Assembly: GCA_022792035.1 (NCBI GenBank) | Contig: JAAWAE010000099.1 | Coordinates: 1 to 64,000, forward strand | Direction of reading: 5' to 3' | Length of the DNA stretch: 64,000 nucleotides | Source of the DNA: Ruminiclostridium sp. | GTDB lineage: Bacteria; Bacillota; Clostridia; Oscillospirales; Oscillospiraceae | Part shown: in pieces, positions 1-64,000 of the stretch | How the letters are laid out: each line of letters starts with the position of its first letter | Numbering within the stretch: the first letter of the stretch is position 1 | Notes under the pieces: model-generated | Databases searched by the model: none | What the model was told of the DNA's origin: nothing | The model's input: the letters and a program-made list of their open reading frames with translations, nothing else | Translations under genes and position numbers: made by a program

Positions 1-240
1 AACGCTACCGTGAATCGCGGCCAGACCGTGACCTTCCTGTATCGTTACGCTGAGTCTCCCGCCGCCACCGGCGAGAGCAGCTTCACTGACGTCGCCGCCG
101 ACGCTTTCTACGCCGACGCCGTCAAGTGGGCTGTGGCAGAAGAGATCACCAACGGTACCTCTTCCACCACCTTCAGCCCTGCCAGCAACTGCACACGCGG
201 CCAGATCGTGACCTTTATGTATCGTCAGATGGCTGAGTGA
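1..240 (+). CDS. C-terminal fragment of an SLH (S-layer homology) domain protein, 5' truncated by the window edge
   Basis: Frame 1 is open from base 1 (NATVNRGQTVTFLYRYA...FTDVAADAFYADAVKWAVAEEITNGTSSTTFSPASNCTRGQIVTFMYR), the typical SLH FTDV/A..YADAV.WA...I..GTS.TTFSP...TRGQ pattern; stop TGA at 240. Confidence 0.9.
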   Translation, partial: NATVNRGQTVTFLYRYAESPAATGESSFTDVAADAFYADAVKWAVAEEITNGTSSTTFSPASNCTRGQIVTFMYRQMAE

Positions 241-312
241 TCTGTTCTAAGCAGGAAAACACGAACACAGCACCGAAAAGGGGCGGGGCTTCGGCCCCGT
301 CCCTTTTCCCGT

Positions 313-1266
313 TTGGAGGGGATCGGGTTGAAATTGAGTTTGTTCGAGTATTGTCTGGCGGCAAATAAGGAATATTTGTTGGAGGAATGGGACGCCCAAC
401 GCAACGTTTTGTCTCCGGAACGCGTCAGTTATGGCAGCCAGCGGCGGGTCTGGTGGACCTGTGAAAAGGGGCACCAATGGGAGGCCATGGTCAAGAGCCG
501 GGCCGGAGGGACGGGGTGTCCTTACTGCTCCAACCGGCGCATCGTGGCGGGGGAAAATGACCTGGCCAGTGCCTATCCGGAGCTGGCGGCGGAGTGGGAC
601 GTGGAAAAGAACGGGGTCCTCTCCCCCACCGCCCTGCCTGCCGGGACCACGAAAAAGGTGTGGTGGCGGTGCGGCAAGGGGCATACCTGGTGCGCCGCCG
701 TTTCCTCCCGGGTGCGCGGGGCGGGGTGCCCGGTGTGTACCGGGAAGGTGATCGTGGCGGAGGAGAACGATTTGGGGAGCCGCTTCCCCGAGATCGCCGC
801 CCAATGGCATCCCACGAAAAACGGGAGCCTGACCCCGAAAAACTGTCCGCCGTCCAGCAACCGAAGAGTGTGGTGGCGCTGTCCCCTGGGGCACGAGTAT
901 CAGGCGGCGGTGGGTGCCCGGACGGTGAATGGATCCGACTGCCCCTACTGCGCGGGGAAAAAGGTGCTGGCGGGGTTTAACGATTTGGCCAGCCAGGAAC
1001 CCGCCGTGGCCGCCGCTTGGCACCCCACGCTGAATGGCGCCCTGACCCCCCAAGACGTCACCACCGGGAGCCGCCGGAAGGTCTGGTGGCTGTGTCCGGA
1101 GGGCCACGTCTGGAAGGCCGTGGTATACTCCCGCGCCAGGGCGCAGAAAACCGGGTGTCCCGTGTGCGCGGGACGCATCCCCCAGGCCCGGCAGGCCCGG
1201 TACAGCAGCCTGATCGGAGAACAGAAAACCGCCGCTGTCCGGCAAGACGAAAGGGGTGAGCCTTAG
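313..1266 (+). CDS. Zinc-ribbon repeat protein (DUF4379-like), four tandem VWW.C..GH.W.A.V..R..G.GCP.C units
   Basis: Four repeats of [KR][KR]VWW.C..GH....V..R.....CP.C linked by END/NDLAS..PE.AA.W...KNG.L.P segments; the overlapping minus ORF 247-1287 has no recognisable domain. Confidence 0.85.
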   Translation: MEGIGLKLSLFEYCLAANKEYLLEEWDAQRNVLSPERVSYGSQRRVWWTCEKGHQWEAMVKSRAGGTGCPYCSNRRIVAGENDLASAYPELAAEWDVEKNGVLSPTALPAGTTKKVWWRCGKGHTWCAAVSSRVRGAGCPVCTGKVIVAEENDLGSRFPEIAAQWHPTKNGSLTPKNCPPSSNRRVWWRCPLGHEYQAAVGARTVNGSDCPYCAGKKVLAGFNDLASQEPAVAAAWHPTLNGALTPQDVTTGSRRKVWWLCPEGHVWKAVVYSRARAQKTGCPVCAGRIPQARQARYSSLIGEQKTAAVRQDERGEP

Positions 1267-1302
1267 CTCACCCCTTTTGCGTCCCATGAAAAACCGTGTT
1301 AT

Positions 1303-2130
1303 TTAAGGATTCTCATAAAGTTCCGTAAGGTACGCCTGGACCACCCAGCGAGTGGCATGACCCCGGCCGGTGCAGGTGGACAGGGTCAGAATCTTGTCCT
1401 GGGCGGTGGGCACCAGACCCGTGTCAATGGCCGAGCTCTCCAGGGCAAAGGCGATGAAGTCCTCTTTCTCCTCGTCGGTCTGGAGGTCCAGGCGGTAGGT
1501 CCGTTCCAGGACACTGACCTCATAGGCCGCGAAAATGTCGTAGCGGGAGATCCCCCGCTGGTCCACGATGTACACGCTGGGCGCCTTTTCCCAAAACTCC
1601 AGGTCTTTGTAGCCCGCCAGCAGGCCGAACATGGATTCGTTGCGCATCCGGTGACCGTAGACAAGGGTGTTGAAATCCTGGAAATTGCTGTTGTTGCGGC
1701 AGTCCAGGAAAATGGACCCCACGGCGCTGACCTCTTTCTTCCAGGTGTGGTTCAGATAGTAGTCGTTGTCCCCGCCGAACATCAGGGGATAGGAGATGGC
1801 GATGCCCGGGATGCGCAGCCAGCCGCCGGCTTCCCCATTGACCTCCTGCAGCGCCTCCAAGTCCAAGCCCCGCAGCGCCTGCACCGGCGCAGGGAGCGCC
1901 TCCTCGGCGGGGGCCTCCGGCTCCTGGTCCTGCTCTGGCTGCTCTGCTTTTTCCGGCTCCTGGACCACTCCGGACGGAATGCTGAACCCGGCGATGGCCT
2001 CCGCGTCGGCATAGTCCTGGGCTCCTTTGTGCAGATCCACTTGGTGGCGTACCACGCCGGCGCAACCCACCACCAGACCAATCACCAGAACCACCGTCAG
2101 CACTTTATATACCTTTTTCTTCACACGCAC
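1303..2130 (-). CDS. Class B sortase
   Basis: N-terminal TM segment; ISYPLMFGGDNDYYLNHTWKKE, GSIFLDCRNN, LVYGHRM, catalytic TLSTCTG...RWVV motif. Confidence 0.88.
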   Translation of the reverse strand: MRVKKKVYKVLTVVLVIGLVVGCAGVVRHQVDLHKGAQDYADAEAIAGFSIPSGVVQEPEKAEQPEQDQEPEAPAEEALPAPVQALRGLDLEALQEVNGEAGGWLRIPGIAISYPLMFGGDNDYYLNHTWKKEVSAVGSIFLDCRNNSNFQDFNTLVYGHRMRNESMFGLLAGYKDLEFWEKAPSVYIVDQRGISRYDIFAAYEVSVLERTYRLDLQTDEEKEDFIAFALESSAIDTGLVPTAQDKILTLSTCTGRGHATRWVVQAYLTELYENP

Positions 2131-2320
2131 TCCCCCTCATAGGCAAACTTTGTCCCCACGGGACAGGAGCGGCCCCCTGAAGGGCCTTTTTCCTTATGTT
2201 TAATCCTATCACACCGCACCAAGAACGTCAACCGCATTTCAAGGGATGCGGGAACGGTCCCCCGTACCACGCCCGGTACAGGGGACCGTTCCTGTTTCTT
2301 TCTAAATATGGGATACGGTC

Positions 2321-3172
2321 TCAGCCCAGCAGATCCGCCAAAGAGGTATCCATGGTCACCGTCAGGCGGGGCAGCTCATGCAGGCCCTTGCGGGGGTGGG
2401 CCATCCCGGACTTCGTCACGACACTCACCGGGAAATTCTCCTCGAGCATGGCCTTGGCCCAAGGCTCCGTGGCCCCGAAGGGGTAGGCGAAAAAGCAGAC
2501 CGCCTCCCCTAACTGCGCCTCGATCCGGTTATGGCTTTTTTGAAGGTCCTCCAAGACCCGGCCGCAAAAGTCCTCCTTCGATTCCCCCGGGAGGCGCTGG
2601 ACCCCGTTGGGACCGTTGGGATCATAACCGCCGTTTTGACTCTCGAAATTATGCAGGGCGTAGGTGTGGGACCCGATCTCCACCAGCCCCGACGCCGTCA
2701 TCTCCCGGCACATCTCCCAGCTGACATTCCCGCTGAGCGCCTGGTCCGTTTTGCAGACGATGATGGAGATCACCGCCTTCATCTGGTGCTTTTTTAACAG
2801 GGGGTAGAGCAGGTCGTAATTGCTGCGGTAGCCGTCGTCAAAGGTCAGAAGCACCGGCTTGTCCGGGAAGGGACCTCCTTCCGCCAGCTCCCGGGGCAGG
2901 ATGGTCTGGTATCCGTTCTCCTGGAGCCAGGTCAAGTCCGCGTCCAGCTTTTGGGCCGTCACCGTCATGTCGTTGCACTCCCCCGCCTCCACCACATGGT
3001 GGTACATCAAAACCGGCAGGGTCCGGGGCAATCCCTCCCCGCCGGGCTGCTGGCCGCCGTAACATACCACCGCCGCACCGGCCAAACACAGCGCCGCGAC
3101 GCACAGTGCCGCCAAGTCCACTCGAACTCTTGCCCATCGTTCGCTCATACGATCCTCCCAATCCCCACCCAA
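2321..3172 (-). CDS. Polysaccharide deacetylase family protein (NodB homology domain)
   Basis: N-terminal signal/TM; LPVLMYHHV, PVLLTFDDGYRSNYDLLYPLLKK, VEIGSHTYALHN, FFAYPFGA motifs. Confidence 0.9.
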   Translation of the reverse strand: MGGDWEDRMSERWARVRVDLAALCVAALCLAGAAVVCYGGQQPGGEGLPRTLPVLMYHHVVEAGECNDMTVTAQKLDADLTWLQENGYQTILPRELAEGGPFPDKPVLLTFDDGYRSNYDLLYPLLKKHQMKAVISIIVCKTDQALSGNVSWEMCREMTASGLVEIGSHTYALHNFESQNGGYDPNGPNGVQRLPGESKEDFCGRVLEDLQKSHNRIEAQLGEAVCFFAYPFGATEPWAKAMLEENFPVSVVTKSGMAHPRKGLHELPRLTVTMDTSLADLLG

Positions 3173-3194
3173 CCCGACTCCCTATGCCAACCTT

Positions 3195-3395
3195 TCATGA
3201 AAGGGAGTTTTCGGATGGATGATCACACCGCTTTGCAGTTTCTTCTGTCTTCAGCGTTGCCAATCCACGGCCGATTATGTAGCGAAACATTTCCGCCCGT
3301 GTATCGTTATAGAATCGTTCTTTTTTCAGCTGGTCCAGCATCGGCGCCCATTCTGGCTGCAATGTGACCATGGCTCGTTTGGGGTACATTGACAT
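3195..3395 (-). CDS. Small RHH-like DNA-binding protein, divergent from the 3551 gene
   Basis: MSMYPKRAMVTLQPEWAPMLDQLKKERFYNDTRAEMFRYIIGRGL resembles a ribbon-helix-helix (beta strand then two helices); start at 3395 preceded by AGGAGGTGAGCCT. Confidence 0.6.
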   Translation of the reverse strand: MSMYPKRAMVTLQPEWAPMLDQLKKERFYNDTRAEMFRYIIGRGLATLKTEETAKRCDHPSENSLS

Positions 3396-3409
3396 AGGCT
3401 CACCTCCTT

Positions 3410-3540
3410 CGCGGTGTATCACTCCATCAGTGATTCACTTCCTTCCTTATTATAGGACATCAGAGATACACCTGTCAAGTGTTCTTCCTGTTTTTTCGCC
3501 TTTACATCAGTGTATCACTGTGATATGATATACACCAAGG
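3410..3540. promoter_or_regulatory. Divergent promoter/operator region between two RHH genes
   Basis: Rightward TTTACA (3501-3506)-17 bp-TATGAT (3524-3529). Leftward TTGACA (complement of 3473-3478)-18 bp-TATAAT (complement of 3449-3454). Repeated GTGTATCA-type half-sites at about 3414, 3429 (inverted, imperfect), 3465 (inverted), 3510 and 3527 (inverted). Confidence 0.75.
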
Positions 3541-3550
3541 AGGCGATACG

Positions 3551-3748
3551 ATGGCTACCAAACGACCGAGATATATGATCTCTGTGGATAACGAGATGTT
3601 CAACGCGATTGAGGATTTTCGCTTTGAGCATCGCTTTCAGACCCGCTCCGAAGCCACAACGGAGCTGATCCGCTTGGGTCTGGAGCAGCTGAAAAAGGAA
3701 CAGCAGCAAACGGCCCCCTCTGCGCCGGCAGGCCCCAGCGACCCATAA
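3551..3748 (+). CDS. Ribbon-helix-helix protein (CopG/Arc-type)
   Basis: MATKRPRYMISVDNEMFNAIEDFRFEHRFQTRSEATTELIRLGLEQLKKE; RBS AAGGAGG upstream. Confidence 0.75.
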   Translation: MATKRPRYMISVDNEMFNAIEDFRFEHRFQTRSEATTELIRLGLEQLKKEQQQTAPSAPAGPSDP

Positions 3749-3756
3749 AATAAAAC

Positions 3757-3792
3757 TGCCGCCCTCCTCCCCGGATGGCGGCAATTTTATGG
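3757..3792. terminator. Intrinsic terminator-like hairpin between the RHH gene and the toxin-like remnant
   Basis: aaaactgccgcc...ggcggcaattttat inverted repeat flanked by A-rich and T-rich tracts (bidirectional). Confidence 0.65.
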
Positions 3793-3815
3793 TCCCTATC
3801 GTGCTGAGCCCTGGC

Positions 3816-3917
3816 TCAATAACGCTTGTAAATCGTTCCCCGGCTGTTTGCGTCAATGACATAAACAACCAGTTTCCCGTGATCCACAGAGTAAATGATC
3901 CTTTCCCGGTTACTCAT
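3816..3917 (-). pseudogene. 33-codon RelE/ParE-like toxin C-terminal remnant (or micro-ORF)
   Basis: Minus-strand translation MSNRERIIYSVDHGKLVVYVIDANSRGTIYKRY resembles the C-terminal R.IY.VD...V.V..V..R...Y of RelE/ParE toxins; preceded by AGGAGGG; not in the supplied ORF list because it is short. Confidence 0.55.
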
Positions 3918-4055
3918 TCTGTCCCTCCTTACGCGCAAAGCTGTTGCGTTCCATGTTTCTATTATACACTCTGCCCACAAAACACGCAACTATGTTTTAC
4001 ATCCACAAACCCCCGCCGCCCTCCTCCCGGAAGGCGGCGGGGGTTTCCCGTGATC

Positions 4056-5657
4056 TTAAAAGCTTTCGTCCTCTTGGACCGTTCCAACCTCAGGTCGTAT
4101 GGCCGTCAGCAGGGTTTCCCAATCCTCATCTCCGGATATTTTTTCCTCCAGCGCCGCTTTTTCTTCCTCACTAAGGTAATCATAGACCGCTGTGAATGGA
4201 TCAATCCAACGATTCTTGGCATACTTCTCCGCCAAAGCCGCCGCGCCTTCATCCCCCACATAGTCCATCCAGTCCAAGCGGAACTCCGTACACTTTACGA
4301 TCCGCTCTTCCCCATAATAAGCGCGAAAATCATAATACATCTCGGACAGCAGTCCATAAAGGGCTGCCTCGGCCTCCCCGCTGCTCTGGATCTTCCGTCC
4401 CCCCTCGCCCAGGTAGACGTTCAGGGTCACGGTCTCCTTCTTCTCGTGGTCCCAGAGCATGAAGCCCACCTGCGGTTCATAACCATGATTCCTCTCGTCG
4501 ATGGGCCAGGATACCGCAAAGAGATAGGGGCCCTTGTGTTTCGTCTCCTTGCCCTCATCCCCGCAGACCTGCGCGTGGGTAAAATAGCCGCCTCCGCCCC
4601 AGCGGGCATTGTCCTCCACCTCCTGTGGCCGGGTGTAGACCCCCACGGTCAGGGCGGTCCCCACCAGAGCCGCAGTCACGATCAGCGTTATGACCACCAA
4701 GTTCTTCCTGGTCTTATAGCTCATGATTGCACCTAACCTTTCTTTCAGCCGCTGGCCGCCCTCGGTGAGGGTCACCGCAGCCACGGAGGACTCGTGCCGT
4801 CCGCCGGCCTCCAGGCTGCGCAGGAGGGTATCCCCGTAGGCCCGGTGTGCCTGAGGCGGCAGGGCTTTCAAGACCGCCTCGTCACAAGCCAGCTCACAGG
4901 CCCGCTCCACCTCCCGGCTCATCATCCACACCAGAGGATTGAACCAGTGCAGGCAGAGCGTCAGCTGGAGCAGCCACTTGTAGAGCAGGTCTCCCCGCTG
5001 ATAATGGGTCAGCTCGTGGAGGAGGATGTAGTCCAGGTCTTCCTCCGGTCCCGTCACCCCCGGCAGGACGATGCAGGGTCGGAACACCCCCATCAGCATG
5101 GGGGTGGACAGCAGCGGATTGGTGTACAGCCCTATGGGTCTATGGATCCACAACCGCTCTTCCATCTGCGACAGCCGCTCCAGCATCGCCGGGTCCGCCA
5201 CCGGTTCCCATCCAGCCCGGACGCTTCGCACAAAGCCCCGGTAGATCATGACCTTCCTTGCCCCCAGCAGCAGCGCGGTCCCCAGCCAAGCAAGCCCCAG
5301 CAGGACCCCCGGTGGCACCCGAAGGCTGGGCGGCACAGGCTCCGGTTCCGGGACCGCGATGGAGTTGGCGTCAGCGGCATCCTGGACCTCCGTCCAGTCG
5401 GCCGGGGCGGGTTCCCCAATCTCTGCGGGAGCCTGCCGGTCCACACGCACCGGCTCCTCCGGCTGGAAGAGCTGTCCCATCAAATTCCCCTCCGGGGCAA
5501 CGGGCAGCAGCAAACGGGCCACCACCAGCAGCCAAATGTAATACTGCCAGCTTTTGCTGAGCCGTTCCCGATACAGGGGGCGGCACAACAGCAGCACCGC
5601 GATCAGCAATCCCCCAGACAGGGACAGGGACAATACCATGCGCAAGGTATCGTTCAT
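4056..5657 (-). CDS. BlaR1-like M56 family membrane metallopeptidase
   Basis: N-terminal TM helices, LLHELTHYQRGDLLYKWL (HExxH), NPLVWMMSREVERACELACDEAVL; C-terminal extracellular region without an obvious PBP-like SxxK/KTG sensor. Confidence 0.88.
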   Translation of the reverse strand: MNDTLRMVLSLSLSGGLLIAVLLLCRPLYRERLSKSWQYYIWLLVVARLLLPVAPEGNLMGQLFQPEEPVRVDRQAPAEIGEPAPADWTEVQDAADANSIAVPEPEPVPPSLRVPPGVLLGLAWLGTALLLGARKVMIYRGFVRSVRAGWEPVADPAMLERLSQMEERLWIHRPIGLYTNPLLSTPMLMGVFRPCIVLPGVTGPEEDLDYILLHELTHYQRGDLLYKWLLQLTLCLHWFNPLVWMMSREVERACELACDEAVLKALPPQAHRAYGDTLLRSLEAGGRHESSVAAVTLTEGGQRLKERLGAIMSYKTRKNLVVITLIVTAALVGTALTVGVYTRPQEVEDNARWGGGGYFTHAQVCGDEGKETKHKGPYLFAVSWPIDERNHGYEPQVGFMLWDHEKKETVTLNVYLGEGGRKIQSSGEAEAALYGLLSEMYYDFRAYYGEERIVKCTEFRLDWMDYVGDEGAAALAEKYAKNRWIDPFTAVYDYLSEEEKAALEEKISGDEDWETLLTAIRPEVGTVQEDESF

Positions 5658-6028
5658 TCTCCCCCCCTTTCCCAGAACAGCCGCAGCTCCTCATAATCGT
5701 CCGAAGTCAGCAGGTCCCGCTGGATGAGGGTCGCCACCAAGCCCCGGGCGCTCCCCTGGTAGAGTTTGTTGAGAAGGGTCTCGGTCTGTGCCGCCTGATA
5801 GTCGGCCTCGGTAACCACGGCGGTGTATTCGTTCCGCCGTCCCAGTTTCTTTGTCTTCAGCAGGCCCTTTTCCACCAGCCGGGAGAGCAGGGTGATGACC
5901 GTGTTTTTCTGCCAAGTACGGCCTTTCTTCGCCAGCTCCTCCATGATGTAGGCATAAAGGGCCGTGCCGTCGTTGGCCCAGACGATCTTCATCAGCTCCA
6001 GCTCGGAATCCGAAATTTGTTGTGCCAT
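5654..6028 (-). CDS. BlaI/MecI/CopY family transcriptional repressor
   Basis: MAQQISDSELELMKIVWANDGTALYAYIMEELAKKGRTWQKNTVITLLSRLVEKGLLKTKKLGRRNEYTAVV; start at 6028 preferred over the 6097 ORF start because of the GGAGGAAGCACC RBS; stop overlaps the start of the M56 gene. Confidence 0.92.
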   Translation of the reverse strand: MAQQISDSELELMKIVWANDGTALYAYIMEELAKKGRTWQKNTVITLLSRLVEKGLLKTKKLGRRNEYTAVVTEADYQAAQTETLLNKLYQGSARGLVATLIQRDLLTSDDYEELRLFWERGGE

Positions 6029-6039
6029 GGGTGCTTCCT

Positions 6040-6100
6040 CCTTTGATGACATCCTGTAGTCTATCATTAGGATAACACCATGTAGTCCATATGTCAAGCG
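6040..6100 (-). promoter_or_regulatory. Promoter and putative operator for the blaI-like/M56 operon
   Basis: Minus strand TTGACA (complement of 6092-6097)-17 bp-TATCCT; GACTACA repeated twice (GGACTACATGG and AGACTACAGGA), similar to the TACA/TGTA cores of BlaI-family operators. Confidence 0.6.
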
Positions 6101-6170
6101 CTTTTTCGCAGAAAATCCCCCCTACCTTTGGCAAAATGCCATGGGTAGGGGGGATTGGATCAAAAAGGGG

Positions 6171-6383
6171 TCACTGTCCCACCTGAGACCAGTCAATGTC
6201 CCGCTCGTCTAGGAAGCCGCTCTTCTCTGCGGCTTCCAGATGCCGGGCCTCCTCCTCCGTTAGTTTCGTGTAGTCGGGGTCCCAAGCCATGACAAGCTTC
6301 TCAATGACCGCAACTGCGAAGCTTTGTTCCGCTTCCGGCAGCATTTCTACCAAGCGTGCCGCTTCCATCGCAAAATCAGACAT
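6171..6383 (-). CDS. Putative antitoxin partner of the RelE-like gene
   Basis: MSDFAMEAARLVEMLPEAEQSFAVAVIEKLVMAWDPDYTKLTEEEARHLEAAEKSGFLDERDIDW; starts 5 bp after the toxin stop. Confidence 0.6.
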   Translation of the reverse strand: MSDFAMEAARLVEMLPEAEQSFAVAVIEKLVMAWDPDYTKLTEEEARHLEAAEKSGFLDERDIDWSQVGQ

Positions 6384-6387
6384 ATCG

Positions 6388-6657
6388 TTACCCCCATTTC
6401 TTATAGATATCTCCTCGGTTTCCAATATCGAGAACATCCAGAATCTCTATTTCTCCGTCCAGCCCATATCTGTATATGACACGCCAGGCGCTCACACGCA
6501 GCCGCAGCCTGCCCTCTCCTCTTCCCTTCATGGGTTTGATATCTCCAACAGGCGGAATATTCGTCAACCCTTGTATCGCCGTCCGAATCCGGGCGACTGA
6601 CTTCTTGGGAAGTTTATGCAGGAACCTGACCGCATCCTTGGAGTATTTGATTTCCAT
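6388..6657 (-). CDS. RelE/ParE family toxin
   Basis: MEIKYSKDAVRFLHKLPKKSVARIRTAIQGLTNIPPVGDIKPMKGRGEGRLRLRVSAWRVIYRYGLDGEIEILDVLDIGNRGDIYKKW, canonical RelE fold signature. Confidence 0.88.
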   Translation of the reverse strand: MEIKYSKDAVRFLHKLPKKSVARIRTAIQGLTNIPPVGDIKPMKGRGEGRLRLRVSAWRVIYRYGLDGEIEILDVLDIGNRGDIYKKWG

Positions 6658-6687
6658 TCGCCGATCTCCCTCGTCCCGCTCCATTTC

Positions 6688-8391
6688 TTAAAGCGCGCTC
6701 TTCTTCAACTCCTCCAACAAAGCCTCCGTCTCCTGGGCCACCTGCCGCAGCGCCCCCTCCTCAAAGGGCGAGCGCAGTCCGGCCTCCTCCAGCAGCTGCG
6801 TGAACACTTTCTCTCCACCCTGGGACAGAAAGCGCACATACCGGGCAAAGGCCCCGTCATAGTCCTTCTGGGACGCCAACAGGAACTGCAGCGCCGCAGT
6901 CTGGGCCAGACAGTAGTCGATATAATAAAACGGCGTCTCGTAGATGTGCATCTGATACTGCCAGCGGGTCCCCTCCTCCAAGTAGGGGATCCCCTCAAAG
7001 TGCAGGTGGGGGCGGAAGTCGGCCTCCAGCTTCCGCCAGGCAGCCTTCCGCTCCTCGGGGGTCCACTCCGGGTTCTCATAGACTTGCCGCTGGAAATCGT
7101 CCACGATGGTCCCATAGGGCAGGAAGGACAGGGAATCCAGCAGGTGCATGAATTGATACCGCTTGGCATCCTCCCCAAAGAAGTGTTCCATATACGGCCA
7201 GGCGAAAAACTCCATGCTCATGGAGTGGGTCTCCGCCGTCTCCATGCCGCCTACGTTCAGCTCCACCACATACTCGTTGTCCGCGATGGTATAGTCGGCA
7301 AAGGCATGACCGGCCTCGTGGGTCACCACGTCCACGTCTGCGGAGGTCCCGTTGAAGTTCGCCAAAATAAACGGCTGATGATAGGCCATGAAGCTGGTGC
7401 AGTAGCCGCCGCCCCACTTGTTCTTCCGGGACTCCACGTCGAAGGCGTCCGTATCCAGCATGAAGTCAAAAAACTTCCCCGTCTCTTCACTCATGTCGTG
7501 ATACATCGCCTTCGCGGCGGCAAAGATCTCCTCCTTGCCTCCCTTGGGGGCGGGGTCCCCCTGGGGGAAGATGATGTCATAATCGTACAGCATCAGCTGC
7601 TCCACGCCCAAGGTCTTGGCCACCTCACGGCGCAGGCGGGCCACCACGGGCACCACGTCCCGGCGGATGTTCTCCCGGAACTGCTTGACCTCCTCCGGTC
7701 CGTAGCACAGCCGCCCCATGCGGTAATAGCCCAGCTCCACGAAGTTTTTGTAGCCCATACGCACCGCCATGCGGTGGCGGATCTTCACCAGCTGGTCAAA
7801 GAGCCCGTCCAGCTCCTGGCTGTGCTCCTGCAGGGTCCGGCCCAAGACCTCATAGGCCTCCTTCCGGGTGGCCCGGTCCGGCGACTTGGCGTGCTTCATC
7901 AGCATGGGCCGGGGGAGTTTTTCGCCCCGGAACTCGAACTCCATCCCCGCCATCAGCTGGGAGTATTTGCTCACCAAACGGTTCTCCTCCACCATCTCCT
8001 GGATGATGCAGGGGGCCATGGACTTCAAATCCACCGCAAAGGACCGGTACATCAGCGGCAGCAAGGCCCCGCTCTCCTCCAGCTCCTGGCGGTAGGGGCT
8101 TTGGACCATGGCCCGGGTGTAGTCCTGCATCAGGCTTTGGGCCTGGGGGCCGGTCTCGTCGTAATAATCCTTTTCCGCCAGATAAAACTCGTCGGCGGTG
8201 TTGATGCTGTAGCGCATATAGGACAGGGCCTGGGCGGTCTCCAGCCGGACGGCCAGAGCATTGTACCGCTTCCGGGCCTCTAAAACCTCCCGGGCGGAGG
8301 CGGCGTGCTTCACCTGCCGGATGATGTCCTTGATCTCCGCGGTAAACTCCTCGATGGACAGTCGTTGGTATTTCAGTTCCGATACTTTCAT
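6688..8391 (-). CDS. M3 family oligoendopeptidase (PepF-like)
   Basis: VDVVTHEAGHAFADY (HExxH-type HEAGH), ETAETHSMSMEFFAWP, M3 family layout. Confidence 0.93.
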   Translation of the reverse strand: MKVSELKYQRLSIEEFTAEIKDIIRQVKHAASAREVLEARKRYNALAVRLETAQALSYMRYSINTADEFYLAEKDYYDETGPQAQSLMQDYTRAMVQSPYRQELEESGALLPLMYRSFAVDLKSMAPCIIQEMVEENRLVSKYSQLMAGMEFEFRGEKLPRPMLMKHAKSPDRATRKEAYEVLGRTLQEHSQELDGLFDQLVKIRHRMAVRMGYKNFVELGYYRMGRLCYGPEEVKQFRENIRRDVVPVVARLRREVAKTLGVEQLMLYDYDIIFPQGDPAPKGGKEEIFAAAKAMYHDMSEETGKFFDFMLDTDAFDVESRKNKWGGGYCTSFMAYHQPFILANFNGTSADVDVVTHEAGHAFADYTIADNEYVVELNVGGMETAETHSMSMEFFAWPYMEHFFGEDAKRYQFMHLLDSLSFLPYGTIVDDFQRQVYENPEWTPEERKAAWRKLEADFRPHLHFEGIPYLEEGTRWQYQMHIYETPFYYIDYCLAQTAALQFLLASQKDYDGAFARYVRFLSQGGEKVFTQLLEEAGLRSPFEEGALRQVAQETEALLEELKKSAL

Positions 8392-8406
8392 GCTTCGCTC
8401 CTTTTT

Positions 8407-9393
8407 TCAAAACTTACAGAAAGGCAGGTCCCCTCGGGCGGGCCTGCCGTGGAGGCTCTCCGCCTGCTCCACCGCCCGGTGGATGGCCTGCTCTACCGCC
8501 CGGGCGGCCAGGATGCCCACAGCGTCCGGGTCAGCGGAAACCGCCCCGCTGCACATGGCAAAGACAGCGTCCCCATCAAAGGTAGCGTTGGCGGGGCGGA
8601 CCGCTCGGGCGATGCCGTTCTGGGCCACCGCCGCCAGCTTATTGGCCTGGGCCTTGTTCAGTCTGGCGTTGGTGAGGACGCAGCCGATCACCGTGTTCTC
8701 TCCCACGGGTTTCCCGCTGAAAATGTCCCGCTGCTGGGCGCTGTGGGCAATGAGCCAGTCCTCAGTGGAGAGGAAGCCGTCGTTCCCGTCCTGGCGCGCC
8801 CCGGCGATGATCCGGCCCTCCTTCACCACGTCTCCCATGGCGTTACAGGCCACCACAGCGCCCACCATCAGCGCCCCTTCCTGGAACGCGGCGGCTCCAA
8901 TGCCGCCCTTCATGGCAAACGCCGGGCCGCGGATCTTCCCCACGGTACAGCCGGTGCCAGCCCCGTGGTTCCCCTCCCGGAAGGGTCCTCCCGCCAGGGC
9001 GGCGGCGCAGGCGGCTCGGCCCATGGCGGCATCGGGCCGGACCTCTCCCCGCCCGATCTTCAAATCGAAGAGCACCGCGGCGCAGACGTTGGGCACCACC
9101 GTGACCCCTACGTCCCGGCCGATGCCCGCCTCCTCCAGACAGGCCATCACGCCCCCGGCGGCATCCAAGCCGAAGGCACTGCCTCCGGTGAGCAGGACGG
9201 CGTGGACCGCTTCCCGGTTGCACCGGGGGTCCAGGGCGTCGGTGTCCCGGGTACCGGGGGACCCGCCCCGGACATCCACCCCGGTCACTGCCCCCTGGGG
9301 ACAGAGGAGGACCGTACAGCCGGTGGCGGCTTCCCGGTCCTCCGCCTGGCCGATGCAAAAGCCGGGGATGTCTTGTATCCTTAGTCTATCCAC
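8407..9393 (-). CDS. P1 family peptidase (DmpA/L-aminopeptidase-esterase type)
   Basis: GCTVLLCPQGAVTGVDVRGGSPGTRDTDALDP, VLLTGGSAFGLDAAGGVM, GAGTGCTVGKI, IGCVLTNARL, AMCSGAV. Confidence 0.92.
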   Translation of the reverse strand: MDRLRIQDIPGFCIGQAEDREAATGCTVLLCPQGAVTGVDVRGGSPGTRDTDALDPRCNREAVHAVLLTGGSAFGLDAAGGVMACLEEAGIGRDVGVTVVPNVCAAVLFDLKIGRGEVRPDAAMGRAACAAALAGGPFREGNHGAGTGCTVGKIRGPAFAMKGGIGAAAFQEGALMVGAVVACNAMGDVVKEGRIIAGARQDGNDGFLSTEDWLIAHSAQQRDIFSGKPVGENTVIGCVLTNARLNKAQANKLAAVAQNGIARAVRPANATFDGDAVFAMCSGAVSADPDAVGILAARAVEQAIHRAVEQAESLHGRPARGDLPFCKF

Positions 9394-9400
9394 TTTTTCC

Positions 9401-10783
9401 TTATTGTTTCTCCGCCTGGCCGCGTTTTGCCAGGGCTTCGCCTACGGTATAGATATTCCCCGCGCCTACCGTGAGGATCAAGTCCCCCGGACGGGCCAGC
9501 CGGTAGAGCCAGTTGGTCAGCTCCGCGAAGGAGGGCGCCACCAGGGCCCCGGGCACCTGGTCCGCCAGGTCCTGGGAGGAAATGCCCACGTCGTTCTTCT
9601 CCCGGGCGGCGTAAATCTCTGCCAGGAAGGTGACGTTGGGCTTTTTCAGCGCCGCCACGAACTCATCAAACAGGGCCTTGGTCCGGGTGTAGGTATGGGG
9701 CTGGAAGGCGCAGATCACCCGCTGATAGCCCAGGCTCATGGCCGTGTCCAGCAGGGCGTTGAGTTCTCCGGGGTGGTGGGCGTAGTCATCGTAAATGGTG
9801 GCCCCCTTTACCTTCCCCTTGTACTCAAAGCGCCGGCCCGCGCCGCGGAAATCGTTCAATCCTCTGGCGATGGCCTCCCCGGAGATTCCCAGCACCAGCG
9901 CGGCGGCGGCGGCGGCGATGGCGTTCTTTACATTATGGACCCCAGGGACCTGGAGGGAAATGTGGGCCACCGGCTTCCCGTCCTGCACCACGTCGAAGGT
10001 AGGCAGGCCCGCCTTCCACTTGAGGTTTTCCGCATGGAAATCCCCCTGCTCCAGGCCGAAGGTCAGGACCCCCTTCTTGCCCCTCAGGGCCTCCATGGTG
10101 TTGGCGTCCTCCCCGTTGGCCAGGACAGCCCCGTCCTTGGGCACCAGGTCGGCAAAGGCCCGGAAGGAGTTCTCCACATCCTCCAGGTCCTCGAAAAAGT
10201 CCAGGTGGTCCGCCTCGATATTCAAAATCACCGCCACGGTGGGCGAGAAAGAGAGGAAGGAGTTGCAGTATTCGCAGGACTCCAGGATGATGGTCTCCCC
10301 CTTCCCCACCCGGTGGCCGGTGCCCAGCAGGGGCAGGGTGCCGCCGATCATCACCGTGGGGTCGATGCGGGCCGCCATGGCGATGTGGGTACACATGGAG
10401 GTGGTGGTGGTCTTTCCATGGGTGCCGGAGATGCACAAGGCATTCTCATAGCGCCGCATGATGGAGCCCCAAGCCTCCGCCCGCTCAAAGACAGGAATCC
10501 CCTGTTCCCGGGCGGCGGCGATCTCGGGGTTGCCGTCGTGGACGGCGGCGGTGCGGATAATAAAATCCTTCCCCTCCACGCTCTCGGGCAGGTGTCCGAT
10601 GGTCACGGGAATGCCCAGGGAACGCAGGTGCTCTACCGAGCTGCTCTCCTGCATATCGGAACCACTGACGCGCAGGCCCTCCCCATGGAGCACCTCCGCC
10701 AAAGGGGACATGGACACGCCGCCGATCCCCACCAAATGCGCCCGCTTGCCGGGCACGATATAATCATGTATAATAGTTGCCAT
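9401..10783 (-). CDS. murC: UDP-N-acetylmuramate--L-alanine ligase
   Basis: HLVGIGGVSMSPLAEVL, ISGTHGKTTTTSM, EADHLDFF, YDDYAHHPGEL, FQPHTYTRTKAL; internal start MATIIHDY preferred. Confidence 0.95.
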   Translation of the reverse strand: MATIIHDYIVPGKRAHLVGIGGVSMSPLAEVLHGEGLRVSGSDMQESSSVEHLRSLGIPVTIGHLPESVEGKDFIIRTAAVHDGNPEIAAAREQGIPVFERAEAWGSIMRRYENALCISGTHGKTTTTSMCTHIAMAARIDPTVMIGGTLPLLGTGHRVGKGETIILESCEYCNSFLSFSPTVAVILNIEADHLDFFEDLEDVENSFRAFADLVPKDGAVLANGEDANTMEALRGKKGVLTFGLEQGDFHAENLKWKAGLPTFDVVQDGKPVAHISLQVPGVHNVKNAIAAAAAALVLGISGEAIARGLNDFRGAGRRFEYKGKVKGATIYDDYAHHPGELNALLDTAMSLGYQRVICAFQPHTYTRTKALFDEFVAALKKPNVTFLAEIYAAREKNDVGISSQDLADQVPGALVAPSFAELTNWLYRLARPGDLILTVGAGNIYTVGEALAKRGQAEKQ

Positions 10784-10932
10784 TGGGTTTACACACCTTT
10801 TTCCTTCAGCTATAATAAATGTATTTTTATTGCATTCCATTATATCCAATTTCCCGCACCTTGGCAAGTGTTTCCGCTTGATTCAGTATAAGCGGGAAAG
10901 GGCAAAATCATAACCGAAGGGGGCGTATTTTT

Positions 10933-11433
10933 GTGAAGCTGTACGGAGCACGCGGCATAGACGGGCGGACGCTCCTGGCCTGGGCCGCGCAGCAGGGCTG
11001 GGGGCTGGACACCCTCCCGGACATTGTCCGAGGGGCGGAGGGCAAGCCCCGCTTCCCGCACCACCCCCATCTCCACTTCAACCTCAGCCACAGCGGCGCG
11101 CTGACCCTCTGCGCCCTTTCCGCCCGGCCGGTGGGCGTGGATCTCGAGTGCATCCGTCCCCGGCGGGAGGGACTGTTCCGCTATGCCCTCACGGACAAGG
11201 AGTACGATCAGTTTGCCGCCCTGGGAGGGGATTGGCCCGCCTTCTACACCCTCTGGACCCGGAAGGAAGCCTGGTGCAAATACACCGGTCTGGGCCTGCG
11301 CCGCCAGTGGAAGCAGACGCCCCCCAAAAAACCGTTCGCCCGCAGCTACGCCGGGGAAGGCTGGCGGGCCGCCGTCTGGGGGGAGGAACCGCCCCCGGCG
11401 CAAATCATCTGGATGGAAGGAGACACCCCATGA
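10933..11433 (+). CDS. 4'-phosphopantetheinyl transferase superfamily protein
   Basis: FNLSHSGALTLCAL, VGVDLECIRPRR, FYTLWTRKEAWCKYTG (Sfp/AcpT-type motifs). Confidence 0.9.
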   Translation: MKLYGARGIDGRTLLAWAAQQGWGLDTLPDIVRGAEGKPRFPHHPHLHFNLSHSGALTLCALSARPVGVDLECIRPRREGLFRYALTDKEYDQFAALGGDWPAFYTLWTRKEAWCKYTGLGLRRQWKQTPPKKPFARSYAGEGWRAAVWGEEPPPAQIIWMEGDTP

Positions 11434-12059
11434 AATTGGACCGTGAATTTTATGCCCGGGATACCCGTCTCGTCGCCCAGGCGCTGTTGGGAAAGTATCT
11501 CGTTCGTGTACAGGACGGCTGTCCCCTAGCCATACGCATCACGGAAACGGAGGCGTATATCGGCCCCATCGACAAGGCCTGCCACGCCTACAACTACCGC
11601 CGCACCGCCCGCACCGAAACCTTGTTCGCCGCCCCCGGCACCGCCTATATCTATCTCATTTATGGGATGTACCACTGTCTGAACTTCGTGACGGAGGCAG
11701 AGGGCGAACCCTGCGCCGTCCTCCTGCGGGGCGGGGAGGCCCGAGGGGATGTGGAGCTTTTGTCCCGAATCCGCTACGGGAAACCCTCCGCGCAGCTGTC
11801 CGCCTATCAGCGGAAAAATTTCCTCAATGGGCCGGGGAAGCTCTGTCGGGCTTTGGACTTGACTCGCGCGGAAAATGGACTATCCCTTTTGGGCGATTCC
11901 CTCTTCCTCTGCGATGATCTGTCCCCGCTGGGGCTGTGGGCCCCGCCGGAGGATGCCCTCCCCTTCCCCATCGCCTCCGGCAAACGCGTGGGCATCGACT
12001 ACGCGCAGGAGGCCGCAGAGTTCCCCTGGCGGTATTGGATTGAGGCAGGCAAAGATTAA
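11430..12059 (+). CDS. DNA-3-methyladenine glycosylase (AAG/MPG family)
   Basis: LARDTRLVAQALLGKYLVR-type start, ITETEAYIGPIDKACHAYN..RTART, YIYLIYGMYHCLNFV, GPGKLCRAL; start at 11430 overlaps the upstream stop (ATGA). Confidence 0.95.
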   Translation: MKLDREFYARDTRLVAQALLGKYLVRVQDGCPLAIRITETEAYIGPIDKACHAYNYRRTARTETLFAAPGTAYIYLIYGMYHCLNFVTEAEGEPCAVLLRGGEARGDVELLSRIRYGKPSAQLSAYQRKNFLNGPGKLCRALDLTRAENGLSLLGDSLFLCDDLSPLGLWAPPEDALPFPIASGKRVGIDYAQEAAEFPWRYWIEAGKD

Positions 12060-12077
12060 ATCTCTGCCTGCCTCAAT
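12039..12077. terminator. Hairpin between convergent genes (13-bp arms), overlaps the MPG stop codon
   Basis: attgaggcaggca ... tgcctgcctcaat; no strong U-tract. Confidence 0.5.
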
Positions 12078-12109
12078 AACGTTAAGACATATCGCTGCTC
12101 TGTGCGCTT

Positions 12110-14302
12110 TTATAACTGGTCCAAGGGCAGCGTCTCTCCGTCCTGGAGAACCCGCACCCGGTCCTTCCAGCGGGCAAACGCCGGGATGGAAGAAAACTCC
12201 TCCGCCCGCTGGGTGTGCATGGGGACGACCCACTTCGGGTCCACCGTCTCCATCAGCTTGGCGATGGTCTCCACATAGGCGTGGCCGCTGGTGTGGAGGG
12301 TTTCGTAGGGGCGGCCGCCGATAAAGCGCAGCAGGGCTTCGTCGGCGTATCGCTTCTCCAGATATCCCGTCCACATAGAGTAGATGATCTGGCCGTCCAG
12401 GGGATAAAATTTATCCCGCATCCGTTCAAACACGTTCGGCCGCTCCGGCACAGAATTTTTCCGCGCCAGCATCACGAAGCCGTTGGCGTGCATCTGTCTG
12501 GCGTCTGCCACCTGGAAGTCCAAACGCACATCCGCCTGCTTGGCCTGCTCCCGCAGTTGGGCGCAGCGTTTTTTCATATACGCCGCCTGCCTGTGCTTTG
12601 TGGAGCCTTTCCAGGGTTTCCAGGGGACATGAATGACCGGGTGCTTAGCGGATGGCTGATACAGGGGATGGTCCTTTCGGGCTTTCATGGCGGTGAGCAG
12701 GATCTCCGCTTGATAATCATCGCAGACAAAGCAGTATCCTTCCGGCGTATGGTGGTAAAACTCCATGACGCTGTCCAGATTGGTGGAGGAAACCAACACG
12801 AAATTATATTTGTGCCGCCGGAACAACTCCTCCGCCTTCGCCCCCAGCTGCTCCTCTGTCTGGAGGGTGTTTGTGCTGACCGCCTGCTCCCGGGAGAGCA
12901 TGGTCCCTTCGGTGACCAGCAAATCGATCCCTCGGGGGACCTGTTCTTCCAACCTGCGCCAGAACCTGTCCTCTCCGCCAAAAAGGCCGTGCTCCCGGAA
13001 ATCCCCGGTGAACAGGATCTTTTTCCCCGCGGCCTGGATGTAGAACATATAGGCATCCGGTGCGGAGTGATCCACGCCGATGGGGCGCACGGAAATGTCC
13101 CGAAATGCCTGCAGCTCCTGCCCGTCCTGATAGGTGCCCATCCGCTCCACCGCCGGAAGGCCCCGATCCTTCGTGATAAAATCCAGACGGGAAACCAACA
13201 CTTTCAGAAGATCCTTCGCCAGCGGACCAATGTACATACGGACGCCTTCGGGCGTTTTTTTGTAAAGCCCATAGTGGTCGCCGTGGGAATGGGTGAACAG
13301 CAGGCCGTCGATCGGCCGGCCGTCAAAGACTACGGAGAGGAGCGTATCGTCCGAAACAGACGCGTTGGTATCCGGCAGATCGGCCCCCAGGTCGATCAGG
13401 ATCCGGCTTTCCCCGGCACTGAGTTCGGTACAGCAGCCGCCGATCTGGTGGCTGCCCCGATGGATGATCAATCTCGGCCCCATGCTGCTCCCATAAATTT
13501 CTTCGGTAAGGGACCGGAGCATCAGAAGATATCCTTCCAATCCAGGCTCGGGTTTCAGCAGCGGAACGGCGGTCTTTAAGCAGATGCTTCCCAGATTTTC
13601 GGGATGGACGTAAAATCCCCCGCAGTTCATTAGGCTTTCATGTGGTTCCTCTCCGTTCGGCGTAATATAAATCAGACGCAGTTTTTTCTGCCACAATGCC
13701 TTGCGGTCATTCACGTCAGGGCAAGCATCCAGTATCTGGCCGATTGTGTAGAGGTACTTATAGGTGGACGCTTTCCCCTCGCGTTTCAGCGTTTCCCTCG
13801 CCTGGGCCGCGTATGTCTTCTCCGGGGCATGGCCAGCGATGTTGGAAAAACTCGCGTTCAGTGTTTCCAGGTTCCAGGAACCGGTGTATTTCTTGCTGAG
13901 CATTCGCAGCAATTTATCCCCAAACACTTCGCCGAATGTTCTGGGGGTATGCCCTTCGTCTGCATCGCAGCAGCATTTGATATAATGTTCCGCTTGTTTG
14001 CCCTCAGTGCTGCCGAAGTTGGTTTTCAGTTCCACCAAATAGAGGTACTCTCCTACAAAGATGTAGTCAATTTTTGATCCTCTGTCATCTTTGGGGGGCG
14101 TGCCACCCGCTGAAACTTCTTCCATTGACATCTCTTTTGTCAAAAAAGCCGCATCAATACCACACTCGTTTCGGAGAATCTGCTGTATATAAGGGGTCAG
14201 CAGGGTATGCAGGATTACTTCCGCCTGGATGTTGGGGGTGAAGCAGTCGTTGACCACCCATTTTTTGATTTGTGCCATCAGACCGTTCCCTTGCTCCGCC
14301 AT
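12110..14302 (-). CDS. Fusion protein: N-terminal PD-(D/E)XK nuclease-like domain plus C-terminal beta-CASP/metallo-beta-lactamase-fold hydrolase (RNase J-like)
   Basis: N-terminus: AEVILHTLL...GSKIDYIFVGEYLYLVELKTN (D79 ... E91-x-K93). C-terminus: RLIIHRGSHQIGGCCTELSAGESRILIDLG, LLFTHSHGDHYGLY (HxHxDH), KILFTGDFREHG, LLVTEGTMLSRE, LHTSGHAYVETIAKLMETVDPKWVVPMHTQ. Confidence 0.8.
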   Translation of the reverse strand: MAEQGNGLMAQIKKWVVNDCFTPNIQAEVILHTLLTPYIQQILRNECGIDAAFLTKEMSMEEVSAGGTPPKDDRGSKIDYIFVGEYLYLVELKTNFGSTEGKQAEHYIKCCCDADEGHTPRTFGEVFGDKLLRMLSKKYTGSWNLETLNASFSNIAGHAPEKTYAAQARETLKREGKASTYKYLYTIGQILDACPDVNDRKALWQKKLRLIYITPNGEEPHESLMNCGGFYVHPENLGSICLKTAVPLLKPEPGLEGYLLMLRSLTEEIYGSSMGPRLIIHRGSHQIGGCCTELSAGESRILIDLGADLPDTNASVSDDTLLSVVFDGRPIDGLLFTHSHGDHYGLYKKTPEGVRMYIGPLAKDLLKVLVSRLDFITKDRGLPAVERMGTYQDGQELQAFRDISVRPIGVDHSAPDAYMFYIQAAGKKILFTGDFREHGLFGGEDRFWRRLEEQVPRGIDLLVTEGTMLSREQAVSTNTLQTEEQLGAKAEELFRRHKYNFVLVSSTNLDSVMEFYHHTPEGYCFVCDDYQAEILLTAMKARKDHPLYQPSAKHPVIHVPWKPWKGSTKHRQAAYMKKRCAQLREQAKQADVRLDFQVADARQMHANGFVMLARKNSVPERPNVFERMRDKFYPLDGQIIYSMWTGYLEKRYADEALLRFIGGRPYETLHTSGHAYVETIAKLMETVDPKWVVPMHTQRAEEFSSIPAFARWKDRVRVLQDGETLPLDQL

Positions 14303-14425
14303 ATTCCCGGCTCCTTTCTTCCGGAGGAATCCACTACAGAACTCTGACAGGCTTTTAAGTGTTTCTCCGTGTTTTTTTGATCTTCCGCTGTGTCCTTCAC
14401 TTTTTCTCGACTTTTATGAAAAAAA

Positions 14426-14460
14426 CGTTGTGCCGCAAGGTTTTCCCTTGCGGCACAACG
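14426..14460 (-). terminator. Intrinsic terminator of tRNA-Pro (15-bp perfect stem)
   Basis: cgttgtgccgcaagg-ttttc-ccttgcggcacaacg; on the minus strand followed by TTTTTT. Confidence 0.85.
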
Positions 14461-14470
14461 TTTTGCTGTT

Positions 14471-14547
14471 TGGTCCGAGTGACTGGATTCGAACCAGCGG
14501 CCTCTTGAACCCCATTCAAGCGCGATACCAAACTTCGCCACACCCGG
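14471..14547 (-). tRNA. tRNA-Pro(GGG), CCA encoded
   Basis: Minus strand CCGGGTGTGGCGAAGTTTGGTATCGCGCTTGAATGGGGTTCAAGAGGCCGCTGGTTCGAATCCAGTCACTCGGACCA; acceptor CCGGGTG/CACTCGG, anticodon stem CTTGA/TCAAG with loop ATGGGGT, TTCGAAT T-loop. Confidence 0.93.
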
Positions 14548-14647
14548 TTATCTCGTTGACAGCTTAGTCAGTATAGCACAGCCTTCCGAAAAAAGCAACC
14601 CCTTTTCGCAAAAAAGTGAATTTTTTTGAAATCCCTCCAGATGCCCC

Positions 14648-15229
14648 CTACACACCAAAAATCAGAGCCTCTGCCGCGATTTGGGACCAGGTCTCCAGAG
14701 ACGAGTAACACCCCCGCAGCTCCTCCTGCCTAACCCAGCGTCCGGCCATCTTCTCTGTCTCCCGTACCTCCACTTCCCCCTCTGTCTCCAACAGGTACAC
14801 CAGCGCCGCGTGATAATCACTGACCCCGCCGGTGTTCTCATTGATGAGGCCAACACAGCGCAGGCTTTGGATCTGCTCCACGGCTACCTCCTCCTCCAGC
14901 TCCCGGAGCAGACCGGCTTGGAGGGGGTCCGGGCTTTCCTCTTCCTCCGGATTGATGTGTCCCCCGACGCCTAGGGACAACTTGTCGTGCAGACGGGCCT
15001 CGGTCTGCTTGCGCAGGCGGCGGAGAAGATAAAAGCTCTCGCCCCGCCGGATGAGCACATAGGGGATGATCTGCTTGACGGTGTTATCATACTCCGCCTG
15101 TTCTCTGGGCATAAAAGAATGGTCACGCAAAATAAAATCCCGGACCGTCTCGATACCCTCCCGAATAAATCCCTCTCCGGGCAGCAGGGCCTCCAGGGCC
15201 TTGCGCTCTACCACCAAAACCTGTTCCAT
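14648..15229 (-). CDS. NUDIX family phosphohydrolase
   Basis: GVGGHINPEEEESPDPLQAGLLRELEEEV resembles the Nudix box (GX5EX7REUXEEXGU). Confidence 0.85.
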   Translation of the reverse strand: MEQVLVVERKALEALLPGEGFIREGIETVRDFILRDHSFMPREQAEYDNTVKQIIPYVLIRRGESFYLLRRLRKQTEARLHDKLSLGVGGHINPEEEESPDPLQAGLLRELEEEVAVEQIQSLRCVGLINENTGGVSDYHAALVYLLETEGEVEVRETEKMAGRWVRQEELRGCYSSLETWSQIAAEALIFGV

Positions 15230-15313
15230 TTTCTTATCCCTTCCTCATATGTTATGTCATGATTATAGCATCCCTATGGCATGGATTGTCAAGGGTGAAT
15301 ATCAGGCGTAAAC

Positions 15314-16654
15314 TCACTGCATCAAAAACCCCGCCGCCAGATATGCCGCCGAACTGAGTACAAACGGCACCGCCTGCAAGGGCAGGGACGTTTTTGCGTA
15401 ATCGTCGTTGGTGATCCCACTGGCCGAAGCCGCCAGCGTAGCCTGGGAGGCAAAGAAACAGGCGTTGCAGCTGGCCACGATCCCGGAGACGATCGCCCCG
15501 GCACATAGCAGCATATCCCCACCCATAGACTGGGTCATTGGGACCAGAACCGCCATGGAAATGGCACAGATCCCCCAAAAATTCCCCGCTGCGAAACCCA
15601 GGGCAAAGCTGATCAAAAATGCCGCCAGCGGCAGCAGCTCCACTACCAGCGCGGACCCGGCCGCCCCCAAAACATACTCCGGCATCCCCAGCAGGTCATT
15701 GATATCCCGGAGGACGAAGGCGATGCCCACAATGAACAGCACCCCCAGCATATCCCGGAAGCCGGAAAAGGCAGTATCCAAAAATCCCCTCCCCGTCATG
15801 AGCTTTTGGGGAATGTACAGGACCCCGCAGGCGATCAGTCCGCCAAACACCCCGTACATAGCATCCCCTGCCGCCAAGGTCACCGCCACGATCACCGCCA
15901 TCGGCAGCAGTAGGTTCCAGGCATGGGGCTTAGGGCCTTCCGCCTCCTGCTCCGCTCCCGCCTCGCAGACCAGCTCCCGGCTCTGCTCCCGCAGATAGGC
16001 CCGCTTCATGGGCCCGAACACCGGCAGCACCCGGGCAGCATACAGTCCGCCGCAAATCACCATCAGCAGGGGGTAAAACAGCAGCGGGATCAGCCGCAGG
16101 TAAGTGTAGATGCCCTCGCTGGCGTCACAGATCCCCGTGGCCGCCAGCTGGCTGGTGATGAACATCCCCCAACTGGAGATGGGGATACTCACGCAGGCCG
16201 ACGCCGACACAGTACAGATCAAAAAGGCCACCATCTCCCGGGGGACCCGGTAGCGGTCCGTGATGCCCTTCATGGCCGAGCCTACAGAGAGGATGGCCAG
16301 ATAGTCGTCCACAAAGACCACGATGCTCAGCAGCCACGTCATCAGCAGGGACCGCCGCTCGCTGCCGCACAGCCGGGACGCCGCCGCCGTGAATCCCCGG
16401 CTGCCTCCTGAGCGTTCAAAGAGCGCCACAAGGCTTCCAAAAATCCCCACCGTCAGCATTACCCAAATCCACAGCTGGCTGCTCAGTGTTCCATAAACCA
16501 CATCCAACCAGTGCTTTGGGAAATCTATCCCATGTAAAATTACCGCGCCAACCACAGTCCCTGCCAGCAGGGACGCCGCCGTGCGCTTGGTCACCAGCAC
16601 CAAAGCAATCCCCACCACCATGGGAAGCAAACTTAAAACACCATAGGATCCCAT
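15314..16654 (-). CDS. NhaC-family Na+/H+ antiporter-like membrane protein
   Basis: Multiple TM helices; MTWLLSIVVFVDDYLAILSVGSAMKGITDRYRVPREMVAFLI. Confidence 0.82.
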   Translation of the reverse strand: MGSYGVLSLLPMVVGIALVLVTKRTAASLLAGTVVGAVILHGIDFPKHWLDVVYGTLSSQLWIWVMLTVGIFGSLVALFERSGGSRGFTAAASRLCGSERRSLLMTWLLSIVVFVDDYLAILSVGSAMKGITDRYRVPREMVAFLICTVSASACVSIPISSWGMFITSQLAATGICDASEGIYTYLRLIPLLFYPLLMVICGGLYAARVLPVFGPMKRAYLREQSRELVCEAGAEQEAEGPKPHAWNLLLPMAVIVAVTLAAGDAMYGVFGGLIACGVLYIPQKLMTGRGFLDTAFSGFRDMLGVLFIVGIAFVLRDINDLLGMPEYVLGAAGSALVVELLPLAAFLISFALGFAAGNFWGICAISMAVLVPMTQSMGGDMLLCAGAIVSGIVASCNACFFASQATLAASASGITNDDYAKTSLPLQAVPFVLSSAAYLAAGFLMQ

Positions 16655-16782
16655 ACCATTTTCCTCCTCGTTCTGTCTCGTTCTATTTTTCTGGCCACTC
16701 TCACTATACCGGAAAATCCGTTGACAGGGAAGCCATGAAAATGCTACAATGGCTTTTAGAAAAACGAAAAACGGAGGGCGCT

Positions 16783-17679
16783 ATGCTTCAGCGTGAACTT
16801 GATACCTTTCTGACCGTGGCGGAGCGGGGCAGTTTTCTCAGCGCCTCCAAGGCCCTCTTCCTCACCCCTGCCTCCGTGATGCACCAGATCGACAAGCTGG
16901 AAGCCTCCCTGGAACTCCAGCTCCTGCATCGCTCCAGCCGAGGGGTGGTCCTAACCCCGGCTGGTCAGTCCTTGTACCAGGATGCCCTGGCCCTGCGGAA
17001 AGCCGCCACCCAGGCCGTTTCCCGGGCCCGGAAGCTGGCGCAGCCCCGCCAGCAAATCATCCGGGTGGGGACCTCCATCCTCCGCCCCTGCAAAGCCCTG
17101 GTAGAGCTTTGGAGCAGTCAAACGGCTCCGCCCTTCCAGCTGGAGCTAGTCTCCTTCCACGAAGAAGAGGGCGGAACGGAAACCATGCTGGCCGCTCTGG
17201 GCGGACAGATCGACTGCTTCGTCAGTCCCTGCGCCTCCCCCCGCTGGAAACAGATGTACAGCGTCCAGCCTCTGGGGTGGGAACCCTCCTGCATCGCCCT
17301 GCCCCGGACCCATCCCTTGGCCCGGAAAACCGCCTTGACCTGGGCCGACTTGGAGGGAGAATCCCTGCTTCTGGTCCAACAGGGCAAGTCTCAGGTCCTG
17401 GACCGCCTGCGCCAGGAGATCCACGACCAGCACCCCGGTGTCCGCGTCCTGGATATCCCGCCCATACACGGCATGGATGCCTTCAATCTCTGCAGCCGCC
17501 TGGGTTGTCTGATGGAACTCCCTGCCAGCTGGGCGCAGCTGCACCCTTCCCTGCTGACCCTTCCTATGTCATGGGATTACACCGTGGAATACGGCCTGCT
17601 CTACGCCAAGGAGCCCTCCGAGACCATGGAGGCATTTCTGTGTTGGCTGCGCCCTCTGCTGCCCCCGGACTGCGCATAG
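16783..17679 (+). CDS. LysR family transcriptional regulator
   Basis: MLQRELDTFLTVAERGSFLSASKALFLTPASVMHQIDKLEASLELQLLHRSSRGVVLTPAG; start 16783 after GGAGGGCGCT. Confidence 0.93.
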   Translation: MLQRELDTFLTVAERGSFLSASKALFLTPASVMHQIDKLEASLELQLLHRSSRGVVLTPAGQSLYQDALALRKAATQAVSRARKLAQPRQQIIRVGTSILRPCKALVELWSSQTAPPFQLELVSFHEEEGGTETMLAALGGQIDCFVSPCASPRWKQMYSVQPLGWEPSCIALPRTHPLARKTALTWADLEGESLLLVQQGKSQVLDRLRQEIHDQHPGVRVLDIPPIHGMDAFNLCSRLGCLMELPASWAQLHPSLLTLPMSWDYTVEYGLLYAKEPSETMEAFLCWLRPLLPPDCA

Positions 17680-17713
17680 TATCATCATTTTAAGAACTTA
17701 GGAGAACTTTACT

Positions 17714-18073
17714 ATGGAATTCATCTGCTATCCCCGCTGCACCACCTGCAAAAAGGCCCAAAAATGGCTCGACGCGCACCAGCTCCCCTACAACCTCCGG
17801 GACATCAAGGAAAACAACCCCACCCTGGAGGAACTCAAAACCTGGTACCAGGCCAGCGGTCTGCCCCTGAAACGTTTTTTCAATACCAGCGGCCAGCAAT
17901 ACCGGGCCCTGGGCCTGTCCAAAAAGCTCCCGACCATGTCCGAGGAGGAGCAGTTGGCCCTTCTGTCCACAGACGGGATGCTGGTAAAGCGTCCCCTGGT
18001 CATCACAAAGGGCAAAATCCTGGTGGGCTTCAAGGAACCCGAGTGGGAGGACGCCCTGGGGATGGACCAATAA
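17714..18073 (+). CDS. ArsC/Spx family thioredoxin-fold protein
   Basis: MEFICYPRCTTCKKAQKWLDAHQLPYNLRDIKENNPTLEEL; RPLVITKGKILVGFKEPEW. Confidence 0.93.
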   Translation: MEFICYPRCTTCKKAQKWLDAHQLPYNLRDIKENNPTLEELKTWYQASGLPLKRFFNTSGQQYRALGLSKKLPTMSEEEQLALLSTDGMLVKRPLVITKGKILVGFKEPEWEDALGMDQ

Positions 18074-18525
18074 TGCACCTCCTGGTCAGCGCCTGCCTGC
18101 TGGGGGTGTGCTGCCGCTATGACGGCAGGGGCAACCCCCTCCCCCAGGACTCCCTGGACGCCCTCCTGCGCCAGCACCAATGTATCCCCGTCTGCCCGGA
18201 AATCATGGGCGGTCTCCCCACCCCCAGGCCCCCCGCAGAGCGCCAAGGGGACCAAGTGGTCACCCAGGAAGGGCAGGACGTCACCGCCGCCTTTCAGCGG
18301 GGCGCCCAGGAGACCCGCAAGCTGGCGGAGCTGTTCCGGTGCCAAGCCGCTCTGCTGAAGGAGCGCAGTCCCTCCTGCGGCTGCGGGACCATCTACGATG
18401 GCAGTTTTTCCCACACCAGAGTCCCCGGGGACGGTCTCGCCGCCCAGACCCTGAAGGCAGCGGGGCTGTCTGTCTACGGGGAGTCGGACCTCCCCTGTTT
18501 GCTCTCCCCTTCCGGCACAGAATGA
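18073..18525 (+). CDS. DUF523 family protein
   Basis: LLVSACLLGVCCRYDG, CIPVCPEIMGGLPTPRPPAE, LLKERSPSCGCGTIYDG; TAATG overlap with upstream gene. Confidence 0.9.
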   Translation: MHLLVSACLLGVCCRYDGRGNPLPQDSLDALLRQHQCIPVCPEIMGGLPTPRPPAERQGDQVVTQEGQDVTAAFQRGAQETRKLAELFRCQAALLKERSPSCGCGTIYDGSFSHTRVPGDGLAAQTLKAAGLSVYGESDLPCLLSPSGTE

Positions 18526-18580
18526 GAGGACACCCGCCCTGTCTTCTGCTATACTCTCCTTGAGAAACGAGGTGATCCCT

Positions 18581-19423
18581 ATGGACTGGGTCCAGCGAAT
18601 GAATGACGCCATCGACGATATCGAAGCCAATCTCACCGGCTCTATCGACTACGCCAGACTGGGGCAGCTGGCCGGCTGCTCCTCCTACCACTTCCAGCGC
18701 CTGTTCGCCTACATGGCCGGGGTCCCCTTGTCGGAGTATATCCGGCGCAGGCGGATGTCCTTGGCGGCGGTGGCGCTGCAAAACGGCGGGAAGATCATCG
18801 ACGTGGCCGCGCTCTTCGGCTACGCCTCCCCCACCGCCTTCAACCGGGCTTTTCAATCCGTCCACGGCCTCCCGCCCTCGGCGGTGAAGCGGGAAGGGGT
18901 CCCTGTCAAGTCCTTCCCGCCCATCTCGTTCAAGATCACCATACAAGGAGTGGAAGCGATGCAATACCGGATTGAAACCAAGGACGCCTTCCAGATTGTG
19001 GGCGTATCCGTGCCCCTGTCCAAAGACATGGAGGAAAATTTTTCGACGCTCCCGGCCAAGTGGGCGGAGGTCTCCACCAACGGAACCCTCCAAGCCCTCC
19101 TGGGCATGATGGACCGCCAGCCCATGGGGGTCCTGGGCGTGAATTTTTGTCCCAACGACGAGCCATGGCGCTATTACATCGCTGTGGCCTCCTCCCAGAC
19201 TCCGGAGGGCTGGGCGTGCCGCACAGTCCCTGCCGCCACCTGGGCCATCTTCTCCGGCTCGGGGCCCCATTTCTCCATCCAGGAATTGGAGCGGCAAATC
19301 CTCACCCAATGGCTCCCCACCTCAGGTTATGCATACGGGGATGCCCCGGACCTCGAGGTCTACCTAGACCCGAACCCAGAAAATGCCCGGTATGAGGTTT
19401 GGATTCCGGTGGTGAAAAAATAA
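18581..19423 (+). CDS. AraC family transcriptional regulator with C-terminal effector-binding (GyrI-like) domain
   Basis: MDWVQRMNDAIDDIEANLTGSIDYARLGQLAGCSSYHFQRLFAYMAGVPLSEYIRRRRMSLAAVALQ...FGYASPTAFNRAFQ. Confidence 0.93.
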   Translation: MDWVQRMNDAIDDIEANLTGSIDYARLGQLAGCSSYHFQRLFAYMAGVPLSEYIRRRRMSLAAVALQNGGKIIDVAALFGYASPTAFNRAFQSVHGLPPSAVKREGVPVKSFPPISFKITIQGVEAMQYRIETKDAFQIVGVSVPLSKDMEENFSTLPAKWAEVSTNGTLQALLGMMDRQPMGVLGVNFCPNDEPWRYYIAVASSQTPEGWACRTVPAATWAIFSGSGPHFSIQELERQILTQWLPTSGYAYGDAPDLEVYLDPNPENARYEVWIPVVKK

Positions 19424-19429
19424 AGAGAA

Positions 19430-19476
19430 CGGCGTGTATCGCTCCGAGACGGGTTCGATACACGCCGCTGTTTTTT
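19430..19476. terminator. Intrinsic terminator
   Basis: cggcgtgtatcg ... cgatacacgccg followed by ctgtttttt. Confidence 0.85.
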
Positions 19477-19953
19477 CTACCATTCCGTGGGGATCGCCTC
19501 CCCGTTCAGCACCGCCTGCACCAAAGTATCCCCCTCATACGCCAGCTTGAGGGAGAAGAAGGGCACATCCTGCCGCAGCAGGTCCAGAAAGATCTTGTCT
19601 CCCGTCCAGATGGGCAGGTCACAAACTTTATCCAGATCCACCCATTCCAAATCCCCCTCGTCGCAGGGGATCAGCTCCCCCTCCCAGGCGTCGGCGGTGA
19701 AGAGGTGCATATACTCCGTGGTCCAGCGGTCGGAGACAAAGGTCACCAGCCCCCGATAGGCATAGCGGGTCAGCGTCAGCCCCGTCTCCTCCTTGACCTC
19801 CCGGAGCAGACACTCCTCGGGGCTCTCCTTGTCCTCGAACTTGCCCCCCACGCCGATCCACTTCTCGTGGTTGATGTCGTTCTCCTTCTTCACCCGATGG
19901 AGCATCAGATACTGCCCTGGGCGCTGGATGTAGCACAGCGTCGTGTTCCACAT
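19477..19953 (-). CDS. NUDIX hydrolase, 8-oxo-dGTP diphosphatase-like
   Basis: MWNTTLCYIQRPGQYLMLHRVKKENDINHEKWIGVGGKFEDKESPEECLLREVKEETGLTL; start 19953 rather than the longer ORF, which overlaps the neighbouring gene. Confidence 0.92.
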   Translation of the reverse strand: MWNTTLCYIQRPGQYLMLHRVKKENDINHEKWIGVGGKFEDKESPEECLLREVKEETGLTLTRYAYRGLVTFVSDRWTTEYMHLFTADAWEGELIPCDEGDLEWVDLDKVCDLPIWTGDKIFLDLLRQDVPFFSLKLAYEGDTLVQAVLNGEAIPTEW

Positions 19954-19963
19954 GACCGCGCCC

Positions 19964-20749
19964 TCAAAATTCCAAGGCGAAGCGGTCATAAATGTTCCCC
20001 ACCTCGCCGTCGATATACCGCCTGGCCTCCGCCCGGATCTCCTTGGGCACGCCATAAAACGCCCCCGCCACGGCACCGGCCATAGACGCGATGGTATCAC
20101 TGTCCCCGCCGATCGACACCGCCCCCCGCAGGGCGTCCTCAAAATCCTCGGACTCCAAAAACGCCTGCATCGCCTGGGGCACGCTCCCGGCACAGCTGGT
20201 GTCGGTCTTGTACTCCCGCCGGATCTCATCCAAGGTGAAATCCAGAGGGTAATACCCCTCCACATGGGCCTGGATGGCCGCCTTGTCCGCTCCGGTCCGG
20301 GCCAGATACACCGCCCCGGCCACCGCCTGAGCGCCGGCGATGCCGTCCGGGTGGTCGTGGGTCACTTCCGCACTGGCCTTCGCCAGGGCCAAACACTCCT
20401 CTATGCTCTCCGCCGCCCAGGCCACCGGGGAGACCCGCATGGCGCTGCCGTTGCCGAAGCTCTGGTAGGGGGCGGGGTCATCGCTGAGGAGCCACCGCTC
20501 AAAACGAGGTCCATACCCCACGCTCACATAATGACGGCCCAGGGCTTGCAGTTCCCCGATCAGGTCAGTCTTGAACTGCTCCAAGTCCTCTCTCCAGCCG
20601 CCCATGAGCAGGGCGGAGGCCACCGCCGCCGTGAGGACGCTGTCGTCCGTCATGCGGCTGCTGCGCACGAAGAGGGGGAAGTTTTTGCTCTTATGGTTCC
20701 GCCACTCGTAGGGGGAACCGACGATATCACCGATGAGTGCTCCCAGCAT
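19964..20749 (-). CDS. ADP-ribosylglycohydrolase family protein
   Basis: MLGALIGDIVGSPYEW, RMTDDSVLTAAVASALL, NGSAMRVSPV, HDHPDGIAGAQAVAGAVYLA, SIGGDSDTIASMAGAVAGAFYG. Confidence 0.93.
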   Translation of the reverse strand: MLGALIGDIVGSPYEWRNHKSKNFPLFVRSSRMTDDSVLTAAVASALLMGGWREDLEQFKTDLIGELQALGRHYVSVGYGPRFERWLLSDDPAPYQSFGNGSAMRVSPVAWAAESIEECLALAKASAEVTHDHPDGIAGAQAVAGAVYLARTGADKAAIQAHVEGYYPLDFTLDEIRREYKTDTSCAGSVPQAMQAFLESEDFEDALRGAVSIGGDSDTIASMAGAVAGAFYGVPKEIRAEARRYIDGEVGNIYDRFALEF

Positions 20750-20912
20750 GATATCTCTCCCTTCTATTGCTGCATGGATTGCATCTATGGGGACGCGTCC
20801 CCCGATCCTCCTACTATTATACCCAAAACCGCGCGTTTTGCAAGGGCGGCTGATTGACAGCCCCGCTGTCCTGGAGGTATACTGGTTTTAGTTTTTATGA
20901 GGAGGTATCTTC

Positions 20913-21212
20913 ATGTTTATTTTCAAATTGAAGCACGTGAAATCCCCGGAGGAGATCCAGAAATTCCTGCCGCTCCACTTCCGCTACCTGGATGCCCACT
21001 ACGAGACCCGGGAGTTCCTCTGCTCCGGGCGAACGGTCCCCCCTGGGGGCGGGATCATCCTGTGCAGCGTCCCCACCCGGGAAGCCGCCGAAGCCCTGAT
21101 GGTCCAGGACCCCTTCTACACCGAAGGGATCTCGGAATATGAAATCATCGAGTTTGAGGCCACCAAGGCATTGGAGGACTTCCGGACCCTGCTCCAGCAG
21201 GAGGCCAAGTAA
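20913..21212 (+). CDS. YciI-like family protein
   Basis: LPLHFRYLDAHYETREFLCSGRTVPPGGGIILCSVPTREAAEALMVQDPFYTEGISEYEIIEFEATKA. Confidence 0.75.
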   Translation: MFIFKLKHVKSPEEIQKFLPLHFRYLDAHYETREFLCSGRTVPPGGGIILCSVPTREAAEALMVQDPFYTEGISEYEIIEFEATKALEDFRTLLQQEAK

Positions 21213-21238
21213 AAAAGAGCGGTATTTGCCTCTTTTTC

Positions 21239-21300
21239 TTGACAGCGCCTTAAAAAAGTGATATATTTATCCTATCGAGAGATAAATATATCACTTCAAG
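21239..21300 (+). promoter_or_regulatory. Promoter with overlapping palindromic operator
   Basis: TTGACA (21239-21244)-17 bp-TATATT (21262-21267); palindrome agtgatatatttatc-N9-gataaatatatcact (21257-21295) covers the -10. Confidence 0.85.
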
Positions 21301-21312
21301 GAAGGTGCTCTT

Positions 21313-21969
21313 ATGGACAAAAACAAGAAAAAATGGACCGTGGTGGTCCTTCTGGGCGTGCTCAGCGCGGGCCTTCTGGCCCTGGCCTGCTGGTGGTCCG
21401 TCCAGTACAACGACGCCCGCCTGGTGGCCCCCACGGACCTCTCCACCTATGTCTTCCGCGTCCAGGACCTGCCCATGCTCCTGGCTGGCACCCTCTTCAC
21501 ACTCTACATTCTGAGCCTTGTGGTGCTGCTCCTCCGGGGCATCCTGACCCGGAAACACCAGGAAAGACTGACCACCCGTTCCCTCAATCCCAAGTTAGGC
21601 TTTCTGGGGCTTTTGGGCTTTCTGGGCTTCGCCGGGTTCTGGAGCTACCCCGCCCACCAGGACGTGACCCCTTTCGTGTTCTTCCTCTTCTTCGGCTTGT
21701 TCGGTTTCTTCTATGAGGGGAAGCTCTCCAACACCTTCATGGACGAACGCTTTTTGGAGAACCGGCTGCGGGCGCAGCACACAGCTATGAGGGTGGGCTT
21801 TGGCCTGCTCTTCCTGGTGCTCATCCTGGCCGGTCAGGGAAGGTTCCTGGGCAGCTTGGAGTACAGCTTCATCGCCCTGCTCATCGCCGTCTCCCTGGTG
21901 CTGGGACTGGTACTCTTTTTGAGCGAATACTTATTATATCGCTACGACCACGATGAGGAGCAGGAGTGA
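21313..21969 (+). CDS. DUF3796-like multi-TM membrane protein
   Basis: Several TM segments; NPKLGFLGLLGFLGFAGFWSYP ... FFLFFGLFGFFYEGKLSNTFMDERF. Confidence 0.75.
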   Translation: MDKNKKKWTVVVLLGVLSAGLLALACWWSVQYNDARLVAPTDLSTYVFRVQDLPMLLAGTLFTLYILSLVVLLLRGILTRKHQERLTTRSLNPKLGFLGLLGFLGFAGFWSYPAHQDVTPFVFFLFFGLFGFFYEGKLSNTFMDERFLENRLRAQHTAMRVGFGLLFLVLILAGQGRFLGSLEYSFIALLIAVSLVLGLVLFLSEYLLYRYDHDEEQE

Positions 21970-21972
21970 ACC

Positions 21973-22173
21973 ATGCCGGATTTTCAGTGCAAGTTGAAGC
22001 AGTACCGCCAGCAAAAGGGACTCACCCAGGAGCAGCTGGCCCTCCAGGTGGGGGTGCGGCGGGAGACCATCATGCGCCTGGAAAAGGCCCAATACAATCC
22101 CTCTCTGAAGCTGGCCATCGACATCTCCCGCGCCGTAGAGGCCCCCATCGAGGAGATCTTCCTCTTCGATTGA
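21973..22173 (+). CDS. XRE family HTH transcriptional regulator
   Basis: CKLKQYRQQKGLTQEQLALQVGVRRETIMRLEKAQYNPSLKLAIDISRAVEAPIEEIFLFD. Confidence 0.95.
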   Translation: MPDFQCKLKQYRQQKGLTQEQLALQVGVRRETIMRLEKAQYNPSLKLAIDISRAVEAPIEEIFLFD

Positions 22174-22213
22174 ATCCCAACAGAACACCCTATTCATGAA
22201 AGGAGACTGCCCT

Positions 22214-23056
22214 GTGAATTTTTGGAAGATGAACGGAGCCGGAAACGATTTTATCATCCTCAGCAATATGGACCGCCAGCTCCCCCCCTCCGCCCTGCCC
22301 CAGCTGGCCCGGATCCTCTGCACCCCCCATCTCTCCCTGGGTGCCGACGGGCTGATGGTGGTGGAGCCCTCCGCCCAGGCGGATTTCAAGATGCTCTTTT
22401 TCAACAGCGACGGCTCCGTAGGCGAGATGTGCGGCAACGGCGCCCGGTGCATCTGCCGCTACGGCTATGAGACGGGCCTGTCCGGGGTGGAGCCAGCCGT
22501 CGAAACCACCGCCGGGCTCGTCACTGGACGGCGCATCGACCAGCGGCACTACCGCATCCGTCTCAACGATCCCACCACAGTGCGCCTGCACGAGACCATG
22601 GAGGTGGAGGGCAAAGCCTATCCCCTGGCTTATGTGGAGCTGGGCAACCCGGGTCTGCCCCACGCCGTGGTCCCCTTTCCCGGTCTGGCCCAGGCGGACC
22701 CCCAGGCGCTGTTCCGGCTGGGTCGGGCCCTGCGCTACCACCACGCCTTCCCCAAAGGGGCCAACGTAAACTTTTATGAGGTCACCGGGCCGGATCAGGT
22801 CCTGGAAAAGACCTACGAACGGGGCGTGGAGGATTTCACCCTGGCCTGCGGCACCGGCACCGGCAGCGTTGTAACGGTACTGACCCTGCTGGAGCAGGTC
22901 AGCGGAAAGGACGTGCAGGTGACCATGGACGGCGGGGTCCTGACTGTGGACGTGGACCGGGAGGGTCCCCAGGTCAAAAACCTCTGGCTCACCGGGCCGA
23001 CCAATCTCGTGGCTAAGGGGGAGATTTTCGACGAGGAGCTTCCGGCGCTGCGCTAA
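22214..23056 (+). CDS. dapF: Diaminopimelate epimerase (GTG start)
   Basis: MNGAGNDFIIL, FFNSDGSVGEMCGNGARCICRYG, PKGANVNFYEV, YERGVEDFTLACGTGTGSV. Confidence 0.95.
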   Translation: MNFWKMNGAGNDFIILSNMDRQLPPSALPQLARILCTPHLSLGADGLMVVEPSAQADFKMLFFNSDGSVGEMCGNGARCICRYGYETGLSGVEPAVETTAGLVTGRRIDQRHYRIRLNDPTTVRLHETMEVEGKAYPLAYVELGNPGLPHAVVPFPGLAQADPQALFRLGRALRYHHAFPKGANVNFYEVTGPDQVLEKTYERGVEDFTLACGTGTGSVVTVLTLLEQVSGKDVQVTMDGGVLTVDVDREGPQVKNLWLTGPTNLVAKGEIFDEELPALR

Positions 23057-23093
23057 GCGCCGCCCTTCTTCCCTCGATCCCTCGATAACACAG

Positions 23094-23134
23094 GCAAAAA
23101 AGGCTTTTCGGTCTATCCCGAAAAGCCTTTTTGT
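23094..23134. terminator. Intrinsic terminator between dapF and dapH (convergent)
   Basis: aaaaaaggcttttcggtctatcccgaaaagcctttttgt. Confidence 0.9.
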
Positions 23135-23148
23135 GGTATACTATGGCA

Positions 23149-23844
23149 TCAGAGTTCCCGCAGGGCCTCCACCAGGGCGGTCTTTTCCGCCGCCCTCCCG
23201 TCCTTACGCTTGAGGACCCGGGCAGGCACCCCGGCCACCACGGTGTCCGGCTCCACGTCGCTGACCACCACGGCCCCGGCGGCCACCACGGCCCCCTTGC
23301 CGATCCGGCAGCCCTCCAGCACCACGGCGTTGGCGCCGATCATCACGTCGTCCTCCACCACAACGGGGACGGCGCTGGCCGGCTCCACCACCCCGGCCAG
23401 GACGGTCCCGGCCCCGATGTGGCAGTTCTTCCCCACCATGGCCCGGCCACCTAGGACCGCGCCCATGTCGATCATCGTCCCGGCGCCGATGACGGCCCCG
23501 ATGTTGATCACGGCCCCCATCATGATGACGGCGTTGTCGCCGATCTCCACCTTTTCCCGAATCACGGCCCCCGGCTCAATGCGGGCATTGATGTCCTTCA
23601 TGTCCAGCAGGGGGATGGCGGAGTTGCGGCAGTCGTTCTCAATGACCACCTGCTCCAGATCCCCGGCGCGGGCCTCCAGGACAGGGGCGATCTCCTTCCA
23701 ATCTCCAAAGACGATCTTGCTCTCCCCGCAGGGGAAGACCGTGGCGTTGGGGAAGTCTACGGGAGCCTTTTCCTTCACGAACACCCGGACGGGCGTTTTC
23801 TTCTCCGCTGTGCGGATGCGTTCAATGATTTCCTGTGCGTCCAT
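23149..23844 (-). CDS. dapH: 2,3,4,5-tetrahydropyridine-2,6-dicarboxylate N-acetyltransferase
   Basis: DapH-type N-terminus plus hexapeptide repeats: [76 protein letters not shown]. Confidence 0.93.
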
Positions 23845-23941
23845 ACTTGGTTCCTCCTTTATGGCAAACGGGTCAATCGAGTGAAATCATGCAAAAGTAT
23901 ACCATTTTTCCTGGATCAATGCAAGAAGGAGGGAGCGATCC

Positions 23942-25075
23942 ATGACTGTGATCCAACACCGCCAGGCCCTGCACCAGATCCCCGAGCTGGACCGGGACCT
24001 GCCCAAGACCCTGGCTTACCTGGAAGAAGTCCTGACCCCTTTGGGCTGTACCCTCTCCCGGCCCTGTGCCGGGTGCCTGTGCGCCTTTTTTGACTTTGGG
24101 CGGTCCGACGCCGTGGCCTTTCGCAGCGACGCCGACGCCCTGCCCATCCAAGAGGAAACGGGCCTCCCCTATGCCTCCCGGCACCCGGGACAGATGCACG
24201 CCTGCGGCCACGACGGCCACATGGCCATGCTCCTGGACCTGGCCCAGTGGCTGTCCGCCCAAGCGGCACTGCCCCACAACATCCTCCTGGTCTTCCAGGG
24301 GGCGGAGGAGACCACCGGCGGGGCCCGGGACCTCTGCGAAAGCGGGATCTTCGAGACCCGCCGGGTCCGGTGCATCTTCGGGATGCACCTCTGGCCGGAC
24401 CTTCCCGCCGGGGTCATCGCCAGCCGGAAAAACGAGCTGATGAGCCGCTCCTGTGAGGTCAGCGTGGAGGTCCTGGGGCGTTCCAGCCACATCGCCAAGG
24501 CATCGGAGGGCATCGACGCCCTGGCCGCCGGGGTGGCCTTCTACCGCCGGGCCCTAGCCCTGGAGCAGTCCCTGCCCCCGGAGATCTTCCGTCTGCTGAA
24601 ATTCGGACGGATGGAGAGCGGCACGGTGCGCAACGCCGTCAGCGGCAGGACGGTGCTTCTAGGGAGCCTGCGGGCCTTCCAGGACGAGGTCTTCTTCGGC
24701 CTGCGGGACGGCCTGCGGGACATCGCCCAGGCGGTGGAGGCGGAGAGCGGATGCACCGTCACCGTCCACACCAACGACGGCTACCCCGCCGTCTGGAATC
24801 CCCCGGCGCTGTTCGACGCGGTCCGCCGCTGGGGGCTGTCCTTCCAGACCCTGGACGCCCCGGTGATGATCGCCGAGGATTTCTCCTGGTACCAGCGCCA
24901 TCTGCCGGGGCTGTTTTTCTTCCTGGGCACCGGTCCCTCTCCGGCCCTCCACGCCGCCGGCTTCTCTTTCCAGGAGGAGCTCCTCCAGACCGGCGCGGCC
25001 TTCTGGAAGGATCTCGTTTCCAAACTTCCCCAGGACCTGTCCGATTTCCATGGGAAAATTCAAGGTTTTTTATGA
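23942..25075 (+). CDS. M20 family amidohydrolase, candidate N-acetyl-diaminopimelate deacetylase
   Basis: HQIPELDRDLPKT, FRSDADALPIQEETGLPYASRHPGQMHACGHDGHMAMLL, FQGAEETTGGA, GMHLWPDLPAG. Confidence 0.88.
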   Translation: MTVIQHRQALHQIPELDRDLPKTLAYLEEVLTPLGCTLSRPCAGCLCAFFDFGRSDAVAFRSDADALPIQEETGLPYASRHPGQMHACGHDGHMAMLLDLAQWLSAQAALPHNILLVFQGAEETTGGARDLCESGIFETRRVRCIFGMHLWPDLPAGVIASRKNELMSRSCEVSVEVLGRSSHIAKASEGIDALAAGVAFYRRALALEQSLPPEIFRLLKFGRMESGTVRNAVSGRTVLLGSLRAFQDEVFFGLRDGLRDIAQAVEAESGCTVTVHTNDGYPAVWNPPALFDAVRRWGLSFQTLDAPVMIAEDFSWYQRHLPGLFFFLGTGPSPALHAAGFSFQEELLQTGAAFWKDLVSKLPQDLSDFHGKIQGFL

Positions 25076-25219
25076 AGTGGTGCAGCTGCAACAGAATTTT
25101 TCCTCCCATCCTGTTATCCTAAGGCAGGAAGGTGAAAAAGCATCGTCTCTCAGCACGAAAGCACCCCCCGCGATCCCATCGTTTTTATTTTTATTTATAT
25201 AATGTAGGAGGACGACACC

Positions 25220-26359
25220 ATGACTGAACTTCTCAACCGCAACCTCTTATCCCTGGACCCCCACGACCCCCAGCGTTTCGTAACCCTGGCCAAGCAGACG
25301 GAAGACTGCATCCTGCTCACCCTCAGCGAGCCGGATTTCGGCATCTCCGACGTGGTCCGCACCAACGTCCCCAAATCCCTGGAGACCGGCCGGACCCACT
25401 ACGTCCCCGCCCCCGGCGATGACAGTATGCGCGTGGCCGTCGCGGACTTCGAGCGCCGCACCATGGGCCTGGACTACAGTTACGACGAGGTCATCACCAC
25501 CGTAGGCGGCACCGAGGCGTTGTACCTGGCCCTCCAGGGCATCCTGAACCCCGGCGACGAGGTCATCATCCCCCGCCCCGCCATCGGTCTCTATGAGAAC
25601 ATTGTCCGCCTCTCCGGCGCGGTCCCCGTTTTCCTGGACACCACCGAGGATGCCTACCAGATCAACGGCAGCAAGCTCTCTGCCCTGGTGAACGAGAAAA
25701 CCAAGGCCGTCGTCCTCAACTCCCCCAACAACCCCACCGGCGTCGTCCTCACCAACGAGAGCCTGCAGGCCGTCCGGGACGCTGTGGCGGACAAGCCCAT
25801 CTTCGTCATCTGCGACGATGTGTACAACCGCGTGGTCTATGAGGGGACCTGCCCCTCCTTCGCCGCCGCCTTCCCCGAACTGAAGGCACAGACCCTGGTG
25901 GTCCAGAGCCTGAGCAACTCCTATGCCATGGCCGGGTTCCGGGTGGGCTATCTCCTGGGGGCAAAGCCCGTCATCGAAAAGCTGACCCTTCTCCACACCT
26001 CCGCCGTGAACTGCGTGGTGGCCTTCAACCAGGACGCCGCCATCAACGCCATTCACTCCGACATCATGGGGATGGTCTGGGCTTACGACTCCCGCCGCAA
26101 GTTCATGGAGGAAAAGCTCACGGCTCTGGGCATGGACTTCGTGGCTCCCCAGGGCGCCTTCTACGTCTTCCCCTCCATCCAGAAGTTCGGCCTGGATTCC
26201 GAGACCTTCTGCACCCGCCTCATCCAGGAGGCCAAGGTGGGGGTCCTGCCGGGCATCTGCTTCGGGTCGGACGATCACATCCGCATCTCCTACAGCGCCC
26301 CCATGGGCAACCTGCGCATGGCAATGGCCCGCTTTGAGAACTTTGTGAAATCCCTGTAA
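25220..26359 (+). CDS. Pyridoxal phosphate-dependent aminotransferase class I/II, candidate N-acetyl-LL-DAP aminotransferase (PatA-like)
   Basis: GGTEALYLALQGILNPGDEVIIPRPAIGLYE, VVLNSPNNPTGVVL, ICDDVYNRVVYEG, VVQSLSNSYAMAGFRVGYLLG. Confidence 0.9.
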   Translation: MTELLNRNLLSLDPHDPQRFVTLAKQTEDCILLTLSEPDFGISDVVRTNVPKSLETGRTHYVPAPGDDSMRVAVADFERRTMGLDYSYDEVITTVGGTEALYLALQGILNPGDEVIIPRPAIGLYENIVRLSGAVPVFLDTTEDAYQINGSKLSALVNEKTKAVVLNSPNNPTGVVLTNESLQAVRDAVADKPIFVICDDVYNRVVYEGTCPSFAAAFPELKAQTLVVQSLSNSYAMAGFRVGYLLGAKPVIEKLTLLHTSAVNCVVAFNQDAAINAIHSDIMGMVWAYDSRRKFMEEKLTALGMDFVAPQGAFYVFPSIQKFGLDSETFCTRLIQEAKVGVLPGICFGSDDHIRISYSAPMGNLRMAMARFENFVKSL

Positions 26360-26380
26360 TTTCCGAACCAGCGCCAAAAA

Positions 26381-26424
26381 GGCGGACCAAGTCCTGCCCC
26401 TTGCGGGAGACTTGGTCCGCCTTT
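26381..26424. terminator. Bidirectional intrinsic terminator
   Basis: ggcggaccaagtc ... gacttggtccgcc with flanking A and T runs. Confidence 0.88.
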
Positions 26425-26444
26425 CTGCTGATGTGTTTTCCTGC

Positions 26445-27098
26445 TTACAGATAGCAGAAATAGCTGGTGCTGGAGAACCAGCCGCTATTGAAGTACACAC
26501 TCTTCCACACCCCGCTGCCCTGGGCGAAGTTGGCCTGGAAGAGGACGTTGGCGGGCATATCCACCCGTCCCATCATGGCCTTCTTTGCCGCGCTGACGCA
26601 GGAGAGGTAATTGGTACTGCTGGCGTTCTGGGCCGCCTGGGTGGTGGACACCGCGGCGTACTTGCCGGCATACTGGCCGGGCTGGGTCACCACTGCCTTG
26701 ACACTGTTGGGGAAGCGGCTGGAGGCCACCCGGTTGAGCACCACCTGGGCCACGTATTCCCGCAGCTGGTCCGTGGTGCTCCCGGCCTCGTAATAAACGG
26801 TGGTGGCCAGGATGCGGATGTCCTCGTCGCTGTACTGGGCCAGACGCTCATAAGCGGCGATCTCTGCCGCGGCCTCCTTCCAAGTGGTCTTAGCGGACTG
26901 AACATAGGCGCTGTCCTCACTATAGCCCATCTTGCGCATGGCCTGGGCGGCCTGGTGGGCCTGGGACTGTATCGTACGGTGCTCATCGATGGCCGCCATG
27001 CAGGTGGTGTAGTTGTCCCCGGCCGCGAAGGCGGGGGCGGCTAGGCTCACCATGAGGGTCAGGCTGAGTACAGCTGTGGTCAAAAACTTCTTCATCAC
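26445..27098 (-). CDS. Secreted cell wall hydrolase (SleB/CwlJ-type, Hydrolase_2)
   Basis: Signal peptide; IRILATTVYYEAGSTTDQLREYVAQVVLNRVASSRFPNSVKAVVTQPGQYAGKY. Confidence 0.88.
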   Translation of the reverse strand: MMKKFLTTAVLSLTLMVSLAAPAFAAGDNYTTCMAAIDEHRTIQSQAHQAAQAMRKMGYSEDSAYVQSAKTTWKEAAAEIAAYERLAQYSDEDIRILATTVYYEAGSTTDQLREYVAQVVLNRVASSRFPNSVKAVVTQPGQYAGKYAAVSTTQAAQNASSTNYLSCVSAAKKAMMGRVDMPANVLFQANFAQGSGVWKSVYFNSGWFSSTSYFCYL

Positions 27099-27479
27099 GA
27101 AAACTCCTATCGACGGGGAAGGGTCTCAAATGCCATTGCATCCAGGCAAGCGCCCGATTCTTCGCCTGGCCCGCTGGGGCCGGCGCTGAACGGCAGCGGC
27201 AAGACACAGACTCTTCCTGCTTCGGCTGGGTCTGGCCTGCGCTCTTTCTTTCTCGCAGGGTCTTTTGGCGCTTGCATGGCCGATTATACAGGATGTTCCC
27301 GCGCATTTCAAATCTGCGAAATCTGGAATTTTTTCAGGTATCCTTTGTGTACTTTGTTCAGATGCCCGAATATTTCTTGCGAATTCCTTGTTGTCTTTGG
27401 GCAATGCGTCTCCATTTTGTTCTTCTTTGTTACTGATTTGTTAAGATTTAGGGGCTATTTTGTTACCTTTATACAAAAA

Positions 27480-27510
27480 TCAGACCGGCCATCCCCTGGC
27501 CGGTCTGACG
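27480..27510 (-). terminator. Intrinsic terminator downstream of the crotonase gene
   Basis: cagaccggccatcccctggccggtctg; minus strand followed by ATTTTTG. Confidence 0.75.
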
Positions 27511-27583
27511 CATTTGGGACATACGCCTTGTGCCCCAAGGCTTTTCCGCTTCGTCAAAGTGCACTAGGCAAAATGCACAAAAA

Positions 27584-28360
27584 TCAAAACTCCTTAAATT
27601 CCGGCTTGCGGCGCTCCAAAAAGGCCGTCATGCCCTCGGTTTTGTCCTCTGTGGCGAAAAGCAAACCCAGCAGATCCATCTCCCGGGTACAGCCGCTGGT
27701 CATGTCCACACCCATGCTCAGGTTCACCGCGCTCTTGGCCATGGACACGGCAAAACTGGCCTTGGAGGCGATGCGCTCGGCCATTGCGAAACACTCCTCC
27801 ATGAGCTTTTCCCGGGGCACCACATGGTTCGCCAGGCCGATGCGGTAGGCCTCCTGGGCGTCGATGGGATCACAGGTGAAGATCATCTCCTTGGCCCGTC
27901 CCACGCCCACGATCCGGGCCAGACGCTGGGTCCCGCCGCCGCCGGGCAGGATGCCAAGGCCCACCTCCGGCAGGCCGAAGCGGGCGTTCTCCGCCGCGAT
28001 GCGGATGTCACAGGCCAGGGCCAGCTCACAGCCGCCCCCCAGGGCGAAGCCGTTGACGGCGGCGATGGTCACTTGCCGCATATTCTCCAGCAGGAAGTTG
28101 GCTCGATGGGTCAGCTGGGCCAGCTCCCGGCCCTCCTTGCCGCTCTGGTGGACCATCTGGGAGATGTCCGCGCCGGCGGCAAAGGCCTTCTCCCCGGCTC
28201 CGGTGACGATGACCACCTTCACCTCGTCGTTGGCCTCCAGCTCCTCCAAGCCCTGGGCGATCTCCCGAAAAACCTGGCTGTTCAAGGCGTTGAGACAGTC
28301 AGGACGGTCGATGGTCAGCACCGCCGCCGGTGCCTGGATGTCCAGTTTTACAAATTGCAT
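27584..28360 (-). CDS. Enoyl-CoA hydratase/crotonase family protein
   Basis: LTIDRPDCLNALNSQVF, KAFAAGADISQM, AAVNGFALGGGCELALACDIRIAAENARFGLPEVGLGILPGGGGTQRLARIVG. Confidence 0.95.
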   Translation of the reverse strand: MQFVKLDIQAPAAVLTIDRPDCLNALNSQVFREIAQGLEELEANDEVKVVIVTGAGEKAFAAGADISQMVHQSGKEGRELAQLTHRANFLLENMRQVTIAAVNGFALGGGCELALACDIRIAAENARFGLPEVGLGILPGGGGTQRLARIVGVGRAKEMIFTCDPIDAQEAYRIGLANHVVPREKLMEECFAMAERIASKASFAVSMAKSAVNLSMGVDMTSGCTREMDLLGLLFATEDKTEGMTAFLERRKPEFKEF

Positions 28361-28387
28361 AACATTGTGCCTCCTCCTCGTATTTTC

Positions 28388-29668
28388 TCAACCCCGGAAG
28401 GCCCGGTAGACCGACCGGCGGGTGAAATCCGTTTCTGTCCCGAAAAACTCGCTGGGCAGGGCATTCACCGGCGCGTCCGGGTCCATGGCATACTTCAGGA
28501 TGCTCTGCTCCGCGCACCAGTCCATGGCCCCCCAGCAGGGGTGGGCCCCGGCCCCCGTCTCCCGCAGGCGCTGGACCCGGCGTCCAATGGCCTCCTCCCG
28601 GGGGGCCAGGAGCATCGACAGCTCCCCCCAGGTCATGGGGGCCTCCAGCCGCAGGCGGTTGTCCGCAAAGACGATGCCCCGGGTCTTTTGCAGCTGGTTC
28701 AGCTTTTCAAAGTCCGGGTCCTCCCGTCCCACATCGGCAAAGGGGCTCTCCGCCATGAGCTGCTCCACCGTCACTACTTTATAATCGTACCGCCGCAGCA
28801 GCTCCAGCTGCTTCTTCAGCCCAAAGGCCACCGGCGTGCGGCGGGCCATGTTATAGCCGTCCTTTTGAAAGATGATCTGTCCGCTGAGGGCGTCAGGGTT
28901 CGCGGCCAGGATCTTGGCCATGGGGGCGGTCATGGCCTCCACCTCCCCCTTGAGGGTCTCCTCCGCCGAGCCCCGGTTCACCGGCAGCCATCCCGCCCCG
29001 TCAAAGGACGCGGCCATGTACTGGTAACCCAGCTGGTCATAGACATCGTAACTGGAAAAGCCCCCGGCCATCTTGTCCACATAGTGGGGCGGACGGCCCA
29101 TGGTCATCTCATACCCGTAGCGCTCCCGAAGCAGGTTGTGCAGGCGGCTCAGGTCCGCCACGGCGGCATCCAACCCCTCCAGGTAGCTGCGCTTGCCGTA
29201 GACGAAGGGTTTCTTGCCGAAGAGGATGTGTCGGTAGCCGTGGTTGGTGATCTGGTGGCCCTCCTCCAGGATGCGGCGGATCAGGCGCTCGTTGTTGGCC
29301 GCGCCCCCCCGCTCGTCCTGGTTGATGTCGGGGTAGTGGTCAAACTTGACGCCCCCCCAGTCCGCCTGCCCGGTGCGGCCGGCCACGTCGGGGTAATTCT
29401 CTCCGGTGTCCCCCACCACGTCAAAGGTCCCCAGGGCCTCATACTCCTTTAAGATATCCAGCAAAACATCCGTGAGGGCCCGTCCCTGGAACTTGTCCGG
29501 AATGGCGGGCAAGTCCATGGGCCCGTCATCAAAGGTCATGGCCACCAGACGCTGCTGGGTCCGCACCCGCTCGATGCGCCGGGTATAACTGATGGGATGC
29601 TTTTCCTCGGGGAGAAACCGCTTCAAGACCCTCTTCCCGGCCTTCCCCGCCTTTACGATGATCGACAT
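28388..29668 (-). CDS. Polysaccharide deacetylase family protein
   Basis: LVAMTFDDGPMDLPAIP, ALGTFDVVGDTGENYP, EGHQITNHGYRHI; long C-terminal extension. Confidence 0.85.
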   Translation of the reverse strand: MSIIVKAGKAGKRVLKRFLPEEKHPISYTRRIERVRTQQRLVAMTFDDGPMDLPAIPDKFQGRALTDVLLDILKEYEALGTFDVVGDTGENYPDVAGRTGQADWGGVKFDHYPDINQDERGGAANNERLIRRILEEGHQITNHGYRHILFGKKPFVYGKRSYLEGLDAAVADLSRLHNLLRERYGYEMTMGRPPHYVDKMAGGFSSYDVYDQLGYQYMAASFDGAGWLPVNRGSAEETLKGEVEAMTAPMAKILAANPDALSGQIIFQKDGYNMARRTPVAFGLKKQLELLRRYDYKVVTVEQLMAESPFADVGREDPDFEKLNQLQKTRGIVFADNRLRLEAPMTWGELSMLLAPREEAIGRRVQRLRETGAGAHPCWGAMDWCAEQSILKYAMDPDAPVNALPSEFFGTETDFTRRSVYRAFRG

Positions 29669-30396
29669 ATTGTTGTCCTCCTTCCCGATCGTCTAAAATC
29701 CTCTAACACGCACTTGGCGGCAAAGGCCGTCCATTTCCCCCAGCGCAGAGGGGAGGCGTTGGTTTTCTTTAACTTTGTGTACTGGCTCCGGGCCACGCAG
29801 AGAGCGGGGCTGTCCACCCCGGAGACCTCTCCTCCCCCCGCCAGCAGGGCGGCGCGCAGGGCAGGCAGGGTCAGCGCCTGGGCCTGCACCAGGATGCGGC
29901 CGCTGCCGATCTCCTGGGGCAGGTGGGCGTCGCTCCCGGCAAAGGGGGGCAGGCCCGTCTTCTGAGCCAACGCCGCCGCTTTGGCGTTGGCCAAAGGGTC
30001 CTTCCGGTCCGCCCGGCTGTTCCAGACCTCCACCCCGTCCAAGTGGGCTGCCAGAGGCAGCAGCTCCTCTTCCTTCCGGGGCCTTTGGAAGGGATGGGCC
30101 AGAACAGCCACACCCCCGGCCTCCCGGATGGCCTGGACGCTGGAGAGAAAGGACCGTGTCCCGTCCACCCCCTCCACGAACAGGCCCAGCAGGTGGCCCC
30201 GGTCCGTGGAGACCTCCACGCCGGGGATCATCAGCACCCCGTCCACCGAAGGCGGGCCGCTGTAGGACAGGTCGTGGTCGCAGATCGCCACGGCATCCAG
30301 GCCCCGCTGCCGCGCCGCGGCAGCAATCTCCTCCAGGCTCATGCGCCCGTCGGGAGAGCGGCGGGAGTGGATATGCAGATCAAGGCTTATCTTCAA
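29653..30396 (-). CDS. PHP domain-containing protein
   Basis: DLHIHSRRSPDGRMSLEEIAAAARQRGLDAVAICDHDLSY, MIPGVEVSTDRGHLLGLFV, VLAHPFQRP, AGSDAHLPQEIG. Confidence 0.92.
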   Translation of the reverse strand: MKISLDLHIHSRRSPDGRMSLEEIAAAARQRGLDAVAICDHDLSYSGPPSVDGVLMIPGVEVSTDRGHLLGLFVEGVDGTRSFLSSVQAIREAGGVAVLAHPFQRPRKEEELLPLAAHLDGVEVWNSRADRKDPLANAKAAALAQKTGLPPFAGSDAHLPQEIGSGRILVQAQALTLPALRAALLAGGGEVSGVDSPALCVARSQYTKLKKTNASPLRWGKWTAFAAKCVLEDFRRSGRRTTICRSS

Positions 30397-30397
30397 G

Positions 30398-31501
30398 TTA
30401 TCGCTTCCTCAAACTGTTTTTCAAATAGGCCCGATAGGCCCCTCGGTCGTCGTTCTGGTCCAATGCTTCCCGGACCCGAAAAAAGTCCGCCATGCCCCCC
30501 AGAGCCCGCTTCCAGTCCCCCCGGCGCAGGTAGCCCAGGGTGGCCGCGCCGTCGTTGAAGACGAAGCGCATCTTCACCCCGGTCTGGAAGTCCTGGGGAG
30601 TATAGGGCAGGGCCTCCCCGGCGGCGGCCTGGACGTAGCGCAGAGTGTAGGGACTGCCGCAGCAGGCGGTGAGGGGGAAGCTCCCCCAGACCCGGGGATT
30701 CACCTCCAGCACCCGTCTCCCCTTCCACTCCACCATGGCCATCCCCACGAAGCCGAAGCTCTTCAAGAGGGCGTGGGACTGGCGGATCATCTCCTCGTCA
30801 TAGAAGCTGATACAGCAGGTGGAGGGCCCGCCGGTGACGGGGTACTCCCGCAGACGGCGGTGACACAGGGCGCAGAGCAGTTCCCCCTCCGGTCCCAGGA
30901 GCAGGTCCGCCCCCTCTCCCGCTCCTTCTACTTTTTCCTGGACGATGGGGGGGCCGTACTGGGCCATGGCTTGGTAGTTCCGCTGGAATTCTGCGGCATC
31001 CTGGGCGATGACGTAACGGTCCCGGGCCTTGAGGCCGAACTTCTCCCCGCAGTGGGGCTTGATGACCACTGGATAGGTCTCCGGCGGAGCGTCGTAGGCC
31101 CGGGGCACAGGGATGCCCAGCTCCAGACAGCGCCGGTGGACGCTCTCCTTGTCGTTGAGCTGGTCCAGCACCTCCGGGGCCGCGATGAGGAAATCCGCCA
31201 GGGGGGCAAACGCTGCCCGACGGCGGCTGACTTGGTTCAGGGTATCCGCGCCGGTGCAGAAGAGCACGGGATGCTCCAAGGTCTCCAGCAGACGCAGCAG
31301 GCGCTGGACATAGCCCTCGTCCTTGCTGCTGCCGTCGATCCAGCAGCCCTGGGCGGTATAGCGGGAGCGGAAGGAGGCCGGAACAACGGGGCTGTCCTCC
31401 CTGGTCTGGGTCACCACCACAGGATAGCCCGCCGCCCCCAGAGCGCGCACCGCCGCCAGGGAAGCGCGATACTTCCCATCTGTCACCACCACTGTTTTCA
31501 A
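30398..31501 (-). CDS. ATP-grasp domain protein (carboxylate-amine ligase-like), probable TTG start
   Basis: KTVVVTDGKYRASLAAVRALGAAGYPVVVTQTRED, YPVVIKPHCGEKFGLKARDRY, GMAMVEWKGRRVLEVNPRVWGSFPL; GGAGGAAACGCC before TTG. Confidence 0.85.
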   Translation of the reverse strand: MKTVVVTDGKYRASLAAVRALGAAGYPVVVTQTREDSPVVPASFRSRYTAQGCWIDGSSKDEGYVQRLLRLLETLEHPVLFCTGADTLNQVSRRRAAFAPLADFLIAAPEVLDQLNDKESVHRRCLELGIPVPRAYDAPPETYPVVIKPHCGEKFGLKARDRYVIAQDAAEFQRNYQAMAQYGPPIVQEKVEGAGEGADLLLGPEGELLCALCHRRLREYPVTGGPSTCCISFYDEEMIRQSHALLKSFGFVGMAMVEWKGRRVLEVNPRVWGSFPLTACCGSPYTLRYVQAAAGEALPYTPQDFQTGVKMRFVFNDGAATLGYLRRGDWKRALGGMADFFRVREALDQNDDRGAYRAYLKNSLRKR

Positions 31502-31745
31502 GGCGTTTCCTCCTCTATCTTCGTCCGCCCTCCATGGGGCGGGCGGTCTCACGAGAGCAAATGGTCTCGCTAATTTTTCAAAGCGGTTACAATTCCGTTA
31601 CTTATTATATCAAATGTTTGCGCACACTTCAATCGAAAAGACATCTTTCCCTGAAAAAAAGGAAGATTTTTCTTTCATAACGAACAGGACCCCCGGCTGA
31701 GCCGGAGGTCCTGTCGATTTCCACAAGATATGGGCCCCTTCGGGC

Positions 31746-31949
31746 TTATTCCAAGGACTTGTAATAAAGCATACAGTGACAAAATCCCTCAAAAGCCGGG
31801 TCCGCGACCTGCTCCTTGAACTCCTGACACATACACTTCGTCTCCTCTGTCCGTTCCAGACGGCAGGGACAGTAGCCCCCCGTCCGCTTCAGACCCTCGC
31901 GGATCATATCCACTACGGTCTGATCCGGATTGAGCTTGATCTTCATCAA
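31746..31949 (-). CDS. Ferredoxin-thioredoxin reductase catalytic chain-like small protein
   Basis: MMKIKLNPDQTVVDMIREGLKRTGGYCPCRLERTEETKCMCQEFKEQVADPAFEGFCHCMLYYKSLE: CPC ... CMC ... CHC. Confidence 0.85.
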   Translation of the reverse strand: MMKIKLNPDQTVVDMIREGLKRTGGYCPCRLERTEETKCMCQEFKEQVADPAFEGFCHCMLYYKSLE

Positions 31950-32320
31950 GCCTTCCAGAGACCATGGAGGTTGCAGTAAGCGTATACCGCTTCCACCTCA
32001 TCCCCCTCGCACAGGGCGAAGCAGGTCTTGGGCTCCTGGCCGGGCTGGAGGGCCTTGCGCTGGTTGCCGCTCTTGGTCTGGAGGGACACCCACTCAATGT
32101 AGTGCTCCTCTGCCATGGGATGCTCCACCGCGCCCACGGTGACGTGGACTTTGTTGCCCTCCACGGTGTAGACGGGGACGTGCTTCTCCACGGCGGCGTC
32201 GGTGGTACCGGGCACGATCTCCTTCATGGCCTGACCACAGCACATGGTGGGGGCCTTGCTCTCCTTTACCAGGGCGACGATCTTGCCGCACTTCTCACAC
32301 TGATAAAATTTCTGTTCCAT
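31946..32320 (-). CDS. Desulfoferrodoxin / superoxide reductase-like
   Basis: MEQKFYQCEKCGKIVALVKESKAPTMCCGQAMKEIVPGTTDAAVEKHVPV, VGAVEHPMAEEHYIEWVSLQT, CNLHGLW; ATGA overlap with the downstream gene. Confidence 0.95.
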   Translation of the reverse strand: MEQKFYQCEKCGKIVALVKESKAPTMCCGQAMKEIVPGTTDAAVEKHVPVYTVEGNKVHVTVGAVEHPMAEEHYIEWVSLQTKSGNQRKALQPGQEPKTCFALCEGDEVEAVYAYCNLHGLWKA

Positions 32321-32420
32321 TGAAAATATCCTCCTATGTCTTTTGGATTTGATGGCTTTAGTATACCATGGTTCCCTTAAAAAGAATGCAACTAAGTCAC
32401 AGTTTATGCAAGAATACCGA

Positions 32421-35171
32421 TTATTCCCCTTCGTAGCTCTGGGGCATAGCCTCAAAGGTGAGGATCTCCTCCTCCACCGGAGGCGGCGCCTCCGGCATGG
32501 CATCCCCCAGGGACCCGCCGGACTTCATCGCCTCCCACTGCTCCTTGGTGATCAGCAGCTGGCGGGGCTTGGAGCCCTCGAAGGGACCCACGATCCCCTC
32601 TTCCTCCATCTGGTCCACCAGACGGGCGGCTCGGGCATAGCCCAGTTTCAATCGCCGCTGGAGCATGGACACGGAAGCCTGTCCCAGCTCCAGGATCACG
32701 TCCACAGCGGCGGGGAAGAGCTCGTCATGCTCCTCAGCGCCGCCGTCCCCGGCGGGGAAGGCACCCCCGGAGGCCGAGGCGGATTTCCCGCCCTTCTTTC
32801 CGGTCTCGCTGGCGTGCTGTTCGATCTGCTCCATGACATCGTCGTCGTAAGCGGGGGTGCTGTTCTGCTTCACGCAGGCGGCCACCGCCGCCACCTCCTC
32901 GTCGGAGATGAAGCAGCCCTGAACACGCAGGGGCTTGCCGGAACCCAGTGGGAACCAGAGCATATCGCCCTTGCCCACCAATTTCTCCGCCCCGGTGTTG
33001 TCCAGGATGATCCGGGACTCCAGGGAGGAGGCCACGGCAAAGGCCACCCGGGAGGGGATGTTGGCCTTCATCAGGCCGGTGATCACGTCGGCGGAGGGCC
33101 GCTGGGTGGCGATGACCAGGTGCATCCCGGCGGCACGGCCCATCTGGGCCACCCGGCAGATGGATTCCTCCACCTCCTTGGCCGCCACCAGCATCAGGTC
33201 CGCCAGCTCGTCGATAACGATGACGATCTTGGGCATGGTCTCCACATTCTCCTGCTCCTTGGCCCAGTGGTTGTAGGAGGAGAGCTCCCGGACCCCGGCC
33301 TCGGAGAAGAGGCGGTAACGCTTCATCATCTCCGTCACGGCCCATTGCAGGGCCCCGGCGGCTTTCTGGGGGTCCGTCACCACGGGGATGAGCAGATGGG
33401 GGATGCCGTTGTAGCCTCCCAGCTCCACCATCTTCGGGTCCACCATGATCAGCCGCAGCTCCTCCGGGGTGGACTTGTAGAGCATACTGATGATGAGGGA
33501 GTTGATGCACACGGATTTACCGGAACCGGTGGTACCGGCGATGAGCATATGGGGCAGCTTGGCGCAGTCGCCCACGATATAGTTCCCGCCGATGTCCTTG
33601 CCCACGGAGAAGGCGGCGCTGGACTTGTGGTGCTGGAAGGCCGGGGCGCTGAGCACCTCCCGGATATTCACCGGGATGACAGTGCGGTTGGGCACCTCCA
33701 CCCCCACCATGGAGATCTTGTCCGGCACCGGCGCGATGCGCACGCTGGAAACGCCCAGCGCCAGGGCCACGTCGTCGGAGAGGTTGGTGAGCTTATTCAG
33801 CCGCACCCCCTGCTTCAGGGAGATCTCATACCGGGTGACGGAGGGCCCTTGTACCGCTCCCATCACCTGCCCGTCGATGCCGAAGGATTTCAGCACGCCG
33901 CTCAGGCGCTCCATGGTCTCCTCCAGCTCCTCCTGGGCGGCCTGGGCGTGGTCGCCGCTGGGAGCGGTGAGCAGGTCCAGGGGGGGATAGATATAGTCTT
34001 GGGGCGGAAGGTCCAGTTTTTGGCCGATCTCGTCCGCCACCTGGACTTCCGCCTTGCGCAGCTCCTCCTGCTTCTGTGCCTTGGTCATCAGCGGCGCAGG
34101 CTGCGGGGGCGGAGGCGGGGGTGGGGGCGGCGGAGACGGGGGCGCAGGTTCCGGCTCGTATCTGGGTTCCGGCTCCTGGGACGGACCGGGAACGGACCAG
34201 GGCAGGTCCTCCGGTTCCGTTTCCTCCAGGACCAGCTCTTCCGGTCCCTCCTCCACTTCCTGGCTCCTGTGGAAGAAGCCGCCCCGCTCCCGGCGGGGCT
34301 CCTGCCGGCGGGGTGCCTCCCGTTCCCTGGGCGGCTCCGGGAATTCTTCCTCCTCGTCTAGCGGCAGATCCGGGATCTTCCTGCGCCGTTCCTTGGCCCG
34401 ATGGAAGGGAGGCGGCGGCGGTTCGTAGGTCTGAGGCTGGACCAGAGGCAAGCCCTCCAGGTCCTCCTCCTCGTCATAGTATCCGTCCTCGTCGCAGCGC
34501 TCGGCAAAGCGTTCCCGCTCCTCCCGGCGGCGGCGCAGGGCGATCAGGATGGTGGTGGGACTGACGCGGAACACCCCGCCCACCAGGCCCAAAATCACCA
34601 GGACCAGGATCAGTCCCGCCCCGATGGTGCTGAACCAGGCGGAGAAGGACACCGCGATCATCCCGCCCAGCATCCCGCCGCTGAGCAGGTTCCCGCCGTC
34701 CCGTCCTAGGGTGGCGATGGAAGCCAAGCCGATCCCATAGCTGTAGCCGCAGAGGATCAAGTGCAGGAACGCCGACAAAGCCAGGGGCAGCAGCCCCACG
34801 CACCACAGCCGCCCGTTCACCGGCCGCTCCCGCTGGGACAGCAGGAGATAGGCCGCCAGCAGCAGGGCGAAGGGGACCGTATAAAAGCCATAGCCCACCA
34901 GGCCCTTGACGCCGGTGCAGACAAATTCCACCACCAGAGCGTCCTTGTTCACAAAGCCGATGAGCAGCAGCAGGGCAAAGAAGACACACAGCGCCGCGCC
35001 GATGCCCCGGGTGAGCAGGTCCGGCTGATAGGGGGGCGCTTTGCGCTTCTTGGGGTTGGGCGGATTTTTGGGGGGCGTGCCCCTCTTCCCGGCGCCGGGT
35101 CTGGGGTCTTTCCTGGGCGGATTCGGTCCGTTCCTTCTGGCGGACGCCGCAGGTTTCTTTTGTGATGCCAT
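32421..35171 (-). CDS. DNA translocase FtsK/SpoIIIE
   Basis: N-terminal TM helices, Pro-rich linker, HMLIAGTTGSGKSVCINSLI Walker A, IVIVIDELADLM, C-terminal winged-helix gamma domain. Confidence 0.95.
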   Translation of the reverse strand: MASQKKPAASARRNGPNPPRKDPRPGAGKRGTPPKNPPNPKKRKAPPYQPDLLTRGIGAALCVFFALLLLIGFVNKDALVVEFVCTGVKGLVGYGFYTVPFALLLAAYLLLSQRERPVNGRLWCVGLLPLALSAFLHLILCGYSYGIGLASIATLGRDGGNLLSGGMLGGMIAVSFSAWFSTIGAGLILVLVILGLVGGVFRVSPTTILIALRRRREERERFAERCDEDGYYDEEEDLEGLPLVQPQTYEPPPPPFHRAKERRRKIPDLPLDEEEEFPEPPREREAPRRQEPRRERGGFFHRSQEVEEGPEELVLEETEPEDLPWSVPGPSQEPEPRYEPEPAPPSPPPPPPPPPPQPAPLMTKAQKQEELRKAEVQVADEIGQKLDLPPQDYIYPPLDLLTAPSGDHAQAAQEELEETMERLSGVLKSFGIDGQVMGAVQGPSVTRYEISLKQGVRLNKLTNLSDDVALALGVSSVRIAPVPDKISMVGVEVPNRTVIPVNIREVLSAPAFQHHKSSAAFSVGKDIGGNYIVGDCAKLPHMLIAGTTGSGKSVCINSLIISMLYKSTPEELRLIMVDPKMVELGGYNGIPHLLIPVVTDPQKAAGALQWAVTEMMKRYRLFSEAGVRELSSYNHWAKEQENVETMPKIVIVIDELADLMLVAAKEVEESICRVAQMGRAAGMHLVIATQRPSADVITGLMKANIPSRVAFAVASSLESRIILDNTGAEKLVGKGDMLWFPLGSGKPLRVQGCFISDEEVAAVAACVKQNSTPAYDDDVMEQIEQHASETGKKGGKSASASGGAFPAGDGGAEEHDELFPAAVDVILELGQASVSMLQRRLKLGYARAARLVDQMEEEGIVGPFEGSKPRQLLITKEQWEAMKSGGSLGDAMPEAPPPVEEEILTFEAMPQSYEGE

Positions 35172-35184
35172 AGCCTGCCGCTCC

Positions 35185-36033
35185 TTATGCCATGGGGATG
35201 ATCAGCGACGTGATCACCGCCGCCGCACCTACACCCCAGCAGTAATAGGCAAAGGCGCCGAACTTGCCCCGTCCCGCCAGGTTGTTCACCATGCGGATGG
35301 CGAAATACCCCGCCACCGCCGCCACGATGGTACCCACGATGTACACGGGGATCTCGCTGACCTCGATGCCCGTCTGAACCGCGTCCACAATGCTCAGGAT
35401 GTTGGCCCCCAGCACCGCCGGGATAGACATCAAGAAAGAGAACCGCACCGCGAAGGTCCGCCGAAACCCCCGCATCAGCCCCACGGAAATGGAGGTGCCG
35501 GAGCGGGAGAGGCCGGGGACCACCGCGATGGCCTGCCCCACCCCCACCAGCAGGGCGTCCAGCATGGTGGCGGAGCGGGCGGTCTTCCGGCCCCGGCCCA
35601 TGCGGTCGGACCAGAAGAGCAGAAAGCCCGTCACCAGCAGGGCGATGCCGATAAAGATGGTGTTGCCGTAAAGGGATTCCACTTTATCCTTGATGGGCAG
35701 GATCACAAACAGGGGCAGGGTGGCGACGATGATCATGAGGATCATCCGCCCGGAGGGGGACAGACGCCCCACCTGCTCCCGCTTCTTCTTGGACACCACG
35801 CAGCCCACCAGACGGAAGAACTCCTGAATCAGCTCCACGATGTCCCGCCAGTAATAGATGAAGACGGCGATGAGGGTGCCCAGGTGCAGCAGCACGTCGA
35901 AAAACAGGGTCTCCTCCGGGTTGGCCAGCCCGAAGAAATGTTGAAACAGGGACAGATGACCCGAGCTGGAGATAGGCAGGAATTCCGCCACGCCCTGGAT
36001 CGCGCCCAATACGATGGATGAGAAAATATTCAA
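35185..36033 (-). CDS. uppP: Undecaprenyl-diphosphatase (BacA/UppP)
   Basis: IQGVAEFLPISSSGHLSLFQHFF, GVGQAIAVVPGLSRSGTSISVGLMRG. Confidence 0.96.
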   Translation of the reverse strand: MNIFSSIVLGAIQGVAEFLPISSSGHLSLFQHFFGLANPEETLFFDVLLHLGTLIAVFIYYWRDIVELIQEFFRLVGCVVSKKKREQVGRLSPSGRMILMIIVATLPLFVILPIKDKVESLYGNTIFIGIALLVTGFLLFWSDRMGRGRKTARSATMLDALLVGVGQAIAVVPGLSRSGTSISVGLMRGFRRTFAVRFSFLMSIPAVLGANILSIVDAVQTGIEVSEIPVYIVGTIVAAVAGYFAIRMVNNLAGRGKFGAFAYYCWGVGAAAVITSLIIPMA

Positions 36034-36048
36034 ATGCGCTCCCTCCTT

Positions 36049-37461
36049 TTAGATGTGATAGAGTGCCTTCACGGCCTTGCAGGTCATGTAGCAGTCCAGC
36101 TTGGCCGTGGTCTCAAAGGGGGCGTGCATGGAGAGCACGGGGACCCCGGCGTCGATGGTGTCGATGTTGCGGTTGGCCATGTAGCAGGCCACGGTGCCGC
36201 CGCCGCCCTGGTCGGTCTTCCCCAGCTCCGCCAGCTGCCAGATGACCTCATGCTGGGCAAAGAGGCGGCGCAGGGTGCCCACCAGCTCCGCCGAGGCGTC
36301 CGAGGCCCCGGATTTGCCCCGGGAGCCGGTGTACTTGCTAAGACACACGCCGTAGTTGAAATAGGCGCTGTTGCGGCTCTCGTAGGCGTCGGAGAAGTTG
36401 GGGTCATAGGCGGCGGTGACGTCGGCGGAAAGACAGAGGGAGGTCTCATAGCAGGCTTTCAGGGGGATGCCCTGGCTCTGGCAGAGATCGCTCATGAACA
36501 CGTCAAAGGCCGCCGACTGCATCCCGGTGACCCCCAGGGACCCCACCTCCTCCTTGTCCGCCAGAACGCACACCGCCGTGGTCTTGGGGACTTCTTCCAA
36601 GTCCAGCATGGCCTTCAAGCAGGCGTAGGCGCAGACCCGGTCGTCCTGGCCATAGGCCCCGATGGCGGAGCGGTCCAGACCAACGTCCACCGCCTTGGCC
36701 GCCGGGACAGCCATGAGCTCGGCAGAGAGGAAATCCTCCTCGATCATGCCGTACTTCTCATGGAGCAGGTCCAGGATGCACAGCTTCACCCGCTCACTCT
36801 CCTCCGCCTCCCCTAAGGGGCGGCTGCCGATGAAGAGGTTGAGCTGCTCTGCCTTGACGATCTCCCCCATGGTCTTCTTGGCCTGGTCCGCCGCCAGATG
36901 GGGCAGCAGGTCCCCCACGGTGAACTGGGGGTCCCCCGGGTCCTCCCCGATGCGCACCGTCACCGAGCGCCCATCGGCCAGGACCACCACGCCGTGGAGG
37001 GCCAGGGGGATGGTGGTCCACTGATACTTCTTGATCCCCCCGTAATAGTGGGTCTTTAAGTACGCCAGCTCCTTTTCCTCATAGAGGGGATTCTGCTTCA
37101 AGTCCAGGCGGGGGGAATCAATGTGGGCCGCAGCGATGGCCGCCCCCTGGGACAAAGGCTCCTCCCCGATCACCGCCAGCATCAGGGCCTTGCCCCGGTT
37201 GCTGCGGTACACCCGGTCCCCCGGACGCAGGGGCGCGCCCCGCTCCAGGGGACGGAACCCCGCCGCCTGGGCCAGGGCGATGGCTGCGTCTACGCACTCC
37301 CGCTCGGTCTTCCCCTGGTCCAGGAAGTCCTTATAGCCCTGGCAATAGTCCTCCATGGCCTCCCGGTCCTCCGGCGTCAGGCGGTCGTAGCCGTTGCGGC
37401 GCTGGAAGAAAAGGGCTTCCTTTTTCTGCTGCGCCAGTGTGGGCGCTTTCGTCTGCGTCAT
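36049..37461 (-). CDS. M18 family aminopeptidase
   Basis: AAAHIDSPRLDLKQNPLYEEKELAYLKTHYYGGIKKYQW, ADKEEVGSLGVTGMQS, LSADVTAAYDPN, VLSMHAPFETTAKLD. Confidence 0.93.
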   Translation of the reverse strand: MTQTKAPTLAQQKKEALFFQRRNGYDRLTPEDREAMEDYCQGYKDFLDQGKTERECVDAAIALAQAAGFRPLERGAPLRPGDRVYRSNRGKALMLAVIGEEPLSQGAAIAAAHIDSPRLDLKQNPLYEEKELAYLKTHYYGGIKKYQWTTIPLALHGVVVLADGRSVTVRIGEDPGDPQFTVGDLLPHLAADQAKKTMGEIVKAEQLNLFIGSRPLGEAEESERVKLCILDLLHEKYGMIEEDFLSAELMAVPAAKAVDVGLDRSAIGAYGQDDRVCAYACLKAMLDLEEVPKTTAVCVLADKEEVGSLGVTGMQSAAFDVFMSDLCQSQGIPLKACYETSLCLSADVTAAYDPNFSDAYESRNSAYFNYGVCLSKYTGSRGKSGASDASAELVGTLRRLFAQHEVIWQLAELGKTDQGGGGTVACYMANRNIDTIDAGVPVLSMHAPFETTAKLDCYMTCKAVKALYHI

Positions 37462-37488
37462 TGTCTTCCCCTCCTGCATCCCAGGGCC

Positions 37489-38088
37489 TCAGCCCTGGGC
37501 GATGATGCGTTGAAATAGTTCTTTGGCGCGCAGGGCAAAATCCTGGGCGCTGTCTGCTTCGGTGTTCTCTAATGTATAGTCGCAGTGCTGGGCGAACCAC
37601 GCGCTGCTCTTCTGGGCCTGGACCCGCAGGCGGGCGTAGTCCTCCGAGATGCCCTCCCGGGCCATGATGCGCCGGATGCGCACCTCCTCCGGGGCCACCA
37701 CCGCCACGGTGCAGTCGCAAAAGTCCCGCAAGGCCCCTTCCAAGAGGGCGATAGCGTCGATGGCCGCGGCGGGCCGTCCCTCCTCCCGGGCCTGGGCGAT
37801 GCGCTGGGACACCGCCGCGTTGATGTACTTATGGGTGATGGCATTGAGGGCCTCCAGGGCCAGGGGGTCCTGAAAGACCACCGCCCCCAGCTTCTTGCGC
37901 TCCAGGTGCCCGTCCTGGTAGACAGAGCCGAAGCGGGCGGTCAGCTCCTGGCGCAGGGGGGCGCTGGTCTCCGTCAGCTCATGGTAAACTGCGTCGGCGT
38001 CGATGATCTCACCGCCCAGGGCGGTGAGGGCGTTGAGCGCCGTGGTCTTCCCTGCCCCGGTGGGGCCGGTGATGCCGATGACCTTCAT
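37489..38088 (-). CDS. coaE: Dephospho-CoA kinase
   Basis: MKVIGITGPTGAGKTTALNALTALGGEIIDADAVYHEL. Confidence 0.93.
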   Translation of the reverse strand: MKVIGITGPTGAGKTTALNALTALGGEIIDADAVYHELTETSAPLRQELTARFGSVYQDGHLERKKLGAVVFQDPLALEALNAITHKYINAAVSQRIAQAREEGRPAAAIDAIALLEGALRDFCDCTVAVVAPEEVRIRRIMAREGISEDYARLRVQAQKSSAWFAQHCDYTLENTEADSAQDFALRAKELFQRIIAQG

Positions 38089-38723
38089 CCCCGGTTCTCC
38101 CGGATGAAGGCCAGCAGCTCCTGGGCGGGGATGCCCCCCTCCCGCAGAATCTTGGGCTCCTCCTCGGTGAGGTCCAGCACGGTAGAGGCCACCCCCACCG
38201 CACAGGGCCCGCCGTCCACCACGGCTTCGATCTTGGTGTCGAAATAGCGCAGCACTTCCTGGGCCGTCTTGGCCGGCTCCCCGCCTGCGGGGTTGGCGGA
38301 GGTGGCCGCCAAGGGGAAGTCCGCTTTCTCCAGGATGGATAAGGTCAGGGGATGGTCCGGGCAGCGCACCCCCAGGGTATCCGTCTCGGCCGTGACCATC
38401 AAAGGCACAACGCCCTTGTCCTCCAGGATCATGGTCAGAGGGCCGGGCCAGTATCGTTCCGCCAGCTTGTAGGCCACCGGGGGGATATTCTGGCAGTAAG
38501 CCTCCACCATATCCATGCCGCTGACCAGGACGCTGATGGGCTTTTCATAGGGCCGGTCCTTCAGGTCAAAGATTTTTTGGACCGCCACGCCGTCCCGGGC
38601 GCTGGCCGCCAGCCCGTAGACGGTCTCGGTAGGGACCGCCACCAGCCCACCCTTCCAGAGCATGGTCGCCGCCGCCTGGGCCTCTTCTATGGTATAGCGT
38701 TTGGTTGTAATCAATGTGTCCAT
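38085..38723 (-). CDS. L-threonylcarbamoyladenylate synthase (YrdC/Sua5)
   Basis: GGLVAVPTETVYGLAASARDGVAVQKIFDLKDRPYEKPISVLV; RYWPGPLTMIL; AATSANPAGGEPAKT. Confidence 0.94.
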   Translation of the reverse strand: MDTLITTKRYTIEEAQAAATMLWKGGLVAVPTETVYGLAASARDGVAVQKIFDLKDRPYEKPISVLVSGMDMVEAYCQNIPPVAYKLAERYWPGPLTMILEDKGVVPLMVTAETDTLGVRCPDHPLTLSILEKADFPLAATSANPAGGEPAKTAQEVLRYFDTKIEAVVDGGPCAVGVASTVLDLTEEEPKILREGGIPAQELLAFIRENRG

Positions 38724-38727
38724 CGTC

Positions 38728-39780
38728 TTATTGCCTCCTTTTCTCTTCCTGCTCCCAGAGCCGGAGAGCGTCGATGACCTCCTCCAGGTCTCCGTCCAGG
38801 ATGCTGTCGATCTTGTAAAGACTCAGGCCCACCCGGTGGTCCGTGACCCGGCCTTGGGGGAAGTTGTAGGTGCGGATGCGCTCGTTGCGCATCCCGCTGC
38901 CCACCTGGCTGCGCCGCTCCCCGGCAATGGCCTGGCTGCGCTGCGCCGCCGCCTGCTCGTAGAGCCGGGAGCGAAGGATGGACAGGGCCCGGTCTTTGTT
39001 CTTGTACTGGCTGCGCTGGTCCTGGCACTCCACCACCGTCCCCGTGGGGATATGGGTGACCCGGATGGCGGACTCCGTCTTATTGATGTGCTGTCCGCCG
39101 GCCCCGGAGGCCCGGAAGGTGTCGATGCGCAGGTCGCTGGGGTCCAGATGAAACTCCACCTCGTCCACCTGGGGCAGCACCGCCACGGTACAGGTGGAGG
39201 TGTGGATGCGTCCCCCGGACTCCGTCTCCGGCACCCGCTGGACCCGGTGGACCCCGCTCTCATGCTTCAATCGGGCATAGGCTCCGCTGCCCTCCACCAG
39301 GAAGGAGACCTCTCGGATCCCCCCCAGCTCCGTTTCGCTGGCCCCCGCCAGCTCCAGCTTCCAGCCCTGCTTGTCGATGTACATACTGTACATCCGAAAC
39401 AGGCTCCCGGCGAAGAGAGCCGCTTCCTCGCCCCCCACCCCGGCCCGGATCTCCATGACCACGTCCTTTTCATCCAAGGGGTCACGGGGCAGGAGCAGCA
39501 GGCGCAGGGATTCCTCCAGCGTCTCCAGCTCCGCCTTCACGCCGTCGTACTCCCCCCGGGCCAGGTCCCGGCACTCCGGGTCCTGGAGCAGCTGCTTCAA
39601 ATCCTCCAGCTCCCGCTGCTTGGCCTGATAGCGGTGCAGCTGCTCCACCACGGGGGTGAGCTCCTTCTGCTCCCGGCTGAGCCGGGCCACCAGCTCCGGG
39701 TCCTGATAGGTCTCGTTCTGGGCCAGACGTTCCTGAACTTCCTCCAGGCGCAGAGCCAGCTTGTTGAGCTGTCCCAGCAT
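38728..39780 (-). CDS. prfA: Peptide chain release factor 1
   Basis: [25 protein letters not shown] (GGQ); [15 protein letters not shown]. Confidence 0.96.
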
Positions 39781-40073
39781 TACTCCCCCTTCTTTTCCGC
39801 CGCTTCCTTTGCCGCCTTCTCCTCGGCCTCCCGGCGCTGGTAGTCCTGAAGCATGGCCTCATACTGGGTCATCATCATGGAATATTCATAGGCGGACTGC
39901 TCCGAAGCGGTCATGGGGGTCATGGCCTTCTCCATCTCCTCCCGGAACTTGGCGCCCTCCGCCTCATCCTCGATCTCCCGCAGCTCGCCGGCGGCGGCTT
40001 TCTCTTCCAGGAGCTGGAACAGCTCCGCCATGTTCTCCTCTGTGCTCTTGTGCTTCTTTTCCTGTTCAGCCAT
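39780..40073 (-). CDS. Hypothetical protein (charged, coiled-coil-rich), overlaps prfA start
   Basis: 97 aa ORF, co-directional, no recognised motif. Confidence 0.65.
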
Positions 40074-40143
40074 GGTCCATTTCTCCTTTACACAAACGAT
40101 ATCATAGACGGCTCCCGCCGTGAAAAAACGCGAAGGGACAGGG

Positions 40144-42027
40144 CTAGACCTCCTCCGCCTGGATGGCCGTGGAGAGTTCCTCCCAGGTCTCCATGAGCTG
40201 GTCGTACTCCTGGGTATAGGCCCCCTCCTGCTCCAGCAGCTCCTGGAGCTTTTGGTAGTCGGAGGACGCCGCCTCCTTCTCCTGACTCAACGCTGAGAGG
40301 AGCTGGTCCAGCTTTTCCATGCGCTTCTCCGCCGCGGCCAGCTCCTTTTTCAGCTGCTTGGTGCCGCCGCTGCGCTTGGGCTTTTCTTTCTTGACCTTCT
40401 CCTCCCGTTTGGGGGGCGGGGCTATGGTTTTCATCCGCTCCCGCATGGCCTGATAGGCAGTGTAGTCTCCCTTGAAGTCGGAGACCTGCCCGTTTTCCAA
40501 GGTCCAGACCCGGGTGGCGAAGCGGTCGATGAAGTAGCGGTCGTGGGAGACGAAGAGAAGGGTACCCCCATAGTCCTCCACGGCCCCCTCGATCCACTCC
40601 CGGGCGTCCAGGTCCAGGTGGTTGGTGGGCTCGTCCAAAATCAGCAGGTTCACCTGCTCATCCATGAGCATACAAAGCCGCAGGCGGCTCTGCTCCCCGC
40701 CGGAGAGGACGGAGACCGGCTTGAACACGTCCTCCCCCTGGAAGAGGAAGCGGCCCAGGCGGTCCCTGGCCTGCTGGGGGGTGCAGTTGGCCTCGTAGAG
40801 CATGGTGTCGTAAAGACTGCGCTCGGGGTGGGAAAAATGGATCTGCTGGGGCAGATAGCCCACCTTCACCGTCAGGCCCTGCTTCACCTTCCCGGCGTCC
40901 TGGGGCTCCTCCCCCAGGATGATCTTTAAGAGGGTGGACTTCCCGGTGCCGTTGTCCCCCAAGAGGGCCACCCGGTCCCCGTCCTCCAGGCGGAGGGTCA
41001 CATGGTCGAAGAGCTTTTGTTCTCCGAAGGATTTTTCCAGCTCCGTGAGGCTGAGCAGGTCGTCGGCGTGGAACTCCGCCTCCCCGAAGCGGGCCTTCAT
41101 GCGCCGCTCCTGGGTGGGGCGGGCGGTCTGGTTGAGTCTCGCCATGCGCTTTTCGATGGAGAAGGCCCGCTTGTGCAGGTGCTCCGTGTTGTGCTCGTGC
41201 ATCATGCGCACCGTGTCCGACAGGCGCTGAAGTTCCGCCTGCTCCTTTTGGTAGCGGCGCAGCTGTTCCAGGTAGCGCCGTTCTTTCTCCACAGCGTAGA
41301 AGGAGTAATTGCCGCTGTAAAACTCCGCCTTCCCGTCCTTGAGCTCCACCACCCGGGCGATGGTCTTGTCCAGGAAGTAGCGGTCGTGGGAGATGATGAG
41401 CACCGTACCCTTGTAATGGCTGATGTAGTCCTCCAACCAGACCGTGGCGTTGAGGTCCAAGTGGTTCGTGGGCTCGTCCAGCAGCAGAATTTCTGTATCC
41501 ATGAGGATCAGCCGGGCCAGGTTCACCCGGGTCTTCTCCCCGCCGGAGAGGTCCGCGAACTGCTTTTCCCGAAAGCCGCGCTCCAGCCCCAGGCCCGCGC
41601 AGACCTTTTCCATGCGGGTCTCGATCTCGTAGCCGCCCCCGGTCTCGAAGGCGGTCTGGATGCGGTCGTACCGCTCCAGCAGGGCCTTATCCCCCTGGGC
41701 CAGCTGGTCGGAGAGGGCGTGCAGCTGGGCCTCCATGGCTTTGAGCTCATCGAAGGCGGTGCGCAGCACGTCCTCCACCCGGTACCCCGCGGGGTACACC
41801 GGGATCTGGGAGATCAGCCCCAGGCGCTTCCCCGGGGCGATGGACACCGTACCGCTGTCCGCCGTCTCCTGTCCGGTGAGGATGCGCAGGAGGGTGGTTT
41901 TCCCCGCGCCGTTGCGGCCCAGGATGCCCACCCGCTCCCCGGTGTCCACCTGGAAGCTCAGGCCGTCTAAGACGGGCTGACCGATCTCGTATTCTTTTGT
42001 CAGTTCCCGTACTGCAATGTCTATCAT
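40144..42027 (-). CDS. ABC-F family ATP-binding cassette protein
   Basis: Two ABC domains (GILGRNGAGKTTLLRIL, LSGGEKTRVNLARL; ALLGDNGTGKSTLLKII, LSGGEQSRLRLCML) with inter-domain linker; no TM. Confidence 0.94.
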   Translation of the reverse strand: MIDIAVRELTKEYEIGQPVLDGLSFQVDTGERVGILGRNGAGKTTLLRILTGQETADSGTVSIAPGKRLGLISQIPVYPAGYRVEDVLRTAFDELKAMEAQLHALSDQLAQGDKALLERYDRIQTAFETGGGYEIETRMEKVCAGLGLERGFREKQFADLSGGEKTRVNLARLILMDTEILLLDEPTNHLDLNATVWLEDYISHYKGTVLIISHDRYFLDKTIARVVELKDGKAEFYSGNYSFYAVEKERRYLEQLRRYQKEQAELQRLSDTVRMMHEHNTEHLHKRAFSIEKRMARLNQTARPTQERRMKARFGEAEFHADDLLSLTELEKSFGEQKLFDHVTLRLEDGDRVALLGDNGTGKSTLLKIILGEEPQDAGKVKQGLTVKVGYLPQQIHFSHPERSLYDTMLYEANCTPQQARDRLGRFLFQGEDVFKPVSVLSGGEQSRLRLCMLMDEQVNLLILDEPTNHLDLDAREWIEGAVEDYGGTLLFVSHDRYFIDRFATRVWTLENGQVSDFKGDYTAYQAMRERMKTIAPPPKREEKVKKEKPKRSGGTKQLKKELAAAEKRMEKLDQLLSALSQEKEAASSDYQKLQELLEQEGAYTQEYDQLMETWEELSTAIQAEEV

Positions 42028-42187
42028 GTGGGTCGTTTCCTTTTATCTTGCTTTTGCGGACCAGCCGCAAACTGTCGTTTGTATCCGAATTGGGTGTGGC
42101 GCGGGACGGCAAAGTGTGGTATGATACCCCCATAGCTTCCCGCCCCTCTCGGGCGGAATTTTGCAAATCGTAGGAGGCACACAGATT

Positions 42188-43222
42188 ATGATCGCAATTC
42201 AGTGGCAGGACAAGCGTCTGTCCCTTCTGGACCAGTCCAGGTATCCCCAGGAAGAGGTCTGGCTCGACTGCGGCAGCACGGAAGAGGTGGTAAAGGTCCT
42301 CTCCTCCCAGGCCATCCAGGACGAGAAGGTCGCCGCCATCGCCGGGGCCTATGCCTACTGTCTGGCCGCTCTGGCCCACCAGGATGTCCAGCAGACCCCC
42401 GCCTTTGACCAGGCCCTCGCCCAGGCCAAGCAGCAGCTTTTGGACAGCCGCGCCGGCGCCCGGGACATGGCCGCCGCCCTGGACTTCATGGAGCATCCCC
42501 CCGAAGCCTACACCAAAAACGTGGACCGGCTCACCACCCTCTTAGCCACCGCCGTTACCTTTGAGCGCCAGCAGGTGGTGGCGGACCGGAACACCTGCCG
42601 CAACGGCACCGACCTCATGGGCGAGGGGACCCGGGTCCTGGTCCGGGCGGACCGGGGGTGCTTCCACTCCGCCTCCCCCACCGGGGCCCTGGGCATCGTG
42701 CGCCGGGGGTACAAGCGGGAGATCTTAGAGCAGATCACCCTTTGTCAGGGGAAGCCGGGCGGGGAGAGCCTGCTGGCCCAGGAGCTGCGCAAGGAAACCA
42801 TCCCCTGCACCATCCTCCCCGACAACGCCGCCGCCACCTTCCTGTCCCGGCAGGGGGCACACATGGTTCTGTGCGACGGCGTCCTGGCGGCGAAGAACGG
42901 GGACTTGAAGGCACCTGTTGGGGCCTATGAGCTGGCCATCGTCAGCTACTTCCACTCCATCCCCTTCTATGCAGTCCTCAACGCCGACGACGTGGACCTC
43001 TCCCTGGACAGCGGCGCCGCCTTTTCGGCCGAAGCAAAACCCATCGAGCCTTCCTCCGACGGCATCCAGGACTGGGCGCCGGACTATGACGTGATCCCCG
43101 CCTTCCTCATCACCGGGATGATCACCGACCGGGGCATCGTCAGCGCCCCCTATGAGGAGACTCTGGACGAGTTGGTCAAGCACACCCCCCGAAAGCTGAT
43201 CCTCAACTTTGATGAGATGTAA
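42188..43222 (+). CDS. MtnA / eIF2B-alpha superfamily protein (S-methyl-5-thioribose-1-phosphate isomerase-like, divergent)
   Basis: PCTILPDNAAATFLSRQGAHMVLCDGVLAAKNGDLKAPVGAYELAIVSYFHSIPFYAVLNADDVDLSLDSG aligns with MtnA ITDNMAA...GADRIAANGD..NKIGTY.LAI.A..H.IPFYV. Confidence 0.75.
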   Translation: MIAIQWQDKRLSLLDQSRYPQEEVWLDCGSTEEVVKVLSSQAIQDEKVAAIAGAYAYCLAALAHQDVQQTPAFDQALAQAKQQLLDSRAGARDMAAALDFMEHPPEAYTKNVDRLTTLLATAVTFERQQVVADRNTCRNGTDLMGEGTRVLVRADRGCFHSASPTGALGIVRRGYKREILEQITLCQGKPGGESLLAQELRKETIPCTILPDNAAATFLSRQGAHMVLCDGVLAAKNGDLKAPVGAYELAIVSYFHSIPFYAVLNADDVDLSLDSGAAFSAEAKPIEPSSDGIQDWAPDYDVIPAFLITGMITDRGIVSAPYEETLDELVKHTPRKLILNFDEM

Positions 43223-43234
43223 TACGCCAAACCC

Positions 43235-43268
43235 TCGGCGGGCCCGGAACGGGCCCGTCCTTTTTTAC
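43235..43268 (+). terminator. Intrinsic terminator of the MtnA-like gene
   Basis: cgggcccggaacgggcccgtccttttttact. Confidence 0.9.
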
Positions 43269-44650
43269 TCCTCGGGGGCCAGCCGCCGGACCTCCCGAAC
43301 CAGCTCCTCAAAGGCCATGCCCCGGGAGGCCTTGGCCAGCACCACCGCCCCGGGCTTCACCAGCTGGGGCAGGAGGGCCTTGGCCTTCTCCTTGGTGGGA
43401 GCATAGAGCACCAGGGGGACCCCGGCGTCTTTCGCCCCGTCCCGGATGTTCTGGGCCAGCTCGCCCACGGCCAGGACGGCGTCGATCTTCCCCACGGCCC
43501 CGGCGTGTTCGCCAACCCCATAGTGCAGCTCCGGGCCCAGGGCCCCCAGCTCGAACATATCCCCCAAAATGGCCAGACGGAAGGTCCCGCCGCTGTGGGA
43601 GAGGACCTCCAGCGCCGCCGCCATGGACTGGGGGTTGGCGTTGTAGGCATCGTCCAAAATGGTCACGTCTCCCTGGCGCAGCACGTTCATGCGCATCTTC
43701 GTGGGCACGAAGGCGTGGATACCCTGGATCATCTCCTCCTGGCTCAGGCCGAAGTGCTCCCCGATGGCGCAGGCCGTCAGCACCGGATAGATCATGTGGC
43801 TGCCCAGGGCCGGGACCGTCACCTCAAACTCCCTCTGAGGGGTTTGGATCACACACTTCATCCCCTTGGAGCCCAGCTGCTGGACCGAGCGGGCCTTGTA
43901 GGGCGGATGGCCGTCCCCGCCGAAGAACAGGACCTCCGGGGTGATCTTCCCCTCCAGGGTCCGCAGCAGGGAGTCGTCCCCATTGAGCACCGCCAGGGAC
44001 CCGGGCTTCATGTAATGGAAGATCTCCGCCTTGGCCTTCAAGATGTTCTCCCGGCTGCCCAGGTTCTCGATGTGGGAGTCGCCGATGTTGGTCATCACCG
44101 CCACGTCAGGGCAGACCAGGCTGGTCAGATAGTCGATCTCCCCGAAGTGGTTCATGCCCATCTCCAGCACGCAGATCTCATCCTTCCGGCTCAGGCGGAA
44201 GAGGGTCAGGGGCAGGCCCAGCTCGTTGTTGAAATTCCCCTCGGTCTTCAAGACCCGGTACTTCGTTCCCAAGACCGAGGCCACCATGTCCTTGGTGGTG
44301 GTCTTGCCCACGCTGCCGGTGACCCCGATCACCGGGATGGGGAAGCGGGCCTTATACGCCCGGGCCACCTGCCCGATGGCCGCCATGGTATCCGGCACTT
44401 TGATGTAAAATTTATCGCTGCGCAGGTTCCCCGGGGTCTCCTCAGTGAGACAGCCTGCCGCGCCGCTGTCCAGGGCCATGTCAATGAAACGGTGCCCGTC
44501 GGTGCGCTCCCCCCGCAGGGCCACGAAGAGGGCGCCGGGGTGGATGGCTCGGCTGTCGGTCTCCACCGAAGTGATGCTCATCTCCTGCTGTGCGCCCAGG
44601 ATCACACCGCCTGTGGCCTCCAGCAGCTGCTGTACTGTCATAGCTTCCAT
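43265..44650 (-). CDS. murF: UDP-N-acetylmuramoyl-tripeptide--D-alanyl-D-alanine ligase
   Basis: VTGSVGKTTTKDMVASVL, LEMGMNHFGEIDYLT, NIGDSHIENLGSRENILKAKAEI, LDDAYNANPQSM. Confidence 0.95.
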   Translation of the reverse strand: MEAMTVQQLLEATGGVILGAQQEMSITSVETDSRAIHPGALFVALRGERTDGHRFIDMALDSGAAGCLTEETPGNLRSDKFYIKVPDTMAAIGQVARAYKARFPIPVIGVTGSVGKTTTKDMVASVLGTKYRVLKTEGNFNNELGLPLTLFRLSRKDEICVLEMGMNHFGEIDYLTSLVCPDVAVMTNIGDSHIENLGSRENILKAKAEIFHYMKPGSLAVLNGDDSLLRTLEGKITPEVLFFGGDGHPPYKARSVQQLGSKGMKCVIQTPQREFEVTVPALGSHMIYPVLTACAIGEHFGLSQEEMIQGIHAFVPTKMRMNVLRQGDVTILDDAYNANPQSMAAALEVLSHSGGTFRLAILGDMFELGALGPELHYGVGEHAGAVGKIDAVLAVGELAQNIRDGAKDAGVPLVLYAPTKEKAKALLPQLVKPGAVVLAKASRGMAFEELVREVRRLAPEE

Positions 44651-44663
44651 GGAACCTTCTCCT

Positions 44664-45713
44664 TTACTTCCCCCGCAGGCGCAGGGATTCCTCAACGATA
44701 ATCTGGCACAGCTCCGGGTAGCCGATGCCCACCGCGGCCGCCTCCTGAGGCACCAGACTGGTGGGGGTCATCCCCGGCAGGGTGTTGATCTCCAAAAACC
44801 AGGGTGTCCCGGAGGGGTCTACGATGAAATCCGCCCGGGAGTATACCCGCAGGCCCAGGGCCCGGTACACCGTCAGCGCCGCCTTCTGGATGCGCGCCTC
44901 CCACTCTGGGGGGATGGGCGCAGGCGTGACTTCCTCCGCCGCCCCGGGCTGGTATTTGTTCTCATAGTCATAAAATCCCGTCTTGGGGATGATCTCAATG
45001 GAGGGTAAGGCCCGGTCCTCCAGCAGGGCCACCTGGATCTCCCGGCCCAGCACATACTCCTCCAGCACGCAGTCCCCGCCGATGGCGATGCTCTCCTGGA
45101 GGGCGTGCTTCAACTCCTCCCGGTTGTAGGCGATGAACACGCCGATGGAGGACCCGCTGGCCACCGGCTTCACCACACAGGGGATGGGGGCCTGGGCTGT
45201 AAGGGCCTCCACCTGCTCCGGCGTCACCTGGACCCGCTGCCACTTGGGGGTCTTGACCTCCAGGTGGGCGATGCACCGTTTGGTGAGGTCCTTGTCCATG
45301 GCGATGGCCGAGCCCAAGTAGCCCGCTCCGGTGTAGGGGATGCCCAGCAGGTCAAAGGCAGCCTGGACCCGTCCGTCCTCCCCGCAGGTGCCGTGGAGGG
45401 CCAGAAACACCAGGTCCGCCTGCTGGCACAGCTCCAGCACCCGGTCGCCAAACTGGCTGGGGCTTGACGTCTTCCTAGAAGCCTTCACAGCCTCTAAGTC
45501 CGGGGCTTGGCGGTCGATGCTGCGCCATCTCTGGTCCAGGGGCCTTTGAAAAAAGGCATCCAATGGCCCGTCGTAATCCTCCAGGCCAATGTACATATCC
45601 ACCAGGGCCGTCTGGTGGCCCAGGCTCTGCAAGGCGTGGGCGATCATGGTGCCGGAGGAAAGGGAGACGTTTCGCTCCGGGCTCAATCCTCCAGCCAGCA
45701 CAACGATTTTCAT
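44664..45713 (-). CDS. ddl: D-alanine--D-alanine ligase
   Basis: VVLAGGLSPERNVSLSSGTMI, LHGTCGEDGRVQAAFDLLGIPYTGAGYLGSAIAMDK, PCVVKPVASGSSIGV, FLEINTLPGMTPTSLVP. Confidence 0.95.
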   Translation of the reverse strand: MKIVVLAGGLSPERNVSLSSGTMIAHALQSLGHQTALVDMYIGLEDYDGPLDAFFQRPLDQRWRSIDRQAPDLEAVKASRKTSSPSQFGDRVLELCQQADLVFLALHGTCGEDGRVQAAFDLLGIPYTGAGYLGSAIAMDKDLTKRCIAHLEVKTPKWQRVQVTPEQVEALTAQAPIPCVVKPVASGSSIGVFIAYNREELKHALQESIAIGGDCVLEEYVLGREIQVALLEDRALPSIEIIPKTGFYDYENKYQPGAAEEVTPAPIPPEWEARIQKAALTVYRALGLRVYSRADFIVDPSGTPWFLEINTLPGMTPTSLVPQEAAAVGIGYPELCQIIVEESLRLRGK

Positions 45714-45917
45714 TCCACAGTGCCCTCCTTTCCTAAAGCCGGGGTGGGGCCCCTTTCTCCAGCTTATGCGTCAGGGGGGCCGATGGTTTCCGTTTTCCCT
45801 GACGAAAAGCGTCCGCTTTTGGGCAATTCATCTTTTAATATACCACATCCGGACGCAAATCTCAACCACATCATCAAAACAGTTGGAAACAAGTCAGCGC
45901 TTCCCCACAGTCTGGCA

Positions 45918-45962
45918 AAAGAAAACGAGCGCACCGCTTTTCACGCGGTACGCTCGTTTTAT
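45918..45962 (-). terminator. Intrinsic terminator of the ferredoxin gene
   Basis: aaaacgagcgcaccgc-ttttcac-gcggtacgctcgtttta. Confidence 0.8.
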
Positions 45963-45982
45963 CCTCTCGCTTGTGCGGGATC

Positions 45983-46171
45983 TTACTCCACAAAGCCCAG
46001 GGCCTTGGGATCGGTCTCGCAGGCGTCTTCGCAGCCGCCGCAATCGATGCACTCAGAAGTCACGACGCAGACATCCTTGCCGTTGACGTTGCCCTCGATG
46101 ATGGCGCTGGTGGGACATTCCTCAATGCACTTCTTGCAGAAGGTGCACAGTTCAGGATTGATTACATACAT
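45983..46171 (-). CDS. 2x[4Fe-4S] ferredoxin
   Basis: MYVINPELCTFCKKCIEECPTSAI...SECIDCGGCEDACETDPKAL. Confidence 0.96.
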   Translation of the reverse strand: MYVINPELCTFCKKCIEECPTSAIIEGNVNGKDVCVVTSECIDCGGCEDACETDPKALGFVE

Positions 46172-46332
46172 AGTGAATTACCTCCATTAAATTTTCTGGG
46201 CAAGGACCATTGTATCATATCTTTTCAAAAATGCAATTCCAATTTTACGGAAAAATGTTGGTTATTTCTCCGGTTTTCGGGCATGATTTTTATAGATTTT
46301 ACACACAGATTCCATTTGAGGAGGTTTTCTCA

Positions 46333-46479
46333 ATGCAAAACACCCATTCCGACCCGGCCTTCCCCGGCAGCGCCACCCCCAATTTGGAGGGCGCGCCCTG
46401 CTCCAAGGCCCATCCCCAGCGAACCATCCCCACGCCGCCTCCGTCCACGGATCCGGCAGGAAAGGAGGCTTCCCCATGA
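46333..46479 (+). CDS. Possible 48-codon leader peptide coupled to clpC
   Basis: ATG after [55 protein letters not shown]; stop overlaps the clpC start (ATGA). Confidence 0.4.
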
Positions 46480-48914
46480 AAACCGCAACCTTTACCCCCC
46501 ACGCCCGCAAGGCCCTGGCCCTGGCGGGCGGGATGGCCCAGCGCATGGGCCACGATCATGTGGGCAGCGAGCATCTGCTCCTGGGCCTGCTCCTCCAACC
46601 CCAGTGCGGCGCGGCCCGCCTGCTGCGGGAAGCCGGGGTGGAACGGGAGTGGGTCCAGGAACGGCTCATGGATACCTTGGGCCTGGGCGCTCCCCTCCCC
46701 CACCGGCGCAAACTCAGCAGCCGCTCGGAGAAGAGCGTGGAGCTGGCCGTGGAGGAATCCCTGCGCCTGGGCCACCAGCAGGTGGGCAGCCGCCACCTTC
46801 TTCTGGGCCTGCTGCGGCAGAAGGACGGCGGGGCCGTGAAGCTTTTGAAAGAGTCCGGGGCCGATCTCCGCCAGCTCCACCAGGACACCCTCCAGGCCCT
46901 GGGCGGCGGCGGGACCTATCCCTCCCGCTCCAAGGAGGAACGGGAGTACACCCCGCCCCCCTCCTCCGCCGCCACCCGGCTGTTGGACCAGCACGCCCGG
47001 GACATGGTCCAGCAGGCCGCCCAGGGGGGCTACGACCCTGTGGCAGGGCGGGAGGAAGAAGTCCGCCGCCTGATCCAGATCCTCCTGCGCCGCAGTAAAA
47101 ATAACCCCCTGCTCCTGGGGGACCCCGGCGTGGGAAAGACCGCCGTGGTGGAGGGCTTAGCCCAGCGTATGGCTCGGGGACAGGTCCCGGAGCAGCTGCG
47201 CAGCAAGCGCCTGATGGCCCTGGACCTTCCGTCCATCGTGGCGGGGACCAAGTACCGGGGGGAGTTCGAGGACCGGATGAAGAACATCCTGGCCGAGATC
47301 GCCCGGGCAGGGAACGTCATCCTCTTCCTGGACGAAATGCATACCATCATCGGTGCCGGCAGTGCCGAGGGGGCCATCGACGCAGCCAACATCGTCAAGC
47401 CCGCCCTGGCCCGGGGACAATTACAACTCATCGGGGCCACCACCACCGACGAATACCGGCGGATCATCGAAAAGGACGCCGCCCTGGAGCGGCGCTTCCA
47501 GAGCGTCCAGGTGGCCGAGCCCAGTCAAGAAGAGGCCCTGGCCATCCTCCACTCCCTGGCCCCCCGCTACAGCCTGCACCACCAGATCACCTTCCAGCGG
47601 GAGGCCTTGGAGGCGGCGGTGTCCCTCTCTGTACGATATCTGCCCCAGCGGCGTCTGCCGGACAAGGCCATCGACCTCTTGGATGAGGCCGCCGCCCGGA
47701 CCCGGCTCCAGGTCCTGGGGCCCCCCAACCAGCTCCAAGCCCTGGAGGGCCGCATCCAGCAGGCCGCCCGGGAGCGCAACGAGGCCATCGCCAAGCAGGA
47801 TTACGAGACCGCCGCCCGCTGCCGGGACGCGGAGATGGATTTTCGCCGGGAGCTGGACCTGGCCATGCGCCACTGGCAGGCGGGGAGCCAGGAGTGCGCC
47901 GTCACCGCCCAGGAGGTGGCCGGTGTGGTCTCCCAGTGGACCGGCATCCCTCTCACCGACCTGAACCAGTCGGAGAAGGACCGCCTTCTGGGCTTGGAGG
48001 AGGAGCTGCACCGCCGGGTCATCGGCCAGGACAAGGCCGTCCAGGCGGTGTCCCGGGCGGTACGCCGGGGCCGGACTGGACTGAAGGAGCCGGAGCGCCC
48101 TGTGGGAGCCTTCCTCTTCCTGGGACCCACCGGGGTGGGGAAGACGGAGCTGTGCAAGGCCCTGGCCCAAGTCCTCTTCGGCAAGGAGGACGCCATGCTG
48201 CGCTTTGATATGTCCGAGTTCTCGGAGAAGCACACCATGAGCCGCCTCACCGGTTCCCCTCCAGGCTACGTGGGCCACGAGGACGGCGGGGAGCTGACGG
48301 AGGCGGTGCGCCGTCACCCCTACTCCGTCCTGCTCTTCGACGAGCTGGAAAAAGCCCACGCCGACGTGTGGGGCCTCCTGCTCCAGATCATGGAGGACGG
48401 CATCCTCACCGACTCCCACGGGAAGAAGACGGATTTCCGCAACGCTGTCATTGTCATGACCTCCAACGTAGGCGGGGAACGCCTCTCCGCCGGGACCTCC
48501 CTGGGCTTCACCGACCAGGCCCAGGAGGCCAAATCCAACGAGGCCGTCCTCCAGCGGGAGCTGCGCCAGGTGTTCCGCCCGGAATTCCTCAACCGCCTGG
48601 ACGAGATCGTGGTCTTCCACCCCCTGGGGGAGTCGGAGCGCACCGCCATTGCCCGCAACCTCCTCCGGGCCGTGGGCGCCCGTATGTCCGATTTGGGGGT
48701 GCGCTTCGTACCCTCGGAACCGGCAGTGCGCCGCCTGGTGCAGACCGGCACAGACCAGCGTTACGGCGCCCGCCCCCTGCGCCGCCTGATCCGCAGCGAG
48801 GTGGAAAACCCCGCCGCGGAGCTTCTGCTCCGGGGGGAACTCCAAGCGGGAAGCACCCTCTGCCTGGAGGAACAGGAGGGCCGTTTGACCCTGATTCCCA
48901 TGGCCGGAGGGTAA
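46476..48914 (+). CDS. clpC: ATP-dependent Clp protease ATP-binding subunit, ClpC-type
   Basis: Clp N-domain repeats ([22 protein letters not shown]), two AAA+ domains ([36 protein letters not shown]), UVR-like region in the middle. Confidence 0.95.
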
Positions 48915-48953
48915 GACGCGCTCGAATTTCCTGGATTGGTGTAAAGTTTTTGG

Positions 48954-48982
48954 TTGTCTTTCGACACGCGTTCCTGTATAAT
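48954..48982 (+). promoter_or_regulatory. Sigma-A type promoter for the HgdC-like gene
   Basis: TTGTCT-17 bp-TATAAT, 37 bp upstream of the 49020 start. Confidence 0.75.
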
Positions 48983-49019
48983 AGTATCTTAGAATCTCTA
49001 ATCTTTTCTGAGGTGTACT

Positions 49020-51959
49020 ATGCTGCGTATCGGAATCGACATCGGCTCCACCACCGTGAAGGTCGTGGTGCTGGATGAACAAAATCAGCTGCTGTTTCGC
49101 TCCTACGAGCGGCACTACTCCAAAACACGGGAGCGGACCTGCCAGACTCTCCAGGGCCTCCGGGGCCTTCTGGGAGGCCAGCAGGTCCAGCTCATCATCA
49201 CCGGTTCCGCCGGGCTGGGGGTAGCCAAGGCCGCGGGGCTGGACTTCGTGCAGGAAGTCTACGCCACCGCCGCCGCCGTGCGCGCCCTGATCCCCGACAC
49301 CGACGCCGTCATCGAACTGGGCGGCGAGGACGCCAAGATCATCTTCTTCGGCAGCACCCTGGAGGAGCGGATGAACGGCTCCTGTGCCGGGGGCACCGGA
49401 GCTTTTATCGACCAGATGGCTACCTTGCTCAACGTCACCGCTGACGAGCTGGACGAACTGGCCTTGAAGCATGAGAAAATTTATCCCATCGCCTCCCGCT
49501 GCGGCGTCTTTGCCAAGAGCGACATCCAGCCCATCCTCAACCAAGGCGGGCGGAAGGAGGACGTGGCCGCCTCCATCTTCCAGGCGGTGGTAGACCAGAC
49601 AGTGGCCGGCCTCACCCAGGGCCGGGAGCTGACAGGGAAGATCGTCTTCCTGGGCGGTCCCCTCCACTTCCTCCAGGGCCTGCGGGAGCGGTTCGTGGAA
49701 ACCTTGCAGCTGGACGCGGAACACGCTGTCTTCCCCCAGGACGGGGACTGCTTCGCCGCCATCGGCGCGGCCCTATGCACCGGGGAGCAGACGGCGCAGC
49801 CTTTTGAGACCCTCCTGGACCTGCTGGAGCACGCCGCCAGCACCGCCCAGGCGGTGGATGTGATGCCGCCCCTCTTCACCAGTCAGGCGGAGTACGACGC
49901 CTTCGCCCATCGGCACAGCGCCATGACTGTCCCTCTGGTGGACCTCTCCGCCTATCGCGGGGACGCCTATCTGGGCATCGACGCCGGGTCCACCACCACC
50001 AAAGTCGTCCTCATCGACGGGGAGGGGGACATCCTCCACAGTTTCTATCACTCCAACCAAGGAAACCCCGTCAGCATCGTCCTGCCCCAGCTGAAGGAGA
50101 TCTACCGGCTGTGCGGGGACCGGGTCCGGATCCAAGGGGCGGCGGTAACAGGCTACGGGGAGGACCTGATCAAAAACGCCTTCTCCTGTGATCTGGGCCT
50201 GGTGGAGACCATGGCCCATCTGAAAGCCGCCCAGCACTTCAACCCCGAAGTGGACTTCATCATCGACATCGGCGGCCAGGACATGAAGTGCTTCAAGATC
50301 CGCCACGGGGCGGTGGACTCCATCCTCCTCAACGAAGCCTGCTCCTCCGGCTGCGGCTCCTTCATCGAGACCTTCGCCAAGGCCCTGGGCCGCTCCATCG
50401 GGGACTTTTCCAAAATGGGCCTGCTGGCCCAGCACCCCGTGGACTTGGGCTCCCGCTGCACCGTGTTCATGAACTCTTCCGTGAAGCAGGCCCAGAAAGA
50501 CGGGGCTAGCGTGGAGGATATCTCGGCGGGGCTGTCCATCTCCATCGTGAAGAACGCCATCTATAAAGTCATCCGCGCCGCCGACGCCGACGACCTGGGC
50601 CAGCACATCGTGGTCCAGGGGGGTACCTTCCTCAACGACGCCGTCCTGCGCTCCTTTGAACTGGAACTGGGACGGGAGGTCACCCGGCCCACCATCGCCG
50701 GGATGATGGGGGCCTACGGCGCGGCTCTGGCCGCCAAGGACGCGGGGCTGCACGGCTCTTCCCTCCTCTCCCAGGAAGCCCTGGAGCACTTCACCCACGA
50801 GGCCAAACCCGCCACCTGCAAACTCTGTACCAACCACTGTTCCCTCACCGTCAACCGCTTCGACGGGGGACGGCGCTTTCTCTCCGGCAACCGCTGCTCC
50901 CGTCCCTTGGGACAGGAAAAGGTGGAAATCCCGGACCTGATGAAGTTCAAATACGACTACCTGCGCACCCTGGAGGGCAAGGGGAGCGGCGACGGCTCCC
51001 GGGGGAAGATCGGCCTGCCCTTCGGGCTGAATATGTACGAGAACCTCCCCTTCTGGTTCACCCTGCTGACCCAGCTGAACTTTGAGGTGGTCCTCTCCCC
51101 CCTCTCCACCCGGAGCCTGTACATCAAAGGTCAGCGGACCATCCCCTCAGATACCGTCTGCTACCCCGCCAAACTCCTCCACGGCCACGTGATGGCCCTG
51201 CTGGAGGAGGGCATCGACACCATCTTCTACCCCTGTATGTCCTACAACTTCGACGAACACCTCTCCGACAACCACTACAACTGTCCCGTAGTGGCCTATT
51301 ATCCGGACCTTTTGGGGGTGAACATCCCCGCCCTGTCCAAGATCCGCTACCTCCACCCCAACCTGGGACTGCACCGCCCCCGGGATTTTGAAAAGAAGGG
51401 GGCCGCCTTCTTGGCGGAGACCTTCGGCATCCCCAAGCGGGAGAGCGTCCGGGCCATTCGCGCGGCCTACGCGGCCTACGACGGCTTCCGCGCTCTGGTG
51501 CGGGACAAGGGGGCGGAATACATCCAGTGGGCCCGGGACCACGACAGGAAGATCCTGGTGGTGGCCGGACGGCCCTACCACATGGACCCGGAGATCAACC
51601 ACGGCATCAACGACCTCATCACCTCCTTCGGCTTCGTCCTGCTCACCGAGGACGCCGTCTTCCACCACATGGACCATCAGCCCCGCCGGGTGCTGAACCA
51701 GTGGACCTACCACGCCCGGATGTACAACGCCGCCCGCTACGTCTGCACCCAGCCGGACATGGCCTTCATCCAGCTGGTGTCCTTCGGCTGCGGGGTGGAC
51801 GCCATCACCACCGATGAGCTGCGCTCCATCCTGGAGGAGGGCGGGGATCTCTACACCCAGCTGAAAATCGACGACATCTCCAACCTGGGCGCGGTGAAGA
51901 TCCGCATCCGCAGCCTCATCGCCGCCCTGGACGCCCGCGAGAAGAAAGGAGGGGTTTGA
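49020..51959 (+). CDS. 2-hydroxyacyl-CoA dehydratase activator-like protein with two BadF/BcrA/D-type ASKHA ATPase domains plus DUF2229-like region
   Basis: MLRIGIDIGSTTVKVVVLD and YLGIDAGSTTTKVVLID; NGSCAGGTGAFIDQMA and NEACSSGCGSFIETFAKAL; C-terminal CKLCTNHCSLTV...RPYHMDPEINHGI. Confidence 0.92.
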   Translation: MLRIGIDIGSTTVKVVVLDEQNQLLFRSYERHYSKTRERTCQTLQGLRGLLGGQQVQLIITGSAGLGVAKAAGLDFVQEVYATAAAVRALIPDTDAVIELGGEDAKIIFFGSTLEERMNGSCAGGTGAFIDQMATLLNVTADELDELALKHEKIYPIASRCGVFAKSDIQPILNQGGRKEDVAASIFQAVVDQTVAGLTQGRELTGKIVFLGGPLHFLQGLRERFVETLQLDAEHAVFPQDGDCFAAIGAALCTGEQTAQPFETLLDLLEHAASTAQAVDVMPPLFTSQAEYDAFAHRHSAMTVPLVDLSAYRGDAYLGIDAGSTTTKVVLIDGEGDILHSFYHSNQGNPVSIVLPQLKEIYRLCGDRVRIQGAAVTGYGEDLIKNAFSCDLGLVETMAHLKAAQHFNPEVDFIIDIGGQDMKCFKIRHGAVDSILLNEACSSGCGSFIETFAKALGRSIGDFSKMGLLAQHPVDLGSRCTVFMNSSVKQAQKDGASVEDISAGLSISIVKNAIYKVIRAADADDLGQHIVVQGGTFLNDAVLRSFELELGREVTRPTIAGMMGAYGAALAAKDAGLHGSSLLSQEALEHFTHEAKPATCKLCTNHCSLTVNRFDGGRRFLSGNRCSRPLGQEKVEIPDLMKFKYDYLRTLEGKGSGDGSRGKIGLPFGLNMYENLPFWFTLLTQLNFEVVLSPLSTRSLYIKGQRTIPSDTVCYPAKLLHGHVMALLEEGIDTIFYPCMSYNFDEHLSDNHYNCPVVAYYPDLLGVNIPALSKIRYLHPNLGLHRPRDFEKKGAAFLAETFGIPKRESVRAIRAAYAAYDGFRALVRDKGAEYIQWARDHDRKILVVAGRPYHMDPEINHGINDLITSFGFVLLTEDAVFHHMDHQPRRVLNQWTYHARMYNAARYVCTQPDMAFIQLVSFGCGVDAITTDELRSILEEGGDLYTQLKIDDISNLGAVKIRIRSLIAALDAREKKGGV

Positions 51960-51963
51960 ACCC

Positions 51964-53286
51964 ATGGCTAAGCTGGAATACGACAGCACCGGACGCCTGC
52001 TCTTTACCGAGGAGATGCGCCGGGAGTACACCATCCTCATCCCCCAAATGCTCCCGGTCCACTTCGGCTTCTTCGCCAAGCTCCTGGAGCGCACCGGCTA
52101 CAAGGTCGCCATCCTCAACAACGACAGTCGGGCCGTGGTGGACGCGGGTCTGAAATACGTCCACAACGATGCCTGCTACCCCGCCCTCCTGGTCATCGGG
52201 CAGATGATCGACGCTGTGCAGAACAGCGGCTATGACCCCCACAAAGTGGCCCTGCTCATCACCCAGACCGGCGGCGGCTGCCGGGCCTCCAACTACATCC
52301 ATATGCTCCGCAAGGCCCTGGAAAAGGCGGGGCTGGACTACATCCCCGTCCTCTCCCTCTCCTTCGGCATGGAGAAAAACCCGGGCTTCCACTGGAGCGT
52401 GGGGCTCATCCGCCGCCTGATCTACGGGATGATGTACGGTGATCTCATCATGAACGTGGCAAACCAGGTGCGGCCCTATGAGGTCAACGCCGGGGACACC
52501 ACCGCCCGGGTGGAGTTCTGGACCTCCGAGCTGCTCAACCGCTTCGGCCAGGGCCAGGGGATGTCCCGGAAACAGATGCGGCGGATCTTGGATGAGATCT
52601 GCCAGGATTTTAAGGCCATCCCTGTAGCCGGGGACCCCAAGGTCCGGGTCGGCGTGGTGGGCGAGATCTACATCAAGTTCTCCTCCCTAGGCAACAACCA
52701 CCTGGAGCAGTTCCTCCTGGACGAGGGGGCGGAGCCGGTGGTGCCGGGGCTGACGGACTTCCTCATTTTTAAGATTTACAACCGGATCTCCGACGTGGAG
52801 ATGTTCGGCGGCAGTCTGGGCAAGTATGCCCTGTGCAAGTTCTTCATGGGCTATGTACAAAAATGCCAGCTGGACATGATCGCCTCCCTGAAGCGGGCGG
52901 GCTTCCGTGCCCCGGGGACCTTCGAGGAACTCCACGCCTTTGTGGGCGGCTACCTCAACGACGGCTGCAAAATGGGCGAGGGCTGGCTGCTGACTGCGGA
53001 AATGCTGGAGCTCATCCACAGCGGCACCCCCAACATCGTCTGCGCCCAACCCTTCGGCTGTCTGCCCAACCACATCGTGGGCAAGGGGATGATCCGGGTC
53101 CTTAAGGATGATTTCCCTGACTCCAACATCGTGGCCATTGACTACGATCCCGGCGCCACCAAGATCAACCAGGAGAACCGCATCAAGCTCATGCTGGCCA
53201 ACGCCAAGGAGCTGGCGGAGAGCGCCAAGCAGGCCGAACAAACCGCCCCTGAAACGGCGCAAGAGCGCACCCCCGTCCCCGTCTGA
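51964..53286 (+). CDS. 2-hydroxyacyl-CoA dehydratase subunit-like protein (HgdB/HgdD-related)
   Basis: ILIPQMLPVHFGFFAKLLERTGYKV, NDACYPALLVIGQMIDAV, ALLITQTGGGCRASNYI, KVGVVGEIYIKFSSLGNNHLEQFLLDEGAE-type motifs; 4 bp after the upstream stop. Confidence 0.9.
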   Translation: MAKLEYDSTGRLLFTEEMRREYTILIPQMLPVHFGFFAKLLERTGYKVAILNNDSRAVVDAGLKYVHNDACYPALLVIGQMIDAVQNSGYDPHKVALLITQTGGGCRASNYIHMLRKALEKAGLDYIPVLSLSFGMEKNPGFHWSVGLIRRLIYGMMYGDLIMNVANQVRPYEVNAGDTTARVEFWTSELLNRFGQGQGMSRKQMRRILDEICQDFKAIPVAGDPKVRVGVVGEIYIKFSSLGNNHLEQFLLDEGAEPVVPGLTDFLIFKIYNRISDVEMFGGSLGKYALCKFFMGYVQKCQLDMIASLKRAGFRAPGTFEELHAFVGGYLNDGCKMGEGWLLTAEMLELIHSGTPNIVCAQPFGCLPNHIVGKGMIRVLKDDFPDSNIVAIDYDPGATKINQENRIKLMLANAKELAESAKQAEQTAPETAQERTPVPV

Positions 53287-53372
53287 CCGCCTGCGCATCC
53301 ACCCAAAAAAGACAAAAACTCCGCCGCTGGCAGGCTTGCCAACGGCGGAGTTTTTTGGTATTCGCTGGGGCC

Positions 53373-54170
53373 TCAATAGACCTCCCATTCCTTTTGCTTG
53401 CGGATCTCCTCCCGCTGGAGGATGAAGATGGCGTGGAGAAGGCGGTCCTGCTCCTTGATGGTGAGGGATTCAAACTGACAGCCGTAGCGGATCAGATCCG
53501 TCTCCTCCTCCGGCAGGCGGCGGCGGACATGGCAGCTGAAGGAATACGGCTCCTCCGTCTCCACCAGATAGATGCCGGATATAGCCAGACGATCTCCCTC
53601 GTCGTACTCCTCCCGGCTGCTGATGAGGATCCCTCCGCCGCTGATGTCCAGGACGTGGCAGGCGGCCGCCCGCTTCCCCGGCTTGGTCCGGCTGGGCCGG
53701 CGGGAACACAGGCCCGTGGTGTCCAAACTCACCCGCTGGCGGAAGAAGGCCCGCTGCTCCTTGGCGAATTTGCTCTCCAGCCGGTCCACCTTCCAGAGGT
53801 ATTTCGTACTGCCGCAGATCTTCCCCAGCAGCACCAGATTCCGCTGGGCCTGGAAAAAGCGCAGCTTGACCTCCTTGTTGTACAGCACCGGCGGCAGCTC
53901 CCCGCCTGTGCTCTCCCGGATGTAGACGGCCTCCCCTTTCAGCCGGTCCACCCGGCCCACGAAGGTCAGGCGGTTCTCCAGCGTCAGGACCTCCACCGTG
54001 GTGCCCAGGCGAAGCCCAAAACTGTTTTGGGTCAGCTCCGGCTCCAGTTCCTCCTCTTCTTCGATCACCGCCGGGAGGTTGGCGGCTTTGAGTTGCAGTG
54101 CCGTGACCTGCGTGTCTTCCTGCAGCGCCGTGTCCGCGTCTCGATGCAGGAGCCTGGCGATTGGGTCCAT
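53373..54170 (-). CDS. PilZ domain protein (YcgR-like flagellar brake type)
   Basis: RAFFRQRV (RxxxR) ... CHVLDISGGGILISS (D/NxSxxG); beta-rich N-terminal domain. Confidence 0.82.
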   Translation of the reverse strand: MDPIARLLHRDADTALQEDTQVTALQLKAANLPAVIEEEEELEPELTQNSFGLRLGTTVEVLTLENRLTFVGRVDRLKGEAVYIRESTGGELPPVLYNKEVKLRFFQAQRNLVLLGKICGSTKYLWKVDRLESKFAKEQRAFFRQRVSLDTTGLCSRRPSRTKPGKRAAACHVLDISGGGILISSREEYDEGDRLAISGIYLVETEEPYSFSCHVRRRLPEEETDLIRYGCQFESLTIKEQDRLLHAIFILQREEIRKQKEWEVY

Positions 54171-54213
54171 AGGTTCGATCTCCTTTTCCTTGAATTTCGG
54201 CCTCGTGGTTGCA

Positions 54214-57200
54214 TCACATGGTCATGACATAGTGGAGGATCATCGCCACCTCCGCGCGGTTGATGGTGGACTGGGGCCGCAGGTAGCCGTTGCTGTCCCC
54301 GTTCACCGCGCCCAGGCGGACCAGGGTGCTCACGGCGTCCCGGGCGTACTCCGACACCCGCCCGCCGTCGGGGAACATGGACAGATTCTCCGTGGAGCTG
54401 CTGCCCACGCTCCAGTTGGCCGCCCGGAGGGCGTTGCGGACCATAACCATGGCATCCTGCCGGCTCAATGCCCCGTTGGGATTGAAATAATTCCCGCCGG
54501 TGCCGTTGATGATGCTCAGTTCCCGGGCCGCCGCCACGGCGGAGGTGTAATAGGTCCCGTTGGGCACGTCGTAGAAGCCGGCGCTGTCGTTCACTGCCGT
54601 GAAGTGGAAGGCCCGGCAGATCATCACCACGAAGTCACAGCGGCGCACGTTCTGCCCGGGGCTGAAGGTATTGGGCGAGGTGCCGTTGATCACGCCGTTC
54701 TGGGCCAGGAAGTTCACGGCGGAGTTGGCCCAGGTATAGCGCCCCATGTCGGTGAAGTTGGTGGAGCTGTAACCGGCGGTGACGTTGATGCGGATCTCAC
54801 CTTGGACCCGCTCTCCGTCGGTGCCGTAGCCCTCGTAGGACAGCACAGCGGTGCCCTGGAAGCCGCCCCGGGGGACGAAGCTCAGCTGGTCGATGGTGGG
54901 ATTGCCGGAGACGTAATACCGAGTCCCGGTGCTCACCTGGCTGCCGGTGTTCAGGCCGCTGTAGCCGATGTAGAGGTGCCCCACGCTGGTAGAGGGCAGG
55001 CTGGTGAACTGGATATAGGACAGTTCCTTGCTCAGCACCGCGTTGCAGGCACTGCGCACGTCGGAGCTATAGAGGCGGATGGCGCTGGAATCCGTCCCGG
55101 AGTAATTGACCACGTTGGGGGTGGGGGTGCCCACAGTGATGTTCACGGTGCCGGTGAATTTCTCGCCGTCGGTATTCCAGCCGGTGTAGCCGATGCTGAC
55201 CGAGCCGTTGTAGCTGGAGTTGGACACGAAACTCAGGTTCCCGATGCGGTTGCCGCTGTTTCGGTAATAGCTGGTATTGGTGCGCACCGTGGTGCCGCGG
55301 TTGGTGCTGCTGTTGTAGTTGTAATAGAGGGTGCCGCGGCTGGAAGAGGGCAGGTCGTCGAAGCGGATATAGTTCAGGCTCTTGCGGGTGGCGGCGATGC
55401 TGGCCTCGTTGAAGTCGTCGGCGTTGAAGCTCACCGCCTTGCCGCTGTTGACCTTATACTGGATGGTCTTGCTGCCGGTGGCGCCGTCCACGCCTACGTC
55501 GATGCTGACGGTCCCCTCCTCATAGCGGCCGCTGGTGTTGTAGCCGGTGTAGCGCAGGGTCACCCGCCCGGTAAAGGTGGAATTGGGCACGAAGGTGATA
55601 TCCGAGATCTCCCCGTCCGGGGAGGAGTGACTGCCGGTGCGGTAGTACCGGGCGCCGGTGTCCACGGCGGTGCCGCTGCTGCTGCTGCTGCGATAGTTCA
55701 GGCGCAGGCTGCCCTGGCTGGAGGTGGGCAGGGAGTTGAAGCGGATATAATTCAGGGTGCCGGAGATGGCGCTGTTAAAGTCCGCGGCGCGAAAGTCCAC
55801 GGGGGTGTCCTTGGCGGTCTTGTAATAAACGTCATCCCCCTGGTTCTCGTCCAGGTTGTTCACCGTGATGGTGATCACCCCGGAGAAGGCCGCCCCGGCG
55901 GTGTCCACCCCCCGGTAGTCGATGGAGACGGTGCCGGTGTAGCCGGAGGCGGGGACGAAGCTCACGCTCTCCAGGTTGGGGTTGGCGGTGCGGCGGTACT
56001 GGGTGTTGGCCCGGACCTTTTCAGCGTATTGGGTCTGGCCGGTGTAGTTATAGTACAGCGTGCCCCGGCTCTCGCTGGGGAGGGTGAAGGTGACGTAGCT
56101 CAGGTCCCGGCCTGTGTGGGCGCGGCAGACGGTGTTGAAGTCGTTGCCCTGGAACTGGATGGGTTTGTCTTTGCCGGTGGTGTAGGTGACATCCTTCATC
56201 CCCTCCACGTCCACGCGGATGATCCCGCTGAAATTCTGGTTGTTGGTGGCAACGCCGGTATAGTGGATCTCCGCCACGCCGCCGAAGGTGCTGCGGGGGA
56301 CGTAATACAGCTCGCTCATGTCCACCTGACCGTTGCCGGAGCTGACATAGAACTTTTCCGTCATGCCCACGCCGGAGCCGGTGTCCGCCTCGGAGATATA
56401 GCCGTGGTGGACGATGCCCTGCTTGGTGGCGACGGACAGGTTTGTGATATACTTCAGACCGAAGCCGTCGGGGTTCTCCTCGCTCTTGGTCTTTTCCCTG
56501 GAAATCCGGTGGAGGGCATTGATGAAGGATTCCCGATACTCCTCGTCCTTGTTTTCCTCCACGTTGATGAAGGTCACCTTGGTGTTGGCGTCCTTGAGTT
56601 TAATAGGGTTGCCTGCCGAGACGTGGTTGAGGACCGTGATCATAGCAGAGGTGTCTTCCTTCACCGTGACCTTGCACTTGGCCTGATAGTCGCCCTTGGT
56701 GCAGGTGACGGTGGCGGTGCCGGGAGACATCCCGGTGAGCATCCCGCCGGTGACGGTGACCACGGAAGCGTCGTCGGAAATCCACTCAGGCCGCTGGACG
56801 CGGTCGGAGGACACGTCGCCGTAGTTGCGCTCGATGCTCAGCGTGTGGGTCCTGCCCTGGATGACCGTGACCTCCTCGCTGCTGAGCACAAAGCCGGAAA
56901 CAATCACCTTACATTCTTTTGTAATCTCGGTCTTCTTGCCATCTTCGATGAGGGTTGCTTTTAAGGTGACCTCCCCCGGATTTTTGGGGAAGAGCGTTAT
57001 TTGCGTCCCTTTCTCGTCGAAGGGCTCCATCGTGAGGACGGCCTTCTGCTTATCCTCCCAGTTTTCATCCCCGATGATCTCCCATTCGATTTTCTCCGGA
57101 ACAGCATTTTCTGGATCAACATCAACCGTCAGACGAATCGGCTGCTGGGTCTTGCTGGTGATTTGCAGTTCATCACGACTGAGGAATATATCGGTAGGCC

Positions 57201-57579
57201 GTTCAACCGGGGTTGGTTCTGTCACTGTTACGGTACACGTCCCGGAATACTTCTTGTCACCTACCGTTGCCTCAGCTGTAATCGTCGCAGTGCCTGCTTT
57301 CACAGCTGTAACCGTTCCTGCCTCCACTGTTGCAACTGCCTCGGCACTGCTCTTCCAAGTGTACTTTATCTCTTCAGAAACCCCGGCAATGCTTGCCGTT
57401 ATATTTCCTGATTTCCCAACTTCCAGGGTCATTGTTGTCGGGTCTAGGTCTATTGTCCCTGTGTCAGCTGGCGGGTCAGTCTCCGGCGGGTCTGCTGCCA
57501 GCGCCGTGACCGACAGGGACGCCACCAGCGCCAGGGAAAGCGCCAGCGCCCCTATTCGGCGTAATAAATCAGATTTCAT
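54214..57579 (-). CDS. Large secreted surface protein: signal peptide, Ig-like (Big2) domains, about five tandem repeats, C-terminal SLH domains
   Basis: Signal MKSDLLRRIGALALSLALVASLSVTALA; VSITYTG.NT.G..F.G.V.I.V repeats; SLH FTDMGRYTWANSAVNFLAQNGVINGTSPNTFSPGQNVRRCDFVVMI... Confidence 0.92.
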   Translation of the reverse strand: MKSDLLRRIGALALSLALVASLSVTALAADPPETDPPADTGTIDLDPTTMTLEVGKSGNITASIAGVSEEIKYTWKSSAEAVATVEAGTVTAVKAGTATITAEATVGDKKYSGTCTVTVTEPTPVERPTDIFLSRDELQITSKTQQPIRLTVDVDPENAVPEKIEWEIIGDENWEDKQKAVLTMEPFDEKGTQITLFPKNPGEVTLKATLIEDGKKTEITKECKVIVSGFVLSSEEVTVIQGRTHTLSIERNYGDVSSDRVQRPEWISDDASVVTVTGGMLTGMSPGTATVTCTKGDYQAKCKVTVKEDTSAMITVLNHVSAGNPIKLKDANTKVTFINVEENKDEEYRESFINALHRISREKTKSEENPDGFGLKYITNLSVATKQGIVHHGYISEADTGSGVGMTEKFYVSSGNGQVDMSELYYVPRSTFGGVAEIHYTGVATNNQNFSGIIRVDVEGMKDVTYTTGKDKPIQFQGNDFNTVCRAHTGRDLSYVTFTLPSESRGTLYYNYTGQTQYAEKVRANTQYRRTANPNLESVSFVPASGYTGTVSIDYRGVDTAGAAFSGVITITVNNLDENQGDDVYYKTAKDTPVDFRAADFNSAISGTLNYIRFNSLPTSSQGSLRLNYRSSSSSGTAVDTGARYYRTGSHSSPDGEISDITFVPNSTFTGRVTLRYTGYNTSGRYEEGTVSIDVGVDGATGSKTIQYKVNSGKAVSFNADDFNEASIAATRKSLNYIRFDDLPSSSRGTLYYNYNSSTNRGTTVRTNTSYYRNSGNRIGNLSFVSNSSYNGSVSIGYTGWNTDGEKFTGTVNITVGTPTPNVVNYSGTDSSAIRLYSSDVRSACNAVLSKELSYIQFTSLPSTSVGHLYIGYSGLNTGSQVSTGTRYYVSGNPTIDQLSFVPRGGFQGTAVLSYEGYGTDGERVQGEIRINVTAGYSSTNFTDMGRYTWANSAVNFLAQNGVINGTSPNTFSPGQNVRRCDFVVMICRAFHFTAVNDSAGFYDVPNGTYYTSAVAAARELSIINGTGGNYFNPNGALSRQDAMVMVRNALRAANWSVGSSSTENLSMFPDGGRVSEYARDAVSTLVRLGAVNGDSNGYLRPQSTINRAEVAMILHYVMTM

Positions 57580-57615
57580 AATCGGTACTCCTTCGCGCGG
57601 TTTGCTTGTTTAAGG

Positions 57616-57650
57616 AAAGGAGCGGGCGGGAATCCGCCCGCTCCTATTTT
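57616..57650. terminator. Terminator-like hairpin between the two SLH genes
   Basis: ggagcgggcgg-gaat-ccgcccgctcc-tatttt. Confidence 0.7.
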
Positions 57651-57659
57651 CAATGGTTG

Positions 57660-60600
57660 TTACTTCGTTCCGTCCCAGGGTGCGTTGACAGTTGCTTGAA
57701 GCGAATACGCATACACTGGTTTCTTATTCTCATCCTGTCCAATTTCGGTTCTTACAACCTCAACGGTAACTTTGAGCGGAGCACGGCCCAAGCCATTACG
57801 AGACTGGTCGCAGATACTGTTTCTAAATGTAAAGCTAGCCGGACCTCCCCCAAATCTCATATTTGAGACCTTCATTCTAATCGTGTTAATTGCTGTCTCA
57901 CTTGAGTGGTCCTTATCTGTAATCAAGCTGAGAGAAGTTGATGCGCCCCCTAGATTACCAATAGCAATACACTCGTTATCCTTAAGGTGGGTCGGGCTTG
58001 CCTGACAATTATCGACCGGGTAAACATTCTGAGTCGTACTGCCTGCATCAACAGCGTAGAGTGGTTCACTAAATGTCAAACTCAATGTTCCATTAGTTGT
58101 AAGGTTGCCCAACGGACTAAAGGTATACCCTCCCACATCAGCCGATACAACCATAGGCGGTGTAGTATCGCTTAGTGTAATGGGATAGTATGCACGGAAG
58201 GCATCTCCAGAACCATTAGCCCCTCTACCCACTGACACGAAAGTATACATAACTCCCATGCTCATATTAGTACATTTAATTTGATTCTTAACTGTGTTCT
58301 CGTCCTCATGCCTATAGGTTCCTGAACCAGTCATAACAATTTGGTTGCCCGTAACGCTAGAACTGCGAATAATCGAAGCATAGTCATTCTTGGCCTGAGT
58401 TGTAGCATAGATGTCAAACACACTGCCCTTATACACGTTACCTGCATAACAAGGTGTCGCCATGGCATCTATTACAGTCATTCCATTCTTTTCGCCATCA
58501 TTTTGACTGTACGTAAAGGTATAAGTACCATCCGAGTACTGTCCTTTACCTCCACCTGCCACCGGGTTTACCTCGTTTTTCCATGTGTCAATAGCGTATC
58601 CGCTAAACAGCAGCTGGAATTGCTCACCTTCACCCTTATTCTGTGCCAAGAAATAATCAAGCTTTGTTGTTCGGTCTACCTTAACATTGACAGTATCTCC
58701 CGTCGCGCTCAAGTCAATACTGGGTCGAATAGCCTCTTCTGTAACAAAGCGGAAACCAATCGCGTTTTCAGAGTAAACTGCCGATGTTGCTCTCGTCACC
58801 ATACAAACATAATAGACGGTGTTAGGTTTGAGGCCATCCAAGTGAATCAACGCCGCTGTATTGGCCGCCACGTTGTTTGTATTCCCCTTGATCACGTCAT
58901 CTGTAAATCTTCCGCCAGTGACCATATTGACGGTGGGCAGAGACAAATCCTTTCCGTTTTCAGTAGCATCCTGCGGCCTGCGTCGATCCCCGAACATCAA
59001 TGGCATATCGGAAAGGGCTATATCCTTTGACTGCAAATCGGCTACTCGCACAGAAGACGCATAAGCACTTATATTTTTAAGCACATCTTCCGTAAGTACT
59101 GTCGTGTTGCTATCAACCAGTGTGCTCCCATTTCTGAGAGAAGACAGCGGGAACACCAGATAATATACCTGGCCAGGGCGATCCATCATCACTCTAATGT
59201 CTGTGCTGATATCGCCTACATCAGCTATGGGATATCCAGCCGAAATGATGGGCGCTTTACTGTCTGTAAAAGGCTTTCTAATATTGAAGGGGTCGGGAGT
59301 ACCGATGGCGGCCACGCCGCCTTCCAGTGCCGCTTCATAATCCGAGAGGAAACTTCCCGTGGCAAGGCTGCTCAGCTGGTACTGGGTACCGGCCACAATA
59401 GAAATCCTCACATTCAGAGTATGGTTCCATGCTGTAAAATCGTCACTGTCGCCCAACTTGTTTATATGGATGGCATACTCCTTTGTTCCCAGCTTGGACA
59501 GGGTCCCAAAATCAGGTGTTTGGTCATCCATGACCACGCGGTGCATACTCGCATAAACCGAACCGTCTTGGGCGGCAACCGAGATGGTTGTATCTTCACC
59601 AACCTTTGTCCATGCCCCGGCCGTACCATCTGCTCCAATGTCTCTGGAGTAGAGTGCAAACTCTATGGTGCTGTCTGTCCAAATCAGCATATCCCACTTC
59701 ATGCCCGGGTCCACACGGTCCACGGAAATCGGCTCAGCCAAGAAGTCGATGTCGATACGGTTTTTGGGATTCTTCTCCGGCTCTTTGTCTACACCCTCAA
59801 CACCCGTGATCGTCCACGTATCCCCCATACTCAACGCCACCTGTGCAAAGAGGGTGCGGAAGTCGGGAAGGGTGGTGTTCGCCATGACGTTGGGGGTCAG
59901 GGCGGTGTCGTAGATGCTCTCCACACGGAAGTAGTACGTCGCGCCGCTGTCCAGGTTCAGGGCACTGGGTTCCTTCGCCGTGTCGTTGGTGGTGGGGAAG
60001 GTGACGATCATCTTGCCCTCTTCCATGGTCACGGTGGCGAAACGGTAGTCGATGACCCAGGAGCCGTCATTGGTCGGGTTCCCGTCCGGGCTATGATTGT
60101 CCTTATTGCCGATCTCCACCTGGACAGGCCGCCCCGTGGCTGGCCTACGCCAGAGCTGGATGTGGCTGCTGAGCACTTCGCCCAGTTTTTCCCGGGCCGC
60201 GTCTCTCTCCGCTTCGCTGGCGGCATCCTTCACATCCCGGTACAGTTCCATCAGGACCTCGTCGCCCTTTGGCGTGCCCTGCACGCTCTCGGAGAAGACC
60301 AGGCGGATGTCGGTGCTGGCCAGGGGTTCGTTGACGTTATCGTCGTTGTACTTGGTGAACTCCTGGGTCACGGTGGGGGGGGTGGTGTCCAGGGTGCGCA
60401 CGGGGAGCATCTGGACCTCTTCGCCGTAATTCCCTGCCCGGTCCTTGGCTACATAATATAATGTATAGGACGTGGTGTGGGTGGTGTTGGTGTTCAGGCC
60501 GGAGATGGCCAGACGGATGTCGGTATCCGCTTTGGCGGCGCTGCTGCTGCCCTTGCGCAGGGCGCCCACGCCGGACTCCACCTTGACCTTGGCTTCCAGG

Positions 60601-62792
60601 GTGTCCAGGTCATAGCTCATGAAGGTGTCGTTGCCTTCCGCCACGATGGCCCACAGCAGGTTGCCGGGCTCGTTGAGGGCGTAGGTCACTTCCAGAGCGG
60701 AGGCCTGGGCGTTGGTCTGCATGATGTCGGTCACCACCGGCGGGGTCTCGTCGGGGGTCTTGAAGGTCACCTTCTTCACCGCGGAGCTCTTGGCCCCATC
60801 GTAGTCGGTGAGCCAGAGGTAGAGATCATAGTCCGTCTGCTCGGTCAGGGTGATGCTGTTGACGTTGATGGGCTGTGTCACGTTGCGGACCACATCCACC
60901 ACGCCATAGCCCCAGTTGCCGGTGACTGCGCCGGCCTTCATCTCCTGTGCGGTGGGGGCAGTGCTGCCCTTGGAGAGCAGAGCGTAATAAAGCAGGCAGC
61001 TCTTGTTGGCCATGACGGTAACCTGAGAGGTCTTTGTGGTGGTCTTCGTCATCACCGGGTACCCGGTGGTAAAGGCGGGCACAGTATCGTCCGGGGTGGA
61101 GAAGGCCGCAACCTTCAGGGGGCTGTGATTGCCCCGGGCATCCACCATGACGGCGGTGATGTAATAGGAGCCGTCCTTGGTCAGGCCGGTGACGTTGGCG
61201 GTGTACTCCGTCTTGGACTTGTCGGCCTTGACGTTGCCGGATTTCAGGATAGTACCGGCGTAGCTGGGCGGGTTGATGAGCACGTCTTCTCCCACGGAGC
61301 CGTCGGCCAGGGCGGTAATGGCCCAGTAAACGGTGCCGGCCTTATTGGTGCTGAACACCAGGGTGGCGGAGGTGGGGGCGGTGTTCTTGGCCATGGGATA
61401 CCCAGCCAGCAGGCGGGGCTCGGCGGAGGACTCGGCGGCGGTGGCGCTGTCCATCACGGTCCCGCCGATGGTAGCGGTGATGCCCGGGCGGATGGTGATG
61501 TTGTCGGGCAGCATGGTCACCACGCAGCCGGAAGCGGCCACGTTGAGGGTGCCGATGTCGCCGTTGCCAGAGACGCTGGTGCCCACGTCCAGGTTCAGCT
61601 CTTCGATCCGGGCCCCGGCGTCGATGCTGACGGTGGAACCGGTGGCGTGCTCGTCGATGGTGACCTTCTGGGCGGTGCCCTGGGTCATTTGCAGGGCGGA
61701 GCCGGGGGTCAGGTTGACGACTTCCTTGATGTTCCCGGCCAGCTGGAGGCGGGTGCCTTCCTCGCCGTCCAGCTCGATGAGGTGCAGGCCGTAGCCGGCG
61801 GGGCAGGCGTCCTCCACGAAGGAGTTGGTGCGCACGCTGGTTTTGGTGATGCTGGTGTCGCCCTCGGCGCGGACGGTGACGAACTGATTGCTGATGTTGT
61901 CCACGATGAGGGCATCGGCCACCACGTTGCGCAGGTTCACGCTGCTCTGGCTGGACTGGCTCTCGCCGGCGCCGCTGACCACGATCTGGCCCCGGACGGT
62001 GACGTTCTCCAGCAGCACATCCCCCAGACCGATGCCGCCGGTGAGGTAAAGATTGCCCACGATGATGGTGTTGCGCAGGTTCACACCGGAGGAGTTGATG
62101 GTAACGTTGCCGTAAATGCTGCCCAGGTTATAGTCTCCCGGTTCCTGGACCAGATTGCCCAGGGCCCGGGCCAGCATGGCGGCCACCTCGCCTCGGGTGA
62201 TCTGGTTTTGAGGCCGGAAGGTCCCGTCGGAGTAGCCGTTGACCACGCCCTCATTGACGGCGGCGCCGATGAGGCCCCGGCTCCACTCGCTGAGGGTGCG
62301 GCTGTCGGAAAAACCCAAAGTCTCGCCCACGGTGGGCTGGAGCATCAGGTTCCGGGACAGCAGGACTGCGGCCTGTTCCCGGGTCAGGCTTCCCCGGGGG
62401 ACGGCGGTGGTCTCCGAGGTCCCCTGGAAATAGCCCACATTGTAGGCGATGTCGATGTCCTCGGCATACCACTCGCTCTCCGGCACGTCGGTGAAGGGGT
62501 TGCCGTTGAGGTTATCGTAGCCGTAGGCCCGGTTGATCAGGGCCACGAACTCAGCCCGGGTGATGTTGCGGTCCGGGTTGAGATTGCCCTGGATGTCCCC
62601 TCGCATGACGTTCCAGTCGGAGAGGGTATCCAGGTATTCCTGGGCCCAGCTGGCCGCCTGGGCCGTGGGGGTGATGACGGGGAGGAGCCCAAACAGCATG
62701 ACCAGGGCCAGGAAAAAGGCCGTCAGCTGGCGGGGCAGCCTCTGAACTAGGACTCGTTGTTTCATGATGGATTCGGATTCCTTTCTGCCCAA
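57660..62792 (-). CDS. Giant SLH surface protein (1710 aa): N-terminal SLH domains, beta-helix-like region, multiple Ig/Fn3-like modules
   Basis: SLH: WAQEYLDTLSDWNVMRGDIQGNLNPDRNITRAEFVALINRAYGY etc.; NVTINSSGVNLRNTIIVGNLYLTGGIGLGDVLLENVTVRGQIVV; repeated AGYP...V.V......YY.. modules. Confidence 0.92.
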   Translation of the reverse strand: MGRKESESIMKQRVLVQRLPRQLTAFFLALVMLFGLLPVITPTAQAASWAQEYLDTLSDWNVMRGDIQGNLNPDRNITRAEFVALINRAYGYDNLNGNPFTDVPESEWYAEDIDIAYNVGYFQGTSETTAVPRGSLTREQAAVLLSRNLMLQPTVGETLGFSDSRTLSEWSRGLIGAAVNEGVVNGYSDGTFRPQNQITRGEVAAMLARALGNLVQEPGDYNLGSIYGNVTINSSGVNLRNTIIVGNLYLTGGIGLGDVLLENVTVRGQIVVSGAGESQSSQSSVNLRNVVADALIVDNISNQFVTVRAEGDTSITKTSVRTNSFVEDACPAGYGLHLIELDGEEGTRLQLAGNIKEVVNLTPGSALQMTQGTAQKVTIDEHATGSTVSIDAGARIEELNLDVGTSVSGNGDIGTLNVAASGCVVTMLPDNITIRPGITATIGGTVMDSATAAESSAEPRLLAGYPMAKNTAPTSATLVFSTNKAGTVYWAITALADGSVGEDVLINPPSYAGTILKSGNVKADKSKTEYTANVTGLTKDGSYYITAVMVDARGNHSPLKVAAFSTPDDTVPAFTTGYPVMTKTTTKTSQVTVMANKSCLLYYALLSKGSTAPTAQEMKAGAVTGNWGYGVVDVVRNVTQPINVNSITLTEQTDYDLYLWLTDYDGAKSSAVKKVTFKTPDETPPVVTDIMQTNAQASALEVTYALNEPGNLLWAIVAEGNDTFMSYDLDTLEAKVKVESGVGALRKGSSSAAKADTDIRLAISGLNTNTTHTTSYTLYYVAKDRAGNYGEEVQMLPVRTLDTTPPTVTQEFTKYNDDNVNEPLASTDIRLVFSESVQGTPKGDEVLMELYRDVKDAASEAERDAAREKLGEVLSSHIQLWRRPATGRPVQVEIGNKDNHSPDGNPTNDGSWVIDYRFATVTMEEGKMIVTFPTTNDTAKEPSALNLDSGATYYFRVESIYDTALTPNVMANTTLPDFRTLFAQVALSMGDTWTITGVEGVDKEPEKNPKNRIDIDFLAEPISVDRVDPGMKWDMLIWTDSTIEFALYSRDIGADGTAGAWTKVGEDTTISVAAQDGSVYASMHRVVMDDQTPDFGTLSKLGTKEYAIHINKLGDSDDFTAWNHTLNVRISIVAGTQYQLSSLATGSFLSDYEAALEGGVAAIGTPDPFNIRKPFTDSKAPIISAGYPIADVGDISTDIRVMMDRPGQVYYLVFPLSSLRNGSTLVDSNTTVLTEDVLKNISAYASSVRVADLQSKDIALSDMPLMFGDRRRPQDATENGKDLSLPTVNMVTGGRFTDDVIKGNTNNVAANTAALIHLDGLKPNTVYYVCMVTRATSAVYSENAIGFRFVTEEAIRPSIDLSATGDTVNVKVDRTTKLDYFLAQNKGEGEQFQLLFSGYAIDTWKNEVNPVAGGGKGQYSDGTYTFTYSQNDGEKNGMTVIDAMATPCYAGNVYKGSVFDIYATTQAKNDYASIIRSSSVTGNQIVMTGSGTYRHEDENTVKNQIKCTNMSMGVMYTFVSVGRGANGSGDAFRAYYPITLSDTTPPMVVSADVGGYTFSPLGNLTTNGTLSLTFSEPLYAVDAGSTTQNVYPVDNCQASPTHLKDNECIAIGNLGGASTSLSLITDKDHSSETAINTIRMKVSNMRFGGGPASFTFRNSICDQSRNGLGRAPLKVTVEVVRTEIGQDENKKPVYAYSLQATVNAPWDGTK

Positions 62793-62845
62793 GTGCTGCC
62801 GGGGCAGCGGCGGGCGATCTCATGGTTTTCGCTTGCGATCTATAC

Positions 62846-63478
62846 TCACTCGTCGTCGTCAGGGACGAAGTTTTCGTTGACCTTGCCGCGATTTTGCAGC
62901 TGGATGCTGAACACCGCCTCGCGCACCACCATCTCCTCATCGTCGCACATATCCACGAACTGCAGGGCGTAGAGGGTGGTATCGTCCCGGTCGGAGGGCC
63001 GCTTGCGCAGCACCTCGCAGCGCAGGATCAGCGGATTGCTGGTGACAGGCACCACCACTTCCATCTGCTCCTTGTCTCCCAGCTCCCCTTCGTAGAAGAA
63101 GGCCAGGCCGCCGCAGCTGATGTCGTTGGCCTGGATGACCCGCCGGCCCTTCCACCGCCCGTCCAGGGGATAGATGAAACTCTTAAAATCCGTGGGGACC
63201 CGAAGGTTCTTGCGCTTGTCGTTGTAGAGCTTCTCCAGCACCACGACGCTGTTGCGGCAGCGCACCACCTTGGTCACCATCACCGGCACGCTGCCGCTGA
63301 GGGAGACCAGACGGATCTGCTCATGGCGCATCACGTCGGATATCTTATCGTCCAGAACCTTCACCTGGAAGGTGGTCTCAAACGGGCCCACCAGCTGTCC
63401 CCGGGCAACGGTTATATTGCTGCTGTCCAGGAGGAAAAAGGATTGGGTCTGGGTATTGGCTTCCTGCTTCATCATCAA
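62846..63478 (-). CDS. PilZ domain protein (YcgR-like)
   Basis: NDKRKNLRVPTDF (RxxxR) ... IQANDISCGGLAFFY (NxSxxG). Confidence 0.85.
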   Translation of the reverse strand: MMMKQEANTQTQSFFLLDSSNITVARGQLVGPFETTFQVKVLDDKISDVMRHEQIRLVSLSGSVPVMVTKVVRCRNSVVVLEKLYNDKRKNLRVPTDFKSFIYPLDGRWKGRRVIQANDISCGGLAFFYEGELGDKEQMEVVVPVTSNPLILRCEVLRKRPSDRDDTTLYALQFVDMCDDEEMVVREAVFSIQLQNRGKVNENFVPDDDE

Positions 63479-63834
63479 ACCTCCTTATGCTCATGGACCG
63501 CTGCGGCCTCCGGAGCGGAGTTCTCCGGGGGCGCCGCGGCCTTCTGCTCCCGCCCGCCCTTTTCCGGGTCGAAGTGCAGGAAATAGACATAGATTTCCAC
63601 GATGGCTTTATAGAGCTCCTCCGGGATCTCCTGCCCCAGCTGGAGCTGGGTGAGGATGGTCGCCAGAGAGTTGTCTTCATAGATGGGCACCCCGCTGTCG
63701 GAGGCCACCTCCACGATCTTCTCGGCCAGATAGCCCATGCCGGAAGCCACGATCACCGGGGCGCTTTCGCCCAGTTCATATTGCAGAGCCACAGCCTTTC
63801 TGGGCGGGTTCCGCCTGCCGTCAGACTTTAACAT
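63475..63834 (-). CDS. FlhB C-terminal-domain-like (FlhX/EscU cytoplasmic domain homologue)
   Basis: KAVALQYELGESAPVIVASGMGYLAEKIVEVASDSGVPIYEDNSLATILTQLQLGQEIPEELYKAIVEIYVYFLHFDPEK; start MLKSDG at 63834. Confidence 0.85.
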   Translation of the reverse strand: MLKSDGRRNPPRKAVALQYELGESAPVIVASGMGYLAEKIVEVASDSGVPIYEDNSLATILTQLQLGQEIPEELYKAIVEIYVYFLHFDPEKGGREQKAAAPPENSAPEAAAVHEHKEV

Positions 63835-64000
63835 TGACACTGTTCTTCCCTTCAAAGATTTTCGGGAACACTTCGGTCAGAGTGACCGGACGCTCCATTC
63901 TCCGCACGCTGATGCCCCCAGGGGTCAGGTTGTTGCGCAGGAGGATCTGGGAGAGCGTGGTCTCGATTTCCCCGGAAAATTCCGAGACCCTGGGCGGACA
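63821..64000 (-). CDS. C-terminal fragment of an unidentified protein, possibly flagellar-operon associated; truncated by the window edge
   Basis: Minus strand ...PPRVSEFSGEIETTLSQILLRNNLTPGGISVRRMERPVTLTEVFPKIFEGKNSVNVKV*; overlaps the start of the FlhB-like gene. Confidence 0.6.
   Translation of the reverse strand, partial: CPPRVSEFSGEIETTLSQILLRNNLTPGGISVRRMERPVTLTEVFPKIFEGKNSVNVKV

Follow-up and report, generated by a model that had tools for sequence, protein, structure and literature searches.

A PD-(D/E)XK-like and beta-CASP fusion protein as a possible single-chain form of a mobile, partner-swapping nuclease pair

The protein encoded at 12110-14302 of the window, by which is meant the whole 64,000-nucleotide stretch of Ruminiclostridium sp. 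DNA that was analysed, is best explained as the single-chain form of a mobile, partner-swapping nuclease pair, with the pair serving as a defence against mobile elements. Judged from sequence, this explanation seems about evenly poised between holding and failing. The protein joins an N-terminal PD-(D/E)XK-like domain to a C-terminal beta-CASP metallo-beta-lactamase (MBL) domain, and in other genomes the MBL is usually a stand-alone gene adjoining a PD-(D/E)XK-like gene. The first-pass annotation had proposed a dual-nuclease single-gene system. The two-domain architecture with its intact motifs stands, but the gene is not an isolated oddity; it is rather a module that recurs elsewhere as two genes, sometimes more, here fused into one. 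The fused form itself was seen only once, in the draft genome of the window.

The fused gene, its two halves and its surroundings

The open reading frame runs from 14302 to 12110 on the minus strand, a strand that the first-pass annotation had left unstated, and comprises 730 codons without an internal stop. It is present in a single copy in its own genome. The residues named earlier can all be read in the product: D79, E91 and K93, HSHGDH at 338-343, HTSGHA at 670-675 and PMHT at 694-697. A Shine-Dalgarno sequence, AGGAG (14311..14315), lies ahead of the ATG at 14302, and GGGAG occurs about 4 nt ahead of Met274 at the domain junction (13481..13492), both on the minus strand, as are all the protein features below. 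The latter could be an internal start, so that the MBL half might possibly also be made alone.

The C-terminal half, residues 276-730 (12113..13477), matches Lactamase_B_2 of Pfam (1e-10) and the RNase J subfamily (5e-14). It carries the metal motif H338-S-H-G-D-H343 (13274..13291), motif A as TE465GTML (12896..12913), motif B as H670-T-S-G-H674-A (12278..12295) and motif C as P-M-H696-T (12212..12223). Across 24 aligned members of its family, H338, H340, D342, H343, H412, D434, E465, H670/H674 and H696 are invariant or nearly so. With its metal ligands and motifs A, B and C all intact, this half belongs to the MBL/beta-CASP superfamily, which bears out the initial domain call. When the 24-member profile was compared with the PDB, the first match was EF2904 of Enterococcus faecalis (2AZ4; 1.5e-42), followed by RNase J (2.8e-32). 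EF2904, a hypothetical protein, is thus the closest solved relative of the family and a similarly short, RNase J-like chain of 429 residues; its entry gives no function, and its middle part does not align with the family. RNase J itself (TIGR00649, J1/J2) shares the MBL and beta-CASP organization as well as the metal motif and motifs A, B and C. It differs in that the MBL half reaches only 51.5 bits against the TIGR00649 cut-off of 400, in its length (550-803 aa, compared with mostly 382-455 aa in the MBL family and 455 aa for the window domain), and in being near-universal here while the MBL family is sporadic. It also lacks the signature SxWxGY, which is found in 24 of 24 family members, as SMWTGY at residues 642-647 of the window protein (12362..12379), and in 0 of 23 RNase J-like proteins from related genomes. 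A housekeeping RNase J was therefore rejected on score, length, signature and distribution, and these comparisons place the MBL family as a sister group of RNase J, related to it but distinct.

The N-terminal half was analysed apart from the 24-row MBL alignment. It spans residues 1-270 (13493..14302), with a conserved core at about residues 11-107 and the active-site block KID79YIFVGEYLYLVE91LK93T at 14021..14074. No Pfam family matches it, and none of the profile libraries searched recognises residues 1-275. Its sole homologue found, L032:4427-5269, is a separate gene in an Agathobacter metagenome-assembled genome, two genes downstream of the MBL of that locus; none was found in the plasmids, phages and other class genomes searched. 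The block common to the two proteins, residues 11-107 including KIDY...LVELKT, has a local alignment score of 114, compared with a mean of 33 and a maximum of 57 for shuffles. D79, E91 and K93 are kept in the homologue, and few other blocks are as well conserved as the motif. Shuffling the same residues produced the active-site motif in 28 of 20,000 trials (0.14%). Against 51 families of neighbouring genes, the top match of the domain's profile was the MBL cluster, which itself holds the L032 homologue; the best of the other 50 was a PD-(D/E)XK family, c2, aligned on D79 and E91-x-K93 (P 3e-5). An AlphaFold model built with two sequences as input was uninformative (pLDDT 37). The earlier assignment to PD-(D/E)XK is thus favoured by the conserved D/E/K site and the c2 match but gains nothing from Pfam or structure prediction, and we consider it likely. 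The GC content of the domain is 0.504, below that of the MBL half (0.592) and of the window (0.615), and this lower value fits a separate origin of the two halves.

Upstream of the gene lies a tRNA-Pro (14471-14547, minus strand), and between the two is a perfect, unstranded 19-bp inverted repeat with a T-run (14422..14464), which is likely the terminator of the tRNA transcript. Genes named from sequence as a DNA glycosylase and a NUDIX protein are among the window neighbours. Relatives in the genus keep the NUDIX gene and tRNA-Pro together while the content beyond the tRNA differs, which makes this a variable site within the genus. Acquisition beside the tRNA had been suggested previously. 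A search at tRNA-Pro for a duplicated tRNA 3' end gave none, and integration at the tRNA is for that reason unsupported.

A mobile MBL family with exchangeable partners

The MBL family was delimited from three relatives in the genome collection (L031, L032 and L033, with 63, 46 and 43% identity to the MBL half) together with 13 plasmid records from Alpha- and Betaproteobacteria, Bacteroidota and Clostridia. Counting the window's own genome in each case, the MBL was found in 5 of 394 genomes of the order at E 1e-60 and in 13 of 391 genomes of the class at E 1e-30. With the wider 24-row profile, 16 of 290 phylum genomes pass 1e-30, a figure that takes in the window's genome, G474 again and some RNase J (L155 and L156, by length). 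No close copy was present in any of the 15 other genomes of the genus searched, where the proteins matched, at E 1e-7 to 1e-10, are as long as RNase J. Two IMG/VR contigs carry a family MBL; the first scans of viral contigs gave none, and the phage records only one weak match (25%). Broken copies with in-frame stops or split frames (L068:9346-10473, L069:5302-6429 and L154:1631-2901) represent repeated decay. The MBL gene is therefore accessory, mobile and sporadic, spanning Bacillota, Proteobacteria, Bacteroidota, plasmids and viral contigs, and it is not a core gene, which sides with the first-pass annotation.

At 32 of 39 family loci (25 of 32 in the first round and all 7 found later), a PD-(D/E)XK-like protein is either joined to the MBL in one chain or encoded no more than a few genes away, counts that are partly non-independent owing to near-duplicates (L073/L074, L072/L078 and L068/L069) and include three partners (L033, L070 and L148) that stand on motif or weak similarity. 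The partners belong to at least four families that BLAST does not link to each other. The c2 family, with the motif RIDxV...xEAK and invariant D151, E153, R170, D172, E189 and K191, occurs at 11 loci; c4 (GKIDLL...LELK) at 7 among the first 31 and at L090; c5 (AIDLWGI...ELK) at 3; and the N-domain family in the window and L032. The singletons are L070, whose match to PDDEXK_4 at 1e-3 is below threshold, and L033, which was judged by eye. One locus, L072, carries both c2 and c5. Partners may lie upstream or downstream of the MBL, and the two genes often overlap, frequently by 3-8 bp. Among the seven first-round loci without a partner, two are broken (L068 and L069), two are cut by contig ends (L077 and L079), and the remaining three (L039, L047 and L051) have an intact MBL with no clear PD-(D/E)XK partner among the genes around it. 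The seven later loci, from six phylum genomes and one IMG/VR contig, have c2 (L149, 4e-22), c4 (L150, L152 and L153), c5 (L151 and L154) or L148_6260 (EPDMLAI...LLEVK), the last assigned by its motif and weak BLAST similarity.

A D...E-x-K pattern, composed after the families were known and fixed before the later seven loci, matched 21 of 561 open reading frames, all of them the fused gene or partners, and then 4 of the 7 later loci. It occurs within 1.5 kb at 25 of 39 family loci, compared with 1 of 26 RNase J loci (Fisher 4e-7). In the reverse direction, all five plasmid records bearing c2 have an adjoining MBL, and the only c4 match on a viral contig lies in an operon of c4, an HTH-like gene, the MBL and a second PD-(D/E)XK gene. 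Relatives of c2 occur without the family MBL in 3 of 5 class genomes. The linkage is thus strong when MBL loci are the starting point and looser when c2 is. In a confident AlphaFold model of c4 (pLDDT 78), the D lies at strand 2 and the ExK in strand 3; a Foldseek comparison of this model with the PDB gave no match below 0.001, the non-significant ones including N.BspD6I, the R2 protein and Cap4.

The partner changes independently of MBL phylogeny. On the tree of 24 MBLs there are 14 changes of partner label, compared with 14.5 for shuffled labels. The MBLs of L067, L070 and L071 are 79-83% identical, and their partners are c4, PDDEXK_4-like and c5, respectively; those of L048 and L049 are 71% identical and pair with c4 and c2. 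Likewise, the MBL of the window and that of its nearest relative, L031, are 64% identical, the former with its fused N-domain and the latter with a c2 partner.

Comparison with known systems and possible function

The D...E-x-K site of the N-domain and the partners is common to the PD-(D/E)XK superfamily (NERD, PDDEXK_4, PDDEXK_5 and HamA). Weak matches to these were given by c4 (NERD, 3e-5) and by the L070 partner (PDDEXK_4, 1e-3), and the N-domain, c2, c4 and c5 are covered by no curated PD-(D/E)XK family. Among the PADLOC 2023 profiles there is no match for the window protein, the family MBLs, the N-domain homologue, c2 or c5, and c4 matches only the Viperin-associated NERD profile (3e-5). 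The trypsin-MBL module (HamM, with AVAST, Lamassu and DRT versions) contains a ComEC-like MBL that is activated by a fused protease, and likewise combines a constant MBL nuclease with an exchangeable defence protein (PMC12799240). In the present family, in contrast, the MBL is of the beta-CASP type and the partner is a PD-(D/E)XK protein, and no trypsin-like protease was noticed among the MBL neighbour genes read. Cas14 of type VII CRISPR is likewise a beta-CASP nuclease in prokaryotic immunity, but it is longer, the window protein scores 13 bits against the Cas14 cut-off of 800, and no CRISPR genes were noticed in the window or the neighbouring loci read. The literature on McrBC/CoCoNuTs and DefensePredictor looked close and proved to describe other systems. 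As the first-pass annotation knew of no described system of this architecture, so none combining beta-CASP and PD-(D/E)XK was found in the profile libraries or the open-access literature searched (newer defence databases lay outside the search), and the nuclease pair is provisionally regarded as undescribed.

Features of this kind are typical of conflict systems: one nuclease is swapped while its companion enzyme stays the same, the genes are mobile, and copies decay. In its fuller form, the proposal would be a new mobile immune module in which a constant beta-CASP enzyme other than RNase J works with a freely exchangeable PD-(D/E)XK protein from unrelated families as a two-step nuclease, the window protein being its natural one-chain version; this we hold tentatively, as having somewhat less than an even chance. 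We infer that both halves would be active nucleases acting on one substrate. The module would target incoming or foreign genetic elements, with the PD-(D/E)XK protein as the variable effector or specificity nuclease that makes the first cuts or chooses the substrate. Relatives of the beta-CASP enzyme combine trimming of nucleic acid from the 5' end with internal cutting, and the constant enzyme would process the product or license the effector. Fusion would hold the two activities at 1:1. The check for enrichment in defence islands gave the following: restriction systems lie within 8 kb of 3 of 7 annotated plasmid loci (a GmrSD-like DUF262, McrBC and an Eco57I type) and of 0 of 7 control stretches on the same plasmids, which is suggestive but not significant on this small sample (Fisher about 0.1). 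Until now, the roles ascribed to beta-CASP enzymes have been chiefly RNA processing, DNA repair and type VII CRISPR. Should the pair prove to be a defence system, a modular type built from two nucleases, one of them beta-CASP, would join those known, and swapping around a constant enzyme predicts partners with different targets or triggers. This would also provide names and a testable function for many genes annotated as "hypothetical" or "MBL fold metallo-hydrolase", and for biochemical work the fusion conveniently offers both domains in one natural protein.

The polymorphism of partners around a constant gene, the frequent 3-8 bp overlaps, the toxin-antitoxin genes near the MBL in two plasmid loci and the 1:1 ratio kept by fusion would also suit a toxin-antidote or abortive module. 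Here the PD-(D/E)XK protein would be a toxic nuclease whose mRNA or product the constant beta-CASP enzyme would degrade, restraining it until the cell is infected or stressed, and the swapping of toxins would explain their diversity. An antidote normally tracks its toxin, yet MBLs about 80% identical pair with unrelated nucleases; the order of the partners is variable, both active sites look intact, and we judge this arrangement unlikely. Given that the closest biochemically known relatives are RNA-processing and DNA-repair nucleases, and that a DNA glycosylase and a NUDIX gene are near the fused gene, the pair could instead clean damaged ends or RNA, in Artemis/SNM1- or RNase J-like housekeeping without a role in conflict. 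This is quite improbable: the very sparse spread, the copies on plasmids and viral contigs, the rapid exchange of partners and the broken genes at L068, L069 and L154 are unlike housekeeping, and the repair genes are a local feature, none having been seen next to the MBL elsewhere.

Two further readings appear very doubtful, and to the same degree. In one, the MBL would hydrolyse a nucleotide signal or modified nucleotide and thereby gate the PD-(D/E)XK effector. Calcineurin-like metallophosphoesterase genes are next to the MBL or in its vicinity at four loci in three phyla (L033:8979-9680, L039:9443-10012, L045:9203-9859 and L071:11557-12255), and a gene named from sequence as ADP-ribosylglycohydrolase-like, L031:8245-9990, stops 1 bp short of the MBL gene in the closest relative. 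There is also a precedent in phage, where one signal-degrading nuclease has the MBL fold. Phages are known to encode nucleases that destroy immune nucleotide signals (PMC9117128). Against this, it is enzymes acting on nucleic acids that typically have a complete beta-CASP insertion with motifs A, B and C, as here, and the loci share no recurring cyclase or sensor gene. In the other, the D...E-x-K of the N-domain would be fortuitous or left over from a lost activity, and the gene would be no more than a paralogue of RNase J to which an unrelated segment has been added. While the lack of a Pfam match or confident structure and the single homologue would allow this, the motif's conservation in L032 and its rarity among shuffles, the c2 family as best profile match and the recurrence of the same partner type beside the MBL argue for the nuclease assignment.

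Further genes and fusions at the MBL loci

A domain of about 120 aa, starting with F-x-Y-G-L-T/S or a similar sequence, is repeatedly found next to the MBL as part of a larger protein whose other portion is either a winged HTH or a DEDD 3'-5' exonuclease (RNase_T, 2e-12); the domain itself has no Pfam name. It was found at L048:9793-10794, L049:7766-8767, L067:8527-9267, L070:8711-9310, L071:10220-10876, L090:6756-7490, L148:7621-8223 and L152:6666-7322. Within PADLOC 2023, the DEDD exonuclease beside the L049 MBL matches only a general nuclease profile. Small proteins of about 124-158 aa, three of them with "GIFWMV", form one BLAST cluster beside the MBL on alphaproteobacterial plasmids (L041:7405-7989, L042:7546-7950, L044:9250-9624 and L047:7552-7995). 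Finally, L050:8687-10486 is another fusion: this family MBL has a membrane region at its N terminus and a part resembling a zinc ribbon (CPNCGS...CMSCGK), which suggests a membrane-tethered version of the MBL.
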